Shown in pieces: positions 1-64,000 of a stretch of 64,000 nucleotides of DNA. This stretch comes from Aquitalea aquatica (GTDB lineage: Bacteria > Pseudomonadota > Gammaproteobacteria > Burkholderiales > Chromobacteriaceae): assembly GCF_013911085.1 (NCBI RefSeq), contig NZ_JACERN010000001.1, positions 62,001 through 126,000 of the forward strand, read 5' to 3'. Within the stretch, counting starts at the first letter, position 1; each line of letters starts with the position of its first letter. Position numbers and translations under genes: made by a program. Below the pieces are notes generated by a model. That model ran no database searches, had not been told where the DNA came from, and was given only the letters and a program-made list of their open reading frames with translations.

Positions 1-1
1 G

Positions 2-2404
2 CCGGCAGGAGCCGCCTTGGCTCCGCAGCTGCTGCTGCGGATGGGGGATGCCATCCAGGCACAAGCCCAGGCGCTGGCCATTTATACCGACCATGACAGC
101 TACACTCAGCCAGGGTGCTATGTACAACCCAGCCTGAAGCCTGATTTTTCGCTCGACTACCTGCGTGCCTATGATTACGTGGATAGTGCGGTTGCCTTGT
201 CTTATCAGGGCTTGGCCAGCCTGGGTGGTTTTGAAGCCTACCCCGGCGCCGAGGTCTGGAATCACTTGCTGCGGCTGGCGGAAAACTACGGGCTTGGCGT
301 CGTCCATCATCTGGATGAGGTGCTGTTCCACCTGCCGGCCCAGCCGGCCGGCGTGCGGCACGAACGTGAAGCCGCGCGTCAGGTGGCGCTGGAGAATCAT
401 CTGCAAAGACTAGGGATTGCGGCAACGGTAAGCAGTGGTTATGTGGACAATACCCTGCATGTGGATTACCAGTTGAGCGGTACGCCGCTGGTGTCCATCA
501 TCATCCCCACCCGTGACAAGCTGGAGTATCTGCAGCCCTGCGTGGAGAGTCTGTTTGCCAATACCACCTATCCACATTTCGAGTTGCTGATTGTCGACAA
601 TCAGTCGGTTGACCCGGATACGCTCGATTTCTATACCAGCCTGCAGCAAGACTATCCGGGGCGGGTGCGCATTATCGAATATCCGCAGGCCTTCAATTTC
701 TCGGCACAGTGCAATAGCGGCGTCGCTGCGGCACAGGGCGAATATGTCCTGTTATTGAACAACGATACCGAAATCATCCAGCCGGAGTGGCTGGAGCGGA
801 TGCTGGGCATTGCCCAGCGCCCGGAAGTCGGTGCCGTGGGCCCACGGCTGGTCTATCCGGAAATCGGCCGCATCCAGCATGCCGGCATTGTGCTCGGCCT
901 GCCTGCCGGCATGTTGTCGGTGGCAGATCATGTGCACGAAAAGGCCGCCCTGGATGAGCCGGGCTATATGAACCGCTTGTTGACCGAGCAAAATTACTCG
1001 GCAGTCACTGCGGCGTGCTTGCTGGTGGCCAAGGATAAATACCTGGCGGTGAATGGTTTTGATGCAGCTGATCTGACCGTGCTGTTCAACGATGTCGACT
1101 TCTGCCTCAAATTGCAGCAGCAGGGGCTGCTTAATGTTTTCACGCCCTATATCACGCTGGTGCATCATCATGCCAAGAGTATCGGCAAACAAACCTACGA
1201 CCCGACAATCGCCCTGCGTGCGGCTGCGCGGGAACAGCAGGAGCTGGGCGTCATGCTCAAGCGCTGGTTACCCCAGCTGGCGCATGACCCGGCCTATAAC
1301 CGCCACCTGAGCCTGCGCTCCAAGAGCATGCTCATCGAAAGCACTTGTGCGGTTAGCTGGTTGCCACGCGAACCAGGGCAGACCAAGGTATTGGGCTTGC
1401 CCATTGCCGGCGGCAGTGGCGAATACCGCGTCTCCTTGCCCTTCCATGCCCTGCAGCAGAGCGGACGTCTGGATACCGAACTCATTTCACCGGTCAAGGG
1501 CGGTGCCATGCCGGTGCTGTCCGTGGTGGAAATGGCCAGACTGAATCCGGAAATCCTGCTGGTGCACACCATCCTGTCCGATGGCATGCAGCATGCCTTG
1601 CAGCAGTACCGGGAATATTTGCCAGACATGCGTGTGGTATTCGGGCTGGATGATCTGGTGGGAGCACTGCCGGAGAAAAACATTCTGCACCGCCTGTGGC
1701 GCAAGACCATGCCGGACGCCCGTCCGCGCCTGCGCGCCATGCTCAAGCACTCGGATAGCCTGATCGTGTCAACCGAGCCGCTGGCGGATGCCTGCCGCAA
1801 CATGATTGATGATATCCACATCATTCCCAACCGCCTGGCGCGGCATATGTGGGGCGAGCTGACACCGGGCCGCCGTCAGGGACGCAAGCCGCGGGTTGGT
1901 TGGGTGGGTGCTCAGCAGCATCAGGGTGATTTGGCGCTGATTCTTGAGGTCGTCAAACAGACCGCTCATGAAGTTGACTGGGTATTCATGGGTATGTGCC
2001 TGCCGGAAATGCGTCCCTACATTGCAGAAGAGCATGGCTGGGTACCCTTCCAGGACTACCCTGCCAAGGTGGCTGCACTGGATCTGGATCTGGCCATCGC
2101 GCCGCTGGAAGTGAATGTCTTCAATGAGTCGAAGAGCAATCTGCGCTTGCTGGAGTATGGCGCCATGCGCTGGCCGGTCATCTGCACGGATATTTATCCG
2201 TACCAGACAAATGACGCCCCGGTATGTCGTGTACCCAATACCACCAAGGCCTGGGTCGACGCCATTCGCGCCCGCATACATGATCTGGAGGCGGCGTATG
2301 CCGAGGGTGCCGCGCTGCGCGCCTGGGTAGATCGTCATTACTGGCTGGATGATCACCTGGATGACTGGCAACTGGCACTCATTGGTCAGATTTCCAAAAA
2401 ATAA
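2..2404 (+). CDS. Multidomain glycosyltransferase (5' truncated by window edge)
   Basis: The frame is open to the left edge, so the gene starts upstream; the first possible in-window start is a TTG at 17. The visible N-terminus reads like the middle of a family-2 glycosyltransferase domain (YTDHDS, then KPDFSLDYLR). A second, complete GT2 domain begins near residue 158 counted from the TTG (VSIIIPTRDK, later LLLNNDTE as the DxD-type metal site). The last 330 residues resemble a GT-B fold (RVGWVGAQQHQGD, ESKSNLRLLEYGA). This architecture is typical of large O-antigen or flagellin-modifying sugar transferases. The gene ends 90 bp before the flagellin gene, so flagellin glycosylation is a reasonable but unproven role. 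Polysaccharide synthesis is the alternative. Confidence 0.8.
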   Translation, partial: PAGAALAPQLLLRMGDAIQAQAQALAIYTDHDSYTQPGCYVQPSLKPDFSLDYLRAYDYVDSAVALSYQGLASLGGFEAYPGAEVWNHLLRLAENYGLGVVHHLDEVLFHLPAQPAGVRHEREAARQVALENHLQRLGIAATVSSGYVDNTLHVDYQLSGTPLVSIIIPTRDKLEYLQPCVESLFANTTYPHFELLIVDNQSVDPDTLDFYTSLQQDYPGRVRIIEYPQAFNFSAQCNSGVAAAQGEYVLLLNNDTEIIQPEWLERMLGIAQRPEVGAVGPRLVYPEIGRIQHAGIVLGLPAGMLSVADHVHEKAALDEPGYMNRLLTEQNYSAVTAACLLVAKDKYLAVNGFDAADLTVLFNDVDFCLKLQQQGLLNVFTPYITLVHHHAKSIGKQTYDPTIALRAAAREQQELGVMLKRWLPQLAHDPAYNRHLSLRSKSMLIESTCAVSWLPREPGQTKVLGLPIAGGSGEYRVSLPFHALQQSGRLDTELISPVKGGAMPVLSVVEMARLNPEILLVHTILSDGMQHALQQYREYLPDMRVVFGLDDLVGALPEKNILHRLWRKTMPDARPRLRAMLKHSDSLIVSTEPLADACRNMIDDIHIIPNRLARHMWGELTPGRRQGRKPRVGWVGAQQHQGDLALILEVVKQTAHEVDWVFMGMCLPEMRPYIAEEHGWVPFQDYPAKVAALDLDLAIAPLEVNVFNESKSNLRLLEYGAMRWPVICTDIYPYQTNDAPVCRVPNTTKAWVDAIRARIHDLEAAYAEGAALRAWVDRHYWLDDHLDDWQLALIGQISKK

Positions 2405-2416
2405 TCACAGGGTAGC

Positions 2417-2443
2417 TAAAGTTTGCCAACGGGGGGTCGATAA
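2417..2443 (+). promoter_or_regulatory. Sigma-28 (FliA) promoter of fliC
   Basis: TAAAGTTT at 2417-2424, an 11-base spacer, then GTCGATAA at 2436-2443. The sigma-28 consensus is TAAAGTTT-N11-GCCGATAA, so only one base differs. It lies 51 bp upstream of the flagellin start codon in the gap after the glycosyltransferase, so it should make fliC a late (class 3) flagellar gene. Confidence 0.9.
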
Positions 2444-2494
2444 CTAGTCAAGGCCCACACTGTCGCCCCCCCGAATGCTCTAAGGAGAATCATC

Positions 2495-3337
2495 ATGGCA
2501 CTTACCGTCAACACCAATATTGCGTCGCTCACCGCACAGAACAACCTGAGCAACTCCAGCACTTCGCTCAACCTGTCCCTGCAACGCCTGTCCTCTGGCC
2601 TGCGTGTGAACAGCGCAAAAGATGATGCTGCCGGTCTGGCCATTTCGCAGACTCTGACTTCCGCCATTCGTGGTAACAACCAGGCCATCCGTAACGCCAA
2701 CGACGGTATCTCCGTTGGTCAAACGGCTGAAGGCGCACTGGGCCAGGTTGCCAACAACCTGCAACGTATCCGTGAAATCGCCACCCAGTCGTCCAACGGC
2801 TCGGTTAGCGACACTAACCGTTCGCAGCTGCAAAAAGAAGTCGACCAGCTGACCCAGGAAATTTCGCGTATCGTGCAAACCACCCAGTTCAACGGCACGC
2901 AACTGCTGTCTGGTGGTAACACCCTGACTTTCCAGGTTGGTTCTTCCGGTTCCGCCGACAACACCGTATCGGTATCGGCATCTGACCTGACGACCCAGCT
3001 GTCGTCGTACGCTTCCTCCCTGACTGCTACCAACACCATCAACGTGTTGACCCAGACCGGCGCACAGGCTCAACTGTCGGCACTGGATGCGGATATCGGA
3101 TCGGTATCGAACATTCGTTCCACCTTTGGTGCGGTACAAAACCGTTTTGATGCAGTGGTTTCCAACCTGCAAAACTACGTGACCAACCTGACCGCCGCCA
3201 ACAGCCGTATCGTGGATGTGGACTTCGCATCGGAAACTGCCAACCTGACCAAGAACCAGATTCTGCAACAGGCCGGCACTTCCATCCTGAAGCAGGCCAA
3301 CTCGCTGTCGCAATCGGCACTGACACTGCTGCAGTAA
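2495..3337 (+). CDS. fliC: Flagellin
   Basis: Structural subunit of the flagellar filament, exported through the flagellar type III apparatus. The 280-residue protein has the conserved N-terminal D0/D1 coiled-coil region (MALTVNTNIASL, LSSGLRVNSAKDDAAGLAI, about residues 1-140) and the conserved C-terminal D1/D0 region (about 200-280, ending SLSQSALTLLQ). Only a short variable Ser/Thr-rich middle separates them, so the surface-exposed domain is very small compared with the ~500-residue enterobacterial flagellins. A strong ribosome-binding site (AAGGAG) precedes the ATG. It is driven by the adjacent sigma-28 promoter. The Ser/Thr-rich centre is a plausible O-glycosylation target for the upstream glycosyltransferase (inference). 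Confidence 0.97.
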   Translation: MALTVNTNIASLTAQNNLSNSSTSLNLSLQRLSSGLRVNSAKDDAAGLAISQTLTSAIRGNNQAIRNANDGISVGQTAEGALGQVANNLQRIREIATQSSNGSVSDTNRSQLQKEVDQLTQEISRIVQTTQFNGTQLLSGGNTLTFQVGSSGSADNTVSVSASDLTTQLSSYASSLTATNTINVLTQTGAQAQLSALDADIGSVSNIRSTFGAVQNRFDAVVSNLQNYVTNLTAANSRIVDVDFASETANLTKNQILQQAGTSILKQANSLSQSALTLLQ

Positions 3338-3365
3338 GCTACACTGAAGCCATAAGCTGAAGAAT

Positions 3366-3395
3366 CGGCCTCGGTTGGCATGCTAACCGGGGCCG
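3366..3395 (+). terminator. Hairpin after fliC, possible partial terminator
   Basis: An 11-bp imperfect stem (CGGCCTCGGTT paired with AACCGGGGCCG) closes an 8-base loop 29 bp after the flagellin stop. No T-run follows, so it is more likely an mRNA-stabilising or partially terminating structure that lets fliC outnumber the genes behind it. Confidence 0.4.
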
Positions 3396-3415
3396 TCTGC
3401 ACAGGAGTAGTTGCC

Positions 3416-3841
3416 ATGCAAATATCATCGACAAATGGTCCCGTTCTGCCTTTGGCGACCACCCCGACTGCGCGTCAGCAGAATCAGCTGATCCAGGGCA
3501 ATACCGCAGATGCCACCGCCAGCTCGGTTCAGCCCAATTCGGCTGCCGGCGTGACCGCGGTGGGGCAAAGCCAGGCGAAAAACGCCAGCAATGACGGAAC
3601 TCAGCAGAAAAAATCAGATCCATTGGAACTGCAGAATTCGGTAAAGCAGCTGAATGATGTGGCCAAGCTGTACTCGAGTCAGCTAGAGTTCTCTGTCGAC
3701 AAAGACACCAATATCCAGGTCGTCAAGGTTGTCGATCAGGAAACCCAGAAAGTGATCCGGCAGATTCCCTCGGAAGATGCCATCCGCATTGCCAAGGCAA
3801 TCGGCGATTTCAAGGGTTTGCTGCTCAAGGATAAAGCCTGA
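3416..3841 (+). CDS. flaG: FlaG family flagellar protein
   Basis: Small flagellar accessory protein of the FlaG family, which in other bacteria influences filament length; its biochemical role is not settled. The 141-residue product has a low-complexity N-terminal half (Gln, Thr, Ala, Asn-rich) and the conserved FlaG domain from about residue 65 (LNDVAKLYSSQLEFSVDKD, VVKVVDQETQKVIRQIPSEDAIRIA). The start at 3416 is chosen because AGGAG lies 8 bases upstream, while the longer frame from 3380 adds 12 unconserved residues. Its position between fliC and fliD is the usual one for this family. Confidence 0.9.
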   Translation: MQISSTNGPVLPLATTPTARQQNQLIQGNTADATASSVQPNSAAGVTAVGQSQAKNASNDGTQQKKSDPLELQNSVKQLNDVAKLYSSQLEFSVDKDTNIQVVKVVDQETQKVIRQIPSEDAIRIAKAIGDFKGLLLKDKA

Positions 3842-3878
3842 CGGCGGTAGCGTTCAGTATGTAAGGAGGTAGTGCCCT

Positions 3879-5237
3879 ATGGCTTCCATCACGACCAGTG
3901 TCGGCTCGCTGGATGTACAGTCTATTGTCAGCCAGTTGATGACCATTGAGCAGCAGCCTCTGCAGACCAGTCAGCAGCGTTCCAGCAAATACAATACCCA
4001 ACTGAGCTCGATCGGCCAGATCAGCTCCGCCCTGTCGGCCTTGCAGAGTGCCTCCAGCAAGATGTCGACCGGTTCATTCCTGCAGCAATTCAAGGCTAGT
4101 TCCACTGATACCAGCATTGCCAATGTCACCACCACTACCGGTGGGGTGGCTGGTAGTTATGCGCTCAACGTGACGCAGTTGGCCAAGTCGCGCCAGCTGG
4201 TGTTCGACCAATTCGGTGGCAATAATGTGACGGACCCCAAAGCGACCCTGAGTGGGGCACCAACCTCGCTCACGCTCACTGTCGCTGGCAAGAATACCGT
4301 GATCAACCTGACGCCCAGTGCGACAGATACCGTTAGCCTGCAGTCCATTTCTGACCGCATCAACCAGAGCGGCGTCGGGGTGAATGCCTCGGTGGTGCAA
4401 AACAACGGCCAGTACAAGCTGGTGCTGGCGTCCGCCGTCTCTGGCAGTGATAACGCCTTCTCCATTACCGCTGGTGGCACCGATTCCGGCTCGACTACCG
4501 GTTCTACTCTGGCGGGGCTGACGCAAAGTGCCACGGCTGGCACGGAGTCATCCGCCGCCAGCGATGCCCTGTTGACAGTCAATGGTGTCAGCGTCTCTTC
4601 TGGCAGCAACCACCTGACCAATGTCATTTCGGGTGTCAATGTCGACATTACCAAGCTGGGCCAGTCCACTGTCACCATGACCTCGGATAGCAGCGGCATT
4701 GCTTCTTCGCTGCAAGGTTTTGTTGATGCCTACAATCAGGTGAAAACTGCGGTAGACTCGGCACGTTCCGGCAGCCTGAAAGCGAATGCATCAATCCTGG
4801 CCATCCAGCAAAAGCTGACCGGCATCCTGAGTACACCGATTCCTGGTGTCGATGCCAATACCTCTTATGCCTATTTGTCCCAGGCCGGGATTGCCATTCA
4901 GAAGGACGGCACGCTCAAGCTGGACCAAACTGCCTTCAACAAGGCGCTGAGTGCCAACCCCAGCGCGGTGGCCAATCTGTTTGGTAACACCAGCAATACC
5001 GGCTTTGGTGACCGGCTGAGTGCGGCGGTCAATGACTTGCTTGGCCCGAAGGGCGTGATTGAAACCAGCAAAAGCTCCATCAACAGCCTGATTACCTCCG
5101 AAACCAGTTATCAGACCAGCATGAGCGCCAAGCTGAGTGCGCGGCAGGCTCAATATACCCAGCAATACACAGCGTTGAATGCCGTATTGTCGAAAATGCA
5201 GCAATCGACCAGCAACTTGTCCAGCCTGCTGGCTTAG
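3879..5237 (+). CDS. fliD: Flagellar filament capping protein FliD (HAP2)
   Basis: FliD forms the cap at the filament tip and helps flagellin subunits fold into place. The 452-residue protein has the family N-terminal segment (MASITTSVGSLDVQSIVSQLMTIE), a Ser/Thr-rich central region with the flagellin hook IN motif area (about 160-250), and a C-terminal coiled coil (ending in TALNAVLSKMQQSTSNLSSLLA). Length is normal for FliD. A very strong ribosome-binding site (TAAGGAGGT) sits before the ATG. It follows flaG by 37 bp and precedes its own chaperone-type genes fliS and fliT. Confidence 0.96.
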   Translation: MASITTSVGSLDVQSIVSQLMTIEQQPLQTSQQRSSKYNTQLSSIGQISSALSALQSASSKMSTGSFLQQFKASSTDTSIANVTTTTGGVAGSYALNVTQLAKSRQLVFDQFGGNNVTDPKATLSGAPTSLTLTVAGKNTVINLTPSATDTVSLQSISDRINQSGVGVNASVVQNNGQYKLVLASAVSGSDNAFSITAGGTDSGSTTGSTLAGLTQSATAGTESSAASDALLTVNGVSVSSGSNHLTNVISGVNVDITKLGQSTVTMTSDSSGIASSLQGFVDAYNQVKTAVDSARSGSLKANASILAIQQKLTGILSTPIPGVDANTSYAYLSQAGIAIQKDGTLKLDQTAFNKALSANPSAVANLFGNTSNTGFGDRLSAAVNDLLGPKGVIETSKSSINSLITSETSYQTSMSAKLSARQAQYTQQYTALNAVLSKMQQSTSNLSSLLA

Positions 5238-5261
5238 GACAGAAATACACGGTAAAGAACC

Positions 5262-5690
5262 ATGCTGAATTCCAAAATGCTCAAGCAGTTCAACAAGGCC
5301 TACGAAGATGATGCGCTGAAGGCAGCCGTGTACGGCGCCAGCCCGGTCGGCCTTGTTGTATTGCTCTACGAAGGTGCCATCAAGGCGATCAACCAGGCCG
5401 GCTATGCCATCGAGTCGCAGCGTTATGATGAAAAAGCCCGGCTGGTTTCCAAGACCATCGACATCATCGATGGCCTGCGTGAGTCGCTGGATTTGCAGCA
5501 GGGCAGCGAGGCAGCAGGCAACCTGAATGACCTCTACATCTACATGAAGCAGCGTTTGAGCATTGCCAACCTCAAGAATGATCTGGAAATTCTGGCCGAG
5601 GTACGTCGCCTGCTGGAAACCATCCTGCCTGCCTGGCAGGAGCTGAACCGTTCCGGCATGGCGACAGGCGCGGCCAGCAATGCCTATTGA
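5262..5690 (+). CDS. fliS: Flagellin export chaperone FliS
   Basis: FliS binds the C-terminal D0 region of flagellin in the cytoplasm, stops premature polymerisation and delivers it to the export gate. The 142-residue protein carries the family core AVYGASPVGLVVLLYEGAI and a helical bundle through LAEVRRLLETILPAWQEL. There is no signal peptide. It starts 24 bp after fliD in the same transcription unit, the standard fliD-fliS-fliT order. An alternative start five codons downstream (MLKQF) is possible, but the first ATG is kept. Confidence 0.95.
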   Translation: MLNSKMLKQFNKAYEDDALKAAVYGASPVGLVVLLYEGAIKAINQAGYAIESQRYDEKARLVSKTIDIIDGLRESLDLQQGSEAAGNLNDLYIYMKQRLSIANLKNDLEILAEVRRLLETILPAWQELNRSGMATGAASNAY

Positions 5691-5713
5691 GCCGTCCCTG
5701 ACGAGGAGTTGCC

Positions 5714-6031
5714 ATGAGCGCTGATTTCAATTCCCTGCAAATCGATGCCATGCTCGCCCTGTTGGCGGATGCCCTTGCTGCATGCGCGGCGCAGGATTTT
5801 GACTCAGTGACACGCCTGGCCGCTCAGCAGGAGAGCGAACTGGCCATCTTGATGCACCAATTGCAGCCCATCTCGACCACCATCCCGGAAGAGACCCGCG
5901 CAAAACTGCGGCAACTGGTGGAACAGCGCGAGCTGCTGCAGCAACAGATTGCCGACTGGATTGCCCAGATGCGCGACGAGATGCAAACCGTCAGCCAGAA
6001 TAGTCGTCTGCTCAAGACATATTCTTTATAA
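5714..6031 (+). CDS. fliT: Flagellar protein FliT-like chaperone
   Basis: A 105-residue, almost entirely alpha-helical protein in the position where fliT lies in most proteobacteria. FliT is the export chaperone of FliD and in enterobacteria also restrains FlhDC. The sequence is poorly conserved, as is usual for FliT, and the assignment rests on length, predicted helices (LADALAACAAQDFDSVTRLAAQQESELAIL, LVEQRELLQQQIADWI) and gene order. A good ribosome-binding site (GAGGAG) precedes the ATG 23 bp after fliS. Whether it regulates flagellar genes here cannot be told from sequence. Confidence 0.75.
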   Translation: MSADFNSLQIDAMLALLADALAACAAQDFDSVTRLAAQQESELAILMHQLQPISTTIPEETRAKLRQLVEQRELLQQQIADWIAQMRDEMQTVSQNSRLLKTYSL

Positions 6032-6097
6032 AGGCTGGCTTGGGTTGTTGCCGGTTTCACCATACACTTAGAAAAAGTGCAGCGTGAGGTTCACATC

Positions 6098-6454
6098 ATG
6101 TCCGGTTCGCTCTTTTTCTATATGGTTGGCTTGTCACTGCTGGGGCTGGCTGTCGCCTGCGGCTATCTGTATTGGCGCTTGCATCAGCTGGAGGGCCGGC
6201 GCGATAGCCTGACCGCAATGTATCTGGATCAGCAGCAGCAGCAGATCAGCGCCCTGCAGCGTGATCTGGCCCGGCTCATGGCCCGGCTGGAGCAACAGTC
6301 GCGCAGCGAGCCAGCCGTACTCAGCCCCTATAATCAGGCCATTGAAATGATCAAGCAGGGTATTCCCGCTTCCGAAGTCGCGATGCAATGCGGTATTTCG
6401 CGCAGCGAAGCCGAACTGATCATTTCGCTATACCGCAATAATTCCACCTCATGA
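6098..6454 (+). CDS. DUF2802 domain protein, membrane-anchored
   Basis: The 118-residue product has one N-terminal transmembrane helix (about residues 4-24, FFYMVGLSLLGLAVACGYLYW), a glutamine-rich coiled coil (35-75) and a C-terminal helix-turn-helix-like segment (AIEMIKQGIPASEVAMQCGISRSEAELIISLY) that defines DUF2802. These proteins are found in flagellar gene clusters, but their function is unknown. The ATG at 6098 is preferred over an in-frame GTG at 6077 because the hydrophobic helix then starts at residue 4. Its stop overlaps the next start (ATGA), indicating translational coupling to the FliK-like gene. Confidence 0.75.
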   Translation: MSGSLFFYMVGLSLLGLAVACGYLYWRLHQLEGRRDSLTAMYLDQQQQQISALQRDLARLMARLEQQSRSEPAVLSPYNQAIEMIKQGIPASEVAMQCGISRSEAELIISLYRNNSTS

Positions 6455-7506
6455 TTCCATCCCTGCCGCCCGCGATCACCACCGGCACCCTGGCGCCACA
6501 AACCGTTTCCTCCGTCCGCTTGTTGCTGGAGGGAGGGAGGGCGCTGCTGGATGCCAGTGTTCTGCCGGCCAAGTTGCCGCCACTGCTGCTGGGCGAGCAG
6601 GTGGATGCCCAGGTCGTCGACAGCAAGGACAACGGCCAGCAACTGTCGGTGCTGATCAAGAACAGCCTGTTTAACCTGATCGTGCCGCAAGGCATGACAG
6701 TCAGTGGCAATACCCTGTCGCTGAAAGTGGCGACCCTGTCCCCGACCCTCAGCTTTGCCCTGCAGGAGCAAAGCAAGGAGATGCCGCAAGATGGCTCGGT
6801 GGAAGTGCAATTGAGCCCGGCCTCCAAGTACCTTACCGGCATGTTGCAGACCAGCAAGCCTGGCTTGCCGGCGGCCGATCTCAGCCTGGATGCCGCCACG
6901 CAAACGCCAGCCAATCTGGCACAGAACCTGAAAAACAATGTCAGCCAAAGCGGCTTGTTTTATGAATCCCATCTCAAGGAATGGCTGGATGGCCGCCACA
7001 ACCTGAGTCAGGTTCAGCAGGAGCCGCAGTCGCGCCTGCTCAGCAAGCTGAATGATGATCTGGCCAGTCATACCTCCAGCAATAATGCTGCCTCAGGCAG
7101 TGCGCTGAGCCCTCGGACGGTGGCACCAGAACTGGCCAACCTGGTACAGCGTCAGCTGGATATCGTGGAAAACCAGCAATTGCAGCTGAATGGCTATGCC
7201 TGGCCTGGCCAGCCCATGCAGTTGCAGATTCAGCAGGAAGAAACCCAGGAGCGCACCGGCAGCCTTGGGGCTGACGAGGCCGGTGTGTGGAGTACTTCCC
7301 TGTCGCTCAGCCTGCCGGCGCTAGGCGGTTTGTCTGCGCGGGTGCGCTTGGTGGGCCAGAGCGTGCAGGTATCCTTTGTGGCGGAAGAAGACGAGGCCGG
7401 TGGCCTGATTCAGCAACATGCAGCCCAGTTGCAAAGCGGCATGGAAGCCGCGGGGCTGACGCTGGCCAACCTGATGGTGAAACATGGCACAGTCTCCCAA
7501 GACTGA
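6451..7506 (+). CDS. FliK-like flagellar hook-length control family protein
   Basis: A 351-residue protein whose last 85 residues match the FliK C-terminal domain that contacts FlhB when hook length is reached (LSLSLPALGGLSARVRLVGQSVQVSFVAEE, followed by an amphipathic helix and ANLMVKHG). The N-terminal part is Gln/Leu/Ser-rich with little conservation, as in FliK rulers. It overlaps the DUF2802 stop by four bases and itself overlaps the downstream FlhB-like gene by 23 bases. Since it lies in the filament cluster rather than with hook-basal body genes, it may be a second FliK-type protein and not the primary ruler. Confidence 0.75.
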   Translation: MIPSLPPAITTGTLAPQTVSSVRLLLEGGRALLDASVLPAKLPPLLLGEQVDAQVVDSKDNGQQLSVLIKNSLFNLIVPQGMTVSGNTLSLKVATLSPTLSFALQEQSKEMPQDGSVEVQLSPASKYLTGMLQTSKPGLPAADLSLDAATQTPANLAQNLKNNVSQSGLFYESHLKEWLDGRHNLSQVQQEPQSRLLSKLNDDLASHTSSNNAASGSALSPRTVAPELANLVQRQLDIVENQQLQLNGYAWPGQPMQLQIQQEETQERTGSLGADEAGVWSTSLSLSLPALGGLSARVRLVGQSVQVSFVAEEDEAGGLIQQHAAQLQSGMEAAGLTLANLMVKHGTVSQD

Positions 7507-7825
7507 AGACGGCCGCAAGTCGGCAGTTGCCCTGGCCTACCGCGAAGGGCAACGCTCGCCTACCGTGGTGGCCAAGGGCTATGGCCAGTTGGCAGAGCGC
7601 ATCATTGATCGGGCCAAAGATGCTGGTGTGTTCGTGCACGATTCGCCCGAGCTGGTGTCGCTACTGATGCAGGTCGATCTGGACCGCCATATTCCCGAAG
7701 AGCTTTATCGTGCCGTGGCTGAGATTCTGGCCTTTGTTTATTTTCTGGAAAACAAGGCGACCGGTGCTGATTTCGAATTCGAGTCCTGGCTGGCCGGGCG
7801 TCAAAATAAACAGCCATCCAGCTGA
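7484..7825 (+). CDS. Orphan FlhB/EscU C-terminal-domain protein
   Basis: A 113-residue soluble protein equivalent to only the cytoplasmic switch domain of FlhB. The stretch VVAKGYGQLAERIIDRAKDAG, then HIPEELYRAVAEILAFVYFLE, follows FlhB closely. The autocleavage motif NPTH is absent: the equivalent place reads DGRKSAVALAY. It therefore lacks both the membrane part and the cleavage site needed for substrate switching in true FlhB. It overlaps the FliK-like gene by 23 bp. FliK and FlhB are interaction partners, so the pair may form an accessory substrate-specificity module (inference). Confidence 0.8.
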   Translation: MAQSPKTEDGRKSAVALAYREGQRSPTVVAKGYGQLAERIIDRAKDAGVFVHDSPELVSLLMQVDLDRHIPEELYRAVAEILAFVYFLENKATGADFEFESWLAGRQNKQPSS

Positions 7826-7937
7826 GGTCCCTGCGCCATCTACCTGTGGCGATCTGCTTAATTCCCCAATGCTTACCCTTCAAACCCGCGCTTTGCGGTA
7901 ATCTTATGCTTTGCCTTCGCATACTGCTGGAGTGGAT

Positions 7938-8804
7938 ATGAAAGTCGGTTATATCGGGCTGGGCATCATGGGCCTGCCTTGCGTGTTGAACCTATTGAAA
8001 GCCGGACATGCGGTGACTGTCTGGTCGCGCCGCCACGATAGCGCTGCGGCGGCACTGGCTGCCGGTGCCAGCTGGGCGGATAGCCCAGCGCAACTGGCAG
8101 CTCAGGTGGAAGTGTTGATCAGCAATGTTTCCGACACCCGCGATGTGGAGCAGGTGCTCTTGGGCGAGCAGGGCGCTGTGCATGGTGCGGCCAAGGGCCT
8201 GGTGTGCGTGGACATGAGCACCATTTCTCCGATTGGCGCGCGAGACATCGCCGCCCGTCTGGCCGAAGCTGGGGTGGATTTTCTGGATTGCCCGGTATCT
8301 GGCGGCCAGGTGGGCGCGGTGAATGGCAGCCTTACCATCATGGTGGGCGGCAAGGCCGAGGCATTGGCCAAAGTACGCCCGGCGCTGGAGGCCATGGGCA
8401 AGACCATTACCCATATTGGTGACTCTGGTGCCGGCCAGGTGGCCAAGGCCTGCAATCAGATTGCTGTTGGCGTAGGCGTGGCTGCCGTGGCCGAAGTGAT
8501 GAAGCTGGCCAAGGCCTGCGGCGTTGACCCGGCGCCGGTGCGGGAGGCCTTGCTGGGCGGTTTTGCCCAAAGCCGGGTACTGGATATCCATGGCCAGCGC
8601 ATGATCGATGACAACTATGCGCCGGGTTTCAAAGCCCATTTGCATTTGAAGGACATGGGCATAGTGCTGGATACCGCTCGCCAGCTGGGAATCCGTCTAC
8701 CGGAAGCTGAGCGCGTCGCCGGCCTGATCGGCCAGTTGGTCGAGCAAGGCGAGGGCGAACTGGACTCTGCCGCCATTGCCCGGCTGATCTGGCAACAGAA
8801 TTAA
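7938..8804 (+). CDS. NAD(P)-dependent 3-hydroxyacid dehydrogenase family (GarR/GlxR-like)
   Basis: The product (288 residues) belongs to the beta-hydroxyacid dehydrogenase family (3-hydroxyisobutyrate, tartronate semialdehyde and 6-phosphogluconate dehydrogenase relatives). It has an N-terminal Rossmann motif (MKVGYIGLGIMGLPCVLNLL), the substrate-binding signature DCPVSGGQVGAVNGSLTIMVGG (about 117-138) and the catalytic-lysine region SGAGQVAKACNQI. The ATG at 7938 is preferred over an upstream in-frame start since GGAG lies just upstream and conservation begins there. The exact substrate cannot be settled; 2-hydroxy-3-oxopropionate (tartronate semialdehyde) reduction is the best guess. No pathway partners are adjacent. 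Confidence 0.85.
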   Translation: MKVGYIGLGIMGLPCVLNLLKAGHAVTVWSRRHDSAAAALAAGASWADSPAQLAAQVEVLISNVSDTRDVEQVLLGEQGAVHGAAKGLVCVDMSTISPIGARDIAARLAEAGVDFLDCPVSGGQVGAVNGSLTIMVGGKAEALAKVRPALEAMGKTITHIGDSGAGQVAKACNQIAVGVGVAAVAEVMKLAKACGVDPAPVREALLGGFAQSRVLDIHGQRMIDDNYAPGFKAHLHLKDMGIVLDTARQLGIRLPEAERVAGLIGQLVEQGEGELDSAAIARLIWQQN

Positions 8805-8853
8805 GCCGATTGCAGGTTGGCCCGGCTGGGGACCACCTGGCTTGAGTAATACG

Positions 8854-8880
8854 GAACCCCGCACTAGCGGGGTTCTTGGC
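8854..8880 (+). terminator. Hairpin terminator after the dehydrogenase gene
   Basis: Stem GAACCCCG / CGGGGTTC with a 6-base loop, 49 bp after the stop codon. The trailing T tract is short and interrupted, so termination may be modest. Confidence 0.5.
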
Positions 8881-9010
8881 TGTTGTAGTGTGTCTTGCCG
8901 GGTATGGACGTGGGCAGCACTTTGCAGCTAACCGACGGATGGGGGATGCAGCTGCGCGGTCCGCCGTTTGCGGGCCTGTTGCATTTTCAATTGCCGCACG
9001 GCACGCCAGC

Positions 9011-9301
9011 TCAGTCCTGTTGCCGCTCAGCCAGCCACCTGGCGTGTGCCGCCAGGTCCACCGGACGATAGACCTCGCGCTGACTGGCTGGGTAGTGCTG
9101 CAGATCATTCTCATGCCGACCCCGGCTGGCCGGGCGCACTGGGCGTGGGCTGAAGCCTCCGCCACAGTTGGGACAGACTTGCTGCAGCAAGGCTACGCAT
9201 TCTGCGCAGAAGGTGCATTCAAATGAACAGATGCGCGCATCGGATGCATCGGGCGCTAGCGGCGTACGGCAGTGTTCACAGTTCGGGCGCAGTTCCAACA
9301 T
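9011..9301 (-). CDS. DUF1272 domain protein, small zinc-ribbon-like
   Basis: A 96-residue protein with four CxxC-type cysteine pairs in its first 50 residues (CEHC, CSFEC, CAEC, CPNC), the hallmark of DUF1272, which probably binds zinc. The tail (RHENDLQHYPASQREVYRPVDLAAHARWLAERQQD) is typical of longer members. The ATG at 9301 is chosen because AGGAG lies in the right place upstream; the frame itself extends nine codons further. The family's function is unknown. It stands alone, transcribed towards the dehydrogenase gene. Confidence 0.8.
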   Translation of the reverse strand: MLELRPNCEHCRTPLAPDASDARICSFECTFCAECVALLQQVCPNCGGGFSPRPVRPASRGRHENDLQHYPASQREVYRPVDLAAHARWLAERQQD

Positions 9302-9700
9302 GCTCAAGTCTCCTGATGGTGATGACATAGCCTAGCGACCGCCTGTGCTGCTGAACAGGTCAGCATCGGACATCATGCAGCCAAAACCGGACAGCTTTGT
9401 TGGCTGGTCAGTAGCGGCCTGGGTTTTGTGCTATTTCGTGGTAAGCAGCGCGACAGGCTGAGCAGCATGGCGATGGATATCGGCATCGTGTGGCGAAGTG
9501 GGCAGATCTGCACTTTCAGGCCAGCAATGCCTGGCGTACGACACGGCCACTGCAAGAAGCACTGTGGAGAGAGCATCGGCCCATGTCAGACAACATGGCG
9601 TGCTCTAGCCCGGTGTAACCTCCTTGTCCAATGAAGAATACAACTGAACGATATGCCGGTTTTGTCACTCTAACGCGGTGTGCGAAAGCCGGAGGCTGCC
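9302..9700. other. Intergenic, no convincing gene
   Basis: About 400 bp between two divergently oriented small genes. Short frames exist on both strands, but none has a good ribosome-binding site, family resemblance or coding-like composition. It should hold the promoters of the DUF1272 gene and of the gene at 9701; I see no clear sigma-70 hexamers. Confidence 0.5.
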
Positions 9701-9940
9701 ATGGATGCCATTGATATTCTGGGCCTGATGCAACACCACCCGCCGTCAGAGCCTGTCAGCCTGTCCGCCATTCCCTTGCTATTGGCACAGGCCATTGCCG
9801 ACATTGCGGTGAAGTTGAGCGTGGAAGAGCTGGACAAGCTGGTCCGGGTCGGCGCGGCCCTGTATGCCCACGAACAAGATGTGTGCTTCAGCAGTGTCGC
9901 CGCCGATTTACTGGTGAAGAAGCTTAACGAGTCGACTTGA
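9701..9940 (+). CDS. Small hypothetical protein
   Basis: A 79-residue acidic, leucine-rich helical protein (MDAIDILGLMQHHPPSEPVSLSAI...) with no signal peptide or membrane segment and no family that I recognise. The ATG at 9701 has a good ribosome-binding site (GGAGG, 5 bases upstream), which is the main support for it being real; the frame could begin seven codons earlier at a GTG. Its 3' end overlaps the convergent lipoprotein gene by 17 bp. Confidence 0.55.
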   Translation: MDAIDILGLMQHHPPSEPVSLSAIPLLLAQAIADIAVKLSVEELDKLVRVGAALYAHEQDVCFSSVAADLLVKKLNEST

Positions 9941-10433
9941 GTGGCTTGGCCTGGGGTTTCTCTGCTGGTTCTGGCAAGTATTGCACCAGCAGTGCCAGCT
10001 GGGTTCGGTAGCCGTTTTCCTGCAGCATGCCCAAGCGCTCATGCCAGGTCAGGCTGTCGCCGGCATGACGCATGCCGCCATTGCCGCTGAGCAGAATGGC
10101 GGCACTGCCGCTATTGCGCCTCACCTGCTGGGCAATGGCGCGCAGCAGGCGGAGATTCACATAGGGTTGGTCATAATCGCTGACACGCAGCATCCCCATG
10201 ATCCGGTAACGGTGCGGTGGGTCGCCGGCGTCCCATATTTCCACCCCATCCACCAGCCGTTTACTTCCTCCCTCTCCATCAATCACCTTGTTGCCGTTAC
10301 GATATTCGTAGGTGGTGTAGTCGGCCGTGGTGCAAGCAGCCAGGCAGAGGGCCAGTACACACAGTGTGGCCCAGCGGACGGGCCGTCTGATGGCTAGCGG
10401 GTGCGGCGCTAAGGCCGGTAATGGTTTCAACAT
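9924..10433 (-). CDS. Putative lipoprotein, unknown function
   Basis: A 169-residue protein with a basic N-terminus, hydrophobic stretch and lipobox ending LAAC (cysteine near residue 34), so it is probably a lipid-anchored envelope protein. After the signal comes a Tyr/Thr-rich segment (TTADYTTYEYRNGNKVIDGEGG), then a mixed alpha/beta domain (IMGMLRVSDYDQPYVNLRLLRAIAQQVRR, SAAILLSGNG) and a Pro/Lys-rich tail. I do not recognise a named family. The signal peptide is long, so translation may start further in. It stands alone and converges with the small gene at 9701. Confidence 0.7.
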   Translation of the reverse strand: MLKPLPALAPHPLAIRRPVRWATLCVLALCLAACTTADYTTYEYRNGNKVIDGEGGSKRLVDGVEIWDAGDPPHRYRIMGMLRVSDYDQPYVNLRLLRAIAQQVRRNSGSAAILLSGNGGMRHAGDSLTWHERLGMLQENGYRTQLALLVQYLPEPAEKPQAKPLKSTR

Positions 10434-10858
10434 CTAAAGACGGGTCCGGGGTGATGGTGGCGGCATGTGCAGATCCGTATGCCGGCCGGGCAGGGCCATC
10501 GCGGTGGGCTGGATGCGACTGACCTGCGGGTGTGGCACAACTGTTTTGTGCAGCATGTTAACGCTAGCGCGCCCGCCGAGGAGCGCCCGCAGTCCTGCTG
10601 GTGGGTAAAGAAATGCAAAACCGGCCAGGGTGGCTGGCGGCTGCTTGCTCGATGCGCAGCTCCATCATGCTGGCGGTCCATGACCGTCAACGGCATCGGC
10701 TGATGCAGTACCAGTTTGTCGTGCAAGGCGGTGGGCCGGCGGGCGCTTCAACATGCCGGTATTGATGCAGGGCAAGGTGATGGTTATCGTCGGTGGACGG
10801 TGCAAGATGCGCCCGTAATACTGGCAGCGTTCTCACACCTCCATTGATGTTGTTGATA

Positions 10859-10894
10859 TCGCTCACCTTCTCCCTGGTGGGCGATTTTTCTTTT
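10859..10894 (+). terminator. Rho-independent terminator, rightward
   Basis: Stem TCGCTCACC / GGTGGGCGA (one G-T pair) around an 8-base loop, followed by TTTTTCTTTT. No annotated + strand gene precedes it within 900 bp, so it may end an unrecognised short transcript. Confidence 0.7.
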
Positions 10895-11094
10895 ATGGCC
10901 AATATGCGCGGCCTCACTACGGCAGGTAGCCGATCACTATTCGGCCATTGCTGATGTGGTCATGTTGCAGGCTGCCGACCAGACCAGTGCGGTCCAGTGC
11001 GGTGTGTTGCACTGTGTCGCAGAGATGCGGGTGGACAATCCCTGCCATGCTCTTGATCTGGTGATTCAGGAGCAGCTCTTGCGCGGTCTGAAAT

Positions 11095-11120
11095 GAAAAA
11101 AGCCCCGGCTGGCGGGGCTT
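11095..11120 (-). terminator. Rho-independent terminator of yicC
   Basis: Stem AGCCCCG / CGGGGCT with a 5-base loop; on the - strand it is followed by six T. It lies 40 bp past the yicC stop codon. Confidence 0.85.
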
Positions 11121-11159
11121 GTGTTGGTTCGGTGCCACGGTGTGACACGGTATGAAAGT

Positions 11160-12026
11160 TTACTCAATATTCTGAATTTGTTCGCGCATTTGTTCGATCA
11201 GCACCTTCAGCTCGACCGAGGCCTGGGTGGTTTCGGTGGACACCGATTTGGAGCCCAGGGTGTTGGCTTCGCGATTCAGTTCCTGCATCAGGAAATCCAG
11301 GCGCTTGCCGGTCTGGCCACCGGTTTTAAGGATGCGTTTGACTTCGCTCAGGTGAGTGGTCAGGCGTGAGAGCTCTTCGTCCACGTCGATCTTCTGGGCG
11401 AACAGGGCAAATTCCTGCTTGATACGGTCATCCTCGACATTGCCCAGAGCTTCTTGCAGGCGGCCGGACAGTTTGTTCATATAGGCTTCCAGAATCAGCG
11501 GCAACTTGGGCTTGATGCCGGCGATGATGGTTTCCATCGAGGTGACGCGCTCTTGCAGGATGATCTTGAGCTTTTCACCCTCGCGGCCACGCGAGGCATT
11601 GAAGTCTTCCAGCGCGGTAGCCAGGCTTTGCAGGCAAAGCTGCTGCAGTACTTCCGGTGGCAGGGAGTTGCTTTTCAGGATGCCGGGCCAGCGCAGCAGT
11701 TCGCCAACGGACAGCCCCTTGGCTTGCGGTGCGCGCTGTTCGACCTGGGCGGCAACCAGCAGCAGGCTGTCCAGTGCCTGGGCGTTGAGCTCCAGCGTGG
11801 TGGTGTCGGTTTCCAGCTGGTTCAGGCCAACACGGCATTCAAGCTTGCCACGGGTCACGCGAGATGACACCATCTCACGCAGCTGCGGCTCGATGACGCG
11901 CAGCTCTTCTGGCAGGCGCATCTGAACATCGAGATAGCGGTGGTTGACGGCGCGGACTTCCAGGCTGAGCAAACCGCCGGGAAAGTCTCTGCTGATGGAG
12001 GCAAAGCCTGTCATACTTAGAATCAT
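11160..12026 (-). CDS. yicC: YicC family endoribonuclease
   Basis: A 288-residue protein of the YicC/YloC family, reported as an endoribonuclease involved in small RNA and stress-phase RNA turnover. It has the invariant N-terminus SMTGFA, then LEVRAVNHRYLDVQMRLPEELR, and the C-terminal DUF1732 part ending KVLIEQMREQIQNIE, with HLSEVKRIL and GKRLDFLMQELNREANTLGSKS just before. Length is normal. It is divergent from the Ser/Thr kinase gene and ends at a clear terminator. In many proteobacteria it sits near rph, which here lies 2 kb away. Confidence 0.93.
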   Translation of the reverse strand: MILSMTGFASISRDFPGGLLSLEVRAVNHRYLDVQMRLPEELRVIEPQLREMVSSRVTRGKLECRVGLNQLETDTTTLELNAQALDSLLLVAAQVEQRAPQAKGLSVGELLRWPGILKSNSLPPEVLQQLCLQSLATALEDFNASRGREGEKLKIILQERVTSMETIIAGIKPKLPLILEAYMNKLSGRLQEALGNVEDDRIKQEFALFAQKIDVDEELSRLTTHLSEVKRILKTGGQTGKRLDFLMQELNREANTLGSKSVSTETTQASVELKVLIEQMREQIQNIE

Positions 12027-12065
12027 TATGGGTCCCCGATAGTGATGTCAGTAAAAACGATACCG

Positions 12066-12099
12066 GGCCCGAATTGCTGTTGTAGCTCAATTCCGGGCC
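12066..12099. repeat. Inverted repeat between yicC and the kinase gene
   Basis: Arms GGCCCGAATTG (12066-12076) and CAATTCCGGGCC (12088-12099), one bulged base, in the 100-bp divergent promoter region. There is no T-run, so it is not a terminator. It could be an operator or a 5' UTR hairpin of either gene. Confidence 0.4.
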
Positions 12100-12126
12100 A
12101 ACGAACACTATAGCAACTGCCATGTC

Positions 12127-13095
12127 ATGACTCAATCCAGCCAACTGACTGCCCTACCGGTAGGTTATCGCCTGGCGGAGTACACCATCGTTCGCCAGCT
12201 GTCTGTGGGCGGCTTCAGCGTCGTCTATCTGGCGCTGGACGATGCCGACCGCAAATACGCCATCAAGGAGTATTTGCCGCGCAATCTGGCCGAGCGCGAT
12301 GAGGAGGGCATGGTGACGGTTCCACACGAGCTGGACCGCGATGCCTTCAATCTGGGTTTGAAGTGTTTTTTTGAAGAAGGCCGCATTCTGGCTGAAATCA
12401 GCCATAGCAATGTGGTGCACGTGAGCAATTTTTTCCGGGCCAACCAGACCGTGTATATGGTGATGGAGTATGCCGATGGCCGTTCGCTGGGGCGCGAGCT
12501 GGAGGTGAGCGGTGGCCGGATCGAAGAGCGACGCTTGCGCAAATGGTTTGCCGCCTTGCTGTCGGGCCTGCGCGAGGTGCATTTGCACCGCCTGCTGCAT
12601 CTGGATATCAAGCCGGCCAATATCTATCTGCGCCGTGGCGGGCATCCGCTATTGCTGGATTTTGGTGCTGCGCGCCAGACGCTGTCGCGGCGCGACAAGC
12701 ATTTCGCCTCGATGTACACGCCCGGCTTTGCCGCACCCGAACAATACGAAAAAGACCAGCCGCTGGGGCCGTGGACCGATATCTACGCCATTGGCGCCTG
12801 CCTGTATGTCTGCATGGGCGGCCATACCCCGCAAATTGCCGAGCAACGGCGCGAAGCTGACAAGCTGGTGCCGGCAAGCAAGTTGTTCCGCCATTATTAT
12901 TCCAGAGAGTTGCTTGAGTTGACGGATCAATGTCTGAACCTGGCTCCTGATGAGCGTCCACCCAGCGTGATGGCGATTCAAAAACGCCTGCTGGATGCCG
13001 ATTACAGTGACCCTGAGCCCATGCCCGAATCTGCCCAGGCCGCCAAGCGGCTGGTGGGCTGGATCAAAGGGCTGGCCGGCGGCCGTTCTTCCTGA
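12127..13095 (+). CDS. Serine/threonine protein kinase (non-RD)
   Basis: A 322-residue cytosolic Hanks-type kinase. Visible elements: glycine-rich loop VGGFSVVY (about 27-34), ATP lysine in AIKEY (K47), catalytic loop HLDIKPANI (catalytic Asp near 160), metal-binding DFG (178-180), and APEQYEKDQPLGPWTDIYAIGACLY in the activation/F-helix region. The catalytic loop has HLD instead of HRD, so it is a non-RD kinase. No transmembrane helix or extracellular sensor domain is present, unlike PknB types. The PP2C phosphatase gene starts 10 bp downstream, so the two probably act as a reversible pair. Substrates are unknown. Confidence 0.92.
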   Translation: MTQSSQLTALPVGYRLAEYTIVRQLSVGGFSVVYLALDDADRKYAIKEYLPRNLAERDEEGMVTVPHELDRDAFNLGLKCFFEEGRILAEISHSNVVHVSNFFRANQTVYMVMEYADGRSLGRELEVSGGRIEERRLRKWFAALLSGLREVHLHRLLHLDIKPANIYLRRGGHPLLLDFGAARQTLSRRDKHFASMYTPGFAAPEQYEKDQPLGPWTDIYAIGACLYVCMGGHTPQIAEQRREADKLVPASKLFRHYYSRELLELTDQCLNLAPDERPPSVMAIQKRLLDADYSDPEPMPESAQAAKRLVGWIKGLAGGRSS

Positions 13096-13105
13096 GGAGT
13101 TGTCG

Positions 13106-13999
13106 ATGAAACTATCCATTTTTCAGGAAAGCCGTATCGGCGGTCGTAGCTACAACCAGGACCGTCTGGTGATTGCCCATTCGCGTGAGGCGGTGATGCT
13201 GGTGGTGGCCGACGGCATGGGTGGGCATTTGCAAGGCGAGGTGGCGGCGCAGATCACCATCGACCTGATGAGCGAACTGTTTTACCAGCAAGCTACCCCC
13301 ACGCTGTCGCATCCCAACCGTTTTCTGGTCAATGCCATCAGTTCGACGCATCAGGCCATTCTGGACTATGCGGCAGACCAGCGTCTGCCGGAGATTCCCA
13401 GTACCACTGTCGTGGCAGCCATCATTCAGCAGGGCATGTTGTACTGGTGCCATGTGGGTGATTCGCGGCTTTATCTGCTGGATAACAAGCAGGGCATGCG
13501 TTTGCGCTCGCGCGACCATTCCCAGGTGCAGCGGCTGATCGACCAGGGCAAGCTGACCGAAGAGGGCGCGCGTACCCACCCGGAGCGCAACAAGATCTAC
13601 AACTGCCTGGGCGCTACCAGTGATCCGGATATCGACATCGGCGAGAAGCAGTTTCTGCAAGCTGGTGCGTCCATCGTGCTGTGCTCGGATGGGCTGTGGT
13701 CGCAGATCAGTGATAGCGAGATGGAGAAGGTATTCATCGGCCGAGCAGTCGGGCAGGTGATGCCGGCGCTGATGAATGTGGCCGAGCGCCGAGCTGGTAG
13801 TGCCGGTGACAATCTGTCCGCGGTGGCGGTCACCCTGTTGGATGATAGTGCTGATATCGCCGGCAAGGCCGATGCATTGGATACGCTGCTAACGCCACCA
13901 CGCCATGCCGGGCGGGTGATTCTGGACCCGAATCTGGAACTGATGCACAAGGAAATCCTGGCCAGCCGTGTGGCTGCGCCTTCCGGCAAGCAAAGCTGA
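13106..13999 (+). CDS. PP2C-family protein serine/threonine phosphatase
   Basis: A 297-residue metal-dependent phosphatase. Motifs include GGRSYNQDRL (metal-binding Asp), VVADGMGGHLQGEVAA, CHVGDSRLYLL, RSRDHSQVQ and GDNLSAVAVTLL, in the order found in Stp1/PppA-type enzymes. The start at 13106 is chosen because GAGGAG is placed just upstream and conservation begins at IFQESRIGGRSYNQD; the frame extends 37 codons further into the kinase gene. The C-terminal 50 residues lie outside the catalytic domain. It should reverse phosphorylation by the upstream kinase. Confidence 0.92.
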   Translation: MKLSIFQESRIGGRSYNQDRLVIAHSREAVMLVVADGMGGHLQGEVAAQITIDLMSELFYQQATPTLSHPNRFLVNAISSTHQAILDYAADQRLPEIPSTTVVAAIIQQGMLYWCHVGDSRLYLLDNKQGMRLRSRDHSQVQRLIDQGKLTEEGARTHPERNKIYNCLGATSDPDIDIGEKQFLQAGASIVLCSDGLWSQISDSEMEKVFIGRAVGQVMPALMNVAERRAGSAGDNLSAVAVTLLDDSADIAGKADALDTLLTPPRHAGRVILDPNLELMHKEILASRVAAPSGKQS

Positions 14000-14027
14000 G
14001 GCCTGCGCTGCTGGCATGTTCAACCCG

Positions 14028-14057
14028 GCGCTGCCTCGTAGGCAGCGCTATTGTTTT
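14028..14057 (+). terminator. Terminator of the kinase-phosphatase unit
   Basis: Perfect 8-bp stem GCGCTGCC / GGCAGCGC with a 5-base loop, followed by TATTGTTTT, 29 bp after the phosphatase stop. It separates the kinase pair from rph. Confidence 0.8.
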
Positions 14058-14117
14058 CAGGCCGGTGGTGGCCGTAGACCGGTTGCCACCTGATGCCGTT
14101 TTAAATTGGAAAGTACG

Positions 14118-14834
14118 ATGCGACCCTCACAACGCAATACCGATGCCCTGCGCGAAATCCGCCTGACCCGTCATTACACCAAGCATGCCGAAGGTTCGGT
14201 GCTGGTGGAGTTTGGTGATACCAAAGTCATCTGCACCGCCAGTGTGGATGAGTCTGTGCCGGGCTTCCTCAAGGGCAAGGGCAAGGGCTGGGTGACCGCC
14301 GAATACGGCATGCTGCCACGCTCGACCGGCAGCCGCATGCGCCGCGAATCCGCTGCCGGCAAGCAAAGTGGCCGCACCCAGGAAATCCAGCGCCTGATCG
14401 GCCGTTCGCTGCGGGCGGTGGTGGATATGGAAAAACTGGGTGAACGGCAGATCCAGATCGATTGCGACGTCATCCAGGCGGATGGCGGCACCCGCACTGC
14501 CAGCATTACCGGCGCGTTTGTCGCTCTGCACGATGCCATCAGCGGCCTGATTGCCCAAGGCAAGCTGAGTGAAAGCCCCTTGCGCGATTTTGTTGCCGCC
14601 ATCTCGGTGGGGATTCACCAGGGTGAAGTTGTGCTGGATCTGGACTACCTGGAGGATTCCGACTGCGAAACCGACATGAATGTAGTGATGACTGGCAACG
14701 GCCGTTTTGTCGAAGTGCAGGGTACGGCCGAGGGCGAGCCGTTTTCGGAAGAGGAAATGGCCAGCATGATGCGCCTGGCCAAGCAAGGTATTGCCGAGCT
14801 GATTACCTTGCAGAAACAGGCATTGGGCGTGTAA
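14118..14834 (+). CDS. rph: Ribonuclease PH
   Basis: Phosphorolytic 3'-to-5' exoribonuclease that trims tRNA precursors and other RNA ends. The 238-residue protein shows [41 protein letters not shown] in pieces at the N-terminus, the RNA-binding arginine cluster [14 protein letters not shown], the [23 protein letters not shown] phosphate-binding core and the C-terminal [16 protein letters not shown]. Length is standard. The ATG at 14118 is the family start; the upstream in-frame codons are unconserved. The Shine-Dalgarno sequence is weak. Confidence 0.96.
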
Positions 14835-14864
14835 ACCAGCCACTGCATCAGCGGTGATGAAGCG

Positions 14865-14887
14865 AAAGGGGCCTGTTTGGCCCCTTT
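14865..14887. terminator. Bidirectional terminator between rph and the protease gene
   Basis: Stem AAAGGGGCC / GGCCCCTTT with a 5-base loop in the 54-bp gap between convergent genes. Flanking A and T tracts make it usable from both sides. Confidence 0.8.
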
Positions 14888-14888
14888 G

Positions 14889-15698
14889 TCATTTCTTGCG
14901 CTTGCCCTGCTCGATGAATTGTTGCAACTGCTGATAGAACAAGGGGCTGGCGAGCGCCATATTGTCTTCCTTGCGGCGGCGTGCCGGGCTGGGGGCCGAA
15001 CTCTGAATGCCCACCAGTGTCATGCGGCCGTTGATGCGCGCCAACATGGGCGAGCCACTATTGCCCTCCAGCGTGTCACAGCGGTGGGTCAGCCGGCCGT
15101 CCGGCAGCAGGCCGGTGGCCTGGCAGTTGCTGTGCACCAGCAGATGGCTCAGATCATCCAGCGGGTAGCCACCATTGGTGACTTTCCAGTTGGCTGCCTG
15201 CAGTTGTTGCTTCAGTGCGGCAGTGTCGCCGGCAAATACTGGTATTACGCCACGGCTGCGTCCCAGTGGCTGGCTTAGGCGGACAAAGGCAAAGTCGCGA
15301 TTGGCGATTTTTTTCGGGATATAGGTGCCGTCGGGGCGGTGTTCCAGCCCGGCCAGGAAGCCCTTGTCGACCTGCACCTCGCTGATGCCGCTTTGCTCGG
15401 CATACTCGCTGCCGGATAGCCCCACGGTAAAGCTGATGGCCGGATCGAAACGGCCACGCTTGTTGATGAAGCAATGCCCTGCGGTGACGACTACATCCTC
15501 GGCCACCAGGGTAGCGGTACACACCAGATGGCTGCGGGTTTCCAGCTGGCCCACTGGCTGCCATTGGGTGCTGTCGGGGTCGGTCTTGACGCGTTCATCC
15601 TTGCCAAAAAACAGGATCAGCTGTTCGGCCGTGGGTTTGGCCTGGGCCGGCAGCGGCAACAGGCAGAGAGACAGGCAAAGCAGGAGGATGCGCAGCAT
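14889..15698 (-). CDS. Exported trypsin-like serine protease
   Basis: A 269-residue chymotrypsin-fold protease with a Sec signal peptide (MLRILLLCLSLCLLPLPAQA, cleavage about residue 20). The catalytic triad is visible: His in VVVTAGHCF, Asp in NRDFAFVRL and Ser in CDTLEGNSGSPML. Cysteines near the His and Ser suggest disulfides, in keeping with the periplasm or outside. No PDZ domain is present, so it is not a DegP/DegS type. The ATG at 15698 is used in place of an upstream in-frame TTG because the signal peptide begins there. It lies downstream of the asr-like gene but behind that gene's terminator. Confidence 0.88.
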   Translation of the reverse strand: MLRILLLCLSLCLLPLPAQAKPTAEQLILFFGKDERVKTDPDSTQWQPVGQLETRSHLVCTATLVAEDVVVTAGHCFINKRGRFDPAISFTVGLSGSEYAEQSGISEVQVDKGFLAGLEHRPDGTYIPKKIANRDFAFVRLSQPLGRSRGVIPVFAGDTAALKQQLQAANWKVTNGGYPLDDLSHLLVHSNCQATGLLPDGRLTHRCDTLEGNSGSPMLARINGRMTLVGIQSSAPSPARRRKEDNMALASPLFYQQLQQFIEQGKRKK

Positions 15699-15717
15699 GG
15701 GATGGGCTTTCAAATGC

Positions 15718-15740
15718 AAACGGGGCGCCGAAGCGCCCCG
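15718..15740 (-). terminator. Terminator of the asr-like gene
   Basis: Perfect 8-bp stem CGGGGCGC / GCGCCCCG closed by a TTCG tetraloop on the - strand, then TTT. It sits 48 bp after the stop of the Asr-like gene and upstream of the protease start. Confidence 0.8.
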
Positions 15741-15787
15741 AAAGTATGGCTACAGCCAACCGTAGTCAGCTGTTGATTCCATGCCGA

Positions 15788-16615
15788 TTACTTGGCAGCG
15801 GAAGCGGCCTTCTTGGCTTTGGCTTTCTTGGCCGGAGCGGAAGCGTCAGCAGCTTGAGCTTTCTGAGCGGAAGCGTCTACTTTCTTGGCAGCGTGCTTTT
15901 TAGCGTGGTGCTTTTTGGCAGCGTGCTTTTTGGCCGGAGCGGAAGCGTCAGCAGCTTGAGCTTTTTGAGCGGAAGCGTCTACTTTCTTGGCAGCGTGCTT
16001 TTTAGCGTGCTTTTTGTGAGCTTTTTTGGCCGGAGCGGAAGCGTCAGCAGCTTGGGCTTTTTGAGCGGAAGCGTCTTTTTTAGCTACTTTCTTAGCCTTG
16101 GCTTTCTTGGCCGGGGCGGAAGCGTCAGCAGCTTGAGCTTTCTGAGCGGAAGCGTCTACTTTCTTGGCAGCGTGCTTTTTAGCGTGGTGCTTTTTAGCGT
16201 GCTTTTTGGCCGGAGCGGAAGCGTCAGCAGCTTGGGCTTTCTGAGCGGAAGCGTCTTTCTTGGCTACTTTTTTAGCCTTGGCTTTTTTGGCCGGAGCGGA
16301 AGCGTCAGCAGCTTGAGCTTTCTGAGCGGAAGCATCTTTCTTGGCTACTTTTTTGGCTTTCTTGGCCGGAGCGGAGGCTTCAGCAGCTTGAGCTTTCTGA
16401 GCGGAAGCGTCTTTCTTGGCTACTTTTTTAGCTTTCTTGGCCGGAGCGGAAGCTTCTGCGGCTTGAGCCTTCTGAGCGGAAGCGTCTTTCTTTACTTTCT
16501 TCTCAGCCTTCTTGGCCTTGTGGATAGCTACCGGAGCGGAAGTGTCAGCAGCGAAGGAAGCAGTGGAGGTCAGGCCGAAGGCGGCGGTCAGAGCGAGCAG
16601 AGCCAGCTTTTTCAT
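15788..16615 (-). CDS. Acid-shock (Asr)-like exported repeat protein
   Basis: A 275-residue protein with a Sec signal peptide (MKKLALLALTAAFGLTSTASFA) followed by eight repeats of DASAQKAQAA(D/E)ASAPAKK, joined by lysine/histidine-rich linkers such as KAKKVAKK and KHHAKKHAAKKV. The signal peptide and the QKAQAA plus KKHAKKH elements strongly resemble the enterobacterial acid-shock protein Asr (about 100 residues, periplasmic, intrinsically disordered), but this protein is nearly three times longer. A histone H1-like DNA-binding protein would have similar composition, but the signal peptide argues against that. AGGAG precedes the ATG. The gene lies directly downstream of rstA-rstB, with an RstA box in its promoter region. 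Confidence 0.82.
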   Translation of the reverse strand: MKKLALLALTAAFGLTSTASFAADTSAPVAIHKAKKAEKKVKKDASAQKAQAAEASAPAKKAKKVAKKDASAQKAQAAEASAPAKKAKKVAKKDASAQKAQAADASAPAKKAKAKKVAKKDASAQKAQAADASAPAKKHAKKHHAKKHAAKKVDASAQKAQAADASAPAKKAKAKKVAKKDASAQKAQAADASAPAKKAHKKHAKKHAAKKVDASAQKAQAADASAPAKKHAAKKHHAKKHAAKKVDASAQKAQAADASAPAKKAKAKKAASAAK

Positions 16616-16734
16616 TTTTGTAAAACTCCTAAGTTCATCTTGAAAATCAAGTTTGAAGGCGGACAGATAGTCCTATTCAGGGGGGCATCCTAACGGTGCT
16701 GCAGAGCAGCGTCTACCCGTGCGATGTTTCCCAA

Positions 16735-16748
16735 TGTAACCAAATGTA
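16735..16748 (-). promoter_or_regulatory. RstA box upstream of the asr-like gene
   Basis: On the - strand the site reads TACATTTGGTTACA, an exact match to the RstA box TACATNTNGTTACA described for E. coli (recalled from the literature). It lies 120-133 bases upstream of the Asr-like start codon and 6 bases past the rstB stop codon. A TAGGAT that could be a -10 element occurs about 42 bp downstream of it without a good -35, consistent with activator dependence. Confidence 0.8.
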
Positions 16749-16753
16749 CATTC

Positions 16754-18025
16754 TCATGTTGGCCAACGAATAATGAAGCGCGCCCCACCCAGTGGCGACT
16801 TCTCTACCAGCACTTCTCCGTGATGCAGGCGGGCGATGCCAGCGACAATCGCCAGGCCCAGACCATGGCCACCAGTCTTGCGGCCACGGCTTTCATCCAG
16901 CCGGATAAAGGGGTCGAACACGCGGGCGCGATCCGACTCCGGAATGCCGGGGCCATCGTCATCCACCATGATGATGCAATTGCGGTTTTCCACACAGACC
17001 GTGGTCTGGATGGTGCTGTCGGCATAGCGGCGGGCATTGGACAGAAAATTGTCGAGTGCCCGGGTGATCAGATATTGGTCGGCCAGAAAAGTCAGCTCCT
17101 GGCCGGATGGCTCTATCCAGTTGAGGCCCGGTGCCAGCGTGGCCTGTTCGTGGATGCGCTCTTTAGCCCAGGCAATGGCATTGAACTGGTTCAGTTGCAG
17201 TGGGGCTTCCGGCCGGTCGAGCTTGGCATGGAACAACAGCTCTTCCACCAGCGAGTCGATGGCGTCCAGGTCTTTTTCAATGGCTTTCTTGGCCGGTGAA
17301 TCGTCCTCGCCTTCCAGCAGGGCCAGCCGGTAGCGCAGCCGCGCCAGCGGGGTGCGCAGTTCGTGCGCCACTGCATTAGTCAGTGCCTTTTTGCTGGCCA
17401 GCAGGGCGGCGATGCTGTCTGCCATATGGTTGAAGGCAGCGGCCACCTGACGCACACCGGAGCGGCTGGGTAGATGGACCCGTGCGGAGAAATCGCCACC
17501 AGCCAGTTTGCCAGCGGTTTTTTCCAGGGTAACCAGATCCTTCCAGTGCGGCTGCATCCACAGGAATACCGGTATTGCCAGTGACAGGCCCAGCAGTGCC
17601 AGCAAGGCGTAATCCACCGATTTGAGCTGATGCAGGAAGAACAGGTAGCGCAGCGGTCCGGCCACCAGCAGGTAGTTGCTGTCTTCAATTTTCTGCAGGA
17701 ACAGGTATTTGTCTTCCAGCATCACGATCTCGCCGCGATTGAGCGCTTCTTCCGATTCCTCATCCAGCAGGTAGTTGCTTTGTTTTTCTACCGTAACCTT
17801 GAAGGTGAAGTCGTGATTGGAGCTTTGCAGGGTTTCGGTCCAGCGATCCTCGGGTACCCCGTGCAGATCGGCCTCGATCAGCGATAGCGTGGTGCGCAGC
17901 AGGTCCGACAGGTAGCGTTCGCCAACATCGTCCACTGCCTGTTTGTAAACTGCTCCCACCATGACCACCGCCACCATGAAGCAGGTAACCAGCAGCAGGT
18001 AAAACTGGATAAACAGACGCCGCAT
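16754..18025 (-). CDS. rstB: Sensor histidine kinase RstB
   Basis: A 423-residue inner-membrane sensor kinase. There are two transmembrane helices (about residues 7-27 and 135-155) around a ~105-residue periplasmic sensor, a HAMP linker (to about 210), the phospho-acceptor box AVAHELRTPLARLRYRLALLEG, and an ATPase domain with NFLSNARRYA, DDGPGIP and GGHGLGLAIV. Identification as RstB rests on the RstA identity of its partner 2 bp upstream, on length, and on the HELRTPL-RLRYRL box shared with E. coli RstB. In enterobacteria the system is linked to PhoPQ and acid stress; the signal here is not known. Confidence 0.88.
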   Translation of the reverse strand: MRRLFIQFYLLLVTCFMVAVVMVGAVYKQAVDDVGERYLSDLLRTTLSLIEADLHGVPEDRWTETLQSSNHDFTFKVTVEKQSNYLLDEESEEALNRGEIVMLEDKYLFLQKIEDSNYLLVAGPLRYLFFLHQLKSVDYALLALLGLSLAIPVFLWMQPHWKDLVTLEKTAGKLAGGDFSARVHLPSRSGVRQVAAAFNHMADSIAALLASKKALTNAVAHELRTPLARLRYRLALLEGEDDSPAKKAIEKDLDAIDSLVEELLFHAKLDRPEAPLQLNQFNAIAWAKERIHEQATLAPGLNWIEPSGQELTFLADQYLITRALDNFLSNARRYADSTIQTTVCVENRNCIIMVDDDGPGIPESDRARVFDPFIRLDESRGRKTGGHGLGLAIVAGIARLHHGEVLVEKSPLGGARFIIRWPT

Positions 18026-18027
18026 GC

Positions 18028-18744
18028 TTATTCCCAGCCGGACAGCGAGAACAGATAGCCGCGGTTGCGTACTGTCTTGATGCGGAAGGGTTCGGTTGGG
18101 TTGTCGCCCAGTTTTTTGCGCAGGCGCGAGATGGCTACGTCGATGCTGCGATCCAGCCCGTCATAGCTGACCCCGCGCATTTCCTTGAGCAGGATGTCGC
18201 GGTTGAGCGTTTCGCCGGCATGGCTGGCCAGCAGCCACAGCAAGTCGAAGTCCGAGGTGGACAGGGCTACTTTCTCCCGCTCCAGGATCACGTCACGGCT
18301 GACCGGGTCGATGGAGAGCTGGCCGAATACCAGCTTGCGCTGGGTCTTGAGTGGCTGGCTTTCCGCTGCCGGCTGTGCCGGGCGCATATTGCGCAATTGT
18401 GAGCGCAGGCGCGCCACCAGCACCGACGGTGGGGTGGTTTTGAGGATGTAGTCGTTGGCCCCCAGTTCCAGCCCCAGAATCTGGTTCATGTCGCTGTCCA
18501 GCGAGGTGAGCATGATGATGGGGCCATCAAAGTTGGGTCGTAATTCGCGACAGATGGACAGGCCGTCCTTGCCTGGCAGCATGATGTCCAGCAGCACCAT
18601 GTCAGGGGCCTCACGTTCGATGGTGGCCAGCGCAGTATCGCCACGCGGTTCGATTACCACGTCCATCTCGTGGCGGGACAGAAAGTCGCTGATCAGTTCG
18701 GCCAGGTCGGGGTCGTCTTCCACAAACACGATACGGTAAGTCAT
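18028..18744 (-). CDS. rstA: Response regulator RstA (OmpR family)
   Basis: A 238-residue OmpR/PhoB-type regulator. The receiver domain (residues 1-120) has FVEDDPDLAEL, phospho-acceptor Asp near 53 in MVLLDIMLPGKDGLSICRELR, the conserved LTSLDSDMN and GANDYILKTTPPSVL. These last motifs are characteristic of RstA rather than of other OmpR members. The C-terminal winged helix (about 140-238) contains LNRDILLKEMRGVSYDGLDRSIDVAISRLRKKLGD in segments and ends with the usual VRNRGYLFS hairpin. The ATG at 18744 is preferred over an upstream TTG at 18771. It is probably co-transcribed with rstB. Confidence 0.92.
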   Translation of the reverse strand: MTYRIVFVEDDPDLAELISDFLSRHEMDVVIEPRGDTALATIEREAPDMVLLDIMLPGKDGLSICRELRPNFDGPIIMLTSLDSDMNQILGLELGANDYILKTTPPSVLVARLRSQLRNMRPAQPAAESQPLKTQRKLVFGQLSIDPVSRDVILEREKVALSTSDFDLLWLLASHAGETLNRDILLKEMRGVSYDGLDRSIDVAISRLRKKLGDNPTEPFRIKTVRNRGYLFSLSGWE

Positions 18745-18959
18745 GCCATGCAATCCATCGGGTTGATTCAATACCGAAGGAGTATGGCGCTTGGCGACGG
18801 CAGACTCAACCTTGCCGCATGCATGGCCGGCCGGCGCATTCGCTCATTGATTGAGAATAACCATAATAAAACTGAGATTTTTCTTGCTACTATCAATTAG
18901 GTCCATGCTTTTTGCATGTGAATGATAATTAGTAAAAATAATGCAATGGGAGAGTCAGG

Positions 18960-20945
18960 ATGTTCTTCAAGCGTAACAAGACGACAAACGCCACGCGGTC
19001 CAGCCATAGCGCGCTTGACCCCATCCAGCTTGTCCGCACACGTAGCAGTACCATGGATAATGATTTGCGTGCTACCAGCCGCAGTGATATCCGGCTGGTG
19101 CTGGGTTTTATCAATCCGGCAGCCAATCTGGACCAGGTGGCCCGCAGTGCTGCTGCTGCGTTTCCCGGTGCCAAGGTGGTACTGACTACTACGGCGGGTG
19201 AGCTGTGCTCGGCTAAGGCGGGCGATGCGCTGTACCTGCCGGCCAATCCTGGCTGGGACAGCATGGTATTCCAGCTGTTCGATCAGCAACTGCTGGCTGA
19301 CGTGCATGTGGCCAGCGTGCCGTTGGCCTGCGAAGATATCAAGTCCGGTCAGCCCAAGCTGCCGCATGATGAGCGGGTGCGCCGCCTGGTGGACAATCTG
19401 TCGCGGGTGCAGCCGTCTTTTTCCATGAATTATCAGGAAGGCTTTGTCCTGACGCTGGTGGATGGCTTGTCTAATAGTGAAAGCTATCTGATGGAAGCCA
19501 TTTACGAGTCCGACCGCTTTCCCTACCTGTTTATCGGCGGCTCCGCTGGCGGCCCGCTGGATTTCAGCATGACCCGCCTGCATGATGGCCAGAGCGCACG
19601 TGATGGCCATGCCGTGCTGGTGTTCATCAAGCTGGCACCAGCCTATCGCTATGGTGTGTTCAAGTCGCAGAACTTTCAGGAAACCGGTACCGCCTTTACC
19701 ATTGCCAAGGCCAGTTCCGAGCTGCGCCGGGTTGAATCGGTGTTCGACCGTGATGGCAAGGTATGTAATGTAGTGGATGTGCTGGCTCGCCATTTCTCGT
19801 GCCGGCCAGCCGAGGTGGCTGAGCGGCTGGGCAAATTCAGCTTCGGCATCAAGCTGAAAAACGAGATGTTTGTCCGCTCCGTGCTGGGGGTGGATGCGGA
19901 GCAGGGTGTGTTGCAATTCGCCTGTGACTTGTCGTTTGGCGAAGAGCTGCACTTGCTGAAGCAAGAGGGCTTGGTTGAGCGCACGCAAAGTGACTTTTCC
20001 CGTTTCAGCCAGGGCAAGCCGGCCGCTATTGGTGGTTTGCTCAACGACTGTATCCTGCGCCGTCTCAATAACGGCGGAGCGCTGGCCACCAGCAATGTGT
20101 ATGGCAATATCCCGGTCGCCGGTTTTTCCTCGTTCGGCGAACTGCTGGGGGTCAATATCAACCAGACCCAGACCGCAGTGTTCTTCTATCAGGCGGTGGA
20201 AAACTTCCAGGATGATTTTGTGCAGCGCTTCCCGGTGCACTATGCCAACTTCAAGAATTACTTCTACAGCCGTGAAGTATCACGTGCTCGCTGGATTGAC
20301 CGCATGAAAACCCAGGTCATCCACGAGCTGCAGGGCTACAAGAGTTTTGCCAGCCAGTTGATGGAAAGCTTGCCGCTGTTCCGTCAGGCATCCGCCGAGC
20401 TGGTGACGCACTTGATCTCCATTCAGCAGGAAATCGCCCATTTTTCGGCCAGCGTGGAGCAGGGTAACAAGACATCCAGCAATGTCAGCCAGCGTATCGT
20501 CGAACTGGAAAAAGATGCGCGCCAGATTGGCGACGTCATGCTGATGATCAAGAAGATTGCCGAGCAGACCAATTTGCTGGCACTGAACGCGGCCATCGAG
20601 GCGGCGCGGGCCGGTGAGGCTGGCCGTGGCTTTGCGGTGGTGGCCGACGAAGTACGCAAGCTGGCCAACAACACCCAGTCGAATCTCGATGCTACCGGCG
20701 GTGCGGTAGAGCACGTGATGAGTGGGGTACAGCAGGTGGGCGTGGACATGCGCGAGATGAATGCGCATGTCGGTAGCTTTGCTCAGGAAATGCAGCAGGT
20801 GATGGACTTGCTGGCCAAGCTGGCGGCGTCCTCGGGCAGCAGCCAGCAGCAGCTGGACCAGATGGTGGACAGTACTGGCGAATTGTACGAACGCATGCGC
20901 AAGGTGGATCAGGATCTGGAGGCCATCCTGGCGCTCGAGCGCTGA
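18960..20945 (+). CDS. FIST-domain cytosolic methyl-accepting chemotaxis protein
   Basis: A 661-residue protein with no transmembrane helix. Residues about 45-410 form FIST N and C domains ([37 protein letters not shown] in parts, [48 protein letters not shown]), a predicted small-ligand sensor. From about 430 a methyl-accepting signalling region follows, with the hairpin tip [35 protein letters not shown] that contacts CheA and CheW. It is thus a soluble chemoreceptor-like sensor. It is divergent from rstA, sharing a 215-bp upstream region. No che genes are adjacent. Confidence 0.9.
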
Positions 20946-21036
20946 TTGCCGGTTGGCAATCGGCCTAATCAGGGGCATTGCTTACTGGCCGGGCCTCCAA
21001 GGCAGCTTGCCCGCTGATTGTTATCCCACGCTACAC

Positions 21037-21071
21037 AAAACCGCCGTCTTGCTTGCAAGCGGCGGTTTTTT
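21037..21071 (+). terminator. Terminator of the FIST chemoreceptor gene
   Basis: Stem AAAACCGCCG / CGGCGGTTTT, loop of 13 bases, ending in a run of six T about 90 bp after the stop codon. The A/T flanks would also allow leftward function. Confidence 0.85.
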
Positions 21072-21217
21072 CATGTCTGGCGCTGGTGTCGGGCGTTTCA
21101 AGCCGGGGTGCAGGATATTTTTTGTAACTAATTGCAACAATCCGCATGCTGCATTGCACAGCCCATGCGAGAGGCGTAAATCCTTGCTGCGCCTATCATG
21201 AGAACACTATTTTGATA

Positions 21218-21231
21218 TTGACGTAAATCAA
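21218..21231. promoter_or_regulatory. FNR/Anr-like binding site
   Basis: TTGACGTAAATCAA matches the FNR consensus TTGAT-N4-ATCAA at nine of ten defined positions. It lies 445 bp upstream of cyoA. Repression of an aerobic oxidase by FNR is known in E. coli, so a role at cyo is plausible, but the distance is large. Confidence 0.4.
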
Positions 21232-21524
21232 GCCTGCACCATTTTGATGCAGTTTTCCGGGCGGTGGTCGACAGTGACGGCTTGCTCTGGGGAATGAAAC
21301 TGATTTGTAATAGCGCGCCCGTCACTGTGACAAATTGTCGCAGCCTTGTCAGCCCCCGCTTGTGCGCGGCGACATGCCGACGCGGCAGGCCAGATCACCT
21401 GGCAGTACAGCGTTCACCTTTTCCGTTTGGCGGCGGTCTGCACAGGCGCAGATTGTCGAGCAGGAACAGCACGGTCATCGCGTCATGGCTGGTGTTGGCG
21501 GGAGGGCTCAGCAAATAGGGATGG

Positions 21525-21537
21525 AATGATATTCATT
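21525..21537. promoter_or_regulatory. Fur-box-like palindrome
   Basis: AATGATATTCATT is a near-perfect inverted repeat and agrees with the core of the 19-base Fur box at 13 of 19 positions when extended. It lies about 140 bp upstream of cyoA. This is similarity only; no promoter hexamers were identified around it. Confidence 0.35.
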
Positions 21538-21675
21538 ACGGGTAGAGTGGCAAGGTCGTGCGCTCTGCCCGCCGGGTCGGCCCTGTTGCCGGCTGCTGCA
21601 TCACTGACAGTGCCAGGCCGCGCACTGTCACCCGCGCCAAGGCGCGAGCAACGAATCTTTAACCCGTAAAGTCGT

Positions 21676-22614
21676 ATGATGAGAAACTTTAGACCCACCC
21701 GCCTGTTGTGGGGACTCTCGCCCGTGCTGGCTGTACTGCTCTCGGGGTGTCAAGGTGGCATTCTTGACCCCAAAGGACAGGTAGCGGCGGATGAAAAGTC
21801 CCTGATCATCACGGCCACCCTGCTGATGTTGCTGGTTGTCATCCCGGTGATCGTGATGACTTTCCTGTTTGCCTGGAAGTATCGCGCCAGCAACAAGGAC
21901 GCCATCTACACCCCCAAGTGGTCGCACTCCAACAAGATCGAAGCCGTTGTCTGGATCATCCCCATCATCATCGTGGCCTGTCTGGCGGTGGTGACCTGGA
22001 AAACCACCCACAAGCTCGACCCCTACCGCCCGCTGGATTCGGACAAGAAGCCGATCAATGTCCAGGTGGTGGCCATGAACTGGAAATGGCTGTTCATCTA
22101 CCCGGATCTGAACATCGCCACCGTCAACCAGATCGCCTTCCCCAAGGATGTGCCGGTTAACTTCCGCATTACCTCGGATGCCGCGATGAACTCCTTCTTC
22201 ATCCCGCAGCTGGGTGGCCAGATTTACGCCATGGCCGGCATGGAAACCAAGCTGCATCTGGTGGCCAACGAGGCAGGCACTTACAAGGGCTTCTCCGCCA
22301 ACTACAGCGGTGCCGGTTTCTCCGGCATGAAGTTCAATGCCATCGCTACCGAAACGCCGGAACAGTTTGATGCCTGGGTACAGAAGGTACGCGCATCGGG
22401 CAAGGCCCTGAATGCCGATGCCTACCTCGCGCTGGTCAAGCCGAGCGAGAACAATGCGGCGGCCTTCTACACCACGCCAGAACCGCGTCTGTTCGATGCC
22501 GTGCTGCACAAATACATGGCAGGCCGCCAGTCGCTGGCTGCCACGGACGACGAACTGAAGCTGGCAGCACTGACCAAGCGTCTGTGCGAAACCCCGGCCG
22601 TCAAGGAGCAATAA
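21676..22614 (+). CDS. cyoA: Cytochrome bo3 ubiquinol oxidase subunit II
   Basis: A 312-residue lipoprotein subunit of the proton-pumping quinol oxidase. It has a signal peptide with lipobox LLSGC (Cys near residue 25), two transmembrane helices (about 45-67 and 90-112) and a periplasmic cupredoxin-like domain (VVAMNWKWLFIYPD, MNSFFIPQLGGQIYAM, NYSGAGFSGMKF). The cysteine, histidine and methionine CuA ligands of cytochrome c oxidases are absent, which marks it as a quinol oxidase. It is the first gene of cyoABCDE, with cyoB starting 3 bp after its stop. Confidence 0.95.
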   Translation: MMRNFRPTRLLWGLSPVLAVLLSGCQGGILDPKGQVAADEKSLIITATLLMLLVVIPVIVMTFLFAWKYRASNKDAIYTPKWSHSNKIEAVVWIIPIIIVACLAVVTWKTTHKLDPYRPLDSDKKPINVQVVAMNWKWLFIYPDLNIATVNQIAFPKDVPVNFRITSDAAMNSFFIPQLGGQIYAMAGMETKLHLVANEAGTYKGFSANYSGAGFSGMKFNAIATETPEQFDAWVQKVRASGKALNADAYLALVKPSENNAAAFYTTPEPRLFDAVLHKYMAGRQSLAATDDELKLAALTKRLCETPAVKEQ

Positions 22615-22617
22615 TCG

Positions 22618-24660
22618 ATGTTGTTAGGCAAACTGACTCTGGACGCCATTCCGCTCCATGAGCCCATTATCGTGGCGGCGCTGTCTGGCGCCGGCCTGAT
22701 GGGCCTGCTGGTGATGGCGCTGATAACCAAATTCGGCAAGTGGGGCTATCTGTGGCATGAGTGGCTGACCTCGGTTGACCACAAGAAAATCGGCGTGATG
22801 TACATCATCGTCGCCATGATCATGCTGCTGCGTGGCTTTGCCGATGCGCTGATGATGCGCGCCCAGCTGGCCATGGCCACCGACGGGCATCTGGGGGTAT
22901 TTCCACCAGAGCACTACGACCAGATCTTCACCGCGCATGGTGTGATCATGATCATCTTCATGGCCATGCCTTTCATGACCGGCCTGATGAACATCGTGGT
23001 GCCGCTGCAGATTGGCGCACGTGACGTGGCCTTCCCCTTCCTGAACTCGCTGAGCTTCTGGCTGCTGGTGTCGGCGGTGATTCTGGTCAACCTGTCGCTG
23101 GGTGTGGGCAACTTTGCCCGTACCGGCTGGGTAGCCTATCCGCCGTTGTCCGAGCTGGGCTTCAGTCCAGATGTGGGGGTGGATTACTACACCTGGGCGC
23201 TACAGATATCCGGGATAGGGACGACGCTCACGGCGATCAACTTCCTGGTGACCATCATCAAGATGCGCGCACCGGGCATGAAGCTGATGCAAATGCCGAT
23301 CTTCACCTGGACCTGCACCTGGGCCAACGTGCTGATCGTGGCTTCCTTCCCCATCCTGACCGGCGCCCTGGCCATGCTGAGCCTGGACCGCTACCTGGAC
23401 TTCCACTTCTTTACTGCGGAAGCCGGTGGCAACGCCATGATGTACCTGAACCTGTTCTGGGCCTGGGGCCATCCTGAAGTTTACATTCTGGTGCTGCCGG
23501 CTTTCGGTATCTTCTCCGAAGTCATCTCCACCTTCTCCGGCAAGCGCCTGTTTGGCCATACTTCGATGATCATCGCCAGCGGCGTGATTTCGGTACTGGG
23601 CTTCATGGTGTGGCTGCACCACTTCTTCACCATGGGTTCCGGTGCAGACGTCAACGCCTTCTTCGGTATCGCCACCATGGTGATTTCGGTACCGACCGGC
23701 GTGAAGCTGTTCAACTGGCTGTTCACCATGTATCAGGGCCGTATCCGCTTTACCCCGCCGGTATTGTGGACCATGGGCTTCATGGTGACCTTCTCCATCG
23801 GCGGCATGACCGGCGTGCTGATGGCCGTTCCGGGTGCTGACTTTGTGCTGCACAACAGCCTGTTCCTGATTGCCCACTTCCACAACACCATCATCGGTGG
23901 CGCGGTGTTCGGCTATCTGGCTGGTTTCTCTTACTGGTTCCCCAAGGCCTTCGGCTTCAAGCTGAATGAAAAGCTGGGCAAGGCAGCCTTCTGGTTCTGG
24001 CAGAGCGGTTTCATGTTTGCCTTCATCCCGCTGTACGTGCTGGGCTTCCTGGGCATGACCCGTCGTCTGAACCATACCGACAATCCGGCATGGGACCCGT
24101 GGCTGTATCTGGCTTGCGTGGGCGCGGTGCTGATTGCCTGCGGTATCGGCTGCCAGCTGCTGCAGATCGTGGTGAGCATCCGCGACCGCAAGAAACTTGC
24201 CGACGTAACCGGCGACCCGTGGAATGGCCATACCCTGGAATGGTCCACTTCCTCGCCGCCGCCGTTCTACAACTTCGCTACCGTGCCGCATGTGCATGAT
24301 ATCGATGCCTTCACCGACATGAAGGAAAAGGGCGAGGCCTACAAGGTGCCGCAGAAGTACGCACCGATCCACATGCCAAGCAATACCGCTACCGGCGTGT
24401 ACATCGGCGGCTTCACCACCCTGCTGGGTTTTGCCCTGATCTGGCATATCTGGTGGCTGGCGATTGTCGGCCTGGTCGGCATCATCGGCGCCATGCTGGC
24501 CCGTGCTTACGACAACAATCTGGACTACTACGTGCAGCCGGATGAAGTCGAAAGCATCGAGCGTGCCCACTTCGAACAGATGGGCATTGATGTGGACAAC
24601 TACACCGAACGCGATGCCGACAAGCCGCGTCGTGGCAGCCGTCCCACCACTACCGCCTAA
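22618..24660 (+). CDS. cyoB: Cytochrome bo3 ubiquinol oxidase subunit I
   Basis: Catalytic subunit (680 residues, about 15 transmembrane helices) that holds heme b, heme o3 and CuB. Signature elements are [13 protein letters not shown], the heme-ligand helix [15 protein letters not shown], the CuB/tyrosine region [24 protein letters not shown], and HFHNTIIGG. An AAGGAG ribosome-binding site lies at the end of cyoA. It reduces oxygen to water with electrons from ubiquinol, which the downstream nuo complex can supply. Length and order match the E. coli operon. Confidence 0.97.
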
Positions 24661-24674
24661 CAGGTTGAGCCAAG

Positions 24675-25286
24675 ATGAGTACTTATGTAGAGCACGCGCA
24701 CGACGCGCATGACGACCACGAGCACCACGACAGCGGTTCGCAAACCGTGCTGGGCTTCTGGTTCTATCTGATGACCGACTGCATCCTGTTCGCCACGGCT
24801 TTTGCGGCGTACGCGGTGCTGTACCGCAACGTCGCCACCGGCGTTTCGGGCAAGGAAATCTTCGAGCTGCCTTATGTAATGGGTGAAACCGCAGCCCTGC
24901 TGCTGTCCTCCATCACCTACGGCTTTGCCATGATTGCCGGCTACAAGGGCAATAAGTCGGCCGTACTGGGCTGGCTGGCGGTCACCTTTGCCTGCGGCGC
25001 GGTGTTCATCGGCATGGAGGTGAACGAGTTTCACCACCTGATCGCTGAAGGCCATGGCCCCAATGTCAGCGCCTTCCTGTCGTCCTTCTTCGGTCTGGTG
25101 GGCCTGCACGGCCTACACGTGACTGCCGGCCTGATCTGGATGACGGTGATGATGATCGAAGTGGCCAAAACCGGCCTGACCGGCCGCGCCATGACCCGCC
25201 TGAACTGCCTCAGCCTGTTCTGGCACTTCCTCGACATCGTGTGGATCTGCGTGTTCACCGTCGTCTACCTGAAAGGAGCCATGTAA
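24675..25286 (+). CDS. cyoC: Cytochrome bo3 ubiquinol oxidase subunit III
   Basis: A 203-residue integral membrane subunit with five predicted helices and the family motifs [28 protein letters not shown] and [17 protein letters not shown]. The first 20 residues are rich in His and Asp ([13 protein letters not shown]), a common feature of this subunit in betaproteobacteria. It starts 14 bp after cyoB and its stop shares a base with the cyoD start (TAATG), so the two are translationally coupled. Confidence 0.95.
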
Positions 25287-25609
25287 TGAGCCAGGCACAT
25301 GAACATGCCGCCGATCATGGCAGCGTGAAAAGCTATCTCACCGGCTTCGTGCTGGCCATCATCCTCACTGCCATCCCGTTCTGGATGGTGATGAGCGGTG
25401 GCTTCACCAAGCAGGCCACCATGATTGGCATCTTCGGCTTCGCCGTGGTGCAGATCATCGTGCACCTGAAGTACTTCCTGCATCTGAACTTCACCAAGGA
25501 CGGCAAGCTCAACAGCTTCTCCTTCCTGTTCACCGCGATGATCATCGTGATGCTGGTTGGCCTGTCGGTGTGGATCATCTCCACCGCCGATGCGCTGATG
25601 CTGCGCTGA
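25286..25609 (+). CDS. cyoD: Cytochrome bo3 ubiquinol oxidase subunit IV
   Basis: A 107-residue small subunit with three transmembrane helices ([63 protein letters not shown], given here as separate segments). It helps CuB assembly in subunit I. The ATG at 25286 overlaps the cyoC stop by one base, with GAAAGGAG upstream; the frame extends 15 codons further but that part is inside cyoC. Confidence 0.94.
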
Positions 25610-25620
25610 GCCGGGACGTG

Positions 25621-26505
25621 ATGAAACTCAAGCGCTATTTGCAGGTGACCAAGCCGGGCATCATCTTCGGCAACCTCATCTCCACCGTGGGTGGTTTCTT
25701 GCTGGCATCGCAGGGTCGCTTGGACTGGACCCTGCTGCTGGCCACGGTGGCCGGGTTGTCGCTGGTGGTGGCCTCCGGCTGCGCCATCAACAACTGCATC
25801 GACCGCGATATCGACGCGCGCATGGCCCGCACCCAGAAACGGGTACTGGTAACCGGCGACATGAGCCCCAAGGCAGCGCTGGCACATGGTTTTGTGCTGG
25901 GCCTTGCCGGCTTTGCCACGCTGGCCATCTGGACCAATGTGCTGGCCTTGTGCTGCGCGCTGTTCGGTTTCCTGATCTATGTCGGCGTGTACAGCCTGTA
26001 CATGAAGCGCAAGTCGGTTTACGGCACCCTGGTGGGCAGCCTGTCCGGTGCAGTACCGCCGGTGGCGGGCTACTGTGCCGCCAGCGGCCGCTTTGACAGT
26101 GGTGCTGCCATCCTGCTGCTGATGTTCTGCCTGTGGCAGATGCCGCACTCCTACGCCATCGCCATCTTCCGCTTCAAGGACTACGAAGCCGCGAAGATTC
26201 CGGTGCTGCCGGTGGTAAAGGGCATTTCCGAGGCCAAGCAGCAGATCGTGCTGTATATCCTGGCCTTTGCTGTGGCGACGCTGCTACTGGTGTTCTACGG
26301 CTATGCCGGCTACGGCTACCTGGCGGTGGCCTGTGCCACCAGCCTGTGGTGGCTGAAGATGGCGCTGTCCGGCTACAAGGAAAGCACCGACGACCGCGTG
26401 TGGGCGCGGCAGGTGTTCTTCTTCTCCATCATCACCGTCACCGCCCTGTCGGTGATGATGGCGGTGGATGGCCAGGTGCCGGCGCATATCGGCTGGATGC
26501 TGTAA
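25621..26505 (+). CDS. cyoE: Protoheme IX farnesyltransferase (heme O synthase)
   Basis: Membrane prenyltransferase (294 residues, UbiA superfamily) that adds a farnesyl group to heme b to make the heme O used by CyoB. The first aspartate-rich motif [18 protein letters not shown] (two Asp plus Arg for the diphosphate) and the [21 protein letters not shown] loop are intact, among about nine helices. The ATG at 25621 follows the cyoD stop by 11 bp and matches the family start ([15 protein letters not shown]). The operon ends at a strong terminator just after it. Confidence 0.95.
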
Positions 26506-26524
26506 GCACTGCCCGCATCAGATC

Positions 26525-26566
26525 AAACCTCCGCCTGCAGCCTGGCTGCCGCGGAGGTTTTTCTTT
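26525..26566 (+). terminator. Terminator of cyoABCDE
   Basis: Stem AAACCTCCGC / GCGGAGGTTT with a 16-base loop, followed by TTCTTT, 20 bp after the cyoE stop. Confidence 0.88.
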
Positions 26567-26663
26567 GGCTGGGCTAGGAGCCGGGCTGTCCATGACGGCA
26601 ATTGAGTTGTGGGGCATTCATGCAATGCCAAGTGACGGGTAGGGAGTAAGGCTGCTCAATATG

Positions 26664-27563
26664 TTAGGGATTCATGCTGGCATCACGGAAGAAAGGGTCA
26701 TGTCCCTCCACCCGCTGGCATTGGGCTTCAATGTCTGCAGGCCATTGCGGAATCTTGCTGAAATGCATGGCGATCATCCGGCCAGGATAGAATATGTAGA
26801 AAATAAGAATGAATGGATTCAGATAGCTGCCCAGCGCGGCTGCAATACGTTCAAAGCTGAAGGCCAGCGTTTCCTTTTTATCTTTGATGGGCAGGCAGCC
26901 ACTAATAACGTCTACCACGCCGGCCGGGCCTTCTTCCATATAGCGGCGGATAAACTCCCAATAGCCTTTTCCGACCTCTCGCCCTTCTCTGCCCAGCCCG
27001 CATGTCGGCAGGCCAAATGTTTCACGCACGGTTACCCCATCTTCATCCAAGATATGGCCCACCGTGTCCCACATGCCATAAGTAACCGGAATCTGAGTAA
27101 AGAATACCTTGTCCCACTTCACACTCAATACGGTGCCATCATGGTGGAAAACATGCACCATACGGGTTTTACGATTAAAGCGGATGGGGTAGTGGGTGTA
27201 GTTGATTTCTTTTTTTATTTGTTTGCAAAAATAAGTTATGCTAGGAAGTGTAATAAGTAGTGGTAAGAATACTATTAGTGCCTCATAATTATTTTTGTAT
27301 ATTTGTTCAACTCCAACAAATAGGATCATAATGGTAAGTGTCAACATGCCGCATAAAAGAATTCCTATTGAAAATGTAATGGCGCCTTTGTCGAAAAAGT
27401 ATTTATCCACAATCTCTAGCCAGTTTGAATTAATTTCAATCACTGAAAGTTGATGGTAAAGTTCCGTCTCTAGTTTGTCTTTTTGCTTTAATTGATAATT
27501 GTATTCGCTCTCCGATAGTGGTCGGTTGATAGAGTAGGGGGGTATTTGTCCAGTGAATTCCAT
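26664..27563 (-). CDS. DUF6708 membrane protein, candidate T6SS immunity or accessory protein
   Basis: A 299-residue protein with two adjacent transmembrane helices near residues 62-82 and 94-110 (AITFSIGILLCGMLTLTIMILFV in parts, then LIVFLPLLITLPSITYF) and a possible third near 250-265. The soluble part (YPIRFNRKTRMVHVFHHDGTVLSVKWDKVFF, GLPTCGLGREGREVGKGYWEFIRRYMEEGP in parts) is of the DUF6708 type, found next to type VI effectors. It starts one base after the effector stop, so they are co-translated. The first 120 codons are clearly more AT-rich than the neighbourhood, a sign of acquisition. Immunity to the upstream pore-forming-like effector is an inference. Confidence 0.65.
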   Translation of the reverse strand: MEFTGQIPPYSINRPLSESEYNYQLKQKDKLETELYHQLSVIEINSNWLEIVDKYFFDKGAITFSIGILLCGMLTLTIMILFVGVEQIYKNNYEALIVFLPLLITLPSITYFCKQIKKEINYTHYPIRFNRKTRMVHVFHHDGTVLSVKWDKVFFTQIPVTYGMWDTVGHILDEDGVTVRETFGLPTCGLGREGREVGKGYWEFIRRYMEEGPAGVVDVISGCLPIKDKKETLAFSFERIAAALGSYLNPFILIFYIFYPGRMIAMHFSKIPQWPADIEAQCQRVEGHDPFFRDASMNP

Positions 27564-27564
27564 A

Positions 27565-30042
27565 TTACCCTGCCATGGCCAGTTCTAGTTGCTTTTGTTC
27601 TTCTTCTGGGGTTTTATAACTTCGCTTACCCCAATACCCACTTTCTAGCCAAGTGTGAATTTTACTATCCTTGAATAGTTCAATCAGCAGAGTAACTCCG
27701 ATCAAGAGAATGATGGCAATCCAGCCAAGAAAAGGTACTGCACTGAAAAAAGCGAGTGATGCAACGATTAACCCTAATGCTGTTGATGAACTGTATAGGG
27801 TAAACATTCCCCACTCTCCTTTTCGATAAGCTTGGTAAGCATTCTTCCCATCCCAGAATGCCATGATGGCGCCGCCAATTAACCCACCCAACCGGCCCAG
27901 CACGGTGGCGATAATGCCAACCAATTTCAGACCTTGGGCAAACCTCGGTACCCAGGTCGCCATTTTTTTCAGGCCTTGTCCCGCCATGTCGGTCACCGTT
28001 CCCCAAAATGCGGCGGTACCCGCACGCAAACGCCAGCCCGCCTCTTGTGCCTCGTGGCTCATCGCACCTTGTTCATCTTGTCCTAGCTTGTCCAGTGCGG
28101 CCCATTGCCAGATGGCAGCGAGAAGGCCACCAGCAAACGGTATGGCACCCTTGGCACTGGACAGTGTCGCCCGCCATTCTCCCATGACGATATTATCCAG
28201 TTGAGCAGTGGTACGCAGGCTGCCTGCCAGCCACTTGGCTTGCTGGGAGGGTGTCAGGCCACTTGGCATGCCCTTGATTTGTTTGGGGTCGAGCAAGAGG
28301 GTGAAGGTCTTTTTTTCGGTCCCTTCCAGTGGTACGCCAGCCGCTTGCAGATTGCGAAGCTGTGCACTGACGGCACGTTCCATCTCGCGCGGATTCATCG
28401 TCTTACCGCTTTGCTTCACCAGCTCCCTGATCAAGCGTGTGCGGAAGGCTTTCTTGCTACCGGTGACCTCCACCTGCACGAAGACTTTTCGGCTATGCAT
28501 TGCCATCGCCGTCCAGAGTGGGCGTGCCACTTTGTTGGAGATGCCATCAAACAGCTTGACCAAAGGGGCGCTGATTGTCAGCAGATAAGCATTCAGACTG
28601 GTATCGCCATGGGCGATTTTCTCGGCCACTCCCCCCTGAAAGCCGATGTAGGCATCGGCGGGAAAGATGCGCGGATCGATACTAGGTGCGCCAACCGCCT
28701 TTTTAATTTGGTCCTTCAGTGATTTTTGATTCAGTGCCAGCGCGTTAAGTAGGAAGTTTTCTGGCTCGAAGTTGCCTGACAGCATTTGCGAGAGGTAATC
28801 AAGGCACTGCTTTTTGTCTAGCGTGCCGGATACGGCTAGAGTGACCGCCCGCGTATAGGCTTCTCCACTATCCAAACTGTCTTCATCGTAATTGCACAGG
28901 AAGGATTGCTTGATTTCCTGACTGCCTAGCCAGGCAAGATAAGCCTTGGCTAGCGGCTGGATGGTGGTCTGGTCGAGTTTTTGGCTTTCAGCTTCAAACT
29001 TGGCTTGCCATGACTGCATGGCTGCTTCGTTGAATTTGGTCCGGTATTTGTCCCACGCATGCTGTTGTGCGCGCTTGGCTTCGGCTGGTGTTACCGTGCG
29101 TAGGGCATCGTACTGCGCTTCTTTACGCTTTCTGGCGGTATCTGAGAACAGAACCGATAGGTCCGGCTGGGATATATAGTCATTGGCCAGCTCTTCTGCT
29201 GCCTGGTACTCTGCTTCCAGTGCCTGCTCTTCCACCGCCACTTTGATCTGGCTGATGGCCAGGCTGGCCATCAGCGGGTGTTTGTTTTCCTTCTTGTTGG
29301 CAAAGGTGCTGGCGTGATGAATCATCAGGGCGGAGAGCTCCGCAGCAATGCCAACCGAATCATTCAGCGCCACGATGAAGCCTTTGCCGGGGGCCAGTTT
29401 TTCTGCTTCCGCCATCAACCGTTCCGCACGGCCTTTGCGACTTTCCTGTGGAATGGGGGAGAAGCCTACTGCTTTTTTTAATGCAGTCTTATCCAGCACA
29501 TATTCAGCAATTTTGCTGCCAACATCCTTGATGGGCAGGCAGTGTTTGGCATCCACACTGGCGCTGTAAGCTTTTACGTCGACACAGCGCATGTGTTTTT
29601 TGCGGTAGTCTGCGCTGTCATGGCGCTTGCGTACGGCCTCTGTCCATTGGCCATCTGAAAATGCCAGCCACACTTTGGTGGCGCGTTTGGCATCGGGGAT
29701 GGTGATGCAACTGGCGATGGCGCGATGTCCTTCATCCGGACAACTAAACGGTTTTTTGGGCAAAACCAGTGCTTGTCCCTTGGCTTGCGTGCTGGTCTTG
29801 AAGAAATAGCCATCCTCGGTAACAAAATAGTCATCCCAGCGTTTACGCGCTTCATCGTAAACATACAGGTAGCCGCTGCGGAGCGTTCTTAGCGTGTATT
29901 GGCTACTTGCGTCTGGCAGTGCAATAGCAGGTTTATTGGGGACTACGGGCGCGCCGGCATTGGGAAGTGCAATTGCATACCGAGCCGGGAAAATCGGTAC
30001 GCCACGCTTATCGCAGTATTCGCAGCTGGGGTTGGTGCTCAT
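27565..30042 (-). CDS. VasX-like (BTH_I2691 family) type VI secretion effector
   Basis: An 825-residue protein. The first 120 residues form the MIX/VasX-type N-terminal module: CEYCDKRGVPIFPARYAIA, LRTLRSGYLYVYDE and FVTEDGYFFK, seen in T6SS cargo effectors. A long helical middle follows. From about residue 640 come hydrophobic stretches (AKGAIPFAGGLLAAIWQWAAL, LVGIIATVLGRLGGLIGGAIMAF with a glycine zipper, LGLIVASLAFFSAVPFLGWIAIILLIGVTLLIE in parts) that suggest a colicin-like membrane-disrupting domain, as in Vibrio cholerae VasX. It lies behind vgrG and a DUF4123 adaptor, the standard loading arrangement. Target cells are unknown. Confidence 0.82.
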   Translation of the reverse strand: MSTNPSCEYCDKRGVPIFPARYAIALPNAGAPVVPNKPAIALPDASSQYTLRTLRSGYLYVYDEARKRWDDYFVTEDGYFFKTSTQAKGQALVLPKKPFSCPDEGHRAIASCITIPDAKRATKVWLAFSDGQWTEAVRKRHDSADYRKKHMRCVDVKAYSASVDAKHCLPIKDVGSKIAEYVLDKTALKKAVGFSPIPQESRKGRAERLMAEAEKLAPGKGFIVALNDSVGIAAELSALMIHHASTFANKKENKHPLMASLAISQIKVAVEEQALEAEYQAAEELANDYISQPDLSVLFSDTARKRKEAQYDALRTVTPAEAKRAQQHAWDKYRTKFNEAAMQSWQAKFEAESQKLDQTTIQPLAKAYLAWLGSQEIKQSFLCNYDEDSLDSGEAYTRAVTLAVSGTLDKKQCLDYLSQMLSGNFEPENFLLNALALNQKSLKDQIKKAVGAPSIDPRIFPADAYIGFQGGVAEKIAHGDTSLNAYLLTISAPLVKLFDGISNKVARPLWTAMAMHSRKVFVQVEVTGSKKAFRTRLIRELVKQSGKTMNPREMERAVSAQLRNLQAAGVPLEGTEKKTFTLLLDPKQIKGMPSGLTPSQQAKWLAGSLRTTAQLDNIVMGEWRATLSSAKGAIPFAGGLLAAIWQWAALDKLGQDEQGAMSHEAQEAGWRLRAGTAAFWGTVTDMAGQGLKKMATWVPRFAQGLKLVGIIATVLGRLGGLIGGAIMAFWDGKNAYQAYRKGEWGMFTLYSSSTALGLIVASLAFFSAVPFLGWIAIILLIGVTLLIELFKDSKIHTWLESGYWGKRSYKTPEEEQKQLELAMAG

Positions 30043-30063
30043 GTTTTCTCGTCTGGCTAGGCG

Positions 30064-30936
30064 TTATTCAATCGAGGAGGCCTGGATGGTGGCCCACTGT
30101 TCTTCCGTGAGTAGCGCAAGGCAATCTACTAAGGTGCTATCTGTGCGTTCCTCGGGGCTTTGTGCCATCAAGTTGGCAATTTCGCGCTGCACTATTGGGT
30201 GTGAATCAAATTGGCTACCGTAGCGAATGCCATAACAAGCAAAGCTCACTTGGTCTTCTAGCCGGCCAAGCTGATATAGCTGTTGTGCACGTTGTACTAG
30301 GCTATCCACACATGCGGCACGTTTGATCGCGTCTTGCCAGTTCAGGCAGGCGGTTTGTGCCAATGCGCGATTTACCGCGCCAATTCGTAACAATGCTTCC
30401 CAATCCATGTCCGGAGTAGTGTGCTTCGTTGCGGTTAAACTGGGAGGGGGCATCAAGGCCCAGCTGCCATACAAATTGCTTGCCCATTGGCTGACTGGGC
30501 CATACAAACCGAGTATGGCCTGGGTATTGAGCACGCGCGGCAATTGCGACCAGACCCTGCCATCAAAGATGCGTAACCAGAATTTTTGTCTTTGATGGAC
30601 CAGCACTTGGGCATGGCATAGATGGCGTGCCATGGTCGCTGGGGAGGTTGTCGCTGACAGGAGCGTGCTCAGTGGTGCCTGCTCATTTTCCTGCTGTGCA
30701 GTTTCCAGCTGAGTAAACAAGGTTTGTTGGTCTTCTGGAGTGAGCGCAGATAGATGCAACAACGACGGCATCAGGCCTTCGTTGTCCTCAAAGCCCTTTG
30801 GGGTGAGCAATAACCATGGCCAGTCATCTGGTAGTTCAGCCCTTTGCTCTGCAGATGCAATGGCAAAACTGAATCGCCCATGTGGGCCTTGAGTCATAAA
30901 TGCACCAGTGAGTGGCTGCCAGTGATCTTGATTCAT
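30064..30936 (-). CDS. DUF4123 T6SS effector adaptor (Tap/TEC type)
   Basis: A 290-residue protein with the DUF4123 domain in its first ~160 residues (LLTPKGF, then HLCHAQVLVHQRQKFWLRIFDGRVWSQLPRVLN in parts), followed by a helical C-terminal region. DUF4123 proteins are chaperone-adaptors that load a specific effector onto the tip of VgrG and are not part of the secreted machine. It lies exactly between vgrG (18 bp upstream) and the effector gene (21 bp downstream), fitting that job. There is no signal peptide. Confidence 0.85.
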   Translation of the reverse strand: MNQDHWQPLTGAFMTQGPHGRFSFAIASAEQRAELPDDWPWLLLTPKGFEDNEGLMPSLLHLSALTPEDQQTLFTQLETAQQENEQAPLSTLLSATTSPATMARHLCHAQVLVHQRQKFWLRIFDGRVWSQLPRVLNTQAILGLYGPVSQWASNLYGSWALMPPPSLTATKHTTPDMDWEALLRIGAVNRALAQTACLNWQDAIKRAACVDSLVQRAQQLYQLGRLEDQVSFACYGIRYGSQFDSHPIVQREIANLMAQSPEERTDSTLVDCLALLTEEQWATIQASSIE

Positions 30937-30954
30937 TGTGCTATTCCGTAGACC

Positions 30955-33606
30955 TTACGATGCCTGGACAACGGCGTCGCCGCCCGCGGCTGCTGCGCGG
31001 GCGCGCATTTCACACATTTTTACTTTTAGTTCGGGCATCGGGGCATTCAGGCTGGTGGGGCCGGATAGATCATGGCTCGCCCCCTTCACGGTTACCGTCC
31101 CCGGGCAATGCACCTCGATATTGCCACCAGCAATGCGGATATAGCCGCCACCTGCCGTCAGTAATATTTCCTGCTTGGCATTGACCATAATCTTGTCTTT
31201 GCAGGAGGTGATGGTCACATCCTTGTCTGCGGTGATCTCCATCGCATCACTCTGCGCTTGCACCTGCACCTTGCCCTTGGCTGCAATCAGCTTCAGCGCG
31301 ATCTGGTCTTTCACCCCGGCCACAAACAGGCTGATGTGCTGGCCGACGTTGTGCAGCCAGCGGCGGCCGGTGGTGTGGTTGCTGTCGCGCTGGGCGATGA
31401 GGTTGAGGTTGGTCCCGGCAGAAATTGTCTGGCTTTGTTCGGTGAGGCTGGCAATGCCGGCCGGGGCGGACAGGATGAGCAGGGCTTGTTGGCCGCTTTG
31501 CTCTTTGGCGGTCTTGCCGTCCTTGTCGGTGTTGCTGCCGGCTTCCCAGGCTGTGACGGCAGTGGCGTGGTGTTGCAGGTGGCCGCTGTCTTTCTTGCCG
31601 TCTTTGCTGTTGTCCGGCTTGATGCCGTCCGGCCCGGTTTCCATGGTGTCGGCCAGTTGGCTGGTGGCGACTTCCGCCAGGCTCTGGCTGAGGCTAAGTG
31701 CGGCGTCGAGCTGGCTTTGCGCATGCTCGCGCGCCAGTTGTTTGCCGCCAGCGCCGTTTTGCGCTTCGGTGCTGAGTAGCAGGCCGTGGCCGGCGCGGAT
31801 GGCGCCGTGCTGGTCGGTGCGCAGTTCGAAGCCGTCGCCACGTGGCTGGGCTTTGCCATTGCTGCGCGGGTGAGTGAGGAAACCCTGGTTGAGCTGGGTT
31901 TTGCCGGGCTCGGAACTGAGCTTTGCCCGTACTTCGCCGGGGGTATCGTCGAACAGCAGCTCGTTGTACTGGCCGCCCTGGTGTTCTTTGGATTTGATGC
32001 CGGACAGGGTCTTGTTGGCTGGTAGTGCACCCGCGCCACTGAAAGCCGGGGTGGCGTGGCTGCCGTTGTACAGCACGCCGACGATGACCGGGCGGTCGAT
32101 ATCGCCTTCAATAAAGTCGATCAGCACTTCCTGGCCAATGCGCGGGATGAACTGGTGGCCCCAGCCTGCACCGGCGCTGGGCATGGCCACGCGCAGCCAG
32201 CAGGAGGAGCTGTCGTCCAGATTGGCGCCGATGCTCGGGTGTTCGTCTGCGCGCTGCCAGTGGAACTGCACCTTGATACGGCCCAGTTCGTCGGTATGCA
32301 CTTCTTCGCCGGTCGGGCCGACCACGGTGGCCGTTTGCACGCCTTTGGAGGTGGGCTTGGCCTGGGCGCTGTGGGCATAGGCCGGGGTGAGCGGAATGCC
32401 GCGCCGCTGGGCGGTGATGTTGGTCTGGAAAGGGCTGTTGTTCTGGCTATCAGTTGATGTGGTGTCAGCACCGTTTGCCAATAAATTACGCAGGCTGCTG
32501 GCCAGATCGCCCGGCAGATTGTTGTTGGCACGGAAGGTTTGGCCGGTGACCACGAATTCACGCTGTTCGCTGCTGTCGCCCTCGTGTGCCGGGTGTTCGT
32601 CCAGGCGGAACCATTGGCCGGCTTGCAGGCTGCGCACTGAGCCTGCCCCGCTAAATTGTTTGGCCTGCACATCGTGTGCCTGCTGGCGCAGCTGGGCGTA
32701 TTGGCTCTGCTGCTCGGCATCGCTGGCGTAGTACAGCGACTGCGGATCGTAATCCTGCAGCGTGGATTGCAAAGCATCGCCACTGCGGCCTTGCTGAATG
32801 CGGGTCTGGTCGCCGGTGTGCTGGGTGCTCACCGGCTGGTAGTCGAAGCTGGCCAGTGCCACCGCACCGGACACTACCTGCCGGGCGGTGCTCCAATCGG
32901 TCAGGCCGTCTTCTTCCTCTGTGGCATCGCTGCGATGGAAACGCACCCGCTCGCTGGCGGCCGGCGGCAGGCTGAAGGCGTCGTCGAATACCACCAGCTT
33001 GACCTGCGGATGCTCGCCATCGACATGCTCGAAACGCCAGGCATAACCCTCTTCGTGCAGCAGCCGCACGATGAAATCGAAATCGCTCTCGCGATACTGC
33101 AGACAGTAACTGCGCGGGCTGGCCGTGGCGGTGTGGAATTCCAGCGTCTGCACCTGGGCAAACACCGGGTTGTTGGCCTGATGCTCGGCCAGGATCTGCT
33201 TGACGATGTCGGGGACGGACAGATCCTGGAACACCCGCGAGGTGCGGCGCAGGCGCAGCAGGGCAAAGGGCGGTTCGATAGTCAGGCCATACTTGGCAAA
33301 GCCGCCATCAGAACCCAACAACTCGGCGCGCGACACCACGCCACAACGCACCACCTCGTTGCCATCGGCATCCAGCACGCCCAGGCGGGCCGCTACACCG
33401 AGCAGTGATTTGAGTTCGATAGTGCCGTCGGGGGACAAACAGCTCAGCTGATAGCGATAGGCTTCCGACACGCCCTCGCTGCCGTCCAGGGTGTGGGGCA
33501 GCAGCTGCTCGGCGGCGATCTGCCCACCATCCAGCTGCAGGGTAAGCAGGCGCTGGTGCTGGGAAAAGGCGGCGGCGAAGCTGGCGAGCAGGGTGGAAAA
33601 GTCCAT
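30955..33606 (-). CDS. vgrG: Type VI secretion tip protein VgrG
   Basis: An 883-residue spike protein that tops the Hcp tube and carries effectors. The gp27-like base occupies about residues 1-370 (QLLPHTLDGSEGVSEAYRYQL, VFQDLSVPDIVKQIL, YCLQYRESDFDFIVRLLHEEGY in parts). The gp5/OB part follows near 415-520 (HTDELGRIKVQFHW, WLRVAMPSAGAGWGHQFIPRIGQEVLIDF in parts, GDIDRPVIVGVLYNG). The C-terminal DUF2345 needle with beta repeats runs to about 850 and ends in a short tail (GPTSLNAPMPELKVKMCEMRARAAAAGGD). No fused enzymatic domain is seen, so toxicity should come from the separate effector. No other structural T6SS genes lie in the window, so this is an orphan vgrG island. Confidence 0.95.
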   Translation of the reverse strand: MDFSTLLASFAAAFSQHQRLLTLQLDGGQIAAEQLLPHTLDGSEGVSEAYRYQLSCLSPDGTIELKSLLGVAARLGVLDADGNEVVRCGVVSRAELLGSDGGFAKYGLTIEPPFALLRLRRTSRVFQDLSVPDIVKQILAEHQANNPVFAQVQTLEFHTATASPRSYCLQYRESDFDFIVRLLHEEGYAWRFEHVDGEHPQVKLVVFDDAFSLPPAASERVRFHRSDATEEEDGLTDWSTARQVVSGAVALASFDYQPVSTQHTGDQTRIQQGRSGDALQSTLQDYDPQSLYYASDAEQQSQYAQLRQQAHDVQAKQFSGAGSVRSLQAGQWFRLDEHPAHEGDSSEQREFVVTGQTFRANNNLPGDLASSLRNLLANGADTTSTDSQNNSPFQTNITAQRRGIPLTPAYAHSAQAKPTSKGVQTATVVGPTGEEVHTDELGRIKVQFHWQRADEHPSIGANLDDSSSCWLRVAMPSAGAGWGHQFIPRIGQEVLIDFIEGDIDRPVIVGVLYNGSHATPAFSGAGALPANKTLSGIKSKEHQGGQYNELLFDDTPGEVRAKLSSEPGKTQLNQGFLTHPRSNGKAQPRGDGFELRTDQHGAIRAGHGLLLSTEAQNGAGGKQLAREHAQSQLDAALSLSQSLAEVATSQLADTMETGPDGIKPDNSKDGKKDSGHLQHHATAVTAWEAGSNTDKDGKTAKEQSGQQALLILSAPAGIASLTEQSQTISAGTNLNLIAQRDSNHTTGRRWLHNVGQHISLFVAGVKDQIALKLIAAKGKVQVQAQSDAMEITADKDVTITSCKDKIMVNAKQEILLTAGGGYIRIAGGNIEVHCPGTVTVKGASHDLSGPTSLNAPMPELKVKMCEMRARAAAAGGDAVVQAS

Positions 33607-34117
33607 GGCGTCTCATCACGTCTACTGACGTGAATCTTCACATTCTGTTGAAAGTTCAACAGTTTATGCGCCTAACATGCGCCGGACAAGGTGGAATGGC
33701 ATGGCTAGGTATTTGTACGGGGTATGGCTAGTTGCTTAACAGCAAATGAGTGTCCACCAAAGAAACCGCTAATGCCCTGCACACATTTTTGTCTGGATAG
33801 ACCCGTTTTGCGGTTTTAGATATTGCCGGTGGGGTAAATCACCGGCACATGTGCGCCGCAGCCCTTGATTTTGTGTAAAGTCGGGCCTCGCGCCTGTTTC
33901 CCTTGGCTTGCTGACTTGCCGTACCAGGCAGAGGTTTATCTTGCCAGTACGCTTGACCGGCCCTTGTTCGCGATAGGATAATTCCCAGTTTTTTCAAATG
34001 CTTATTCATCATTTGTGCTGGGTCTGCCGCGTTGGTGCGTGATAGTGGCCATCTCTCTGTAATAGAGGCACTTTTTGTGGCGCTTTTAATGATGAAAACA
34101 GGCAAATATCGGTCGAA
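33607..34117. other. Intergenic region between vgrG and dusA
   Basis: About 510 bp between divergent genes. It holds two perfect palindromes close to vgrG (33617-33632 and 33645-33662), an inverted repeat GCCGGTG / CACCGGC (33825-33846) with no T-run, and the unmarked promoters of vgrG and dusA. A - strand frame at 33839-34129 shows no coding features. Confidence 0.5.
33617..33662. promoter_or_regulatory. Two palindromes in the vgrG leader
   Basis: CACGTC-TACT-GACGTG (33617-33632) and CTGTTGAA-AG-TTCAACAG (33645-33662) are both perfect inverted repeats, 10 and 38 bases upstream of the vgrG start codon. They could be operator sites or leader hairpins that control the effector island. Confidence 0.5.
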
Positions 34118-35161
34118 ATGAATAGTCATCAGCTAAACGCCAGTCATACCGAAAGCCCCGCCACAGTGGGGAAGCCTTCCTCCTTGCCCTCGCGCCGTCT
34201 GTCCGTAGCGCCGATGCTGGACTGGACCGATCGCCACTACCGCTATTTTGCCCGGCAAATCAGCCGCCACACCTGGCTGTATACCGAAATGGTCACCACC
34301 GGTGCGCTGCTGTATGGCGATGTGGAGCGGCATTTGCGCTTTGACGAGGTAGAACACCCCGTTGCGCTGCAATTGGGCGGCTCCGAGCCAGCCGAGCTGG
34401 CGCAGTGCGCGCGGCTGGCTCAGCAGTGGGGCTATGACGAGGTGAACCTCAACGTAGGCTGCCCGTCCGAGCGGGTACAGAAAGGTGCCTTCGGTGCCTG
34501 CCTGATGGCCGAGCCGCAACTGGTGGCTGATTGCGTCAAGGCAATGCGTGATGTGGTGGACATCGATGTCACCGTCAAGCACCGCATCGGTATCGACCAG
34601 ATCGAGCATTACGACTATCTGGCCGGCTTTGTCGACCAGGTGGCTGCCGCTGGCTGCAGCACCTTTATCGTGCATGCGCGCAATGCCATTCTCAAGGGTC
34701 TCAGCCCCAAGGAAAACCGCGAAATCCCGCCGCTGAAATATGACTATGTGTACCGGCTGAAGCGGGAGCGTCCCGAGCTGGAAATCCTGCTGAATGGCGG
34801 CGTCAAGACCAATGCCGAAATCGCCGAGCACCTGCGCCATGTCGACGGCGTGATGGTGGGGCGCGAGGCTTATCACAATCCCTGGCTGATGGCCGAGTGG
34901 GATGCCGCTTTCTATGGTGACGACAGCACCGCGGTCAGCCGCCAGCAGGTGGTGGATGCCATGCTGCCGTATATCCGCGCCCGTCTGGCTGAGGGCCACA
35001 AGCTGCGTAATATTGCCCGCCATATACTGGGCCTGTTCCAGGGCATGCCTGGGGCCCGGCAGTGGCGGCGCATGCTGTCTGATGCCAAGCTCTTGGATGG
35101 TGCCGACGAGGGCCTGCTGTTGCAGGCGCTGGCGGCCATGCCTTCCCGCGCTAGCGAATAA
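34118..35161 (+). CDS. dusA: tRNA-dihydrouridine(20/20a) synthase DusA
   Basis: FMN- and NADPH-dependent enzyme that reduces uridine 20 (and 20a) in the tRNA D-loop. The 347-residue protein has the FMN-site VAPMLDWTDRHYRYFAR, LGGSEPAEL, the catalytic cysteine in NLNVGCPSERVQKGAFGACLM (Cys in NVGCPS), VKHRIGID, HARNAILKGLSPKENRE and LNGGVKT. The GACLM and KGLSPKENRE motifs are typical of DusA rather than DusB or DusC. The first 28 residues are an unconserved extension, so translation could begin a little later. Confidence 0.95.
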   Translation: MNSHQLNASHTESPATVGKPSSLPSRRLSVAPMLDWTDRHYRYFARQISRHTWLYTEMVTTGALLYGDVERHLRFDEVEHPVALQLGGSEPAELAQCARLAQQWGYDEVNLNVGCPSERVQKGAFGACLMAEPQLVADCVKAMRDVVDIDVTVKHRIGIDQIEHYDYLAGFVDQVAAAGCSTFIVHARNAILKGLSPKENREIPPLKYDYVYRLKRERPELEILLNGGVKTNAEIAEHLRHVDGVMVGREAYHNPWLMAEWDAAFYGDDSTAVSRQQVVDAMLPYIRARLAEGHKLRNIARHILGLFQGMPGARQWRRMLSDAKLLDGADEGLLLQALAAMPSRASE

Positions 35162-35243
35162 TCCGTGCTGGCAGCAGGGTGGACGCTATATGCGCGGCCG
35201 CTTACCCTGCTGCTCTGCTCTATGTGCAACAGGATGAATCCCT

Positions 35244-35837
35244 ATGTTCGACAAACTGGTTCTCGCCAGCAATAACGCTGGCAAGCTGCGTGAGTTTTCC
35301 GCCCTGCTGGCACCGCTGGGTGTCACCGTCATTCCGCAGGGGCAACTCAATGTGCCGGAATGCCCGGAGCCGCATTACACCTTTCTGGAAAACGCGCTGG
35401 AAAAAGCCCGTCATGCCAGTCATGTCACCGGCCTGCCAGCGCTGGCCGACGATTCCGGTATCTGTGTGGAAGCCCTGGGCGGCAAGCCCGGTGTGTTGTC
35501 GGCGCGCTATGCCGGCGAACCCAAATCGGACGAGCGCAATAACGCCAAGCTGATCGAAAAGCTGCAAGGCAAGGACAATCGCCGTGCCTGGTATTACTGC
35601 GTGCTGGTGCTGGTACGCCATGCCGACGACCCGCAACCGCTGGTGGCCGACGGTATGTGGCTGGGCGAAGTGCAGGATGCGGCGGCAGGCGAGGGTGGCT
35701 TCGGTTACGACCCCTACTTTTACCTGCCGGAATTTGCTTGCACCGTGGCCCAACTGGCAGCGGAAGACAAAAACCGTGTCAGTCATCGCGGCAAGGCCAT
35801 GCAGGCCATGCTGGGCAAACTGCGTGAGCTGGCATGA
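35244..35837 (+). CDS. rdgB: XTP/dITP diphosphatase (non-canonical purine NTP pyrophosphatase)
   Basis: Removes dITP, XTP and related damaged nucleotides from the pool by cleaving them to monophosphate and pyrophosphate. The 197-residue protein shows the family sites LASNNAGKLREF, FLENALEKARHAS, ALADDSGICVEALGGKPGVLSARYAG (in parts) and GFGYDPYFYLPE plus SHRGKAM. It is cytosolic. Its stop codon overlaps the hemW start (ATGA), so the two are coupled. rdgB-hemW is a common gene order in betaproteobacteria. Confidence 0.96.
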   Translation: MFDKLVLASNNAGKLREFSALLAPLGVTVIPQGQLNVPECPEPHYTFLENALEKARHASHVTGLPALADDSGICVEALGGKPGVLSARYAGEPKSDERNNAKLIEKLQGKDNRRAWYYCVLVLVRHADDPQPLVADGMWLGEVQDAAAGEGGFGYDPYFYLPEFACTVAQLAAEDKNRVSHRGKAMQAMLGKLRELA

Positions 35838-37075
35838 GCGTGATTGACCTGTCCGGGCTGAAAGGCGGCCTGCGCGAACTGCCGCCGTTGTCCTTATATA
35901 TCCATTTCCCCTGGTGCGTGCGCAAATGCCCGTATTGCGATTTCAACTCGCACGAGCTGAAAAATAGCAGTGGCCAAACCGTGCAGTGGAATCCGCAAGC
36001 GGGCGTTGCCAGCGGCGGTTTCGATGAAATGGCCTATGTGCAAACCCTGCTGCGCGATCTGGAATACAGCCTGCCGGCGATCTGGGGCCGCAGCGTCAGC
36101 ACCATCTTCATGGGTGGCGGCACGCCCAGCCTGTTTTCTGCCCAGGCCATGGATACGCTGCTGGCAGGTATTCGCGCCCGGCTGCGCTTGTCGCCGGATG
36201 CGGAAATCACCATGGAAGCCAACCCCGGTACCTTCGAGGCGGAAAAATTCCGTGGCTACCGCGAGGCCGGCATCAATCGCCTGTCCATCGGCATTCAGAG
36301 CTTCAATCCGCAGCATCTGCAAGTGCTTGGGCGGATTCATGATGGCGATGAAGCACGCTGCGCCATCGACATTGCGCTGTCCTGTTTTGATAACGTCAAT
36401 CTGGATCTGATGTATGCCTTGCCCGGCCAGAGCGTAGAGCAGGCGCTGCAGGATCTGGATACCGCGCTGTCTTATGGCATTACCCATCTGTCGGCCTATC
36501 ACCTCACCATCGAACCCAACACGCTGTACGCGGTGCGTACGCCGCAGAATCTGCCGGATGACGAGATTTCTGCCGATATGCAGGAGGCCATCGAGGCGCG
36601 GCTGGCGGCTGCCGGTTTCGAACACTACGAAACCTCGGCCTTTGCCCGGCCCGGCAAGCGTAGCCGCCATAACGTCAATTACTGGCAGTTTGGTGACTAT
36701 CTGGGCATTGGTGCGGGCGCGCACGGCAAGATCAGCAGCCACGAAGGCATCGTGCGCGAAATGCGCCACAAGCAGCCCGCGGCCTATATCCAGGCGGTGG
36801 CCGCCGGCCAGCCGGTGCAAAGCAGCCGCAAGGTGAAGCGCGACGAATTGCCGTTTGAATTCATGATGAATCTGCTGCGGCTGACCGGCGGTTTTGAAAC
36901 GCGCCTGTTCACCGAGCGCACCGGTTTGCCTGTATCCTGTATCCGCAATGAATTGCAGCAGGCCATCCAGCAAGGATTGCTGGAGCAGGATGCCACCACC
37001 ATTCGCCCCACTTTGCAGGGGCAACGTTTTCTCAATGACCTGTTAACCCTGTTTCTCGGGGACGGAGACCAGTAA
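35834..37075 (+). CDS. hemW: Radical SAM heme chaperone HemW
   Basis: A 413-residue radical SAM protein that carries heme and delivers it to target proteins; it was long annotated as an oxygen-independent coproporphyrinogen oxidase. The cluster motif is CVRKCPYCDF (CxxxCxxC) near residue 28, followed by FMGGGTPSLFS, EANPGTFE, GINRLSIGIQSFN and the C-terminal HemN_C-type wing domain. The extra cysteine and N-terminal extension needed by true HemN are absent, which supports HemW. There is a ~20-residue insertion after the cluster (SGQTVQWNPQAGVASGG). Confidence 0.92.
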   Translation: MSVIDLSGLKGGLRELPPLSLYIHFPWCVRKCPYCDFNSHELKNSSGQTVQWNPQAGVASGGFDEMAYVQTLLRDLEYSLPAIWGRSVSTIFMGGGTPSLFSAQAMDTLLAGIRARLRLSPDAEITMEANPGTFEAEKFRGYREAGINRLSIGIQSFNPQHLQVLGRIHDGDEARCAIDIALSCFDNVNLDLMYALPGQSVEQALQDLDTALSYGITHLSAYHLTIEPNTLYAVRTPQNLPDDEISADMQEAIEARLAAAGFEHYETSAFARPGKRSRHNVNYWQFGDYLGIGAGAHGKISSHEGIVREMRHKQPAAYIQAVAAGQPVQSSRKVKRDELPFEFMMNLLRLTGGFETRLFTERTGLPVSCIRNELQQAIQQGLLEQDATTIRPTLQGQRFLNDLLTLFLGDGDQ

Positions 37076-37459
37076 ATGACCAAAGAAATCATCCATACCG
37101 AACATGCCCCGGCTGCCATCGGCGCCTACTCCCAGGCCGTGAAGGCTGGCAACACCGTTTACCTGTCCGGCCAGATCCCGCTGGACCCGGCCACCATGAC
37201 CGTGGTGGAAGGTGGCTTTGCCGCTGAAACCCATCAGGTATTCAAGAACCTGAAAGCCGTGTGCGAAGCTGCCGGTGGCAGCCTGGACCAGATCGTCAAG
37301 CTCAATGCCTATCTGACCGACCTGTCCAATTTCGCCACCTTCAACGAAATCATGGGCCAGTACTTCAGCCAACCCTACCCGGCACGTGCTGCCGTGGGCG
37401 TGGCCAGCCTGCCCAAGGGCGTGCAGGTGGAAGCCGAGGCAGTGCTGTTCCTGGGTTGA
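37076..37459 (+). CDS. ridA: RidA family enamine/imine deaminase
   Basis: Hydrolyses reactive enamine/imine intermediates released by PLP enzymes such as threonine dehydratase, which protects branched-chain and other PLP-dependent pathways. The 127-residue protein carries the family pattern [46 protein letters not shown] (in parts), and the substrate-binding Arg in [23 protein letters not shown] (in parts). The start codon directly abuts the hemW stop (TAAATG), and a strong terminator closes the rdgB-hemW-ridA unit. Confidence 0.95.
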
Positions 37460-37478
37460 TCTTTCACCCATGCACATC

Positions 37479-37508
37479 AAAACAGGCGATCTTGATCGCC
37501 TGTTTTTT
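37479..37508 (+). terminator. Terminator of rdgB-hemW-ridA
   Basis: Perfect 12-bp stem AAAACAGGCGAT / ATCGCCTGTTTT, 4-base loop, with TTTT continuing. It lies 20 bp after ridA and could act in both directions. Confidence 0.9.
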
Positions 37509-37602
37509 ATTGTGCGGTTATCCCTGACAGATGGCGCAGCAGCCAGCACAGGTGGAATCGGCTTTCATCTGGAGTTCTATCCCTCCTGGTGGAGTGCTGG
37601 CC

Positions 37603-38040
37603 ATGTATCGTTTTCTCCCCCTGCTTATCTGTTTAATGACACCGCTTGTGCTGCAGGCTGCCGTATTCAAATGTATCAGCCCTGCCGGACAACACAGCTA
37701 TCAGGATCAACCCTGCCCGGCGGATCATGCGGCCCATACGCTACGTGGTGGCAACTTCAGTCTGGTAACGCGCGAACCCTACCAGCTACGAGAGCTGCAA
37801 GACAGCCGGCAGCAAACGGCCAAACAAACCCGCGCCATGCAGCAGGAACAAGCCAAGGCGCTGCAGTTGCGCCGGCGCCAGCTTGTGCAGCAAGACAAAC
37901 ATTGCCGCCGTCTGCAAGCCAGACAGCAAACGCTGCAGCGTCAGCTGTCTCTCAGTCGTTCTCCCTTGCAAACACAGCGTTTGCAGAGCCGGCTTGCCAG
38001 CCTGGCCAATGACTTGCACGATGCGGCTTGCCCACCCTGA
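37603..38040 (+). CDS. DUF4124 domain exported protein
   Basis: A 145-residue protein with a signal peptide (MYRFLPLLICLMTPLVLQA) followed directly by the DUF4124 motif AVFKCISPAGQHSYQDQPCPAD, with two cysteines likely to form a disulfide in the periplasm. The rest is a glutamine/arginine-rich coiled coil (about 60-135). The ATG at 37603 has GGAG upstream and places the signal peptide at the N-terminus; the open frame extends 24 codons further. The family's function is unknown. Confidence 0.82.
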   Translation: MYRFLPLLICLMTPLVLQAAVFKCISPAGQHSYQDQPCPADHAAHTLRGGNFSLVTREPYQLRELQDSRQQTAKQTRAMQQEQAKALQLRRRQLVQQDKHCRRLQARQQTLQRQLSLSRSPLQTQRLQSRLASLANDLHDAACPP

Positions 38041-38052
38041 ACCGAGACCTCC

Positions 38053-38889
38053 ATGCGCCGCTACACTTTTGAAATCGTCAATGTCTTTGCCGAAAGCACC
38101 TTTGGTGGCAATCCACTCGCCGTGTTCAGCCAGGCCGAGGGGCTGAGCGAGCTGGAAATGCAGCTGCTGGCGCGGCAGATGAATTTGTCGGAAACCGTGT
38201 TCCTGTTGCCTTCCGTGCAAGCGACGGCACATTTGCGCATTTTTACTCCAGCACACGAGTTGCCGTTTGCAGGCCATCCCACACTTGGTGCAGCCAGCGT
38301 GCTGCATCGCAGGCAATCACTGGGCGATTCCTTCACCCTGCAGACTGCTGCCGGGGTGATTCCCATCCGGCAGCAGGACGGTTTGTTCACCCTGCAGGCC
38401 AATGCCGCCAGCGAACGTCCCTCCGACCTGAGTGTGGAGCAAGCCGCTGCCATGCTGGGCTTGCCGGCAGTGGCGGTACTGGCCGCCCCCAGCTGGCTGA
38501 ATACCGGCAGCGAACAGTTGCTGATCGCGGCAGCCAGCCGCGACGCGGTGTTGGCTGCACGTCCGGTGGCGGATCTGTTTCTGCGTGATGCCTGCCTGCA
38601 TCCCGGCCGTAGCGTAGCTTATCTGTGGCATGAGGCGGATGGTGTGGCGACCGTGCGGCTGTTTTACGGCCAGGATGGTGCGGTACTGGAAGACCCGGGT
38701 ACTGGTTCGGCCTGCGCCAATCTGGGCGGCTGGTGCAGCTTGCACCAGCGCTATCCGCTGCAATGGCGGGTGGAGCAGGGGGCCGTATTGCAGCGCCCCA
38801 ATGTATTGCACTTGACGGTGGATGATGCGCGTCGTATTTATGTCGGCGGTAAGGTTGTGGCGCTGGCGCAGGGGGAGTTTCTCTTGTGA
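38053..38889 (+). CDS. PhzF family isomerase-like protein
   Basis: A 278-residue member of the PhzF/diaminopimelate epimerase-like fold family. It has the N-terminal VNVFAESTFGGNPLAVF, the conserved acid region MNLSETVFLLP (catalytic Glu), ELPFAGHPTLGAASVL, and the C-terminal glycine loop EDPGTGSACANLGGW. PhzF itself isomerises a phenazine precursor, but no other phz gene is nearby. Most genomic relatives have unknown substrates, so a phenazine role should not be assumed. It starts 12 bp after the DUF4124 gene. Confidence 0.88.
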   Translation: MRRYTFEIVNVFAESTFGGNPLAVFSQAEGLSELEMQLLARQMNLSETVFLLPSVQATAHLRIFTPAHELPFAGHPTLGAASVLHRRQSLGDSFTLQTAAGVIPIRQQDGLFTLQANAASERPSDLSVEQAAAMLGLPAVAVLAAPSWLNTGSEQLLIAAASRDAVLAARPVADLFLRDACLHPGRSVAYLWHEADGVATVRLFYGQDGAVLEDPGTGSACANLGGWCSLHQRYPLQWRVEQGAVLQRPNVLHLTVDDARRIYVGGKVVALAQGEFLL

Positions 38890-38989
38890 AACAAGCGTAT
38901 GACTTGACGCAATGCCGACCCCTTGGCATGCTAGAGTCGCAGCTCCAAACTAGCGTTTAACAAAGACAGACAACACGAGGAAAGACATC

Positions 38990-39427
38990 ATGAGCAAGTT
39001 GTGGAAAGCGGCCGCCCTGGCCCTTGGATTGGCCGCATTGTCGCACAGCGTACTGGCCGACAGCCCGATCGGCAGCTGGAAGACCATCGACGATGACACC
39101 AAGCAAGCCAAGGCAGTGGTACAGATTGCCGAAGGCGCCAACGGCGAATTGTCCGGCAAGATCGTCAAGCTGTTCCAGAACCCTGAGGTCGTATGCGAAG
39201 CCTGCGATGGCGACCGCAAGGGCAAGCCGGTCAACGGCATGACCATCCTGTGGGGCCTGAAAAAAGACGGCGACAGCTGGGCCAATGGCAAGATTCTCGA
39301 CCCGCATAACGGCAAGGTTTACAGCGCCAAGATGAAACTGGTGGAAGGTGGCAAAAAGCTGGAAGTACGTGGCTTCCTCGGCGTATCACTGCTGGGGCGC
39401 ACCCAGGTGTGGGAACGTCAGCAATAA
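38990..39427 (+). CDS. DUF2147 domain exported protein
   Basis: A 145-residue protein with a Sec signal peptide (MSKLWKAAALALGLAALSHSVLA) and a single DUF2147 domain (SPIGSWKTIDDDTKQAKAVVQI in parts, CDGDRKGKPVNGMTILWGLKKDG in parts, DPHNGKVYSAKMKL, GFLGVSLLGRTQVWER). The domain is a predicted beta barrel with an Asp-Cys-rich loop, and its function is not known. A good GAGGAAAG ribosome-binding site precedes the ATG. It stands alone between the PhzF gene and recG. Confidence 0.88.
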   Translation: MSKLWKAAALALGLAALSHSVLADSPIGSWKTIDDDTKQAKAVVQIAEGANGELSGKIVKLFQNPEVVCEACDGDRKGKPVNGMTILWGLKKDGDSWANGKILDPHNGKVYSAKMKLVEGGKKLEVRGFLGVSLLGRTQVWERQQ

Positions 39428-39502
39428 TCCTGTCCGGTGCGACAGCCAGGGCGGAGTGCCGGCAGCGGCCTCCGCCTTGTTTTTTGGGTACAATCGGCGC
39501 TG

Positions 39503-41551
39503 ATGACCCATGCCAACGACCTCGCCGGCCAGCCGCTCAATGTAGCGCCAGCCCTGGCCAAGAAACTCGACAAGCTCGGCCTGCGCCGGCGCTTTGACCT
39601 GGTGTTGCACCTGCCGCTGCGCTACGAAGATGAAACCCATCTCTATCCCATCACGGCAGCCCCCTACGGCCAGCCGGTGTTGGTAGAGGGGAGGGTCATC
39701 GCTCATGAGGTCCAATTCCGTCCGCGCAAACAGTTGCTGGTGCGCATCGAGGATGCCAGCGGCGTGCTGCTGCTGCGCTTCATCCACTTTTATCCCAGTC
39801 AGCTCAAACAGTTTGCCGATGGTGCCCTGGTACGTGCCATGGGCGAGATCCGTCGTGGTTTCCATGGCGACGAGATGGTCCATCCGAAAACGCGCGAGGT
39901 GGTCGATGGCACACCGCTGGCGGAAAGCCTGACGCCGGTGTATCCCACGGTCAATGGCGTGACCCAGCCCATGCTGCGCAAGCTGATTCGCAGCGAGCTG
40001 CAAAGCCTGCCTTTGCCGGAAACCCTGCCCCCCTCTGTTATTGCCCATTTGCAGCTGCAAAGCTTTGCCGATGCCGTGCGGCTTTTACATTCTCCGCCAC
40101 CGGAATACAGTGCCAGCCAGCTCAGTGAGCCGGCCTTGCCGGCATGGCAAAGGCTGAAGTTTGACGAGCTGATGGCGCAGCAGTTGTCGATGCGGCTGGC
40201 TTACCGCGCCAGACGTCAGGGTAAGGCTCCGGTGGTGCGCGGCAGTGGTCGCTTACGCGAGGCACTGTTTGCCAGCTTGCCCTTCCGTCTCACGGCTGCG
40301 CAGCACAAGGTACTGGGCGAAATCGATGCTGATCTGGCGCAGGCGCACCCCATGCATCGCTTGCTGCAGGGCGATGTGGGCAGTGGCAAAACCGTGGTGG
40401 CGGCGCTGGCCGCACTCACCGCTATCGAGGCGGGATTTCAGGTGGCACTGATGGCACCGACGGAAATCCTGGCCGAGCAGCATTATCGCAAGTTGTCCGG
40501 CTGGCTTGCCCCGCTTGGGCTGACGGTCAGCTGGCTCTCCGGCAGCCTGCGTAAAAAGCAGAAAGAACAAGCACTGGAGCAGATGGCCAGTGGTACGGCC
40601 CATCTGGTGGTGGGAACGCATGCGCTGTTTCAGGATGGCGTCGATTTTGCCCGGTTGGGGCTGGCCATTGTCGACGAGCAGCATCGTTTCGGGGTCGGCC
40701 AGCGGCTGGCGCTCAAGCAAAAAGGCGAGGAACCCCATCAACTGATGATGTCGGCCACACCGATTCCACGCACCCTGGCCATGAGCTTTTACGCCGATCT
40801 GGATGTGTCAGTCATCGATGAGCTGCCGCCGGGACGAACGCCTATTGTCACCAAGCTGATCAACAGTAGCCGCCGTGAGGAAGTCGTCGATTTCGTGCAC
40901 AAGACCTGCAGCGAAGGTCAGCAAGTGTACTGGGTGTGCCCGCTGATCGAGGAGTCAGAAACCCTGCAGCTGCAGACGGCAGTGGAAACCCACCGCCAGC
41001 TGGCAGCACAACTGGGGCAGTGGCATGTCGGCTTGCTGCATGGCCGCATGAAAGCGGATGAAAAGGCGGCAGTCATGGCCGCTTTTGGCAGTAACCAGCT
41101 GCAAATCCTGGTGGCCACCACGGTGATCGAAGTTGGCGTGGATGTGCCCAATGCTTCGCTGATGGTGATTGAGCACGCCGAGCGCATGGGGCTGGCCCAA
41201 TTGCACCAGCTGCGGGGCAGGGTCGGGCGGGGTAGTGCGCGCAGCGTGTGCATGCTGCTGTTTGAAAACCCGCTGTCCGATATTGCCAAGGCACGCTTGA
41301 AAGTCATTTACGAGAATGTCGATGGTTTCGAGATCGCCCGGCAGGATTTGCTGATTCGTGGTCCGGGTGAGTTTCTTGGTGCCCGGCAAAGCGGGGTGCC
41401 CATGTTGCGCTTTGCCAATCTGGAAGACGATATCGAACTGTTGGAGGCGGCACGGGAGCTGGCCCCGGAAATCCTTGCACGCTGGCCGGAAGCGGCAGAA
41501 GCACATCTGGAGCGCTGGCTGTCTGGTCGCGAGCAATTCCTCAAGGCCTGA
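39503..41551 (+). CDS. recG: ATP-dependent DNA helicase RecG
   Basis: Branch-migration helicase that remodels stalled replication forks and Holliday junctions. The 682-residue protein has the N-terminal OB wedge domain (about 60-180), Walker A GDVGSGKTVVA, DEQH box (IVDEQHRFGVGQR), SATPIPRTLAMSFYADLD, and helicase motif VI QLRGRVGRG. The C-terminal TRG region is present to LERWLSGREQFLKA. The ATG at 39503 is the start that fits the family; the longer frame adds 22 unconserved residues overlapping the preceding gap. Confidence 0.96.
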   Translation: MTHANDLAGQPLNVAPALAKKLDKLGLRRRFDLVLHLPLRYEDETHLYPITAAPYGQPVLVEGRVIAHEVQFRPRKQLLVRIEDASGVLLLRFIHFYPSQLKQFADGALVRAMGEIRRGFHGDEMVHPKTREVVDGTPLAESLTPVYPTVNGVTQPMLRKLIRSELQSLPLPETLPPSVIAHLQLQSFADAVRLLHSPPPEYSASQLSEPALPAWQRLKFDELMAQQLSMRLAYRARRQGKAPVVRGSGRLREALFASLPFRLTAAQHKVLGEIDADLAQAHPMHRLLQGDVGSGKTVVAALAALTAIEAGFQVALMAPTEILAEQHYRKLSGWLAPLGLTVSWLSGSLRKKQKEQALEQMASGTAHLVVGTHALFQDGVDFARLGLAIVDEQHRFGVGQRLALKQKGEEPHQLMMSATPIPRTLAMSFYADLDVSVIDELPPGRTPIVTKLINSSRREEVVDFVHKTCSEGQQVYWVCPLIEESETLQLQTAVETHRQLAAQLGQWHVGLLHGRMKADEKAAVMAAFGSNQLQILVATTVIEVGVDVPNASLMVIEHAERMGLAQLHQLRGRVGRGSARSVCMLLFENPLSDIAKARLKVIYENVDGFEIARQDLLIRGPGEFLGARQSGVPMLRFANLEDDIELLEAARELAPEILARWPEAAEAHLERWLSGREQFLKA

Positions 41552-41664
41552 ATGAGCATGCCGTGAACTACCCGGTGGTGGGGGCATGGCAGCGAATGCT
41601 GGCGGTGGTTTCATGCTGAGATTGCCTTGTTGCAAATCCCTGTGCAGATAGATAGGAATGATGC

Positions 41665-41697
41665 AAAAAAAAGCGCCTCATCCGTAAGGATGAGGCG
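41665..41697 (-). terminator. Strong leftward terminator
   Basis: Perfect stem CGCCTCATCC / GGATGAGGCG, 4-base loop, followed on the - strand by C and eight T. It lies past the pit terminator, with no protein gene between the two, so it needs another transcript to terminate. Confidence 0.88.
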
Positions 41698-41738
41698 TCA
41701 AGGGATTGCTGCAAACAACAAAGGAGAAACCATGATGA
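41665..41738 (-). ncRNA. Candidate small RNA, about 74 nt
   Basis: On the - strand a perfect TATAAT (41750-41745) would start a transcript near 41738. That transcript ends at a perfect 10-bp hairpin with a GTAA/TTAC loop and eight T (41697-41665). The body is short, unstructured and pyrimidine-rich with an anti-Shine-Dalgarno-like CTCCTTTG, as seen in Hfq-dependent small RNAs. There is no good -35, and an FNR-like site is centred about 64 bases upstream of the predicted start. This is an inference from sequence only. Confidence 0.4.
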
Positions 41739-41795
41739 AACATGATTATATTAGCAAATAATAAAGTTCGAAATCAATGGTGAGTCATTGCTTGT

Positions 41796-41817
41796 TTGAT
41801 ACAGGTCAAATTTGACC
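41796..41817. promoter_or_regulatory. FNR-like site overlapping a perfect palindrome
   Basis: TTGATACAGGTCAA (41796-41809) fits TTGAT-N4-ATCAA at nine of ten positions. GGTCAAATTTGACC (41804-41817) is a perfect 14-base palindrome overlapping it. Either could bind a regulator of the candidate - strand transcript. Confidence 0.4.
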
Positions 41818-41837
41818 CGTCATGATGAGGATCATAG

Positions 41838-41860
41838 AAAAAGCCGCCCGTAGGCGGCTT
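41838..41860 (-). terminator. Terminator of pit
   Basis: Stem AAGCCGCC / GGCGGCTT with a CGTA loop, followed on the - strand by five T, 22 bp after the pit stop. Confidence 0.88.
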
Positions 41861-41881
41861 TAGCGGTAATGGCAGGCAGTA

Positions 41882-43342
41882 TTACTTCAGCCAGTTGCTA
41901 GCCAGGTAGTACAGGCTGCCAGACAGCAGCATGGCAACCGGCATGGTAAACAGCCAGGCGAGAAGAATGGAGCGCACGGTAGACCATTGCAGGCCAGCCT
42001 TGTCCGCCACCATGGTGCCGGCCACGCCACTGGATAGTACGTGGGTAGTGGAAACTGGCAAGCCAAACTGACTGGCCAGACCGATGGATACCGCCGCAGT
42101 CAGTTGAGCCGACATCCCTTGAGCATACGTCATGTCTTTCTTGCCAATGCCCTCACCAACAGTCTTCACTACACGACGCCAGCCAATCATGGTGCCACCA
42201 CCCAGCGCCAATGCCACGGCGATGATCACCCAGGTCGGTGCGTACTCAGTGGTAACGGTCAGGTCCTTGCGCAGATTGCTCAGCAGTTGCTTGTCATCGG
42301 CACTCAGATTGGGCAGCGAGGCTGCTTTTTTCGCTGCATCGTCCAGGCAAAGCAGGTCGGTGCGCACATCCCAGCGTTTGTTGTCCGGCAGGCTGCGGTA
42401 GCTGCTGCCATCGCCCAGAGCCGTGATCAGATTATCAGCAGTGCGCAGGGTGTCGCGCGGACGGCAGTCGTGAATATTGCTGCCGGCGACCGTCGGCTTG
42501 AACATGGTATCCAGCGCAGTCTGGTGGCGATTGTAGAACTGCTGCAGATGCAAGGCCGCATCGCGGGTCCGTTCGATCTGGTAAGGCGTGCTGTCCAGGT
42601 TCAGTACATATTTGGCCGGAACGATGCCGATCAGCACCAGCATGATCAGGCCTACGCCTTTTTGACCATCATTGGAACCATGGGAAAAGCTGACGCCCAT
42701 GGAGCTGACGATCAGCATGAAACGCATCCAGAACGGCGGGTGCTTGCGTCCTTCGACCTGCTGGCGCTGGAAGGGCGTCTTGTGCATATTGCTCTGCGGG
42801 CGGGCACGCCGCAGGCTGATGACCAGCAGGCCGGACAGGAAGGCACCGACCAGTGGCGAACACAGCAAGGACAGACCCACATCAATGGCTTTACCCCAGT
42901 TCACCCCTTGCGACAAGGGCGTGCCGTTGATCAGGCAATTGGCCAGGCCCACGCCAAGGATGGCGCCGATCAGCGTGTGCGAGCTGGAGGCTGGCAGGCC
43001 GAAATACCAGGTACCCAGATTCCAGGCAATGGCGGCCGTGAGCAAGGCAAACACCATGGCCATGCCGCGTGCGGTATTGACCGAAACCAGCAGGTCTACC
43101 GGCAGCAGGTGCACGATGGCGTAGGCGACGGCCAAGCCACCCGTCAATACCCCGAGAAAGTTGAAGACACCAGAGGCAAACACCGCCAGGCGTGGCTTCA
43201 TCGATTGGGTATAAATGACGGTAGCGACCGCATTGGCCGTGTCGTGAAAACCGTTGATGAATTCGAAGGCCAGGACAAAGCCCAGCGACAGAATCAGGGT
43301 AATGGCCACGTGGGTGTCCAGCCCTGCAAAGAGGTCCAGCAT
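41882..43342 (-). CDS. pit: Low-affinity inorganic phosphate transporter (Pit family)
   Basis: A 486-residue proton-coupled metal-phosphate symporter of the PitA/PitB type, with about ten transmembrane helices and a large cytoplasmic loop (about 230-400). Two copies of the family signature are present: FEFINGFHDTANAVATVIYT near the N-terminus and GSNDGQKGVGLIML in the middle, plus GLPVSTTHVLSSGVAGTM near the end. The start at 43342 gives MLDLFAGLDTHVAI, matching E. coli PitA (MLHLFAGLD); the 66 extra codons upstream in frame look non-coding. No clear Shine-Dalgarno was found. It lies downstream of the pst genes behind their terminator. Confidence 0.93.
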   Translation of the reverse strand: MLDLFAGLDTHVAITLILSLGFVLAFEFINGFHDTANAVATVIYTQSMKPRLAVFASGVFNFLGVLTGGLAVAYAIVHLLPVDLLVSVNTARGMAMVFALLTAAIAWNLGTWYFGLPASSSHTLIGAILGVGLANCLINGTPLSQGVNWGKAIDVGLSLLCSPLVGAFLSGLLVISLRRARPQSNMHKTPFQRQQVEGRKHPPFWMRFMLIVSSMGVSFSHGSNDGQKGVGLIMLVLIGIVPAKYVLNLDSTPYQIERTRDAALHLQQFYNRHQTALDTMFKPTVAGSNIHDCRPRDTLRTADNLITALGDGSSYRSLPDNKRWDVRTDLLCLDDAAKKAASLPNLSADDKQLLSNLRKDLTVTTEYAPTWVIIAVALALGGGTMIGWRRVVKTVGEGIGKKDMTYAQGMSAQLTAAVSIGLASQFGLPVSTTHVLSSGVAGTMVADKAGLQWSTVRSILLAWLFTMPVAMLLSGSLYYLASNWLK

Positions 43343-43541
43343 GATCGTGAAAATCGTGTAAAGGAAAGCCGGGATTGTTGTGTCCAGACCCGCAGGCGTC
43401 AAGTAAATGAAACAAAAAAAACGGGGCTTGTCGTTTTCGCGTCGTGCCGCTTGTGCTCCGCCTTGACATGCTTTGTGTTTGCCCGGTTTTTTCAGGCAGT
43501 TACAGGACATTCTGTTGTAATAAACGGGTGTTTCTTCCATG

Positions 43542-43575
43542 AAAAAACCCTGCGCGCCGGGCGGCGGGCAGGGCT
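43542..43575 (-). terminator. Terminator of the pst operon
   Basis: On the - strand CCCTGC ... GCAGGG with further pairing of the GC-rich loop, followed by six T, about 20 bp after the pstB stop. Confidence 0.75.
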
Positions 43576-43592
43576 GGTCATTGGTAGCTGGC

Positions 43593-44366
43593 TTAGCCGA
43601 ATTTGCCGGTAATGTAATCCTCGGTAGCCTTCTGCTTGGGCGCGGTGAAGATATTGTCGGTTTCGCCGAACTCCACCAGTTCGCCCAGATACATGTAGGC
43701 GGTGAAGTCCGACACCCGGGCCGCCTGCTGCATATTGTGGGTCACGATGGCGATGGTGTAGTCCTCTTTCAGCTCATGAATCAGTTCTTCGATGTGAGCA
43801 GTGGAAATCGGGTCCAGTGCCGAGGTCGGCTCGTCCAGCAGCAGTACCTCCGGGCGGGAGGCCACTGCGCGAGCAATGCACAAGCGCTGTTGCTGGCCAC
43901 CAGAAAGCGAATTACCAGACTGCTTCAGCTTGTCCTTGACCTCATCCCATAGCGCAGCCTTGCGCAGCGCCCACTCCACCCGGTCGTCCATTTCGGTCTT
44001 GGCCAGCTTCTCGTACAGCTTCACCCCGAAGGTGATGTTGTCGTAGATGGACATCGGGAAGGGGGTCGGCTTCTGGAACACCATGCCCACCTTGGCGCGC
44101 AGCAGGTTGATATCCACGTCGCGGCCCAGAATGTTATTGCCGTCCAGCAGGATTTCACCTTCGGAGCGCAGCCCCGGATACAGCTCGTACATGCGGTTGA
44201 AGGTGCGCAGCAGTGTGGATTTACCGCAACCGGACGGTCCGATGAAGGCCGTGACCATGCGCGGGGCAATATCCAGATTGATGTTCTTCAATGCGTGGAA
44301 GTTGCCGTAGAAAAAGTTCAGATTCTTGACCTGAAGCTTGACGTTGTTATCAGCCATAGTCGTCAT
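43593..44366 (-). CDS. pstB: Phosphate ABC transporter ATP-binding protein PstB
   Basis: A 257-residue ATPase that powers high-affinity phosphate import. It shows Walker [18 protein letters not shown], the PstB-specific [15 protein letters not shown]-loop [15 protein letters not shown], signature [14 protein letters not shown], Walker [17 protein letters not shown] and the switch His in IVTHNMQQ. The start is MTTMAD, with a second possible ATG three codons in. It begins 3 bp after pstA. phoU usually follows pstB, but here the next feature is a terminator and then pit. Confidence 0.97.
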
Positions 44367-44369
44367 GCC

Positions 44370-45281
44370 TTAATGCGATTGGGTTTTCTGGCTGCCCATC
44401 CAGCGGGCAAGAATATTAAGCGTCAACACGCTCAGGGTAATCAGCAAAGCACCGGTCCAGGCCAGGGTGTGCCAGTCTTCGTACGGGCTCATGGCAAACT
44501 GGAAAATCACGATGGGCAAGTTGGCCATCGGCTGGTTCATATTGCTGTTGAAGAACTGATTGTTCAGCGCGGTAAACAGCAGCGGTGCGGTTTCACCCGA
44601 AATACGGGCAATGGCCAGCAGGATGCCGGTCAGCACGCCGGCCTTGGCCGAGCGCAAGGTGACATACAGGGTGATTTTCCACTGCGGCGCGCCCAGTGCA
44701 GCAGCAGCTTCGCGCAGGGTATTGGGGACCAGGCGCAGCATGTTTTCCGTGGTGCGCACTACGACCGGAATCACCAGCAATGCCAGCGCCAGCGAGCCGG
44801 CCCAGCCGGAGAAGTGCCCGACGCTGACCACATAGACTTCATAGACAAACAGGCCGATCACGATGGATGGTGCCGACAGCAGAATGTCGTTGATGAAACG
44901 GGTAGCCGGGGCCAGCCAGCCGCGCTGACCGAACTCCGCCAGATAGATGCCCGCCAGAATGCCGATTGGCGTGCCGATCATCGTGCCGGAAATGGTCATG
45001 GCCAAGCTGCCGTAAATGGCATTGGCCAGGCCACCCTGGCCACCGGGTGGCGGTGTGCTCTGGGTGAATACCTGCAGATTGATGCCGGACAGGCCGTGCT
45101 GCAGCAGGGTAAATAAAATCCAGAACAGCCAGAACAAGCCAAAGGCCATGGTTAGGGTGGATGCACCCATATTGAAGGCATTGACCAGACGGCGACGACG
45201 GTAGATAGAAGTATTCATGGTGCTGCTGCTTCCGCTGCGATCCTGAACGTTCAGGGGTTCGCTTAATGTGCTGTTAGCCAT
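44370..45281 (-). CDS. pstA: Phosphate ABC transporter permease PstA
   Basis: A 303-residue inner-membrane permease with six helices. It has the ABC permease EAA-type loop ([23 protein letters not shown] in parts) and [18 protein letters not shown], as in PstA proteins. The first 21 residues ([21 protein letters not shown]) are hydrophilic and unconserved; a second ATG at 45218 ([10 protein letters not shown]) is an equally good start. It lies 15 bp after pstC and forms the channel with PstC. Confidence 0.95.
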
Positions 45282-45296
45282 GATGATAGCGCCTTG

Positions 45297-46259
45297 TCAG
45301 GATGCCTTGCCTTCCTGTTTCTGCAGGCGCAGTAACAGGAGTTTGGCGCAGGCCAGTACGACGAAGGTAATGAAGAACAGGATCAGGCCCAACTCGATCA
45401 GCGAGGCCATGTGGAACTCGCCCGTTGCCTCGGCAAATTCGTTAGCCAGGGCCGAGGAAATCGACTGGCCCGGCTCGAACAGGCCGACGGCAAAGCGCGA
45501 GGAGTTACCGATCACGAAAGTCACGGCCATGGTTTCACCCAGAGCACGGCCCAAGCCCAGCATGATGCCGCCTACCACACCCGTCTTGGTGTAAGGCAGC
45601 ACCACATAGCGCACGACCTCCCAAGTGGTGGAGCCCAGACCGTAGGCCGACTCCTTCAGCATGGTCGGCACCACTTCAAACACATCGCGCATGACCGAAG
45701 CGATAAAGGGAATCACCATCACCGCCAGAATCAGCCCGGCAGTAAAAACACCAATACCCATCGGCGCACCCTGGAACAACAGCCCGATCAGCGGGATGTC
45801 GCCCAGATTATCGATCAGGACGGGTTGGATGTGGTCGGCAAACAGCGGGGCAAAGACGAACAAGCCCCACATGCCATAAATAATCGAGGGGATACCTGCC
45901 AGCAGTTCGACAGCGATGCCCAGCGGGCGCTTGAGAACGTTGGGGCAAAGCTCGGTCAGAAACACCGCAATGCCAAAACTGACGGGCACGCCGATCAGCA
46001 AGGCAATCACCGACGTGGCGAGCGTGCCAAAAACCGGCACCAGGGCACCGAATTTCTGTGCGACCGGATCCCAGTCGCTATCAATCAGAAAGCTCCAGCC
46101 AAAACGGCTCAGGCTGGGCATGGCACCGATAATGAGGGAAATCAGGATACCCACCAGCAAGGCCAATACCAAAAAGGCAAAGCAGCGTGTGGATAGCCTG
46201 AAGATATTGTCTAGCAGCATTTGGCGCTGCATTTGCTGGTTATTGCTGAACTTTTCCAT
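45297..46259 (-). CDS. pstC: Phosphate ABC transporter permease PstC
   Basis: A 320-residue permease with six helices. Characteristic parts are [27 protein letters not shown] (in parts), the loop [27 protein letters not shown] (in parts) and [19 protein letters not shown]. The ATG at 46259 ([10 protein letters not shown]) is used because the upstream 36 codons run through a terminator hairpin and lack conservation. It pairs with PstA. Confidence 0.95.
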
Positions 46260-46284
46260 GAGGATACTCGGTCGCGTCTCAGAC

Positions 46285-46310
46285 AAAAAGCCGGGGTTGC
46301 TCACCCCGGC
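46285..46310 (-). terminator. Attenuating terminator between pstS and pstC
   Basis: Perfect 8-bp stem GCCGGGGT / ACCCCGGC with a 5-base loop and five T on the - strand, in the 115-bp pstS-pstC gap. Partial read-through would give much more binding protein than permease. Confidence 0.8.
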
Positions 46311-46374
46311 CTTGATGCCACACCGGCCAGCTGCATCAGAGTGCATGCCGCTGGCCGGTGTCGCCATGCTGCAC

Positions 46375-47415
46375 TTAGTTCAGAACCGGCTTGCCGCTGG
46401 CGTCGGTGATCTGCTTCCAGCTGGTGTGAATCACGGCCTTCACGCTGTCCGGCATCGGGATGTAATCCAGTTCCAGAGCGGTCTTGTCGCCATTCTTGTA
46501 AGCCCAGTCGAAGAACTTCAGTACTTCGGTACCTTGTGCCGGCTTGTCCTGTTTCTTGTGCATCAGGATGAAAGTGGCACCGGCAATCGGCCAGCTATCT
46601 TTGCCAGGCTGGTTGGTCAGCAGCAGGTAAAAGCCAGGGGCCTTTTTCCAGTCAGCGTTGGCCGCAGCGGCACGGAAAGACTTGTCATTCGGTGCCACAA
46701 AGCTGCCAGATTCGTTCTTCAGTTGACCGTAAGCCAGTTTGTTCTGCTTGGCATAGGCGTATTCCACATAACCGATGGAACCCTTGATGCGGGTTACATA
46801 GTTGGCAACGCCTTCATTCCCCTTGCCACCAACACCGGCAGGCCAGTTAACCGAGGTGTTCGAGCCAACCTTGCTGGCCCACTCGCTGGAAACCTTGGAC
46901 AGGTAGTTGGTGAAGATGAAGGTGGTGCCCGAACCATCGGAGCGGCGAACTACGGTGATTTTCTGGTCCGGTAGCTTGACGCCCGGGTTCAGGCTGGCGA
47001 TGGCCGGATCATTCCACTTGGAAACCTTGCCCAGGAAAATGTCAGACAGCAAGGGGCCGGTAAACTTAACCTGACCGGCTGCAATGCCCGGAACATTCAG
47101 TACCGGCACAACACCACCCAGCACTGTGGGGAACTGGGTCAGGCCGGACTTTTCCAGCTCTTCCGGCTTCAGTGGCATGTCGGAGGCACCAAAATCAACA
47201 GTCTTGGACTGGATTTGCTTGATGCCGCCACCAGAGCCGATGGACTGGTAGTTCATGCTGTTGTTGGTCGTAGTCTTGTAGGTGGTGGCCCACTTTGCAT
47301 ACAAGGGGTAGGGGAAAGTAGCGCCGGCGCCGGTAATGTCGGCAGCCATGGCTGCACCAGCGACGAAGCCGGCGGACAAGGCCAGCGAGGCGACCAGACG
47401 TACGGACTGTTTCAT
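46375..47415 (-). CDS. pstS: Phosphate-binding protein PstS
   Basis: Periplasmic receptor of the Pst system (346 residues) with a Sec signal peptide ([25 protein letters not shown]). Phosphate-binding elements are [34 protein letters not shown] and [23 protein letters not shown] lies before the ATG, and a candidate Pho box sits 64-82 bp further upstream. It is the first gene of pstSCAB, separated from pstC by an attenuating hairpin. Confidence 0.97.
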
Positions 47416-47478
47416 GCTTGCTCCTGAATTATTAGGGTAAGGCCCTGCGAGGTGTTGAGGCGCATCCTATCCCTTCAA

Positions 47479-47497
47479 GTTTTCAGAAATATTACAA
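47479..47497 (-). promoter_or_regulatory. Candidate Pho box of pstS
   Basis: The - strand reads TTGTAATATTTCTGAAAAC, agreeing with the PhoB consensus CTGTCATAWAWCTGTCAYY at 13 of 19 positions. A TAGGAT that can serve as -10 follows 9 bases later, the spacing seen when a Pho box replaces the -35 region. No phoB/phoR or phoU lies in the window. Confidence 0.6.
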
Positions 47498-47580
47498 GTC
47501 GTGGAAAAGCAGATTGCGGAGTTTTGACGATGACAGGACTAGGGATATAATCCGCAGCACTTAAACGGAGGCACCCGGAC

Positions 47581-48327
47581 ATGGCAGGCAAGCTGATTAT
47601 CGGAAACTGGAAGATGAACACCCGTGCGCAAAGCGCGCAATCCCTGCTGGATGCGCTGCTTGCCGATTCGGAGTGCAATCAGTCATGGGTGGGTGTTGCT
47701 GCCCCCTCCGTGTACCTGGCGATGCTGGCTCAGCGTCTGCAAGGTGCGTCATTGCAGTTGGCTGCGCAGGATGTGAGTGGCTTTGCTAATGATGGTGCCT
47801 ACACCGGAGATGTCTCGGCGGCCATGCTGCGGGATGTCGGTTGTACTTATGTTTTGGTCGGACACTCGGAGCGCCGGCAGTATTTTGCCGAGAGCAACCC
47901 GCTGCTGCTAGCCAAGATGAATAATGCGCTTGCCGCAGGCGTGGTGCCGGTGCTGTGTGTGGGTGAAACGCTGGAGCAGCGTGAACAGGGCGACTACCTG
48001 CAGGTCATTTATCAGCAACTGTCCATTCTGGTGGATATCGATGCTGGCGACTACCTGATCGCCTATGAGCCGGTGTGGGCTATCGGTACCGGCAAGGTCG
48101 CGACGCTGGAGCAGATTGCCGAAATTCACAGCGCCATCAAAACGTGGTGCTTGCAAAATGCCAAGCCCTCCGCTAATATTCGCGTCCTCTACGGCGGCAG
48201 TGTAAAGGCAGAGAATGCCGAGTCAATCCTGAAGACAGACAATGTCGATGGAGCCCTTGTTGGTGGGGCATCTCTGGACGCCGGATCATTCAGGATGATT
48301 TGCCAGGCCGCAGGAAAATTGATATAG
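47581..48327 (+). CDS. tpiA: Triose-phosphate isomerase
   Basis: Interconverts glyceraldehyde-3-phosphate and dihydroxyacetone phosphate in glycolysis and gluconeogenesis. The 248-residue TIM barrel has the catalytic Lys in GNWKMN, His in [11 protein letters not shown], Glu in [12 protein letters not shown] (loop 6) and the phosphate-binding YGGSVKAEN and [16 protein letters not shown] gives a ribosome-binding site 9 bases upstream. secG starts one base after the stop, a linkage common in bacteria. Confidence 0.97.
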
Positions 48328-48328
48328 T

Positions 48329-48679
48329 ATGGAACTTATTAAGACGCTTATTTGGGTTGTTAACCTGCTCTCCGCAGTGACGATTATCGTCCTTGTCCTC
48401 ATGCAGCATGGCAAGGGTGCGGATATGGGTGCAGCTTTCGGTAGCGGCGCTTCCGGAAGTCTGTTTGGTGCGTCTGGCTCTGCGAATTTTTTGAGTAGAA
48501 CCACTGCGGTTGCAGCGGTTGTATTCTTCTCCACGAGTCTCACCCTTGTTTATCTGTCGGGGGGCGGAAAAACTGATCTGGGTGTGATGGGTGGCAAGGT
48601 TGAACAAGTTGCGCCGCAAATCCCGGTCGGGGCAACCACTGGCAAAGCTTCGGGCACGACGTCAAAAATTCCGGAGTGA
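48329..48679 (+). CDS. secG: Protein-export membrane protein SecG
   Basis: A 116-residue subunit of the SecYEG translocon. It has two transmembrane helices (about 2-22 and 53-73), the conserved cytoplasmic loop VLMQHGKGADMGAAFGSGASGSLFGASGSANFLSR (in parts) and a variable hydrophilic C-terminal tail. Its start is two bases after the tpiA stop, so expression is probably coupled. A tRNA-Leu gene follows 17 bp after the stop. Confidence 0.95.
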   Translation: MELIKTLIWVVNLLSAVTIIVLVLMQHGKGADMGAAFGSGASGSLFGASGSANFLSRTTAVAAVVFFSTSLTLVYLSGGGKTDLGVMGGKVEQVAPQIPVGATTGKASGTTSKIPE

Positions 48680-48696
48680 CAGTAAAGTTATATTGT

Positions 48697-48782
48697 GCCG
48701 ACATGGTGAAATTGGTAGACACGCTATCTTGAGGGGGTAGTGGCCGTAGGCTGTGTGAGTTCGAGTCTCACTGTCGGCACCA
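48697..48782 (+). tRNA. tRNA-Leu (anticodon GAG)
   Basis: An 86-base cloverleaf with acceptor stem GCCGACA / TGTCGGC, encoded CCA (ACCA at 48779-48782), D-loop GTGAAATTGGTAGAC, anticodon loop CTTGAGG with GAG at 48731-48733, a long class II variable arm, and T-arm GTGAGTTCGAGTCTCAC. It reads CUC and CUU leucine codons. It sits between secG and nuoA. Confidence 0.96.
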
Positions 48783-48788
48783 CCATTC

Positions 48789-48827
48789 AAAAATAGGCCA
48801 CCGGGATTCCGGTGGCCTATTTTATTT
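48789..48827 (+). terminator. Terminator after tRNA-Leu
   Basis: Perfect 15-bp stem (AAAATAGGCCACCGG and its complement) with a GATT loop, then TATTT, just after the tRNA. It should end the tpiA-secG-tRNA transcript. Confidence 0.88.
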
Positions 48828-48833
48828 GGAGCC

Positions 48834-48858
48834 AAGGGGGGTAATTCCTCCTTTTTTT
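48834..48858 (+). promoter_or_regulatory. Second hairpin with T-run in front of nuoA
   Basis: AAGGGGG / CCTCCTT (one G-T pair) with a 6-base loop and seven T in all at the 3' side, 16 bp before the nuoA start. It could be a tandem terminator or an attenuator of the nuo operon. The nuo promoter is not obvious in this short gap. Confidence 0.45.
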
Positions 48859-48873
48859 GGGGGTGTACGGGAA

Positions 48874-49230
48874 ATGCTGCAAAATTATTTTCCCATTCTG
48901 TTGTTTGTCATCGTCGGGTTGCTGGTTGGCGTAGGTCCTATTGTTCTTGGCAAGGTCCTCGCGCCCAATCGTCCTGACCCTGAGAAACTCTCTCCTTATG
49001 AGTGCGGATTCGAGGCCTTCGAAGATGCACGCATGAAATTTGACGTTCGCTACTACCTCATTGCCATTCTTTTCATTCTGTTCGATTTGGAAATTGCGTT
49101 TCTGTTTCCCTGGGCTGTGGTCCTGAAAGAGCTGGGTGCATATGGCTTTGGTGTAATGGTGGAGTTCCTGGCGGTATTGACGCTGGGCTTCGTCTACATG
49201 TGGAAAAAGGGAGCGCTGGAATGGGAGTAG
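48874..49230 (+). CDS. nuoA: NADH-quinone oxidoreductase subunit A
   Basis: A 118-residue membrane subunit of complex I with three helices and the conserved loop [43 protein letters not shown] (in parts), whose cysteine lies at the quinone-site entrance. The ATG at 48874 fits the family ([11 protein letters not shown]); the longer frame would run through the upstream hairpin. Its end overlaps nuoB by 10 bases. It is the first gene of a complete nuoA-N operon. Confidence 0.95.
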
Positions 49231-49697
49231 AAGGTATTCTGGAAAAAGGCTTCGTGACCACGACGGCCGACAAGCTCATCAACTACACCCGTACTGGTTC
49301 GCTGTGGCCGATGACCTTTGGTCTGGCCTGTTGTGCGGTGGAAATGATGCATGCTGGTGCTGCGCGTTACGACCTGGACCGTTTCGGCATCGTCTTTCGC
49401 CCCAGTCCCCGTCAGTCTGACCTGATGATCGTGGCCGGTACGTTGTGCAATAAGATGGCACCGGCACTGCGCAAGGTGTATGACCAGATGGCGGAACCGC
49501 GCTGGGTCATCTCCATGGGTTCCTGTGCTAACGGTGGTGGCTATTACCACTACTCCTATTCTGTCGTCCGTGGCTGTGACCGCATCGTGCCGGTCGATGT
49601 CTATGTGCCGGGCTGTCCGCCCACAGCCGAGGCATTGCTGTATGGCATCATCCAGCTGCAGAACAAGATCAAACGCACCTCCACCATCGCCCGATAA
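49221..49697 (+). CDS. nuoB: NADH-quinone oxidoreductase subunit B
   Basis: Hydrophilic subunit (158 residues) that holds cluster N2, the last iron-sulfur centre before quinone. The four ligands are visible: tandem cysteines in [11 protein letters not shown], then GTLCNKM region support, [10 protein letters not shown] and [15 protein letters not shown]. The ATG at 49221 overlaps the nuoA stop region; GGGAG lies upstream. Length is typical of bacterial NuoB. Confidence 0.96.
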
Positions 49698-49708
49698 GGT
49701 AAGCACTT

Positions 49709-50305
49709 ATGGCCTCCAAGAAAATGGAAGCATTGGGATCGGTCGTCGAGCAGGTGCTGGGCGACAAGCTTGTTTCAAGCACGCTGGCCCTCGATGAACT
49801 GACCATCGTCTGCAAGGCGGCAGATCTGATCGCCGTGGCCACCACGCTGCGTGATCATGCTGAACTTTCTTTCGAACAACTGATCGACCTGTGCGGTATG
49901 GACTACAGTGCCTACCGCGATGAGCCGTGGGATGGGCCGCGCTTCGCCGTCGTCTACCACCTGCTGTCGCTCAAGCACAATGTCCGTATCCGTCTGCGCG
50001 TCTTCGCCGAAGATGATAGCTTCCCGCTGCTCGCTTCGGTCAATCCGGTATGGAATGCAGCCAACTGGTTCGAACGCGAAGCATTCGACCTGTTCGGTAT
50101 CGTGTTCGAAGGTCACCCTGACCTGCGTCGCATCCTGACCGACTATGGCTTTGTCGGCCATCCTTTCCGCAAGGATTTCCCGCTGTCCGGTCATGTTGAA
50201 ATGCGTTATGACCCGACCCAGCAGCGTGTGATCTATCAGCCGGTCACTATTGAGCCGCGCGAAATCACTCCGCGCATCATTCGTGAGGAGAACTACGGTG
50301 GCTGA
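49709..50305 (+). CDS. nuoC: NADH-quinone oxidoreductase subunit C
   Basis: A 198-residue peripheral-arm subunit that binds NuoD and NuoB. It has the family signatures [19 protein letters not shown] (in parts), [42 protein letters not shown] (in parts). NuoC and NuoD are separate here, unlike the fused NuoCD of E. coli. Its last codons overlap the nuoD GTG start by 8 bases. Confidence 0.95.
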
Positions 50306-51551
50306 GATCCGTAACTACACGCTGAACTTTGGCCCTCAGCATCCGGCAGCGCACGGTGTGTTGCGTCTGGTTCTGGAACTGGATGGTGAAGTCATCCAGC
50401 GTGCCGACCCGCATATCGGCTTGTTGCACCGCGGTACCGAGAAACTGGCTGAAAGCAAGACTTTCATCCAGTCGCTGCCGTATATGGACCGTCTCGACTA
50501 CGTTTCCATGATGTGCAACGAGCACGCCTACTGCCTGGCCATCGAAAAGCTGCTGCAAATCGAAGTGCCGCTGCGGGCGCAATACATCCGTGTGATGTTT
50601 GCTGAAATCACTCGTATCCTGAATCACCTGCTGTGGATTGGCGCGCACGCCATCGACATCGGCGCCATGACCATGTTCCTGTACGCTTTCCGTGAGCGTG
50701 AGGACCTGATGGACTGCTACGAAGCCGTGTCCGGTGCCCGTATGCATGCTGCCTATTTCCGCCCAGGTGGTGTTTACCGTGATCTGCCGGACTCTATGCC
50801 GCAGTACACCGTATCCAAGATCAAGAATGCCCGCGAACTGGCGCGCCTGAACGAAGGTCGCAAGGGTTCGATGCTGGACTTCATTGATGATTTCACCAAG
50901 CGTTTCCCCGGTTATGTCGACGAATATGAAACCCTGCTGACCGATAACCGCATCTGGAAGCAGCGTACCGTTGGTATCGGTGTGGTTAGCCCGGAACGTG
51001 CCAAGAACCTTGGCTTCTCTGGCCCGATGCTGCGTGGTTCCGGTATCGAGTGGGATCTGCGCAAAAAGCAGCCATACGATGTTTATGATCGCATGGACTT
51101 TGATATTCCGGTGGGCAAGGGTGGCGACAGCTATGATCGCTATCTGGTTCGCGTGGAAGAAATGCGCCAGTCCAACCGTATTATCCAGCAATGCGTGGCA
51201 TGGCTGCGAGACAATCCGGGTCCTGTCATCACTGACAACCATAAAGTGGCTCCGCCTTCCCGCGAAGGCATGAAGTCGAATATGGAAGACCTGATCCACC
51301 ACTTCAAGCTGTTTACCGAAGGCATGCATGTGCCTGAAGGCGAAGCTTACGCCGCGGTTGAGCACCCGAAGGGTGAGTTCGGTATCTATCTGGTATCCGA
51401 TGGCGCCAACAAGCCGTACCGACTGAAAATCCGTGCCCCAGGCTTTCCGCATCTGGCAGCTCTGAATGAAATGGCAACGGGCCACATGATTGCCGACGTG
51501 GTGGCCATCATCGGTACCCAGGATATCGTGTTTGGGGAGATCGACCGCTAA
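50298..51551 (+). CDS. nuoD: NADH-quinone oxidoreductase subunit D
   Basis: A 417-residue 49-kDa-type subunit that forms the quinone-binding site with NuoB. Diagnostic parts are [22 protein letters not shown] (in parts), [29 protein letters not shown] and [13 protein letters not shown] near the C-terminus. The start is GTG at 50298 ([16 protein letters not shown]), because TGAGGAG is placed upstream and conservation begins there. It overlaps nuoC by 8 bases and nuoE by one. Confidence 0.95.
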
Positions 51552-52051
51552 TGCTATCCGCACAATCACTCGCCGCCATTGATCGCGAAGTCGCCAAATA
51601 TCCGGCCGACCAGGCTCGCTCGGCGGTTATGGGCGCGCTGCGCATTGCTCTGGTGGAACGCCGTGAAACCGGCAAGACACCGGAAGAGCGTTGCCTGAAT
51701 ACCGAGGTGATCGAATTCGTCGCCAACTACCTGCAGATTGCGCCGGTAGCTGCCTACGAAGTCGCCACCTTCTACAATATGTACGACATGAAGCCGGTTG
51801 GGCAGTACAAGATTACTGTGTGTACCAACCTGCCCTGTGCCTTGTCCGGTGGCGTCAATGCTGCCGAGTACATCTCCAAGAAGCTGGGCATCGCCATTGG
51901 CGAAACCAGTGCTGACGGCAAGTACACCTTGCTGGAAGGGGAGTGCATGGGAGCCTGCGGCGATGCGCCGGTCTTGCTGGTGAATAACCACAAGATGTGC
52001 AGCTTCATGACGCCCGAAGCAATCGACAAGAAACTGGCGGAGCTGAACTGA
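51551..52051 (+). CDS. nuoE: NADH-quinone oxidoreductase subunit E
   Basis: A 166-residue subunit carrying the 2Fe-2S cluster N1a. Ligands are in [10 protein letters not shown] and [12 protein letters not shown] (CxxxxC and CxxxC pattern), after a helical N-terminal domain ([19 protein letters not shown]). Start and stop each share one base with the neighbouring genes (TAATG, TGATG), so translation is coupled with nuoD and nuoF. Confidence 0.96.
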
Positions 52052-53346
52052 TGGCAATCTTCGTCAATGGTGTGATCTTCGACGGCGTGGACACTTCTGC
52101 GCAGGACTGCTGGAAGCTGGAGGCCTACGTGGCCCGTGGCGGCTACCAGGCCCTGCGTCGCATCATCGAATCCAAGATGGCGCAAGAAGATGTGATCGCC
52201 GAAGTGAAAAATTCCGGTCTGCGCGGCCGTGGCGGTGCGGGTTTCCCCACCGGCCTGAAGTGGAGCTTCATGCCGCGCTCCTTCCCGGGCGACAAATACG
52301 TGGTGTGCAATACCGACGAGGGTGAGCCGGGTACCTTCAAGGACCGCGACATCCTGCGTTTCAATCCGCACGCGCTGATTGAAGGCATGATCATTGCCGG
52401 TTACGCCATGGGTACCAAGGCCGGTTACAACTACATTCATGGTGAAATCTTCGAAGAGTACGAGCTGTTCGAAGCTGCACTGGATGAAGCCCGTCAGGCT
52501 GGTTTCCTCGGTAACAACATTCTGGGTAGCGATTTCAACTTCGATCTGTTCGCCCATCATGGTTACGGTGCCTACATCTGCGGTGAGGAAACTGCGTTGC
52601 TGGAGTCGCTGGAAGGCAAAAAAGGCCAGCCGCGCTTCAAACCGCCGTTTCCGGCCAGCTTCGGTTTGTACGGCAAGCCCACCACCATCAACAACACCGA
52701 ATCCTTCGCCTCCGTGCCCTTCATCATCCGTGATGGCGCGCAGAAGTTCCTGGAAGCGGGCAAGCCGAATAACGGCGGTACCAAGCTGTTCTCCGTATCG
52801 GGCCATGTGAATCGCCCTGGCAACTACGAAATTCCGCTGGGTACCCCGTTCTCGGTTCTGCTGGAAATGGCTGGAGGCATGCGTGATGGCAAAAAGCTGA
52901 AGGCGGTGATCCCGGGTGGTTCTTCCGCTCCGATTCTGCCCGGCGATGTCATGATGCAATGCACCATGGACTACGACAGTATTGCCAAGGCCGGCTCCAT
53001 GCTGGGTTCGGGCGCTGTCATCGTGATGAATGAAGATGTGTGTATGGTGAAGGCGCTGGAGCGTCTGGCCTACTTCTATCACGAAGAATCCTGCGGCCAG
53101 TGCACGCCGTGCCGTGAAGGCACCGGCTGGCTGTACAAGGTGATCCATCGCATTGCCCAGGGCGAAGGCCGCCCGGGTGATCTGGAGCTCCTGGATTCGG
53201 TAGGCAATAACATGGCCGGCCGTACCATCTGTGCACTGGCAGATGCTGCCGTGTTCCCGGTTCGCAGTTTCACCAAGCACTTCCGCAATGAGTTCGAGTA
53301 CCTGATCGAACACAAGAAGCCCTTGGTGGACCACAAATGGTGTTGA
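52051..53346 (+). CDS. nuoF: NADH-quinone oxidoreductase subunit F
   Basis: A 431-residue subunit that binds NADH and FMN and holds the 4Fe-4S cluster N3. Sites seen: NADH/FMN loop [47 protein letters not shown], and the cluster ligands [15 protein letters not shown] with a distal Cys in GRTICALAD. The ATG at 52051 shares a base with the nuoE stop. This is the electron entry point from NADH. Confidence 0.97.
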
Positions 53347-53349
53347 GCG

Positions 53350-55704
53350 ATGCTTGAAATCGAAATCGACGGTAAAAAACTGACTGTCCCGCAAGGCAGT
53401 ACCGTGATGGATGCCGCCCATTCCGTGGGCACCTACATCCCTCACTTCTGCTACCACAAGAAACTGTCCATCGCGGCCAACTGCCGCATGTGTCTGGTGG
53501 AAGTGGAAAAAGCACCCAAGCCGCTGCCCGCCTGCGCTACGCCGGTGACCGACGGCATGAAGGTGCATACCCATTCCGACATGGCCAAGAAGGCACAAGC
53601 CGGTGTGATGGAATTCCTGCTGATCAATCACCCGCTGGATTGCCCGATCTGCGATCAGGGCGGCGAGTGTCAGCTGCAGGATCTGGCCGTAGGCTATGGC
53701 AACTCTTCTTCCCGTTATCAGGAAGAAAAGCGCAGCGTAGTCGGCAAGGACATGGGTCCGCTGGTTTCCGCTGAAGAAATGTCGCGCTGCATTCACTGCA
53801 CCCGCTGCGTGCGCTTCACCGAAGAAATCGGCGGCTTCCAGGAAATCGGCATGGCCAACCGCAGCGAATTCTCGGAAATCATGCCCTATCTGGGTAAGAC
53901 CGTTAATTCGGAAATCTCCGGCAACGTCATCGACCTCTGCCCGGTGGGCGCGCTGACTTCCAAGCCTTTCCGCTACAGCACCCGTGCCTGGGAGCTGTCG
54001 CGTCGCAAATCGGTCAGTCCGCACGATGGTCTGGGTTCCAATCTGGTGGTTCAGGTCAAGAGCAACGAAGTGATGCGTGTTCTGCCGCTGGAAAATGAAG
54101 CCATCAACGAGTGCTGGATCGCCGACCGCGACCGCTTCTCCTATGAAGGCCTGAACTCGGCTGAGCGTCTGCAAAAGCCGATGATCAAGTTTGACGGCAA
54201 GTGGCACGAAACCGACTGGGAAACCGCGCTGGCTTATGTGGTCAAGGGCCTGAACGGCGTATCGGCCGATCACGGCAAGGATGCCATCGGCTTCCTCACC
54301 AGCCCGCACTCCACCACTGAAGAACTGTATCTGGCGCAGAAGCTGGCCCGTGCCTTTGGTGTCAACAATATCGACTACCGTCTGCGTCGCAGTGACTTCT
54401 CCGCCGATGCCGCCCAGCAGGGTGCGCAGTGGCTGGGTTCCAGCATTGCCGAACTGACTGCCACCAAGTCCATCCTGGTGGTGGGTAGCACCCAGCGCAA
54501 AGAACAACCGCTGCTGGCTTCCCATCTGCGTCAGGCAGTGAAGAAGGGTAGTGCGCTCAATGTGATCCACGTTGCCGACGATGCGCTGCTGACTGCAGTC
54601 AATGCCAAGCTGATCGTATCGCCGCTGGCACTGGTCAATGCGCTGGCCCAGGTGCTGAAGGCTGTGGTTGAGCTCAAGTCGGCTCAAACCGCAGTTGATC
54701 TGGCTGCTGTTACTGTCGGTGCCGAAGCGCAAGCCATCGCTGCCAGCCTGACTGGTGCCGAATCGGCTGCCATCGTGCTGGGCAATTTGGCGCAACACCA
54801 TCCGGCCTTTGCCCAGCTGCTGAAGCTGGCGCAGGAAATTTCCGCGCTGACTGGTGCACGTTTTGGCCTGTTGGCTGAAGCTGCCAACAGCACTGGTGCC
54901 GAACTGGTGGGGGCCTTGCCGCACCGTGCCGCTTTTGGTGCCGCCGCCACGGCTGGCCTGAACGCCGCAGCGATGATCGCCGCGCCGCGCAAGGCTTACG
55001 TCCTGCTGAATACCGAAGTGGAATTCGACAGCTACAATCCGCAAGCTGCCGTGGCTGCCATGAAGCAGGCTGCCACCGTGATCGCACTGACTGCCTACAA
55101 AGGAGCAGGTCTGCTGGATTACGCCGATGTATTGCTGCCGATTGCCCCGTTCTCGGAAACTGCCGGTTCCTTCGTCAATATGGAAGGCAAGCTGCAGTCC
55201 TTCAACGGTGTGGTCCGCCCACTGGGCGAAAGCCGTCCGGCCTGGAAGGTCATGCGCGTGCTGGGCAACATGCTGAATCTGTCCGGTTTCGAGCAGAACA
55301 GTGCAGAAGACGTCCGCGCCGAACTGCTGGCCAAGGGTACGCTGGAGTCGGCCTTCAACAATGCACTGGGTGATGTTGCGGTGAATACGGCTGCGGCAGC
55401 TGGTCTGGTGCGTATCGGTGAAGTTCCGCTGTACCAGGCTGATGCCATCTGCCGCCGTGCCCAGTCGCTGCAGCAGACTGCTGATGCAGCTGCGCCGCTG
55501 GCAACTGCCCCTTCCAGTCTGTTAGCCCGCCTGAATGTGGCCGCTGGCAAGGAAGGCTTGCTGCGTCAGGGTTCTGGCGAGCTCAAGGTGCTGGTCGAGG
55601 CCGATGATAGCCTGCCGGCTGACACGGTACGTCTGGCAACGGCACATCCGCTGACTGTTGGTCTGGGTGGCATGTTCGATTCCATCGAGCTTACACAGGG
55701 GTAA
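53350..55704 (+). CDS. nuoG: NADH-quinone oxidoreductase subunit G
   Basis: The largest peripheral subunit (784 residues). The N-terminal ~220 residues carry cluster ligands: 2Fe-2S (PHFCYHKKLSIAANCRMCLVEV in parts), the His-Cys set HPLDCPICDQGGECQLQD and the 4Fe-4S set RCIHCTRCVRF. A molybdopterin-oxidoreductase-like domain follows without evidence of a bound cofactor. The C-terminal half is Ala-rich with many short repeats of AAA and TA, as in other betaproteobacterial NuoG. It starts 3 bp after nuoF. Confidence 0.96.
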   Translation: MLEIEIDGKKLTVPQGSTVMDAAHSVGTYIPHFCYHKKLSIAANCRMCLVEVEKAPKPLPACATPVTDGMKVHTHSDMAKKAQAGVMEFLLINHPLDCPICDQGGECQLQDLAVGYGNSSSRYQEEKRSVVGKDMGPLVSAEEMSRCIHCTRCVRFTEEIGGFQEIGMANRSEFSEIMPYLGKTVNSEISGNVIDLCPVGALTSKPFRYSTRAWELSRRKSVSPHDGLGSNLVVQVKSNEVMRVLPLENEAINECWIADRDRFSYEGLNSAERLQKPMIKFDGKWHETDWETALAYVVKGLNGVSADHGKDAIGFLTSPHSTTEELYLAQKLARAFGVNNIDYRLRRSDFSADAAQQGAQWLGSSIAELTATKSILVVGSTQRKEQPLLASHLRQAVKKGSALNVIHVADDALLTAVNAKLIVSPLALVNALAQVLKAVVELKSAQTAVDLAAVTVGAEAQAIAASLTGAESAAIVLGNLAQHHPAFAQLLKLAQEISALTGARFGLLAEAANSTGAELVGALPHRAAFGAAATAGLNAAAMIAAPRKAYVLLNTEVEFDSYNPQAAVAAMKQAATVIALTAYKGAGLLDYADVLLPIAPFSETAGSFVNMEGKLQSFNGVVRPLGESRPAWKVMRVLGNMLNLSGFEQNSAEDVRAELLAKGTLESAFNNALGDVAVNTAAAAGLVRIGEVPLYQADAICRRAQSLQQTADAAAPLATAPSSLLARLNVAAGKEGLLRQGSGELKVLVEADDSLPADTVRLATAHPLTVGLGGMFDSIELTQG

Positions 55705-55707
55705 AAC

Positions 55708-56754
55708 ATGGAGTTCTTGCAAGGCATTCTCGGTAATGAAGCGGGGCTCACGGTGTGGACCCTGCTCAAGATCATCGCCATCGTGGCTCCGATGATGATT
55801 GCCGTCGCGTATCTGACCTACTTTGAACGCAAGGTCATTGGCTACATGCAGATCCGTATCGGCCCCAACCGGGTTGGTCCGCTGGGTCTGCTGCAGCCTC
55901 TGGCTGACGGCCTCAAGCTGTTGATGAAGGAAATCATTCTGCCGGCGCAGTCCAGCAAGGGCTTGTTCCTGCTGGCTCCGGTGCTGGCCATTGGCCCGGC
56001 ACTGGCTGCCTGGGCAGTGGTTCCTTTCAGTGACACGCTGGTGCTGGCTAATGTCAACGCCTCGCTGCTGTACATTCTGGCGCTGTCGTCCATTGGGGTA
56101 TACGGCATTATCGTTGCTGGCTGGGCCGGCAACTCCAAGTATTCCTTCCTTGGTGCAATGCGTTCCGCGGCCCAGATCGTGTCTTACGAACTGGCCATGG
56201 GCTTTGCGCTGGTTGGTGTACTGATGGTGTCCAGCAGTCTGAATCTGGTTGACATCGTCAAGCAGCAGGGGCATGGCATGGCTGGTGGTTCGTTGTTCTC
56301 CTGGAACTGGCTGCCGCTGTTCCCGTTGTTCATCGTCTACCTGATCTCCGGAGTGGCTGAAACCAACCGCGCACCGTTTGACGTGGCTGAAGGTGAATCC
56401 GAAATCGTGGCAGGTTTCCACGTGGAATACTCCGGCATGGCATTTGCGGTGTTCTTCCTGGCGGAATACGCCAACATGATTCTGGTATCGGCGCTCACCT
56501 CCATCCTGTTCCTGGGTGGCTGGCTGTCACCCTTCCCGGCAAGCTGGGGCCTGCTGGGTGCCGGCGGTTTCTTCTGGCTGGCCATGAAGATGGCGTTTGT
56601 ACTGTTCTGCTTCCTGTGGTTCCGTGCCACGTTCCCGCGCTACCGCTATGACCAGATCATGCGTTTGGGCTGGAAGGTGTTCATCCCGGTCACCCTGGTG
56701 TGGATCATGGTCCTGGGTATCTGGATGATGACCCCGCTGTCGCTGTGGAACTGA
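55708..56754 (+). CDS. nuoH: NADH-quinone oxidoreductase subunit H
   Basis: A 348-residue membrane subunit with eight helices that lines the quinone chamber and connects the arms. Conserved loops are [38 protein letters not shown] (in parts), [39 protein letters not shown] (in parts) and [22 protein letters not shown]. It begins 3 bp after nuoG. Confidence 0.97.
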
Positions 56755-56771
56755 GGGGATAGGTAAAGAAC

Positions 56772-57260
56772 ATGGATAAGATTCGCAACTTTTTCAAAAC
56801 CTTCCTGCTGGTGGAACTGGTCAAGGGCCTGATGCTGACCGGGCGTTATTTCTTTGCCCGCAAGATCACCGTCCAGTTCCCGGAAGAGAAGACGCCGATT
56901 TCCCCACGCTTCCGTGGCCTGCATGCGCAGCGCCGCTACGCCAACGGTGAAGAGCGTTGCATTGCCTGTAAGTTGTGCGAGGCCGTGTGCCCTGCAATGG
57001 CCATCTCGATCGAATCGGAACAGCGTGAAGATGGCACCCGCCGTACTTCCCGCTACGACATCGATCTGACCAAGTGCATCTTCTGCGGTTTCTGCGAAGA
57101 AGCTTGCCCGGTGGATGCGATTGTGGAAACACACATCTTTGAATACCACGGTGAAAAACGTGGCGACCTGTACTACACCAAGCCGATGCTGTTGGCGGTT
57201 GGCGACAAGTACGAGGCCGAAATCGCTGCCAATAAGGCAGCGGATGCCAAGTACCGCTAA
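56772..57260 (+). CDS. nuoI: NADH-quinone oxidoreductase subunit I
   Basis: A 162-residue ferredoxin-type subunit with two 4Fe-4S clusters (N6a, N6b). The two ligand sets are [16 protein letters not shown] and [16 protein letters not shown], after the amphipathic N-terminal helix that docks on NuoH ([21 protein letters not shown] in parts). Length is the usual one for betaproteobacteria. Confidence 0.97.
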
Positions 57261-57269
57261 GGGGACCTC

Positions 57270-57914
57270 ATGAGCATGACTACGGTTATTTTCTACATCC
57301 TGTCCGCCATTTTGCTGTTTGCGGCGATACGGGTGGTCACTGCCAAGAACCCGGTTCACGCCGTGTTGTACTTGGTGCTGGCTTTCTTCACTAGCTCTGG
57401 TCATTGGTTGCTGCTGCAGTCCGAGTTCCTGGCCATTACCCTGGTACTGGTCTATGTCGGCGCGGTGATGGTGCTGTTCCTGTTCGTGGTGATGATGCTG
57501 GACATCAACGTGGAAAAGCTGCGCGAGGGTTTCTGGCGCAATTTCCCGGTGGCCGCCACCGTTGGCCTGATCATGGCCTTCGAAATGGTGCTGATCCTGA
57601 CCAATCCACATACTGGTCTGGCCGACTACAAGGCCGGCGCGGCACTTGCGGCTGATGCCAGCAATGTGAAGGTACTGGGTCGCCAGCTGTATACCACCTA
57701 CCTGCTGCCCTTCGAACTGGCTGCTGTCGTACTGCTGGTGGCCATGGTGGCTGCAATCGGTCTGACCCAGCGTAGCCGCAAGGACACCAAGGTGGTGGAT
57801 GCAGCAGATCAGGTCAAGGTTCGCAGTCAGGACCGTGTGCGCATCGTGAAGATGCAAGCCGAAAAAAATGTGGAAGCGGCCGATACTGCCGAGTCCGGTG
57901 AGCAACAGGCCTGA
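57270..57914 (+). CDS. nuoJ: NADH-quinone oxidoreductase subunit J
   Basis: A 214-residue membrane subunit with five helices; the third helix ([15 protein letters not shown]) contains the pi-bulge associated with proton translocation coupling. It has a long charged C-terminal tail (about 165-214, ending [12 protein letters not shown]), longer than in E. coli. Start is MSMTTV; the second Met could also serve. The ribosome-binding site is GGGGA. Confidence 0.93.
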
Positions 57915-57940
57915 CGGCCGAACAACATAAGGGAGGAAAT

Positions 57941-58246
57941 GTGCTGACACTAACTCACTTCCTGGTGCTGGCCGCAATCCTGTTTGCCATCAGCGTGCTG
58001 GGGATTTTCCTGAACCGGAAGAACCTGATCGTGCTGTTGATGGCCATCGAACTGATGCTGCTGGCAGTGAATTTCAACTTCATTGCCTTCTCGCATTACC
58101 TGTCCGATACAGCAGGCCAGATTTTCGTATTCTTCATCCTGACGGTAGCAGCGGCAGAGTCGGCCATTGGTCTGGCCATTCTGGTGGTGCTGTTCCGCAA
58201 TATGCGGACCATCAACGTTGAAGACCTGGGCAGCCTCAAGGGCTAA
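57941..58246 (+). CDS. nuoK: NADH-quinone oxidoreductase subunit K
   Basis: A 101-residue membrane subunit with three helices and the two conserved glutamates in helices 2 and 3 ([17 protein letters not shown] and [17 protein letters not shown]). The start codon is GTG at 57941 with a strong GGGAGGAAAT ribosome-binding site. Length and sequence match NuoK/MrpC-type proteins in complex I operons. Confidence 0.95.
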
Positions 58247-58281
58247 GGCAAACCGGTTACCAAACTACAAAGCACACAAGC

Positions 58282-60312
58282 ATGGATATGAAAAGCTTAT
58301 ACCTGCTGATTGCGCTCTCACCACTGGTGGGATCCATCATCGCAGGCTTGTTTGGATGGGCAATCGGCCGCCGCGCTTCCCACGTCGTGACGATTCTCGG
58401 CGTGGCAGTCTCGGCAGCCCTGTCCTTCAAGGTACTTTATGCCTTCCTTAGCGGGCAGGCAGAAGTCTTCAACGCGCCGGTCTATACCTGGCTGACTGTC
58501 GGTGGCTACGAGTTCTCGGTCGGCTTCCTGGTGGATTCGCTGACGGCAATGATGCTGGTGGTGGTCACCTTCGTGTCGCTGATGGTGCATATCTACACCA
58601 TCGGCTACATGCAGGAAGATCCGGGTTATCAGCGCTTCTTCAGCTATATTTCGCTGTTTACCTTCTCGATGCTGATGCTGGTGATGAGCAACAACTTCAT
58701 CCAGCTGTTTTTCGGTTGGGAAGCTGTGGGCCTGGTGTCCTACCTGCTGATCGGCTTCTGGTTCAAGCGTCCGACTGCGATCTACGCCAACCTAAAGGCC
58801 TTCTTGGTCAACCGCGTGGGCGACTTCGGTTTCCTGCTGGGTATCGGTCTGGTCCTGGCCTACTTCGGCGGTTCGCTGAACTACAGCGATGTATTCGCTG
58901 CAGCGCCGGCACTGGCCAGCAAGACCATCCAGATCATCCCGGGCCACGACTGGTCGCTGCTGAGCGTTACCTGCATCCTGCTGTTCATCGGTGCCATGGG
59001 TAAGTCGGCACAGTTCCCGCTGCACGTATGGCTGCCGGACTCGATGGAAGGCCCGACTCCGATCTCCGCGTTGATCCACGCCGCCACTATGGTGACGGCC
59101 GGTATCTTCATGGTGTCGCGTATGAGCCCGCTGTTCGAATTGTCTGATACCGCGCTGAACGTGATCCTGGTTGCAGGTTCGATTACTGCGCTGTTCATGG
59201 GCTTTCTCGGCATTGTGCAGAATGACATCAAGCGCGTGGTGGCTTATTCCACCTTGTCCCAGCTGGGGTACATGACCGTTGCTCTGGGTGCCTCGGCTTA
59301 CCCGGTTGCCATGTTCCATGTGATGACTCACGCTTTCTTCAAGGCCCTGCTGTTCCTTGGCGCCGGTTCCGTCATCATGGGCATGCACCATGACCAGGAC
59401 ATGCGCAATATGGGCGGCCTGCGCAAGTACATGCCGATTACCTGGCTGACTTCGCTGCTGGGCTCGCTGGCGCTGATCGGTACGCCGTTCTTCTCCGGTT
59501 TCTATTCCAAAGACTCCATCATCGAAGCGGTACAGCTGTCGCACTTGCCGGCAGCCGGTTTTGCCTACTTCGCCGTGATTGCTGGCGTGTTCGTGACTGC
59601 CTTCTACTCCTTCCGCATGTACTTCCTGGTCTTCCATGGCAAGGAACGCTGGATGGAGAAAAAAGATGATCACCATCACGGTCACGATGACCACGACCAC
59701 CACCATGGTCTGGGTCCGAATGACAAGCCGCATGAATCGCCGTGGGTGGTGACCCTGCCGCTGGTGCTGTTGGCCATTCCGTCGGTTCTGGTTGGTTTCT
59801 TCGCCATCGAGCCGCTGGTTTACGGTTCCTTCTTCAAGGGTGTCATCGCGATTCACAGCGAGGCACACCCGGCACTGGAAGAACTGGCACATGAATTCCA
59901 CGGCGCCAGCGCCATGGGCATGCATGCCTTTACCTCGCTGCCTTTCCTGCTGGCCCTGGCCGGTGTGGTGACAGCCTGGTTCTTCTATATGAAGGCTCCG
60001 CAAATCCCGGCCGCCATCAAGCAGAAGTTCAGCTTCATCAACCAGGTACTGGAAAACAAGTACTACCTGGACGAGCTGTACTATGCCGTGTTTGCCAAGG
60101 GCTCGCGCGCCCTGGGTACCTTCTTCTGGAAGGTGGGTGACATGCTGCTGATCGATGGCCTGGTGGTGAATGGTGCAGCCAAGCTGGTGGGAACCTTCTC
60201 CAAGCTGGTACGCAAGCTGCAGACCGGTTTCATCTACAGCTACGCCATGACCATGATTATCGGCGTGTTGGCACTGATGACGCTGTGGTTCTCGCAGATC
60301 ATCCTGCGCTAA
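58282..60312 (+). CDS. nuoL: NADH-quinone oxidoreductase subunit L
   Basis: A 676-residue antiporter-like proton-pumping subunit with about 16 helices and a long lateral helix at the C-terminus. Key residues lie in FFGWEAVGLVSYLLIGFWFKRPTAI (in parts, glutamate), GKSAQFPLHVWLPDSMEGPTPISALIHAATMV (in parts, lysine and histidines) and MTHAFFKALLFLGAGSVI. A cytoplasmic or periplasmic loop near residue 465 is very His-rich (HHHGHDDHDHHHG), a possible metal-binding patch. Confidence 0.96.
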   Translation: MDMKSLYLLIALSPLVGSIIAGLFGWAIGRRASHVVTILGVAVSAALSFKVLYAFLSGQAEVFNAPVYTWLTVGGYEFSVGFLVDSLTAMMLVVVTFVSLMVHIYTIGYMQEDPGYQRFFSYISLFTFSMLMLVMSNNFIQLFFGWEAVGLVSYLLIGFWFKRPTAIYANLKAFLVNRVGDFGFLLGIGLVLAYFGGSLNYSDVFAAAPALASKTIQIIPGHDWSLLSVTCILLFIGAMGKSAQFPLHVWLPDSMEGPTPISALIHAATMVTAGIFMVSRMSPLFELSDTALNVILVAGSITALFMGFLGIVQNDIKRVVAYSTLSQLGYMTVALGASAYPVAMFHVMTHAFFKALLFLGAGSVIMGMHHDQDMRNMGGLRKYMPITWLTSLLGSLALIGTPFFSGFYSKDSIIEAVQLSHLPAAGFAYFAVIAGVFVTAFYSFRMYFLVFHGKERWMEKKDDHHHGHDDHDHHHGLGPNDKPHESPWVVTLPLVLLAIPSVLVGFFAIEPLVYGSFFKGVIAIHSEAHPALEELAHEFHGASAMGMHAFTSLPFLLALAGVVTAWFFYMKAPQIPAAIKQKFSFINQVLENKYYLDELYYAVFAKGSRALGTFFWKVGDMLLIDGLVVNGAAKLVGTFSKLVRKLQTGFIYSYAMTMIIGVLALMTLWFSQIILR

Positions 60313-60355
60313 GGCCCAGACCTCTGGAATTGGAATAACTACTTAGGTTTTGACT

Positions 60356-61852
60356 ATGTTCACAAATCAGTTAAGTCTGGTGATCTGGGCCCCCATCGTG
60401 GCCGGGTTGCTGGTGCTGGCTACGGGAGGAGACCAACGGGCCAACCTGGCCCGCTGGCTGGCAGTAGCCGGTGCCTTGATCGGTTTCCTGCTGTCTCTGC
60501 CGCTGTTTACCGGCTTCGACAACCTCAACGGTGGCATGCAGTTCGAGGAAGTGAAGCCGTGGATTGCCTCCTTTGGCATCCAGTACCACTTGGGAGTGGA
60601 CGGCATATCCATGCTGTTCGTCATCCTCAACAGCTTTACCACCCTGATGGTGGTACTGGCTGGCTGGCAGGTGATCCAGAAGCGTCCGGCGCAGTACATG
60701 GCGGCCTTCCTGATCATGTCCGGCTTGATCAACGGTGCGTTTGCCGCACTGGATGCCATCCTGTTCTATGTCTTCTTTGAAGGCATGCTGATCCCGATGT
60801 ATCTCATTATCGGTGTCTGGGGTGGTCCGCGCCGTGTGTATGCGTCTTTCAAGTTTTTCCTGTACACCCTGCTCGGTTCACTGCTGATGCTGGTGGCCTT
60901 GATCTACCTGTATTTCCAGGCTGGCAAGACCTTCGACATCCAGGCTTTCCAGGCAATTGCCAAGATTCCGCTGAACGTGCAGATCCTGCTGTTCATCGCC
61001 TTCTTCCTGTCGTTTGCGGTGAAGGTGCCGATGTGGCCGGTCCACACCTGGTTGCCTGATGCCCACGTTGAAGCGCCGACTGGCGGTTCCATGGTGCTGG
61101 CTGCAATCACCCTGAAGATCGGTGCTTACGGCTTCCTGCGGTTTGCTCTCCCCATCCTGCCGGATGCGGCACGCGAACTGTCGTGGATCATGGTGGCACT
61201 GTCGCTGGTGGCCGTGGTGTATATCGGCTTGGTCGCGCTGGTGCAGAGCGACATGAAGAAACTGGTGGCTTACTCCTCCATTTCGCACATGGGCTTCGTT
61301 ACCCTCGGTCTGTTCATGTTCACCGGTTCGCACCTGAATCAGTGGGCGGTAGAAGGCGCGCTGGTGCAGATGGTGTCGCACGGTTTTGTTTCCGCCGGCA
61401 TGTTCTTCTGTATCGGTGTGATGTATGACCGCGTTCACAGCCGCAACATTGCCGACTACGGCGGTGTGGCGAACAAGATGCCGATTTTTGCTGCTTTCAT
61501 GATGCTGTTTGCCATGGCCAACTCCGGTCTGCCGGCCACGTCTGGTTTTGCCGGTGAGTTCATGGTGATCATGGGGGCGGTGCAGGTTAACTTCTGGTAT
61601 GCGGCCTTGGCTGCCACTACCCTGATCTTCGGTGCGGCCTACACCCTGTGGATGTACAAGCGGGTGATCTTCGGCGAGGTGAGCAATCACCATGTGGAAG
61701 AAATGGCTGATGTGAACAAACGCGAATTCCTGGTGCTGGCCGTACTGGCCATTGCAGTGCTGGGCATGGGTCTGTACCCGCAAGGCTTCGTCGAAAAGAT
61801 GCACCTGTCGGTGAATGACCTGATTGCGCATGTTGCGCAGACCAAGCTCTAA
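60356..61852 (+). CDS. nuoM: NADH-quinone oxidoreductase subunit M
   Basis: A 498-residue antiporter-like subunit with 14 helices. Motifs include YVFFEGMLIPMYLIIGVWGG (glutamate), AVKVPMWPVHTWLPDAHVEAPTGGSMVLAAITLKIGAYGFLR (in parts, lysines) and MVSHGFVSAGMFFCIGVMYDR. The ATG at 60356 is used; the in-frame TTG two codons earlier is unlikely. It follows nuoL by 43 bp. Confidence 0.96.
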   Translation: MFTNQLSLVIWAPIVAGLLVLATGGDQRANLARWLAVAGALIGFLLSLPLFTGFDNLNGGMQFEEVKPWIASFGIQYHLGVDGISMLFVILNSFTTLMVVLAGWQVIQKRPAQYMAAFLIMSGLINGAFAALDAILFYVFFEGMLIPMYLIIGVWGGPRRVYASFKFFLYTLLGSLLMLVALIYLYFQAGKTFDIQAFQAIAKIPLNVQILLFIAFFLSFAVKVPMWPVHTWLPDAHVEAPTGGSMVLAAITLKIGAYGFLRFALPILPDAARELSWIMVALSLVAVVYIGLVALVQSDMKKLVAYSSISHMGFVTLGLFMFTGSHLNQWAVEGALVQMVSHGFVSAGMFFCIGVMYDRVHSRNIADYGGVANKMPIFAAFMMLFAMANSGLPATSGFAGEFMVIMGAVQVNFWYAALAATTLIFGAAYTLWMYKRVIFGEVSNHHVEEMADVNKREFLVLAVLAIAVLGMGLYPQGFVEKMHLSVNDLIAHVAQTKL

Positions 61853-61870
61853 GGCCATAAGGAAAACATA

Positions 61871-63325
61871 ATGAATTGGGCTGATCTGAACCTGATGCCT
61901 GCCTTGCCCGAACTGTTCATGTTCCTGGCGATGCTGGTCATCCTCATGCTCGATGCTTTCATTTCGGATGCGAAGCGTGGCATCACCTACGGCCTCACCC
62001 TGCTGACTCTGGCAGGTTGTGCGGCGCTGCAGGTGTATACCTACTCCGCCGTGCCGGTGCATAGTTTTTCCGGCATGTTTGTCAGCGATGCGTTGTCCAG
62101 TCTGGTAAAGCTGGCCATGTATGCCAGTACCGCCATGGTGCTGGTATATAGTCGCCAGTACATTGCCGATCGCGGCCTGTTCCGCGGCGAGTTCTTCACC
62201 TTGGCCGTGTTTGCCCTGTTGGGCATGAACATCATGGTGTCGGCTTCACACTTCCTGTCGCTGTACATGGGCCTGGAACTGCTGTCGCTGTCGCTGTACT
62301 CGCTGATCGCCTTGCAACGTGACGAAGTGAAGGCAACTGAAGCCGCCATGAAATACTTCGTACTGGGTGCGCTGGCTTCCGGCCTGCTGCTGTACGGTAT
62401 TTCGATGATCTACGGTGCTACCGGCACGCTGGATCTGGCCTTGGTGGCCAAGGCCATCAAGATGCACACTGCCAACGACATGCTGCTGGTGTTCGGTCTG
62501 GTGTTCATCGTGGCGGGCCTGTGTTTCAAGCTGGGTACGGTTCCCTTCCACATGTGGGTACCGGATGTGTACCAGGGCTCGGCCACTGCGGTGACGCTGA
62601 TGATTGGTGCTGCGCCCAAGCTGGCTGCCTTTGTATTCGTGCTGCGCATCCTGGTGCAAGGCTTGGAGGCCATGGTGGCTGATTGGCAAGCGATGCTGGC
62701 ACTGGTTGCCGTGTTGTCGATGGCCATTGGTAACATCACCGCCATCGCCCAGACCAATATCAAGCGCATGCTGGCTTACTCCACCATCTCGCACATGGGC
62801 TTCCTGCTGCTCGGCCTGCTGGCCGGTACGTCGGATGGCTATGCCGCCGCCTTGTTCTACTCGCTCATCTACGTGCTGATGTCCATGGTCAGCTTCGGTA
62901 TCCTGCTGGGCTTGTCCCGCGCCGGCTTCGAATGCGAAACCCTGGATGATCTGAAGGGCCTGAACAGCCGCAACAGCTGGTATGCCCTGCTGATGCTGCT
63001 GACCATGTTCTCCATGGCCGGTGTGCCGCCGCTGGCAGGTTTCTACGCCAAGTTCGCCGTGATCAAGGCGATCGTGGACATTCACCTGTACTGGCTGGCC
63101 ATCATTGCCGTGATGATGTCGCTGATCGGCGCCTTCTACTACCTGCGTGTCGTGAAGAACATCTACTTTGATGAAGCCCAGGACACCTCGGCCATCGTGA
63201 TGCGTGCCGACATGAAGCTGGTGCTGTCCATCAATGCCGTGGCATTGCTGGTGCTGGGCATGCTGCCGGAGCGTGTGATCGAATTGTGCATTCAGGCGAT
63301 GAAGCAGTCGCTCACCGTTATCTGA
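61871..63325 (+). CDS. nuoN: NADH-quinone oxidoreductase subunit N
   Basis: A 484-residue antiporter-like subunit with 14 helices, the last of the complex. Diagnostic parts are YMGLELLSLSLYSLIALQRDE, FKLGTVPFHMWVPDVYQGSATAVTLMIGAAPKLAAF (in parts, lysine) and LAYSTISHMGFLLLGLLAG. A run of AAGGAAAA precedes the ATG. The operon continues into the DUF2818 gene 16 bp after its stop. Confidence 0.96.
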   Translation: MNWADLNLMPALPELFMFLAMLVILMLDAFISDAKRGITYGLTLLTLAGCAALQVYTYSAVPVHSFSGMFVSDALSSLVKLAMYASTAMVLVYSRQYIADRGLFRGEFFTLAVFALLGMNIMVSASHFLSLYMGLELLSLSLYSLIALQRDEVKATEAAMKYFVLGALASGLLLYGISMIYGATGTLDLALVAKAIKMHTANDMLLVFGLVFIVAGLCFKLGTVPFHMWVPDVYQGSATAVTLMIGAAPKLAAFVFVLRILVQGLEAMVADWQAMLALVAVLSMAIGNITAIAQTNIKRMLAYSTISHMGFLLLGLLAGTSDGYAAALFYSLIYVLMSMVSFGILLGLSRAGFECETLDDLKGLNSRNSWYALLMLLTMFSMAGVPPLAGFYAKFAVIKAIVDIHLYWLAIIAVMMSLIGAFYYLRVVKNIYFDEAQDTSAIVMRADMKLVLSINAVALLVLGMLPERVIELCIQAMKQSLTVI

Positions 63326-63341
63326 TAGGAAAGCTGCCAGC

Positions 63342-63638
63342 ATGCAAGCCAGTGTTGCTACTTTGTTGATTGTCGCCTTTGTGGCAGCCAATCTGCCCTT
63401 CCTGACCCAGCGTCTGGGAGGCGTCATCCGCATGGGTAACAAGCACTTCGGCTGGCGCTTGCTGGAGTTGCTGGTACTGTTTGTGCTGGTCGGTGTGTTT
63501 GCGCGCTTTCTGGAAGCGCGGCAGATGCCGGTCCAGCCGCAGCACTGGCAGTTTTACGTGACGACGGTAGCCTTGTTTCTGGTGTTTGCCTTTCCGGGAT
63601 TTGTCTATCAGACCTTCTGGAAGAAACGCAGCAGTTAA
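63342..63638 (+). CDS. DUF2818 membrane protein at the end of the nuo operon
   Basis: A 98-residue protein with three hydrophobic helices (about 5-25, 41-60 and 72-90) and a basic C-terminus (TFWKKRSS). DUF2818 members are found directly after nuoN in many betaproteobacteria, and their function is unknown. The ATG at 63342 follows GGAAAG by 7 bases and the nuoN stop by 16 bp. Its conserved place suggests a role in complex I assembly or stability (inference). Confidence 0.88.
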   Translation: MQASVATLLIVAFVAANLPFLTQRLGGVIRMGNKHFGWRLLELLVLFVLVGVFARFLEARQMPVQPQHWQFYVTTVALFLVFAFPGFVYQTFWKKRSS

Positions 63639-63658
63639 CAAGAACGGTTTTGCAGAAG

Positions 63659-63682
63659 AACCCGGCCTTGGCCGGGTTTTTT
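63659..63682 (+). terminator. Terminator of the nuo operon
   Basis: Stem AACCCGGCC / GGCCGGGTT with a TTG-containing tight loop and six T, 20 bp after the DUF2818 stop. Confidence 0.9.
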
Positions 63683-63794
63683 ATTGTGCAAGTGATGGCC
63701 TGCTACTGTAGTCAGCTGATTGGCCCACAGTGGCAGCCCGCTGCCTGCGGGACCCGCAGGAAATATCCGCAGGACATGGCTCTGCGATGGACAA

Positions 63795-63819
63795 GAAAAA
63801 CCCGGCACGAAGCCGGGCT
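63795..63819 (-). terminator. Terminator of the lpxL-like gene
   Basis: On the - strand AGCCCGGC-TTCGT-GCCGGG followed by five T, 35 bp past the stop of the partial acyltransferase gene. Confidence 0.85.
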
Positions 63820-63853
63820 GTCTGTCATCAAGCAAGTCTGCTGTATCGCCGCA

Positions 63854-64000
63854 TCAATAGATGCGTTCCTCGCCTTCCGGGCGGGTCTTGAAGCGTTTGT
63901 GCAGCCAGAAATACTGGCTGGGTATCTCGCGGATGCGCTCTTCCAGAAAGGCATTCATGCGGCGGGTATCGGCCACGACATCCTCCGTCGGGTAATTCTC
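63854..64000 (-). CDS. LpxL/HtrB-type lipid A acyltransferase, C-terminal fragment
   Basis: Only the last 48 codons are in the window; the gene continues past the right edge. The frame reads NYPTEDVVADTRRMN, then EERIREIPSQYFWLHKRFKTRP (in parts) and ends GEERIY before TGA. This ending, above all the QYFWLHKRFKTRP part, is the hallmark of the LpxL/LpxM/LpxP late acyltransferases that add secondary fatty acids to lipid A at the inner membrane. Which member it is cannot be told from this fragment. It converges with the nuo operon, and each side has its own terminator. Confidence 0.85.
   Translation of the reverse strand, partial: ENYPTEDVVADTRRMNAFLEERIREIPSQYFWLHKRFKTRPEGEERIY

Follow-up and report, generated by a model that had tools for sequence, protein, structure and literature searches.

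The stretch of Aquitalea aquatica DNA that we analysed (64,000 nucleotides, here called the window) carries four consecutive genes on one strand: rstA, rstB, a gene for an Asr-like repeat protein and a gene for a YdgD-type protease. An RstA box and promoter-like elements lie between rstB and the asr-like gene, and a hairpin lies between the latter and ydgD (Table 1). The original prediction had given the order, strand and coordinates of the first three genes, all of which hold, and had described these genes as a compact stress module; the rstA-rstB-asr linkage stands, but the fourth member had been left out, and the unit is rstA-rstB-asr-ydgD.

Table 1. Genes and sequence features of the rstA-rstB-asr-ydgD locus, in window coordinates; offsets are counted from the start of the box.
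Feature	Position	Strand	Remarks
rstA, OmpR/PhoB-type response regulator, 237 aa	18028..18741	-	NF007977 and E. coli RstA identity
rstB, sensor histidine kinase, 423 aa	16754..18025	-	NF007898
RstA box TACATTTGGTTACA, a pair of TACA half-sites at a 10-bp interval	16735..16748	-	exact match to TACATNTNGTTACA
Third, weaker half-site AACA, 10 bp beyond the box	16725..16728	-	offset +20..23
-35-like hexamer TAGACG	16710..16715	-	offset +33..38
-10-like hexamer TAGGAT	16687..16692	-	offset +56..61, conserved
asr-like gene, 275 aa; apparent signal peptide and Lys/Ala-rich repeats that contain SAQKAQAA	15788..16615	-	
Terminator- or attenuator-like hairpin GGGGCGC-TTCG-GCGCCCC in the asr-ydgD gap, with T-rich tail	15721..15740	-	
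ydgD-type trypsin-fold serine protease gene, apparent signal peptide, 269 aa	14889..15698	-	

Sequence comparison identifies the window RstA and RstB as orthologues of the enterobacterial proteins. RstA reaches 395.8 bits on the NCBIfam RstA equivalog model NF007977 (cut-off 330) and shares 62% identity with E. coli RstA, while RstB reaches 569 bits on the RstB equivalog model NF007898 (cut-off 478), so that both pass. Moreover, the three DNA-contact residues of the Klebsiella RstA-box complex given in the available part of PMC4117788, Arg199, Val203 and Arg207, are all present in the recognition helix of the window RstA, within DRSIDVAISRLR, and this segment is intact or conservatively changed in 113 of 115 RstA sequences. 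In a gene tree of RstA plus RstB the window's family groups with Enterobacterales and Aeromonas, with a weak support of 0.57. A contig search with the RstB alignment gave mostly other histidine kinases among the matches listed, and six loci (L088-L093) were used. An alternative open start for rstA is the TTG at 18771.

The box begins at the sixth base past the rstB stop codon, 133 bp before the ATG of the asr-like gene, and has no mismatch to TACATNTNGTTACA, confirming the exact RstA box that had been predicted in this gap. A lone 12-base match is weak evidence, and we therefore tested the box by comparison across genomes. Within the window a scan allowing up to two mismatches gives 2 sites against 1.68 expected, which is not above chance, and for this reason we rely on the genome and comparative scans. 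Across all 4,456,915 bases of the genome, this locus is the single exact occurrence of the pattern, and the reversed control pattern has none; tolerating one mismatch raises the counts to 5 sites for the box and 2 for the control. The other four one-mismatch sites match at most three of the six -10 consensus bases at the conserved offset, and none of the listed open reading frames behind them is Lys/Ala-rich. It is the conservation data that raise the site above chance.

Among relatives, 92 of 99 genomes, from 25 genera, carry ahead of the asr-like gene a box that departs from TACATNTNGTTACA at no more than two positions, and the search for rstA-rstB neighbours with a box in related genomes came out in favour of conservation. 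The 99 consist of 87 genomes found by a composition filter, 11 added by eye and E. coli K-12, which was included directly. In a same-strand control scan at the same tolerance, the asr upstream regions gave 80 hits in 87, compared with 0 in 74 upstream of ydgD, 9 in 117 upstream of rstA and 2 in 120 inside rstB. The seven failures among the 99 are G023 (three mismatches) and six of the nine genomes of g10, the genus of Vogesella aquatica within the Chromobacteriaceae, where the box is degenerate (three to four mismatches); in these six the asr-like proteins are short as well (57-62 aa) and lack QKAQA. Outside the 99 stand five genomes of the family with no strong match to RstB (G037, G048, G050, G051, G058), five carriers of RstB whose asr lies at another place (G029, G030, G073, G228, G260), Escherichia whittamii, Serratia, and genomes in which no asr-like gene was recognised (three of g110, two of g411, G152, G191, G318, G331 and five class-level genomes). 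The g110 and g411 genomes keep rstAB, with no asr-like gene nearby and no box between -200 and +600 (at least four mismatches). Box-like sites with one to three mismatches follow rstB in G331, G428 and G655, where there is no asr-like gene. Klebsiella asr lacks the classic box, yet according to the available portion of PMC4117788 it is regulated by RstA, so that RstA control neither requires an identical box nor is proved by one.

We also considered autoregulation of rstA through an upstream box and rejected it as a general rule, given the low same-strand count quoted above. On both strands a box is found upstream of rstA in 13 of 118 genomes, three of which (G029, G030, G073) owe it to a divergent asr, and the matches listed for the window's own rstA upstream region include no box.

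The elements around the box are conserved in their spacing. When offsets from 50 to 62 are scored against TATAAT at the 92 sites, the best one is 56 in 78 cases, 57 in 12 and 55 in 2, and in 25 genus representatives the mean -10 match at offset 56 is 4.16 of 6, against 1.48 over offsets 14-73. The top-scoring position for TTGACA across the same 92 sites is +33..38, which places the -35-like hexamer 17 bp upstream of the -10. A third half-site of the form (T/A)AC(A/C), 10 bp on, is found in most of the genus representatives listed, with ACA or ACC kept in register. From the -10-like hexamer, transcription would start at about 16680. In E. coli, asr has TATAGT at +56 from the box start, the same spacing as in the window's relatives; with this placement the E. 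coli box spans about -68 to -55, which agrees with the -77 to -55 given in the accessible text of PMC9026648. Deleting or scrambling the E. coli box abolishes RstA binding, as reported in the section of PMC11135836 available to us.

Could the box serve another regulator of the OmpR/PhoB type, for instance PhoB, rather than RstA? The E. coli asr promoter is also under PhoB control, through a site at -39 to -22 (PMC9026648, accessible text). Proteins of the OmpR/PhoB class, moreover, use similar tandem sites. PhoB-type regulators are known to be general, however, whereas a stricter three-half-site pattern, TACATNNNGTTACANNNNGNNACNA, occurs among RstB carriers alone, and the RstA contact residues are kept. 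In a sample of 300 order-wide genomes, where those with RstB matched at an E-value of 1e-100 or less count as carriers, this pattern is found in 5 genomes, namely 5 of the 25 RstB carriers against 0 of the 275 others; the remaining 20 carriers, among them the window, lack it. We consider assignment of the box to a regulator other than RstA very unlikely.

The box also moves together with asr when the gene order changes. In G029 and G030 (genus g3), asr and ydgD are divergent and lie upstream of rstA, and an exact box, identical to the 14 letters of the window, faces asr, with TAGTCT as the hexamer at +56. G073, from another family, also has an exact box directed at a divergent asr-like gene, although there the +56 hexamer is poor (CTCAAT). 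G260 has rstB without an adjacent asr and three Lys/Ala-rich genes elsewhere, each with a box and TAATCT at +56, while G228 has one Lys/Ala-rich gene behind a one-mismatch site. These natural rearrangements, in which a divergent or unlinked asr still has the box ahead of it, mean that the box itself is the conserved unit. They bear as well on the idea that asr is expressed mainly by read-through of an rstAB-asr operon, with the box minor or vestigial. Such read-through would fit the shared strand of rstB and asr, the lack of a strong terminator among those listed in the rstB-asr gap, and the short gaps (64-90 bp) of several family genera, where the box falls inside the 3' end of rstB. Against it, the box and the -10 offset are kept even where they are encoded within the end of rstB, and asr genes that are transcribed divergently or lie elsewhere, out of reach of any read-through from rstAB, retain the box, making this reading quite unlikely to us. 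The proposal that RstA, its classical target and the box have been conserved over a long distance is thus upheld by the 92 genomes, the low controls, the E. coli promoter geometry and a box that follows asr.

The gene order is similarly widespread. In the window's family, the Chromobacteriaceae, 54 of 56 RstB-carrying genomes have an asr-like gene after rstB; of the 49 with 1.9 kb or more of sequence downstream, 35 have both asr and ydgD within 2 kb and 14 lack ydgD within that distance. A second family of the same order, f5, gives 38 of 43 for asr and 33 of 38 for asr with ydgD, and family f51 gives 1 of 6 and 1 of 5. These asr calls come from the composition filter plus the 11 additions by eye, and in 12 genomes the contig terminates within the asr-like gene. 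The original prediction held that the two loci are separate in enterobacteria. This is so in E. coli K-12, where asr-ydgU-ydgD is followed after 9-10 kb by rstA-rstB on the same strand, rstAB and asr being 10.5 kb apart, but not in Acerihabitans arboris, where rstA-rstB-asr-ydgD are consecutive, and asr lies only 1.7 kb after rstB in Erwinia and Pantoea and 3.7 kb in Serratia. In Aeromonas rstB is followed by a short asr-like gene, and the 5.9 kb examined contain no ydgD; in the stretch examined of Escherichia whittamii there is no asr-like gene.

With the RstA-asr circuit of E. coli, Klebsiella and Salmonella the window shares orthologous RstA and RstB, a Lys/Ala-rich target that appears to be exported, and ydgD downstream of asr; with E. 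coli asr in particular it shares the box (in E. coli TACATATCGTTACA) and the box-to--10 spacing of +56. It differs from that circuit in having rstAB, asr and ydgD contiguous, with no ydgU-like gene seen, and in carrying the third half-site in register, while its repeats are far longer than those of E. coli Asr (275 aa against 102 aa). The four genes stand in the window's order in Acerihabitans arboris too (Erwinia, Pantoea and Serratia have near versions), with a box of one to two mismatches and a -10 at +56; this arrangement, however, belongs to the Enterobacterales, its intergenic distances are larger and its asr is closer to that of E. coli.

How secure is the relation of the repeat protein to Asr? 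Like Asr it is Lys/Ala-rich with QKAQAAKK-type repeats and, judged by eye, its N-terminus MKKLALLALTAAFGLTSTASFA reads as an export signal. It matches neither of the Asr models, PF06392 and NF033636, and falling below both it is here named Asr-like. At the same locus a relative of the same family (L040, g5) passes both models, with 94.1 on PF06392 (cut-off 24.9) and 79.4 on NF033636 (cut-off 50); a g3 relative (L046) passes PF06392 only (26.6, with 45.8 on NF033636), and a g2 relative (L211) just falls short on PF06392 at 24.2 against the cut-off of 24.9. When 19 aligned asr-like proteins, those of enterics among them, are compared with the two models at an E-value limit of 1, PF06392 is matched by 9 and NF033636 by 8. 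One may suppose instead that the repeat protein is no relative of Asr but, for example, a DNA-binding protein of the histone-like kind, whose Lys/Ala-rich composition has converged on that of Asr: it matches no family, and two relatives give weak hits, below the cut-off, to the HC2 histone-like model (E 0.019 and 0.037). We think convergence very unlikely in view of the apparent export signal, the relative that passes both Asr models, and a position always beside rstB or ydgD-type genes, as in enterics. Moreover, QKAQA(A)KK units are common to the window protein and the Asr proteins of E. coli and Erwinia; E. coli Asr contains PAQKAQAAKK and EQKAQAAKK, and similar units occur in Erwinia and Pantoea.

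Between asr and ydgD lies the hairpin of Table 1; only 1 of 200 shuffled sequences folds equally well. The protease gene beyond it encodes a protein with 49.6 bits on PF00089 (cut-off 20.6), whose best PDB match is 7uxg, the structure of E. coli YdgD (E = 1.3e-44); over 245 aligned columns it is 38% identical to E. coli YdgD. The two proteins share the His, Asp and Ser motifs and CDTLxGxSGSP, but the E. coli gene lies about 9 kb away from rstAB. The catalytic motifs are intact in the window protein; the His and Ser motifs are invariant in 19 aligned YdgD-type proteins, and CDTLxGxSGSP, around the catalytic Ser, is kept in 18 of the 19, C-D-T being C-N-T in Acerihabitans. Our literature search, which for many papers extended to parts of the text, found no reported function or substrate of YdgD.

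The box, its conservation and geometry, and the four-gene order can be read directly from the sequences. From these and from the enterobacterial analogy we infer the following scheme. RstB would sense an envelope signal, by analogy with enterobacteria acid, and phosphorylate RstA. An RstA dimer would then bind the two TACA half-sites head-to-tail, roughly at positions -68 to -55 relative to the implied start, with further RstA possibly on the third half-site adjoining the -35, and would activate the promoter TAGACG-17-TAGGAT, leading to large amounts of the asr-like product. Only part of the transcripts would pass the hairpin to reach ydgD, so that the hairpin may split the output. The exported product is probably a disordered, Lys/Ala-rich periplasmic protein that would shield proteins at low pH. 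This function is suggested by E. coli Asr, described in the available part of PMC10746267 as a disordered periplasmic chaperone; the same part reports asr up about 1000-fold at pH 4.4, with ydgU, in the same transcription unit, also strongly up. YdgD would be a periplasmic trypsin-fold protease produced alongside the Asr-like protein and may act with or on it, the most economical guess being that it is its processing enzyme.

We regard it as highly probable that RstA-RstB, the Asr-like protein and the YdgD-type protease form a linked envelope-stress module under RstA control, and the comparisons suggest that this stress circuit is old and that its parts usually stay together. A bolder and rather doubtful proposal, which we put forward tentatively, is that the four together are an ancient envelope-protection module in which YdgD would be the dedicated processing protease, or a client, of the Asr-like chaperone, the enterobacterial layout being a scattered remnant.

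The RstA-asr circuit is already known from enterobacteria. Our literature search, from which most subscription papers were missing (the original asr and RstA-box papers among them), turned up no rstAB-asr-ydgD cluster and no Asr outside enterobacteria. If our reading is true, the circuit, including the box-to--10 spacing, is common to the Chromobacteriaceae, a second family of this betaproteobacterial order, and the Enterobacterales and Aeromonas, and Asr would therefore not be an enterobacterial speciality. The gene order would also give YdgD, a protein of solved structure, a concrete candidate partner in Asr.

The repeats of the asr-like gene, which codes for a Lys/Ala-rich protein, bear both on the frame opposite it and on the assembly of relatives. 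The 315-aa antisense frame (see table) mirrors these repeats and is unlikely to be a gene, and in 12 of the compared genomes the contig ends within the asr-like gene because its repeats break short-read assemblies (loci L196, L198, L202, L205, L209, L216, L217, L249, L252, L256, L257 and L259). In a further genome, G044 (L222), a stop codon interrupts the frame of the rstB match, and the asr-like sequence reads in two separate frames; since this is a draft at 80% completeness, we read both as error or decay.

Features on the forward strand of the window
Feature	Position	Strand	Placement
FIST-domain and MCP-signalling protein gene	18960-20945	+	divergent from rstA
Open frame, 315 aa	15746-16693	+	antisense to repeat gene

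The FIST/MCP protein shows a weak likeness to NosP, scoring 106 bits where the cut-off is 450, and from its sequence it is possibly a chemotaxis sensor for nitric oxide or another ligand.

The surroundings of rstAB vary among relatives. In genera g110 and g411 (L261, L262, L265, L263, L264) rstAB is present without asr or ydgD, and the next gene, assigned by eye, is proA-like. In genomes G428 and G655 (L278, L275), sites resembling the box lie upstream of rstA and again after rstB, and those after rstB precede a large, exported-looking protein; in G655 this protein is followed by frames that we named, by eye, ExbB/ExbD-like. Finally, outside the rstAB locus genome G260 holds a trio of related Lys/Ala-rich genes (L284, L286, L287), each preceded by its own box, and these would constitute an expanded target set.
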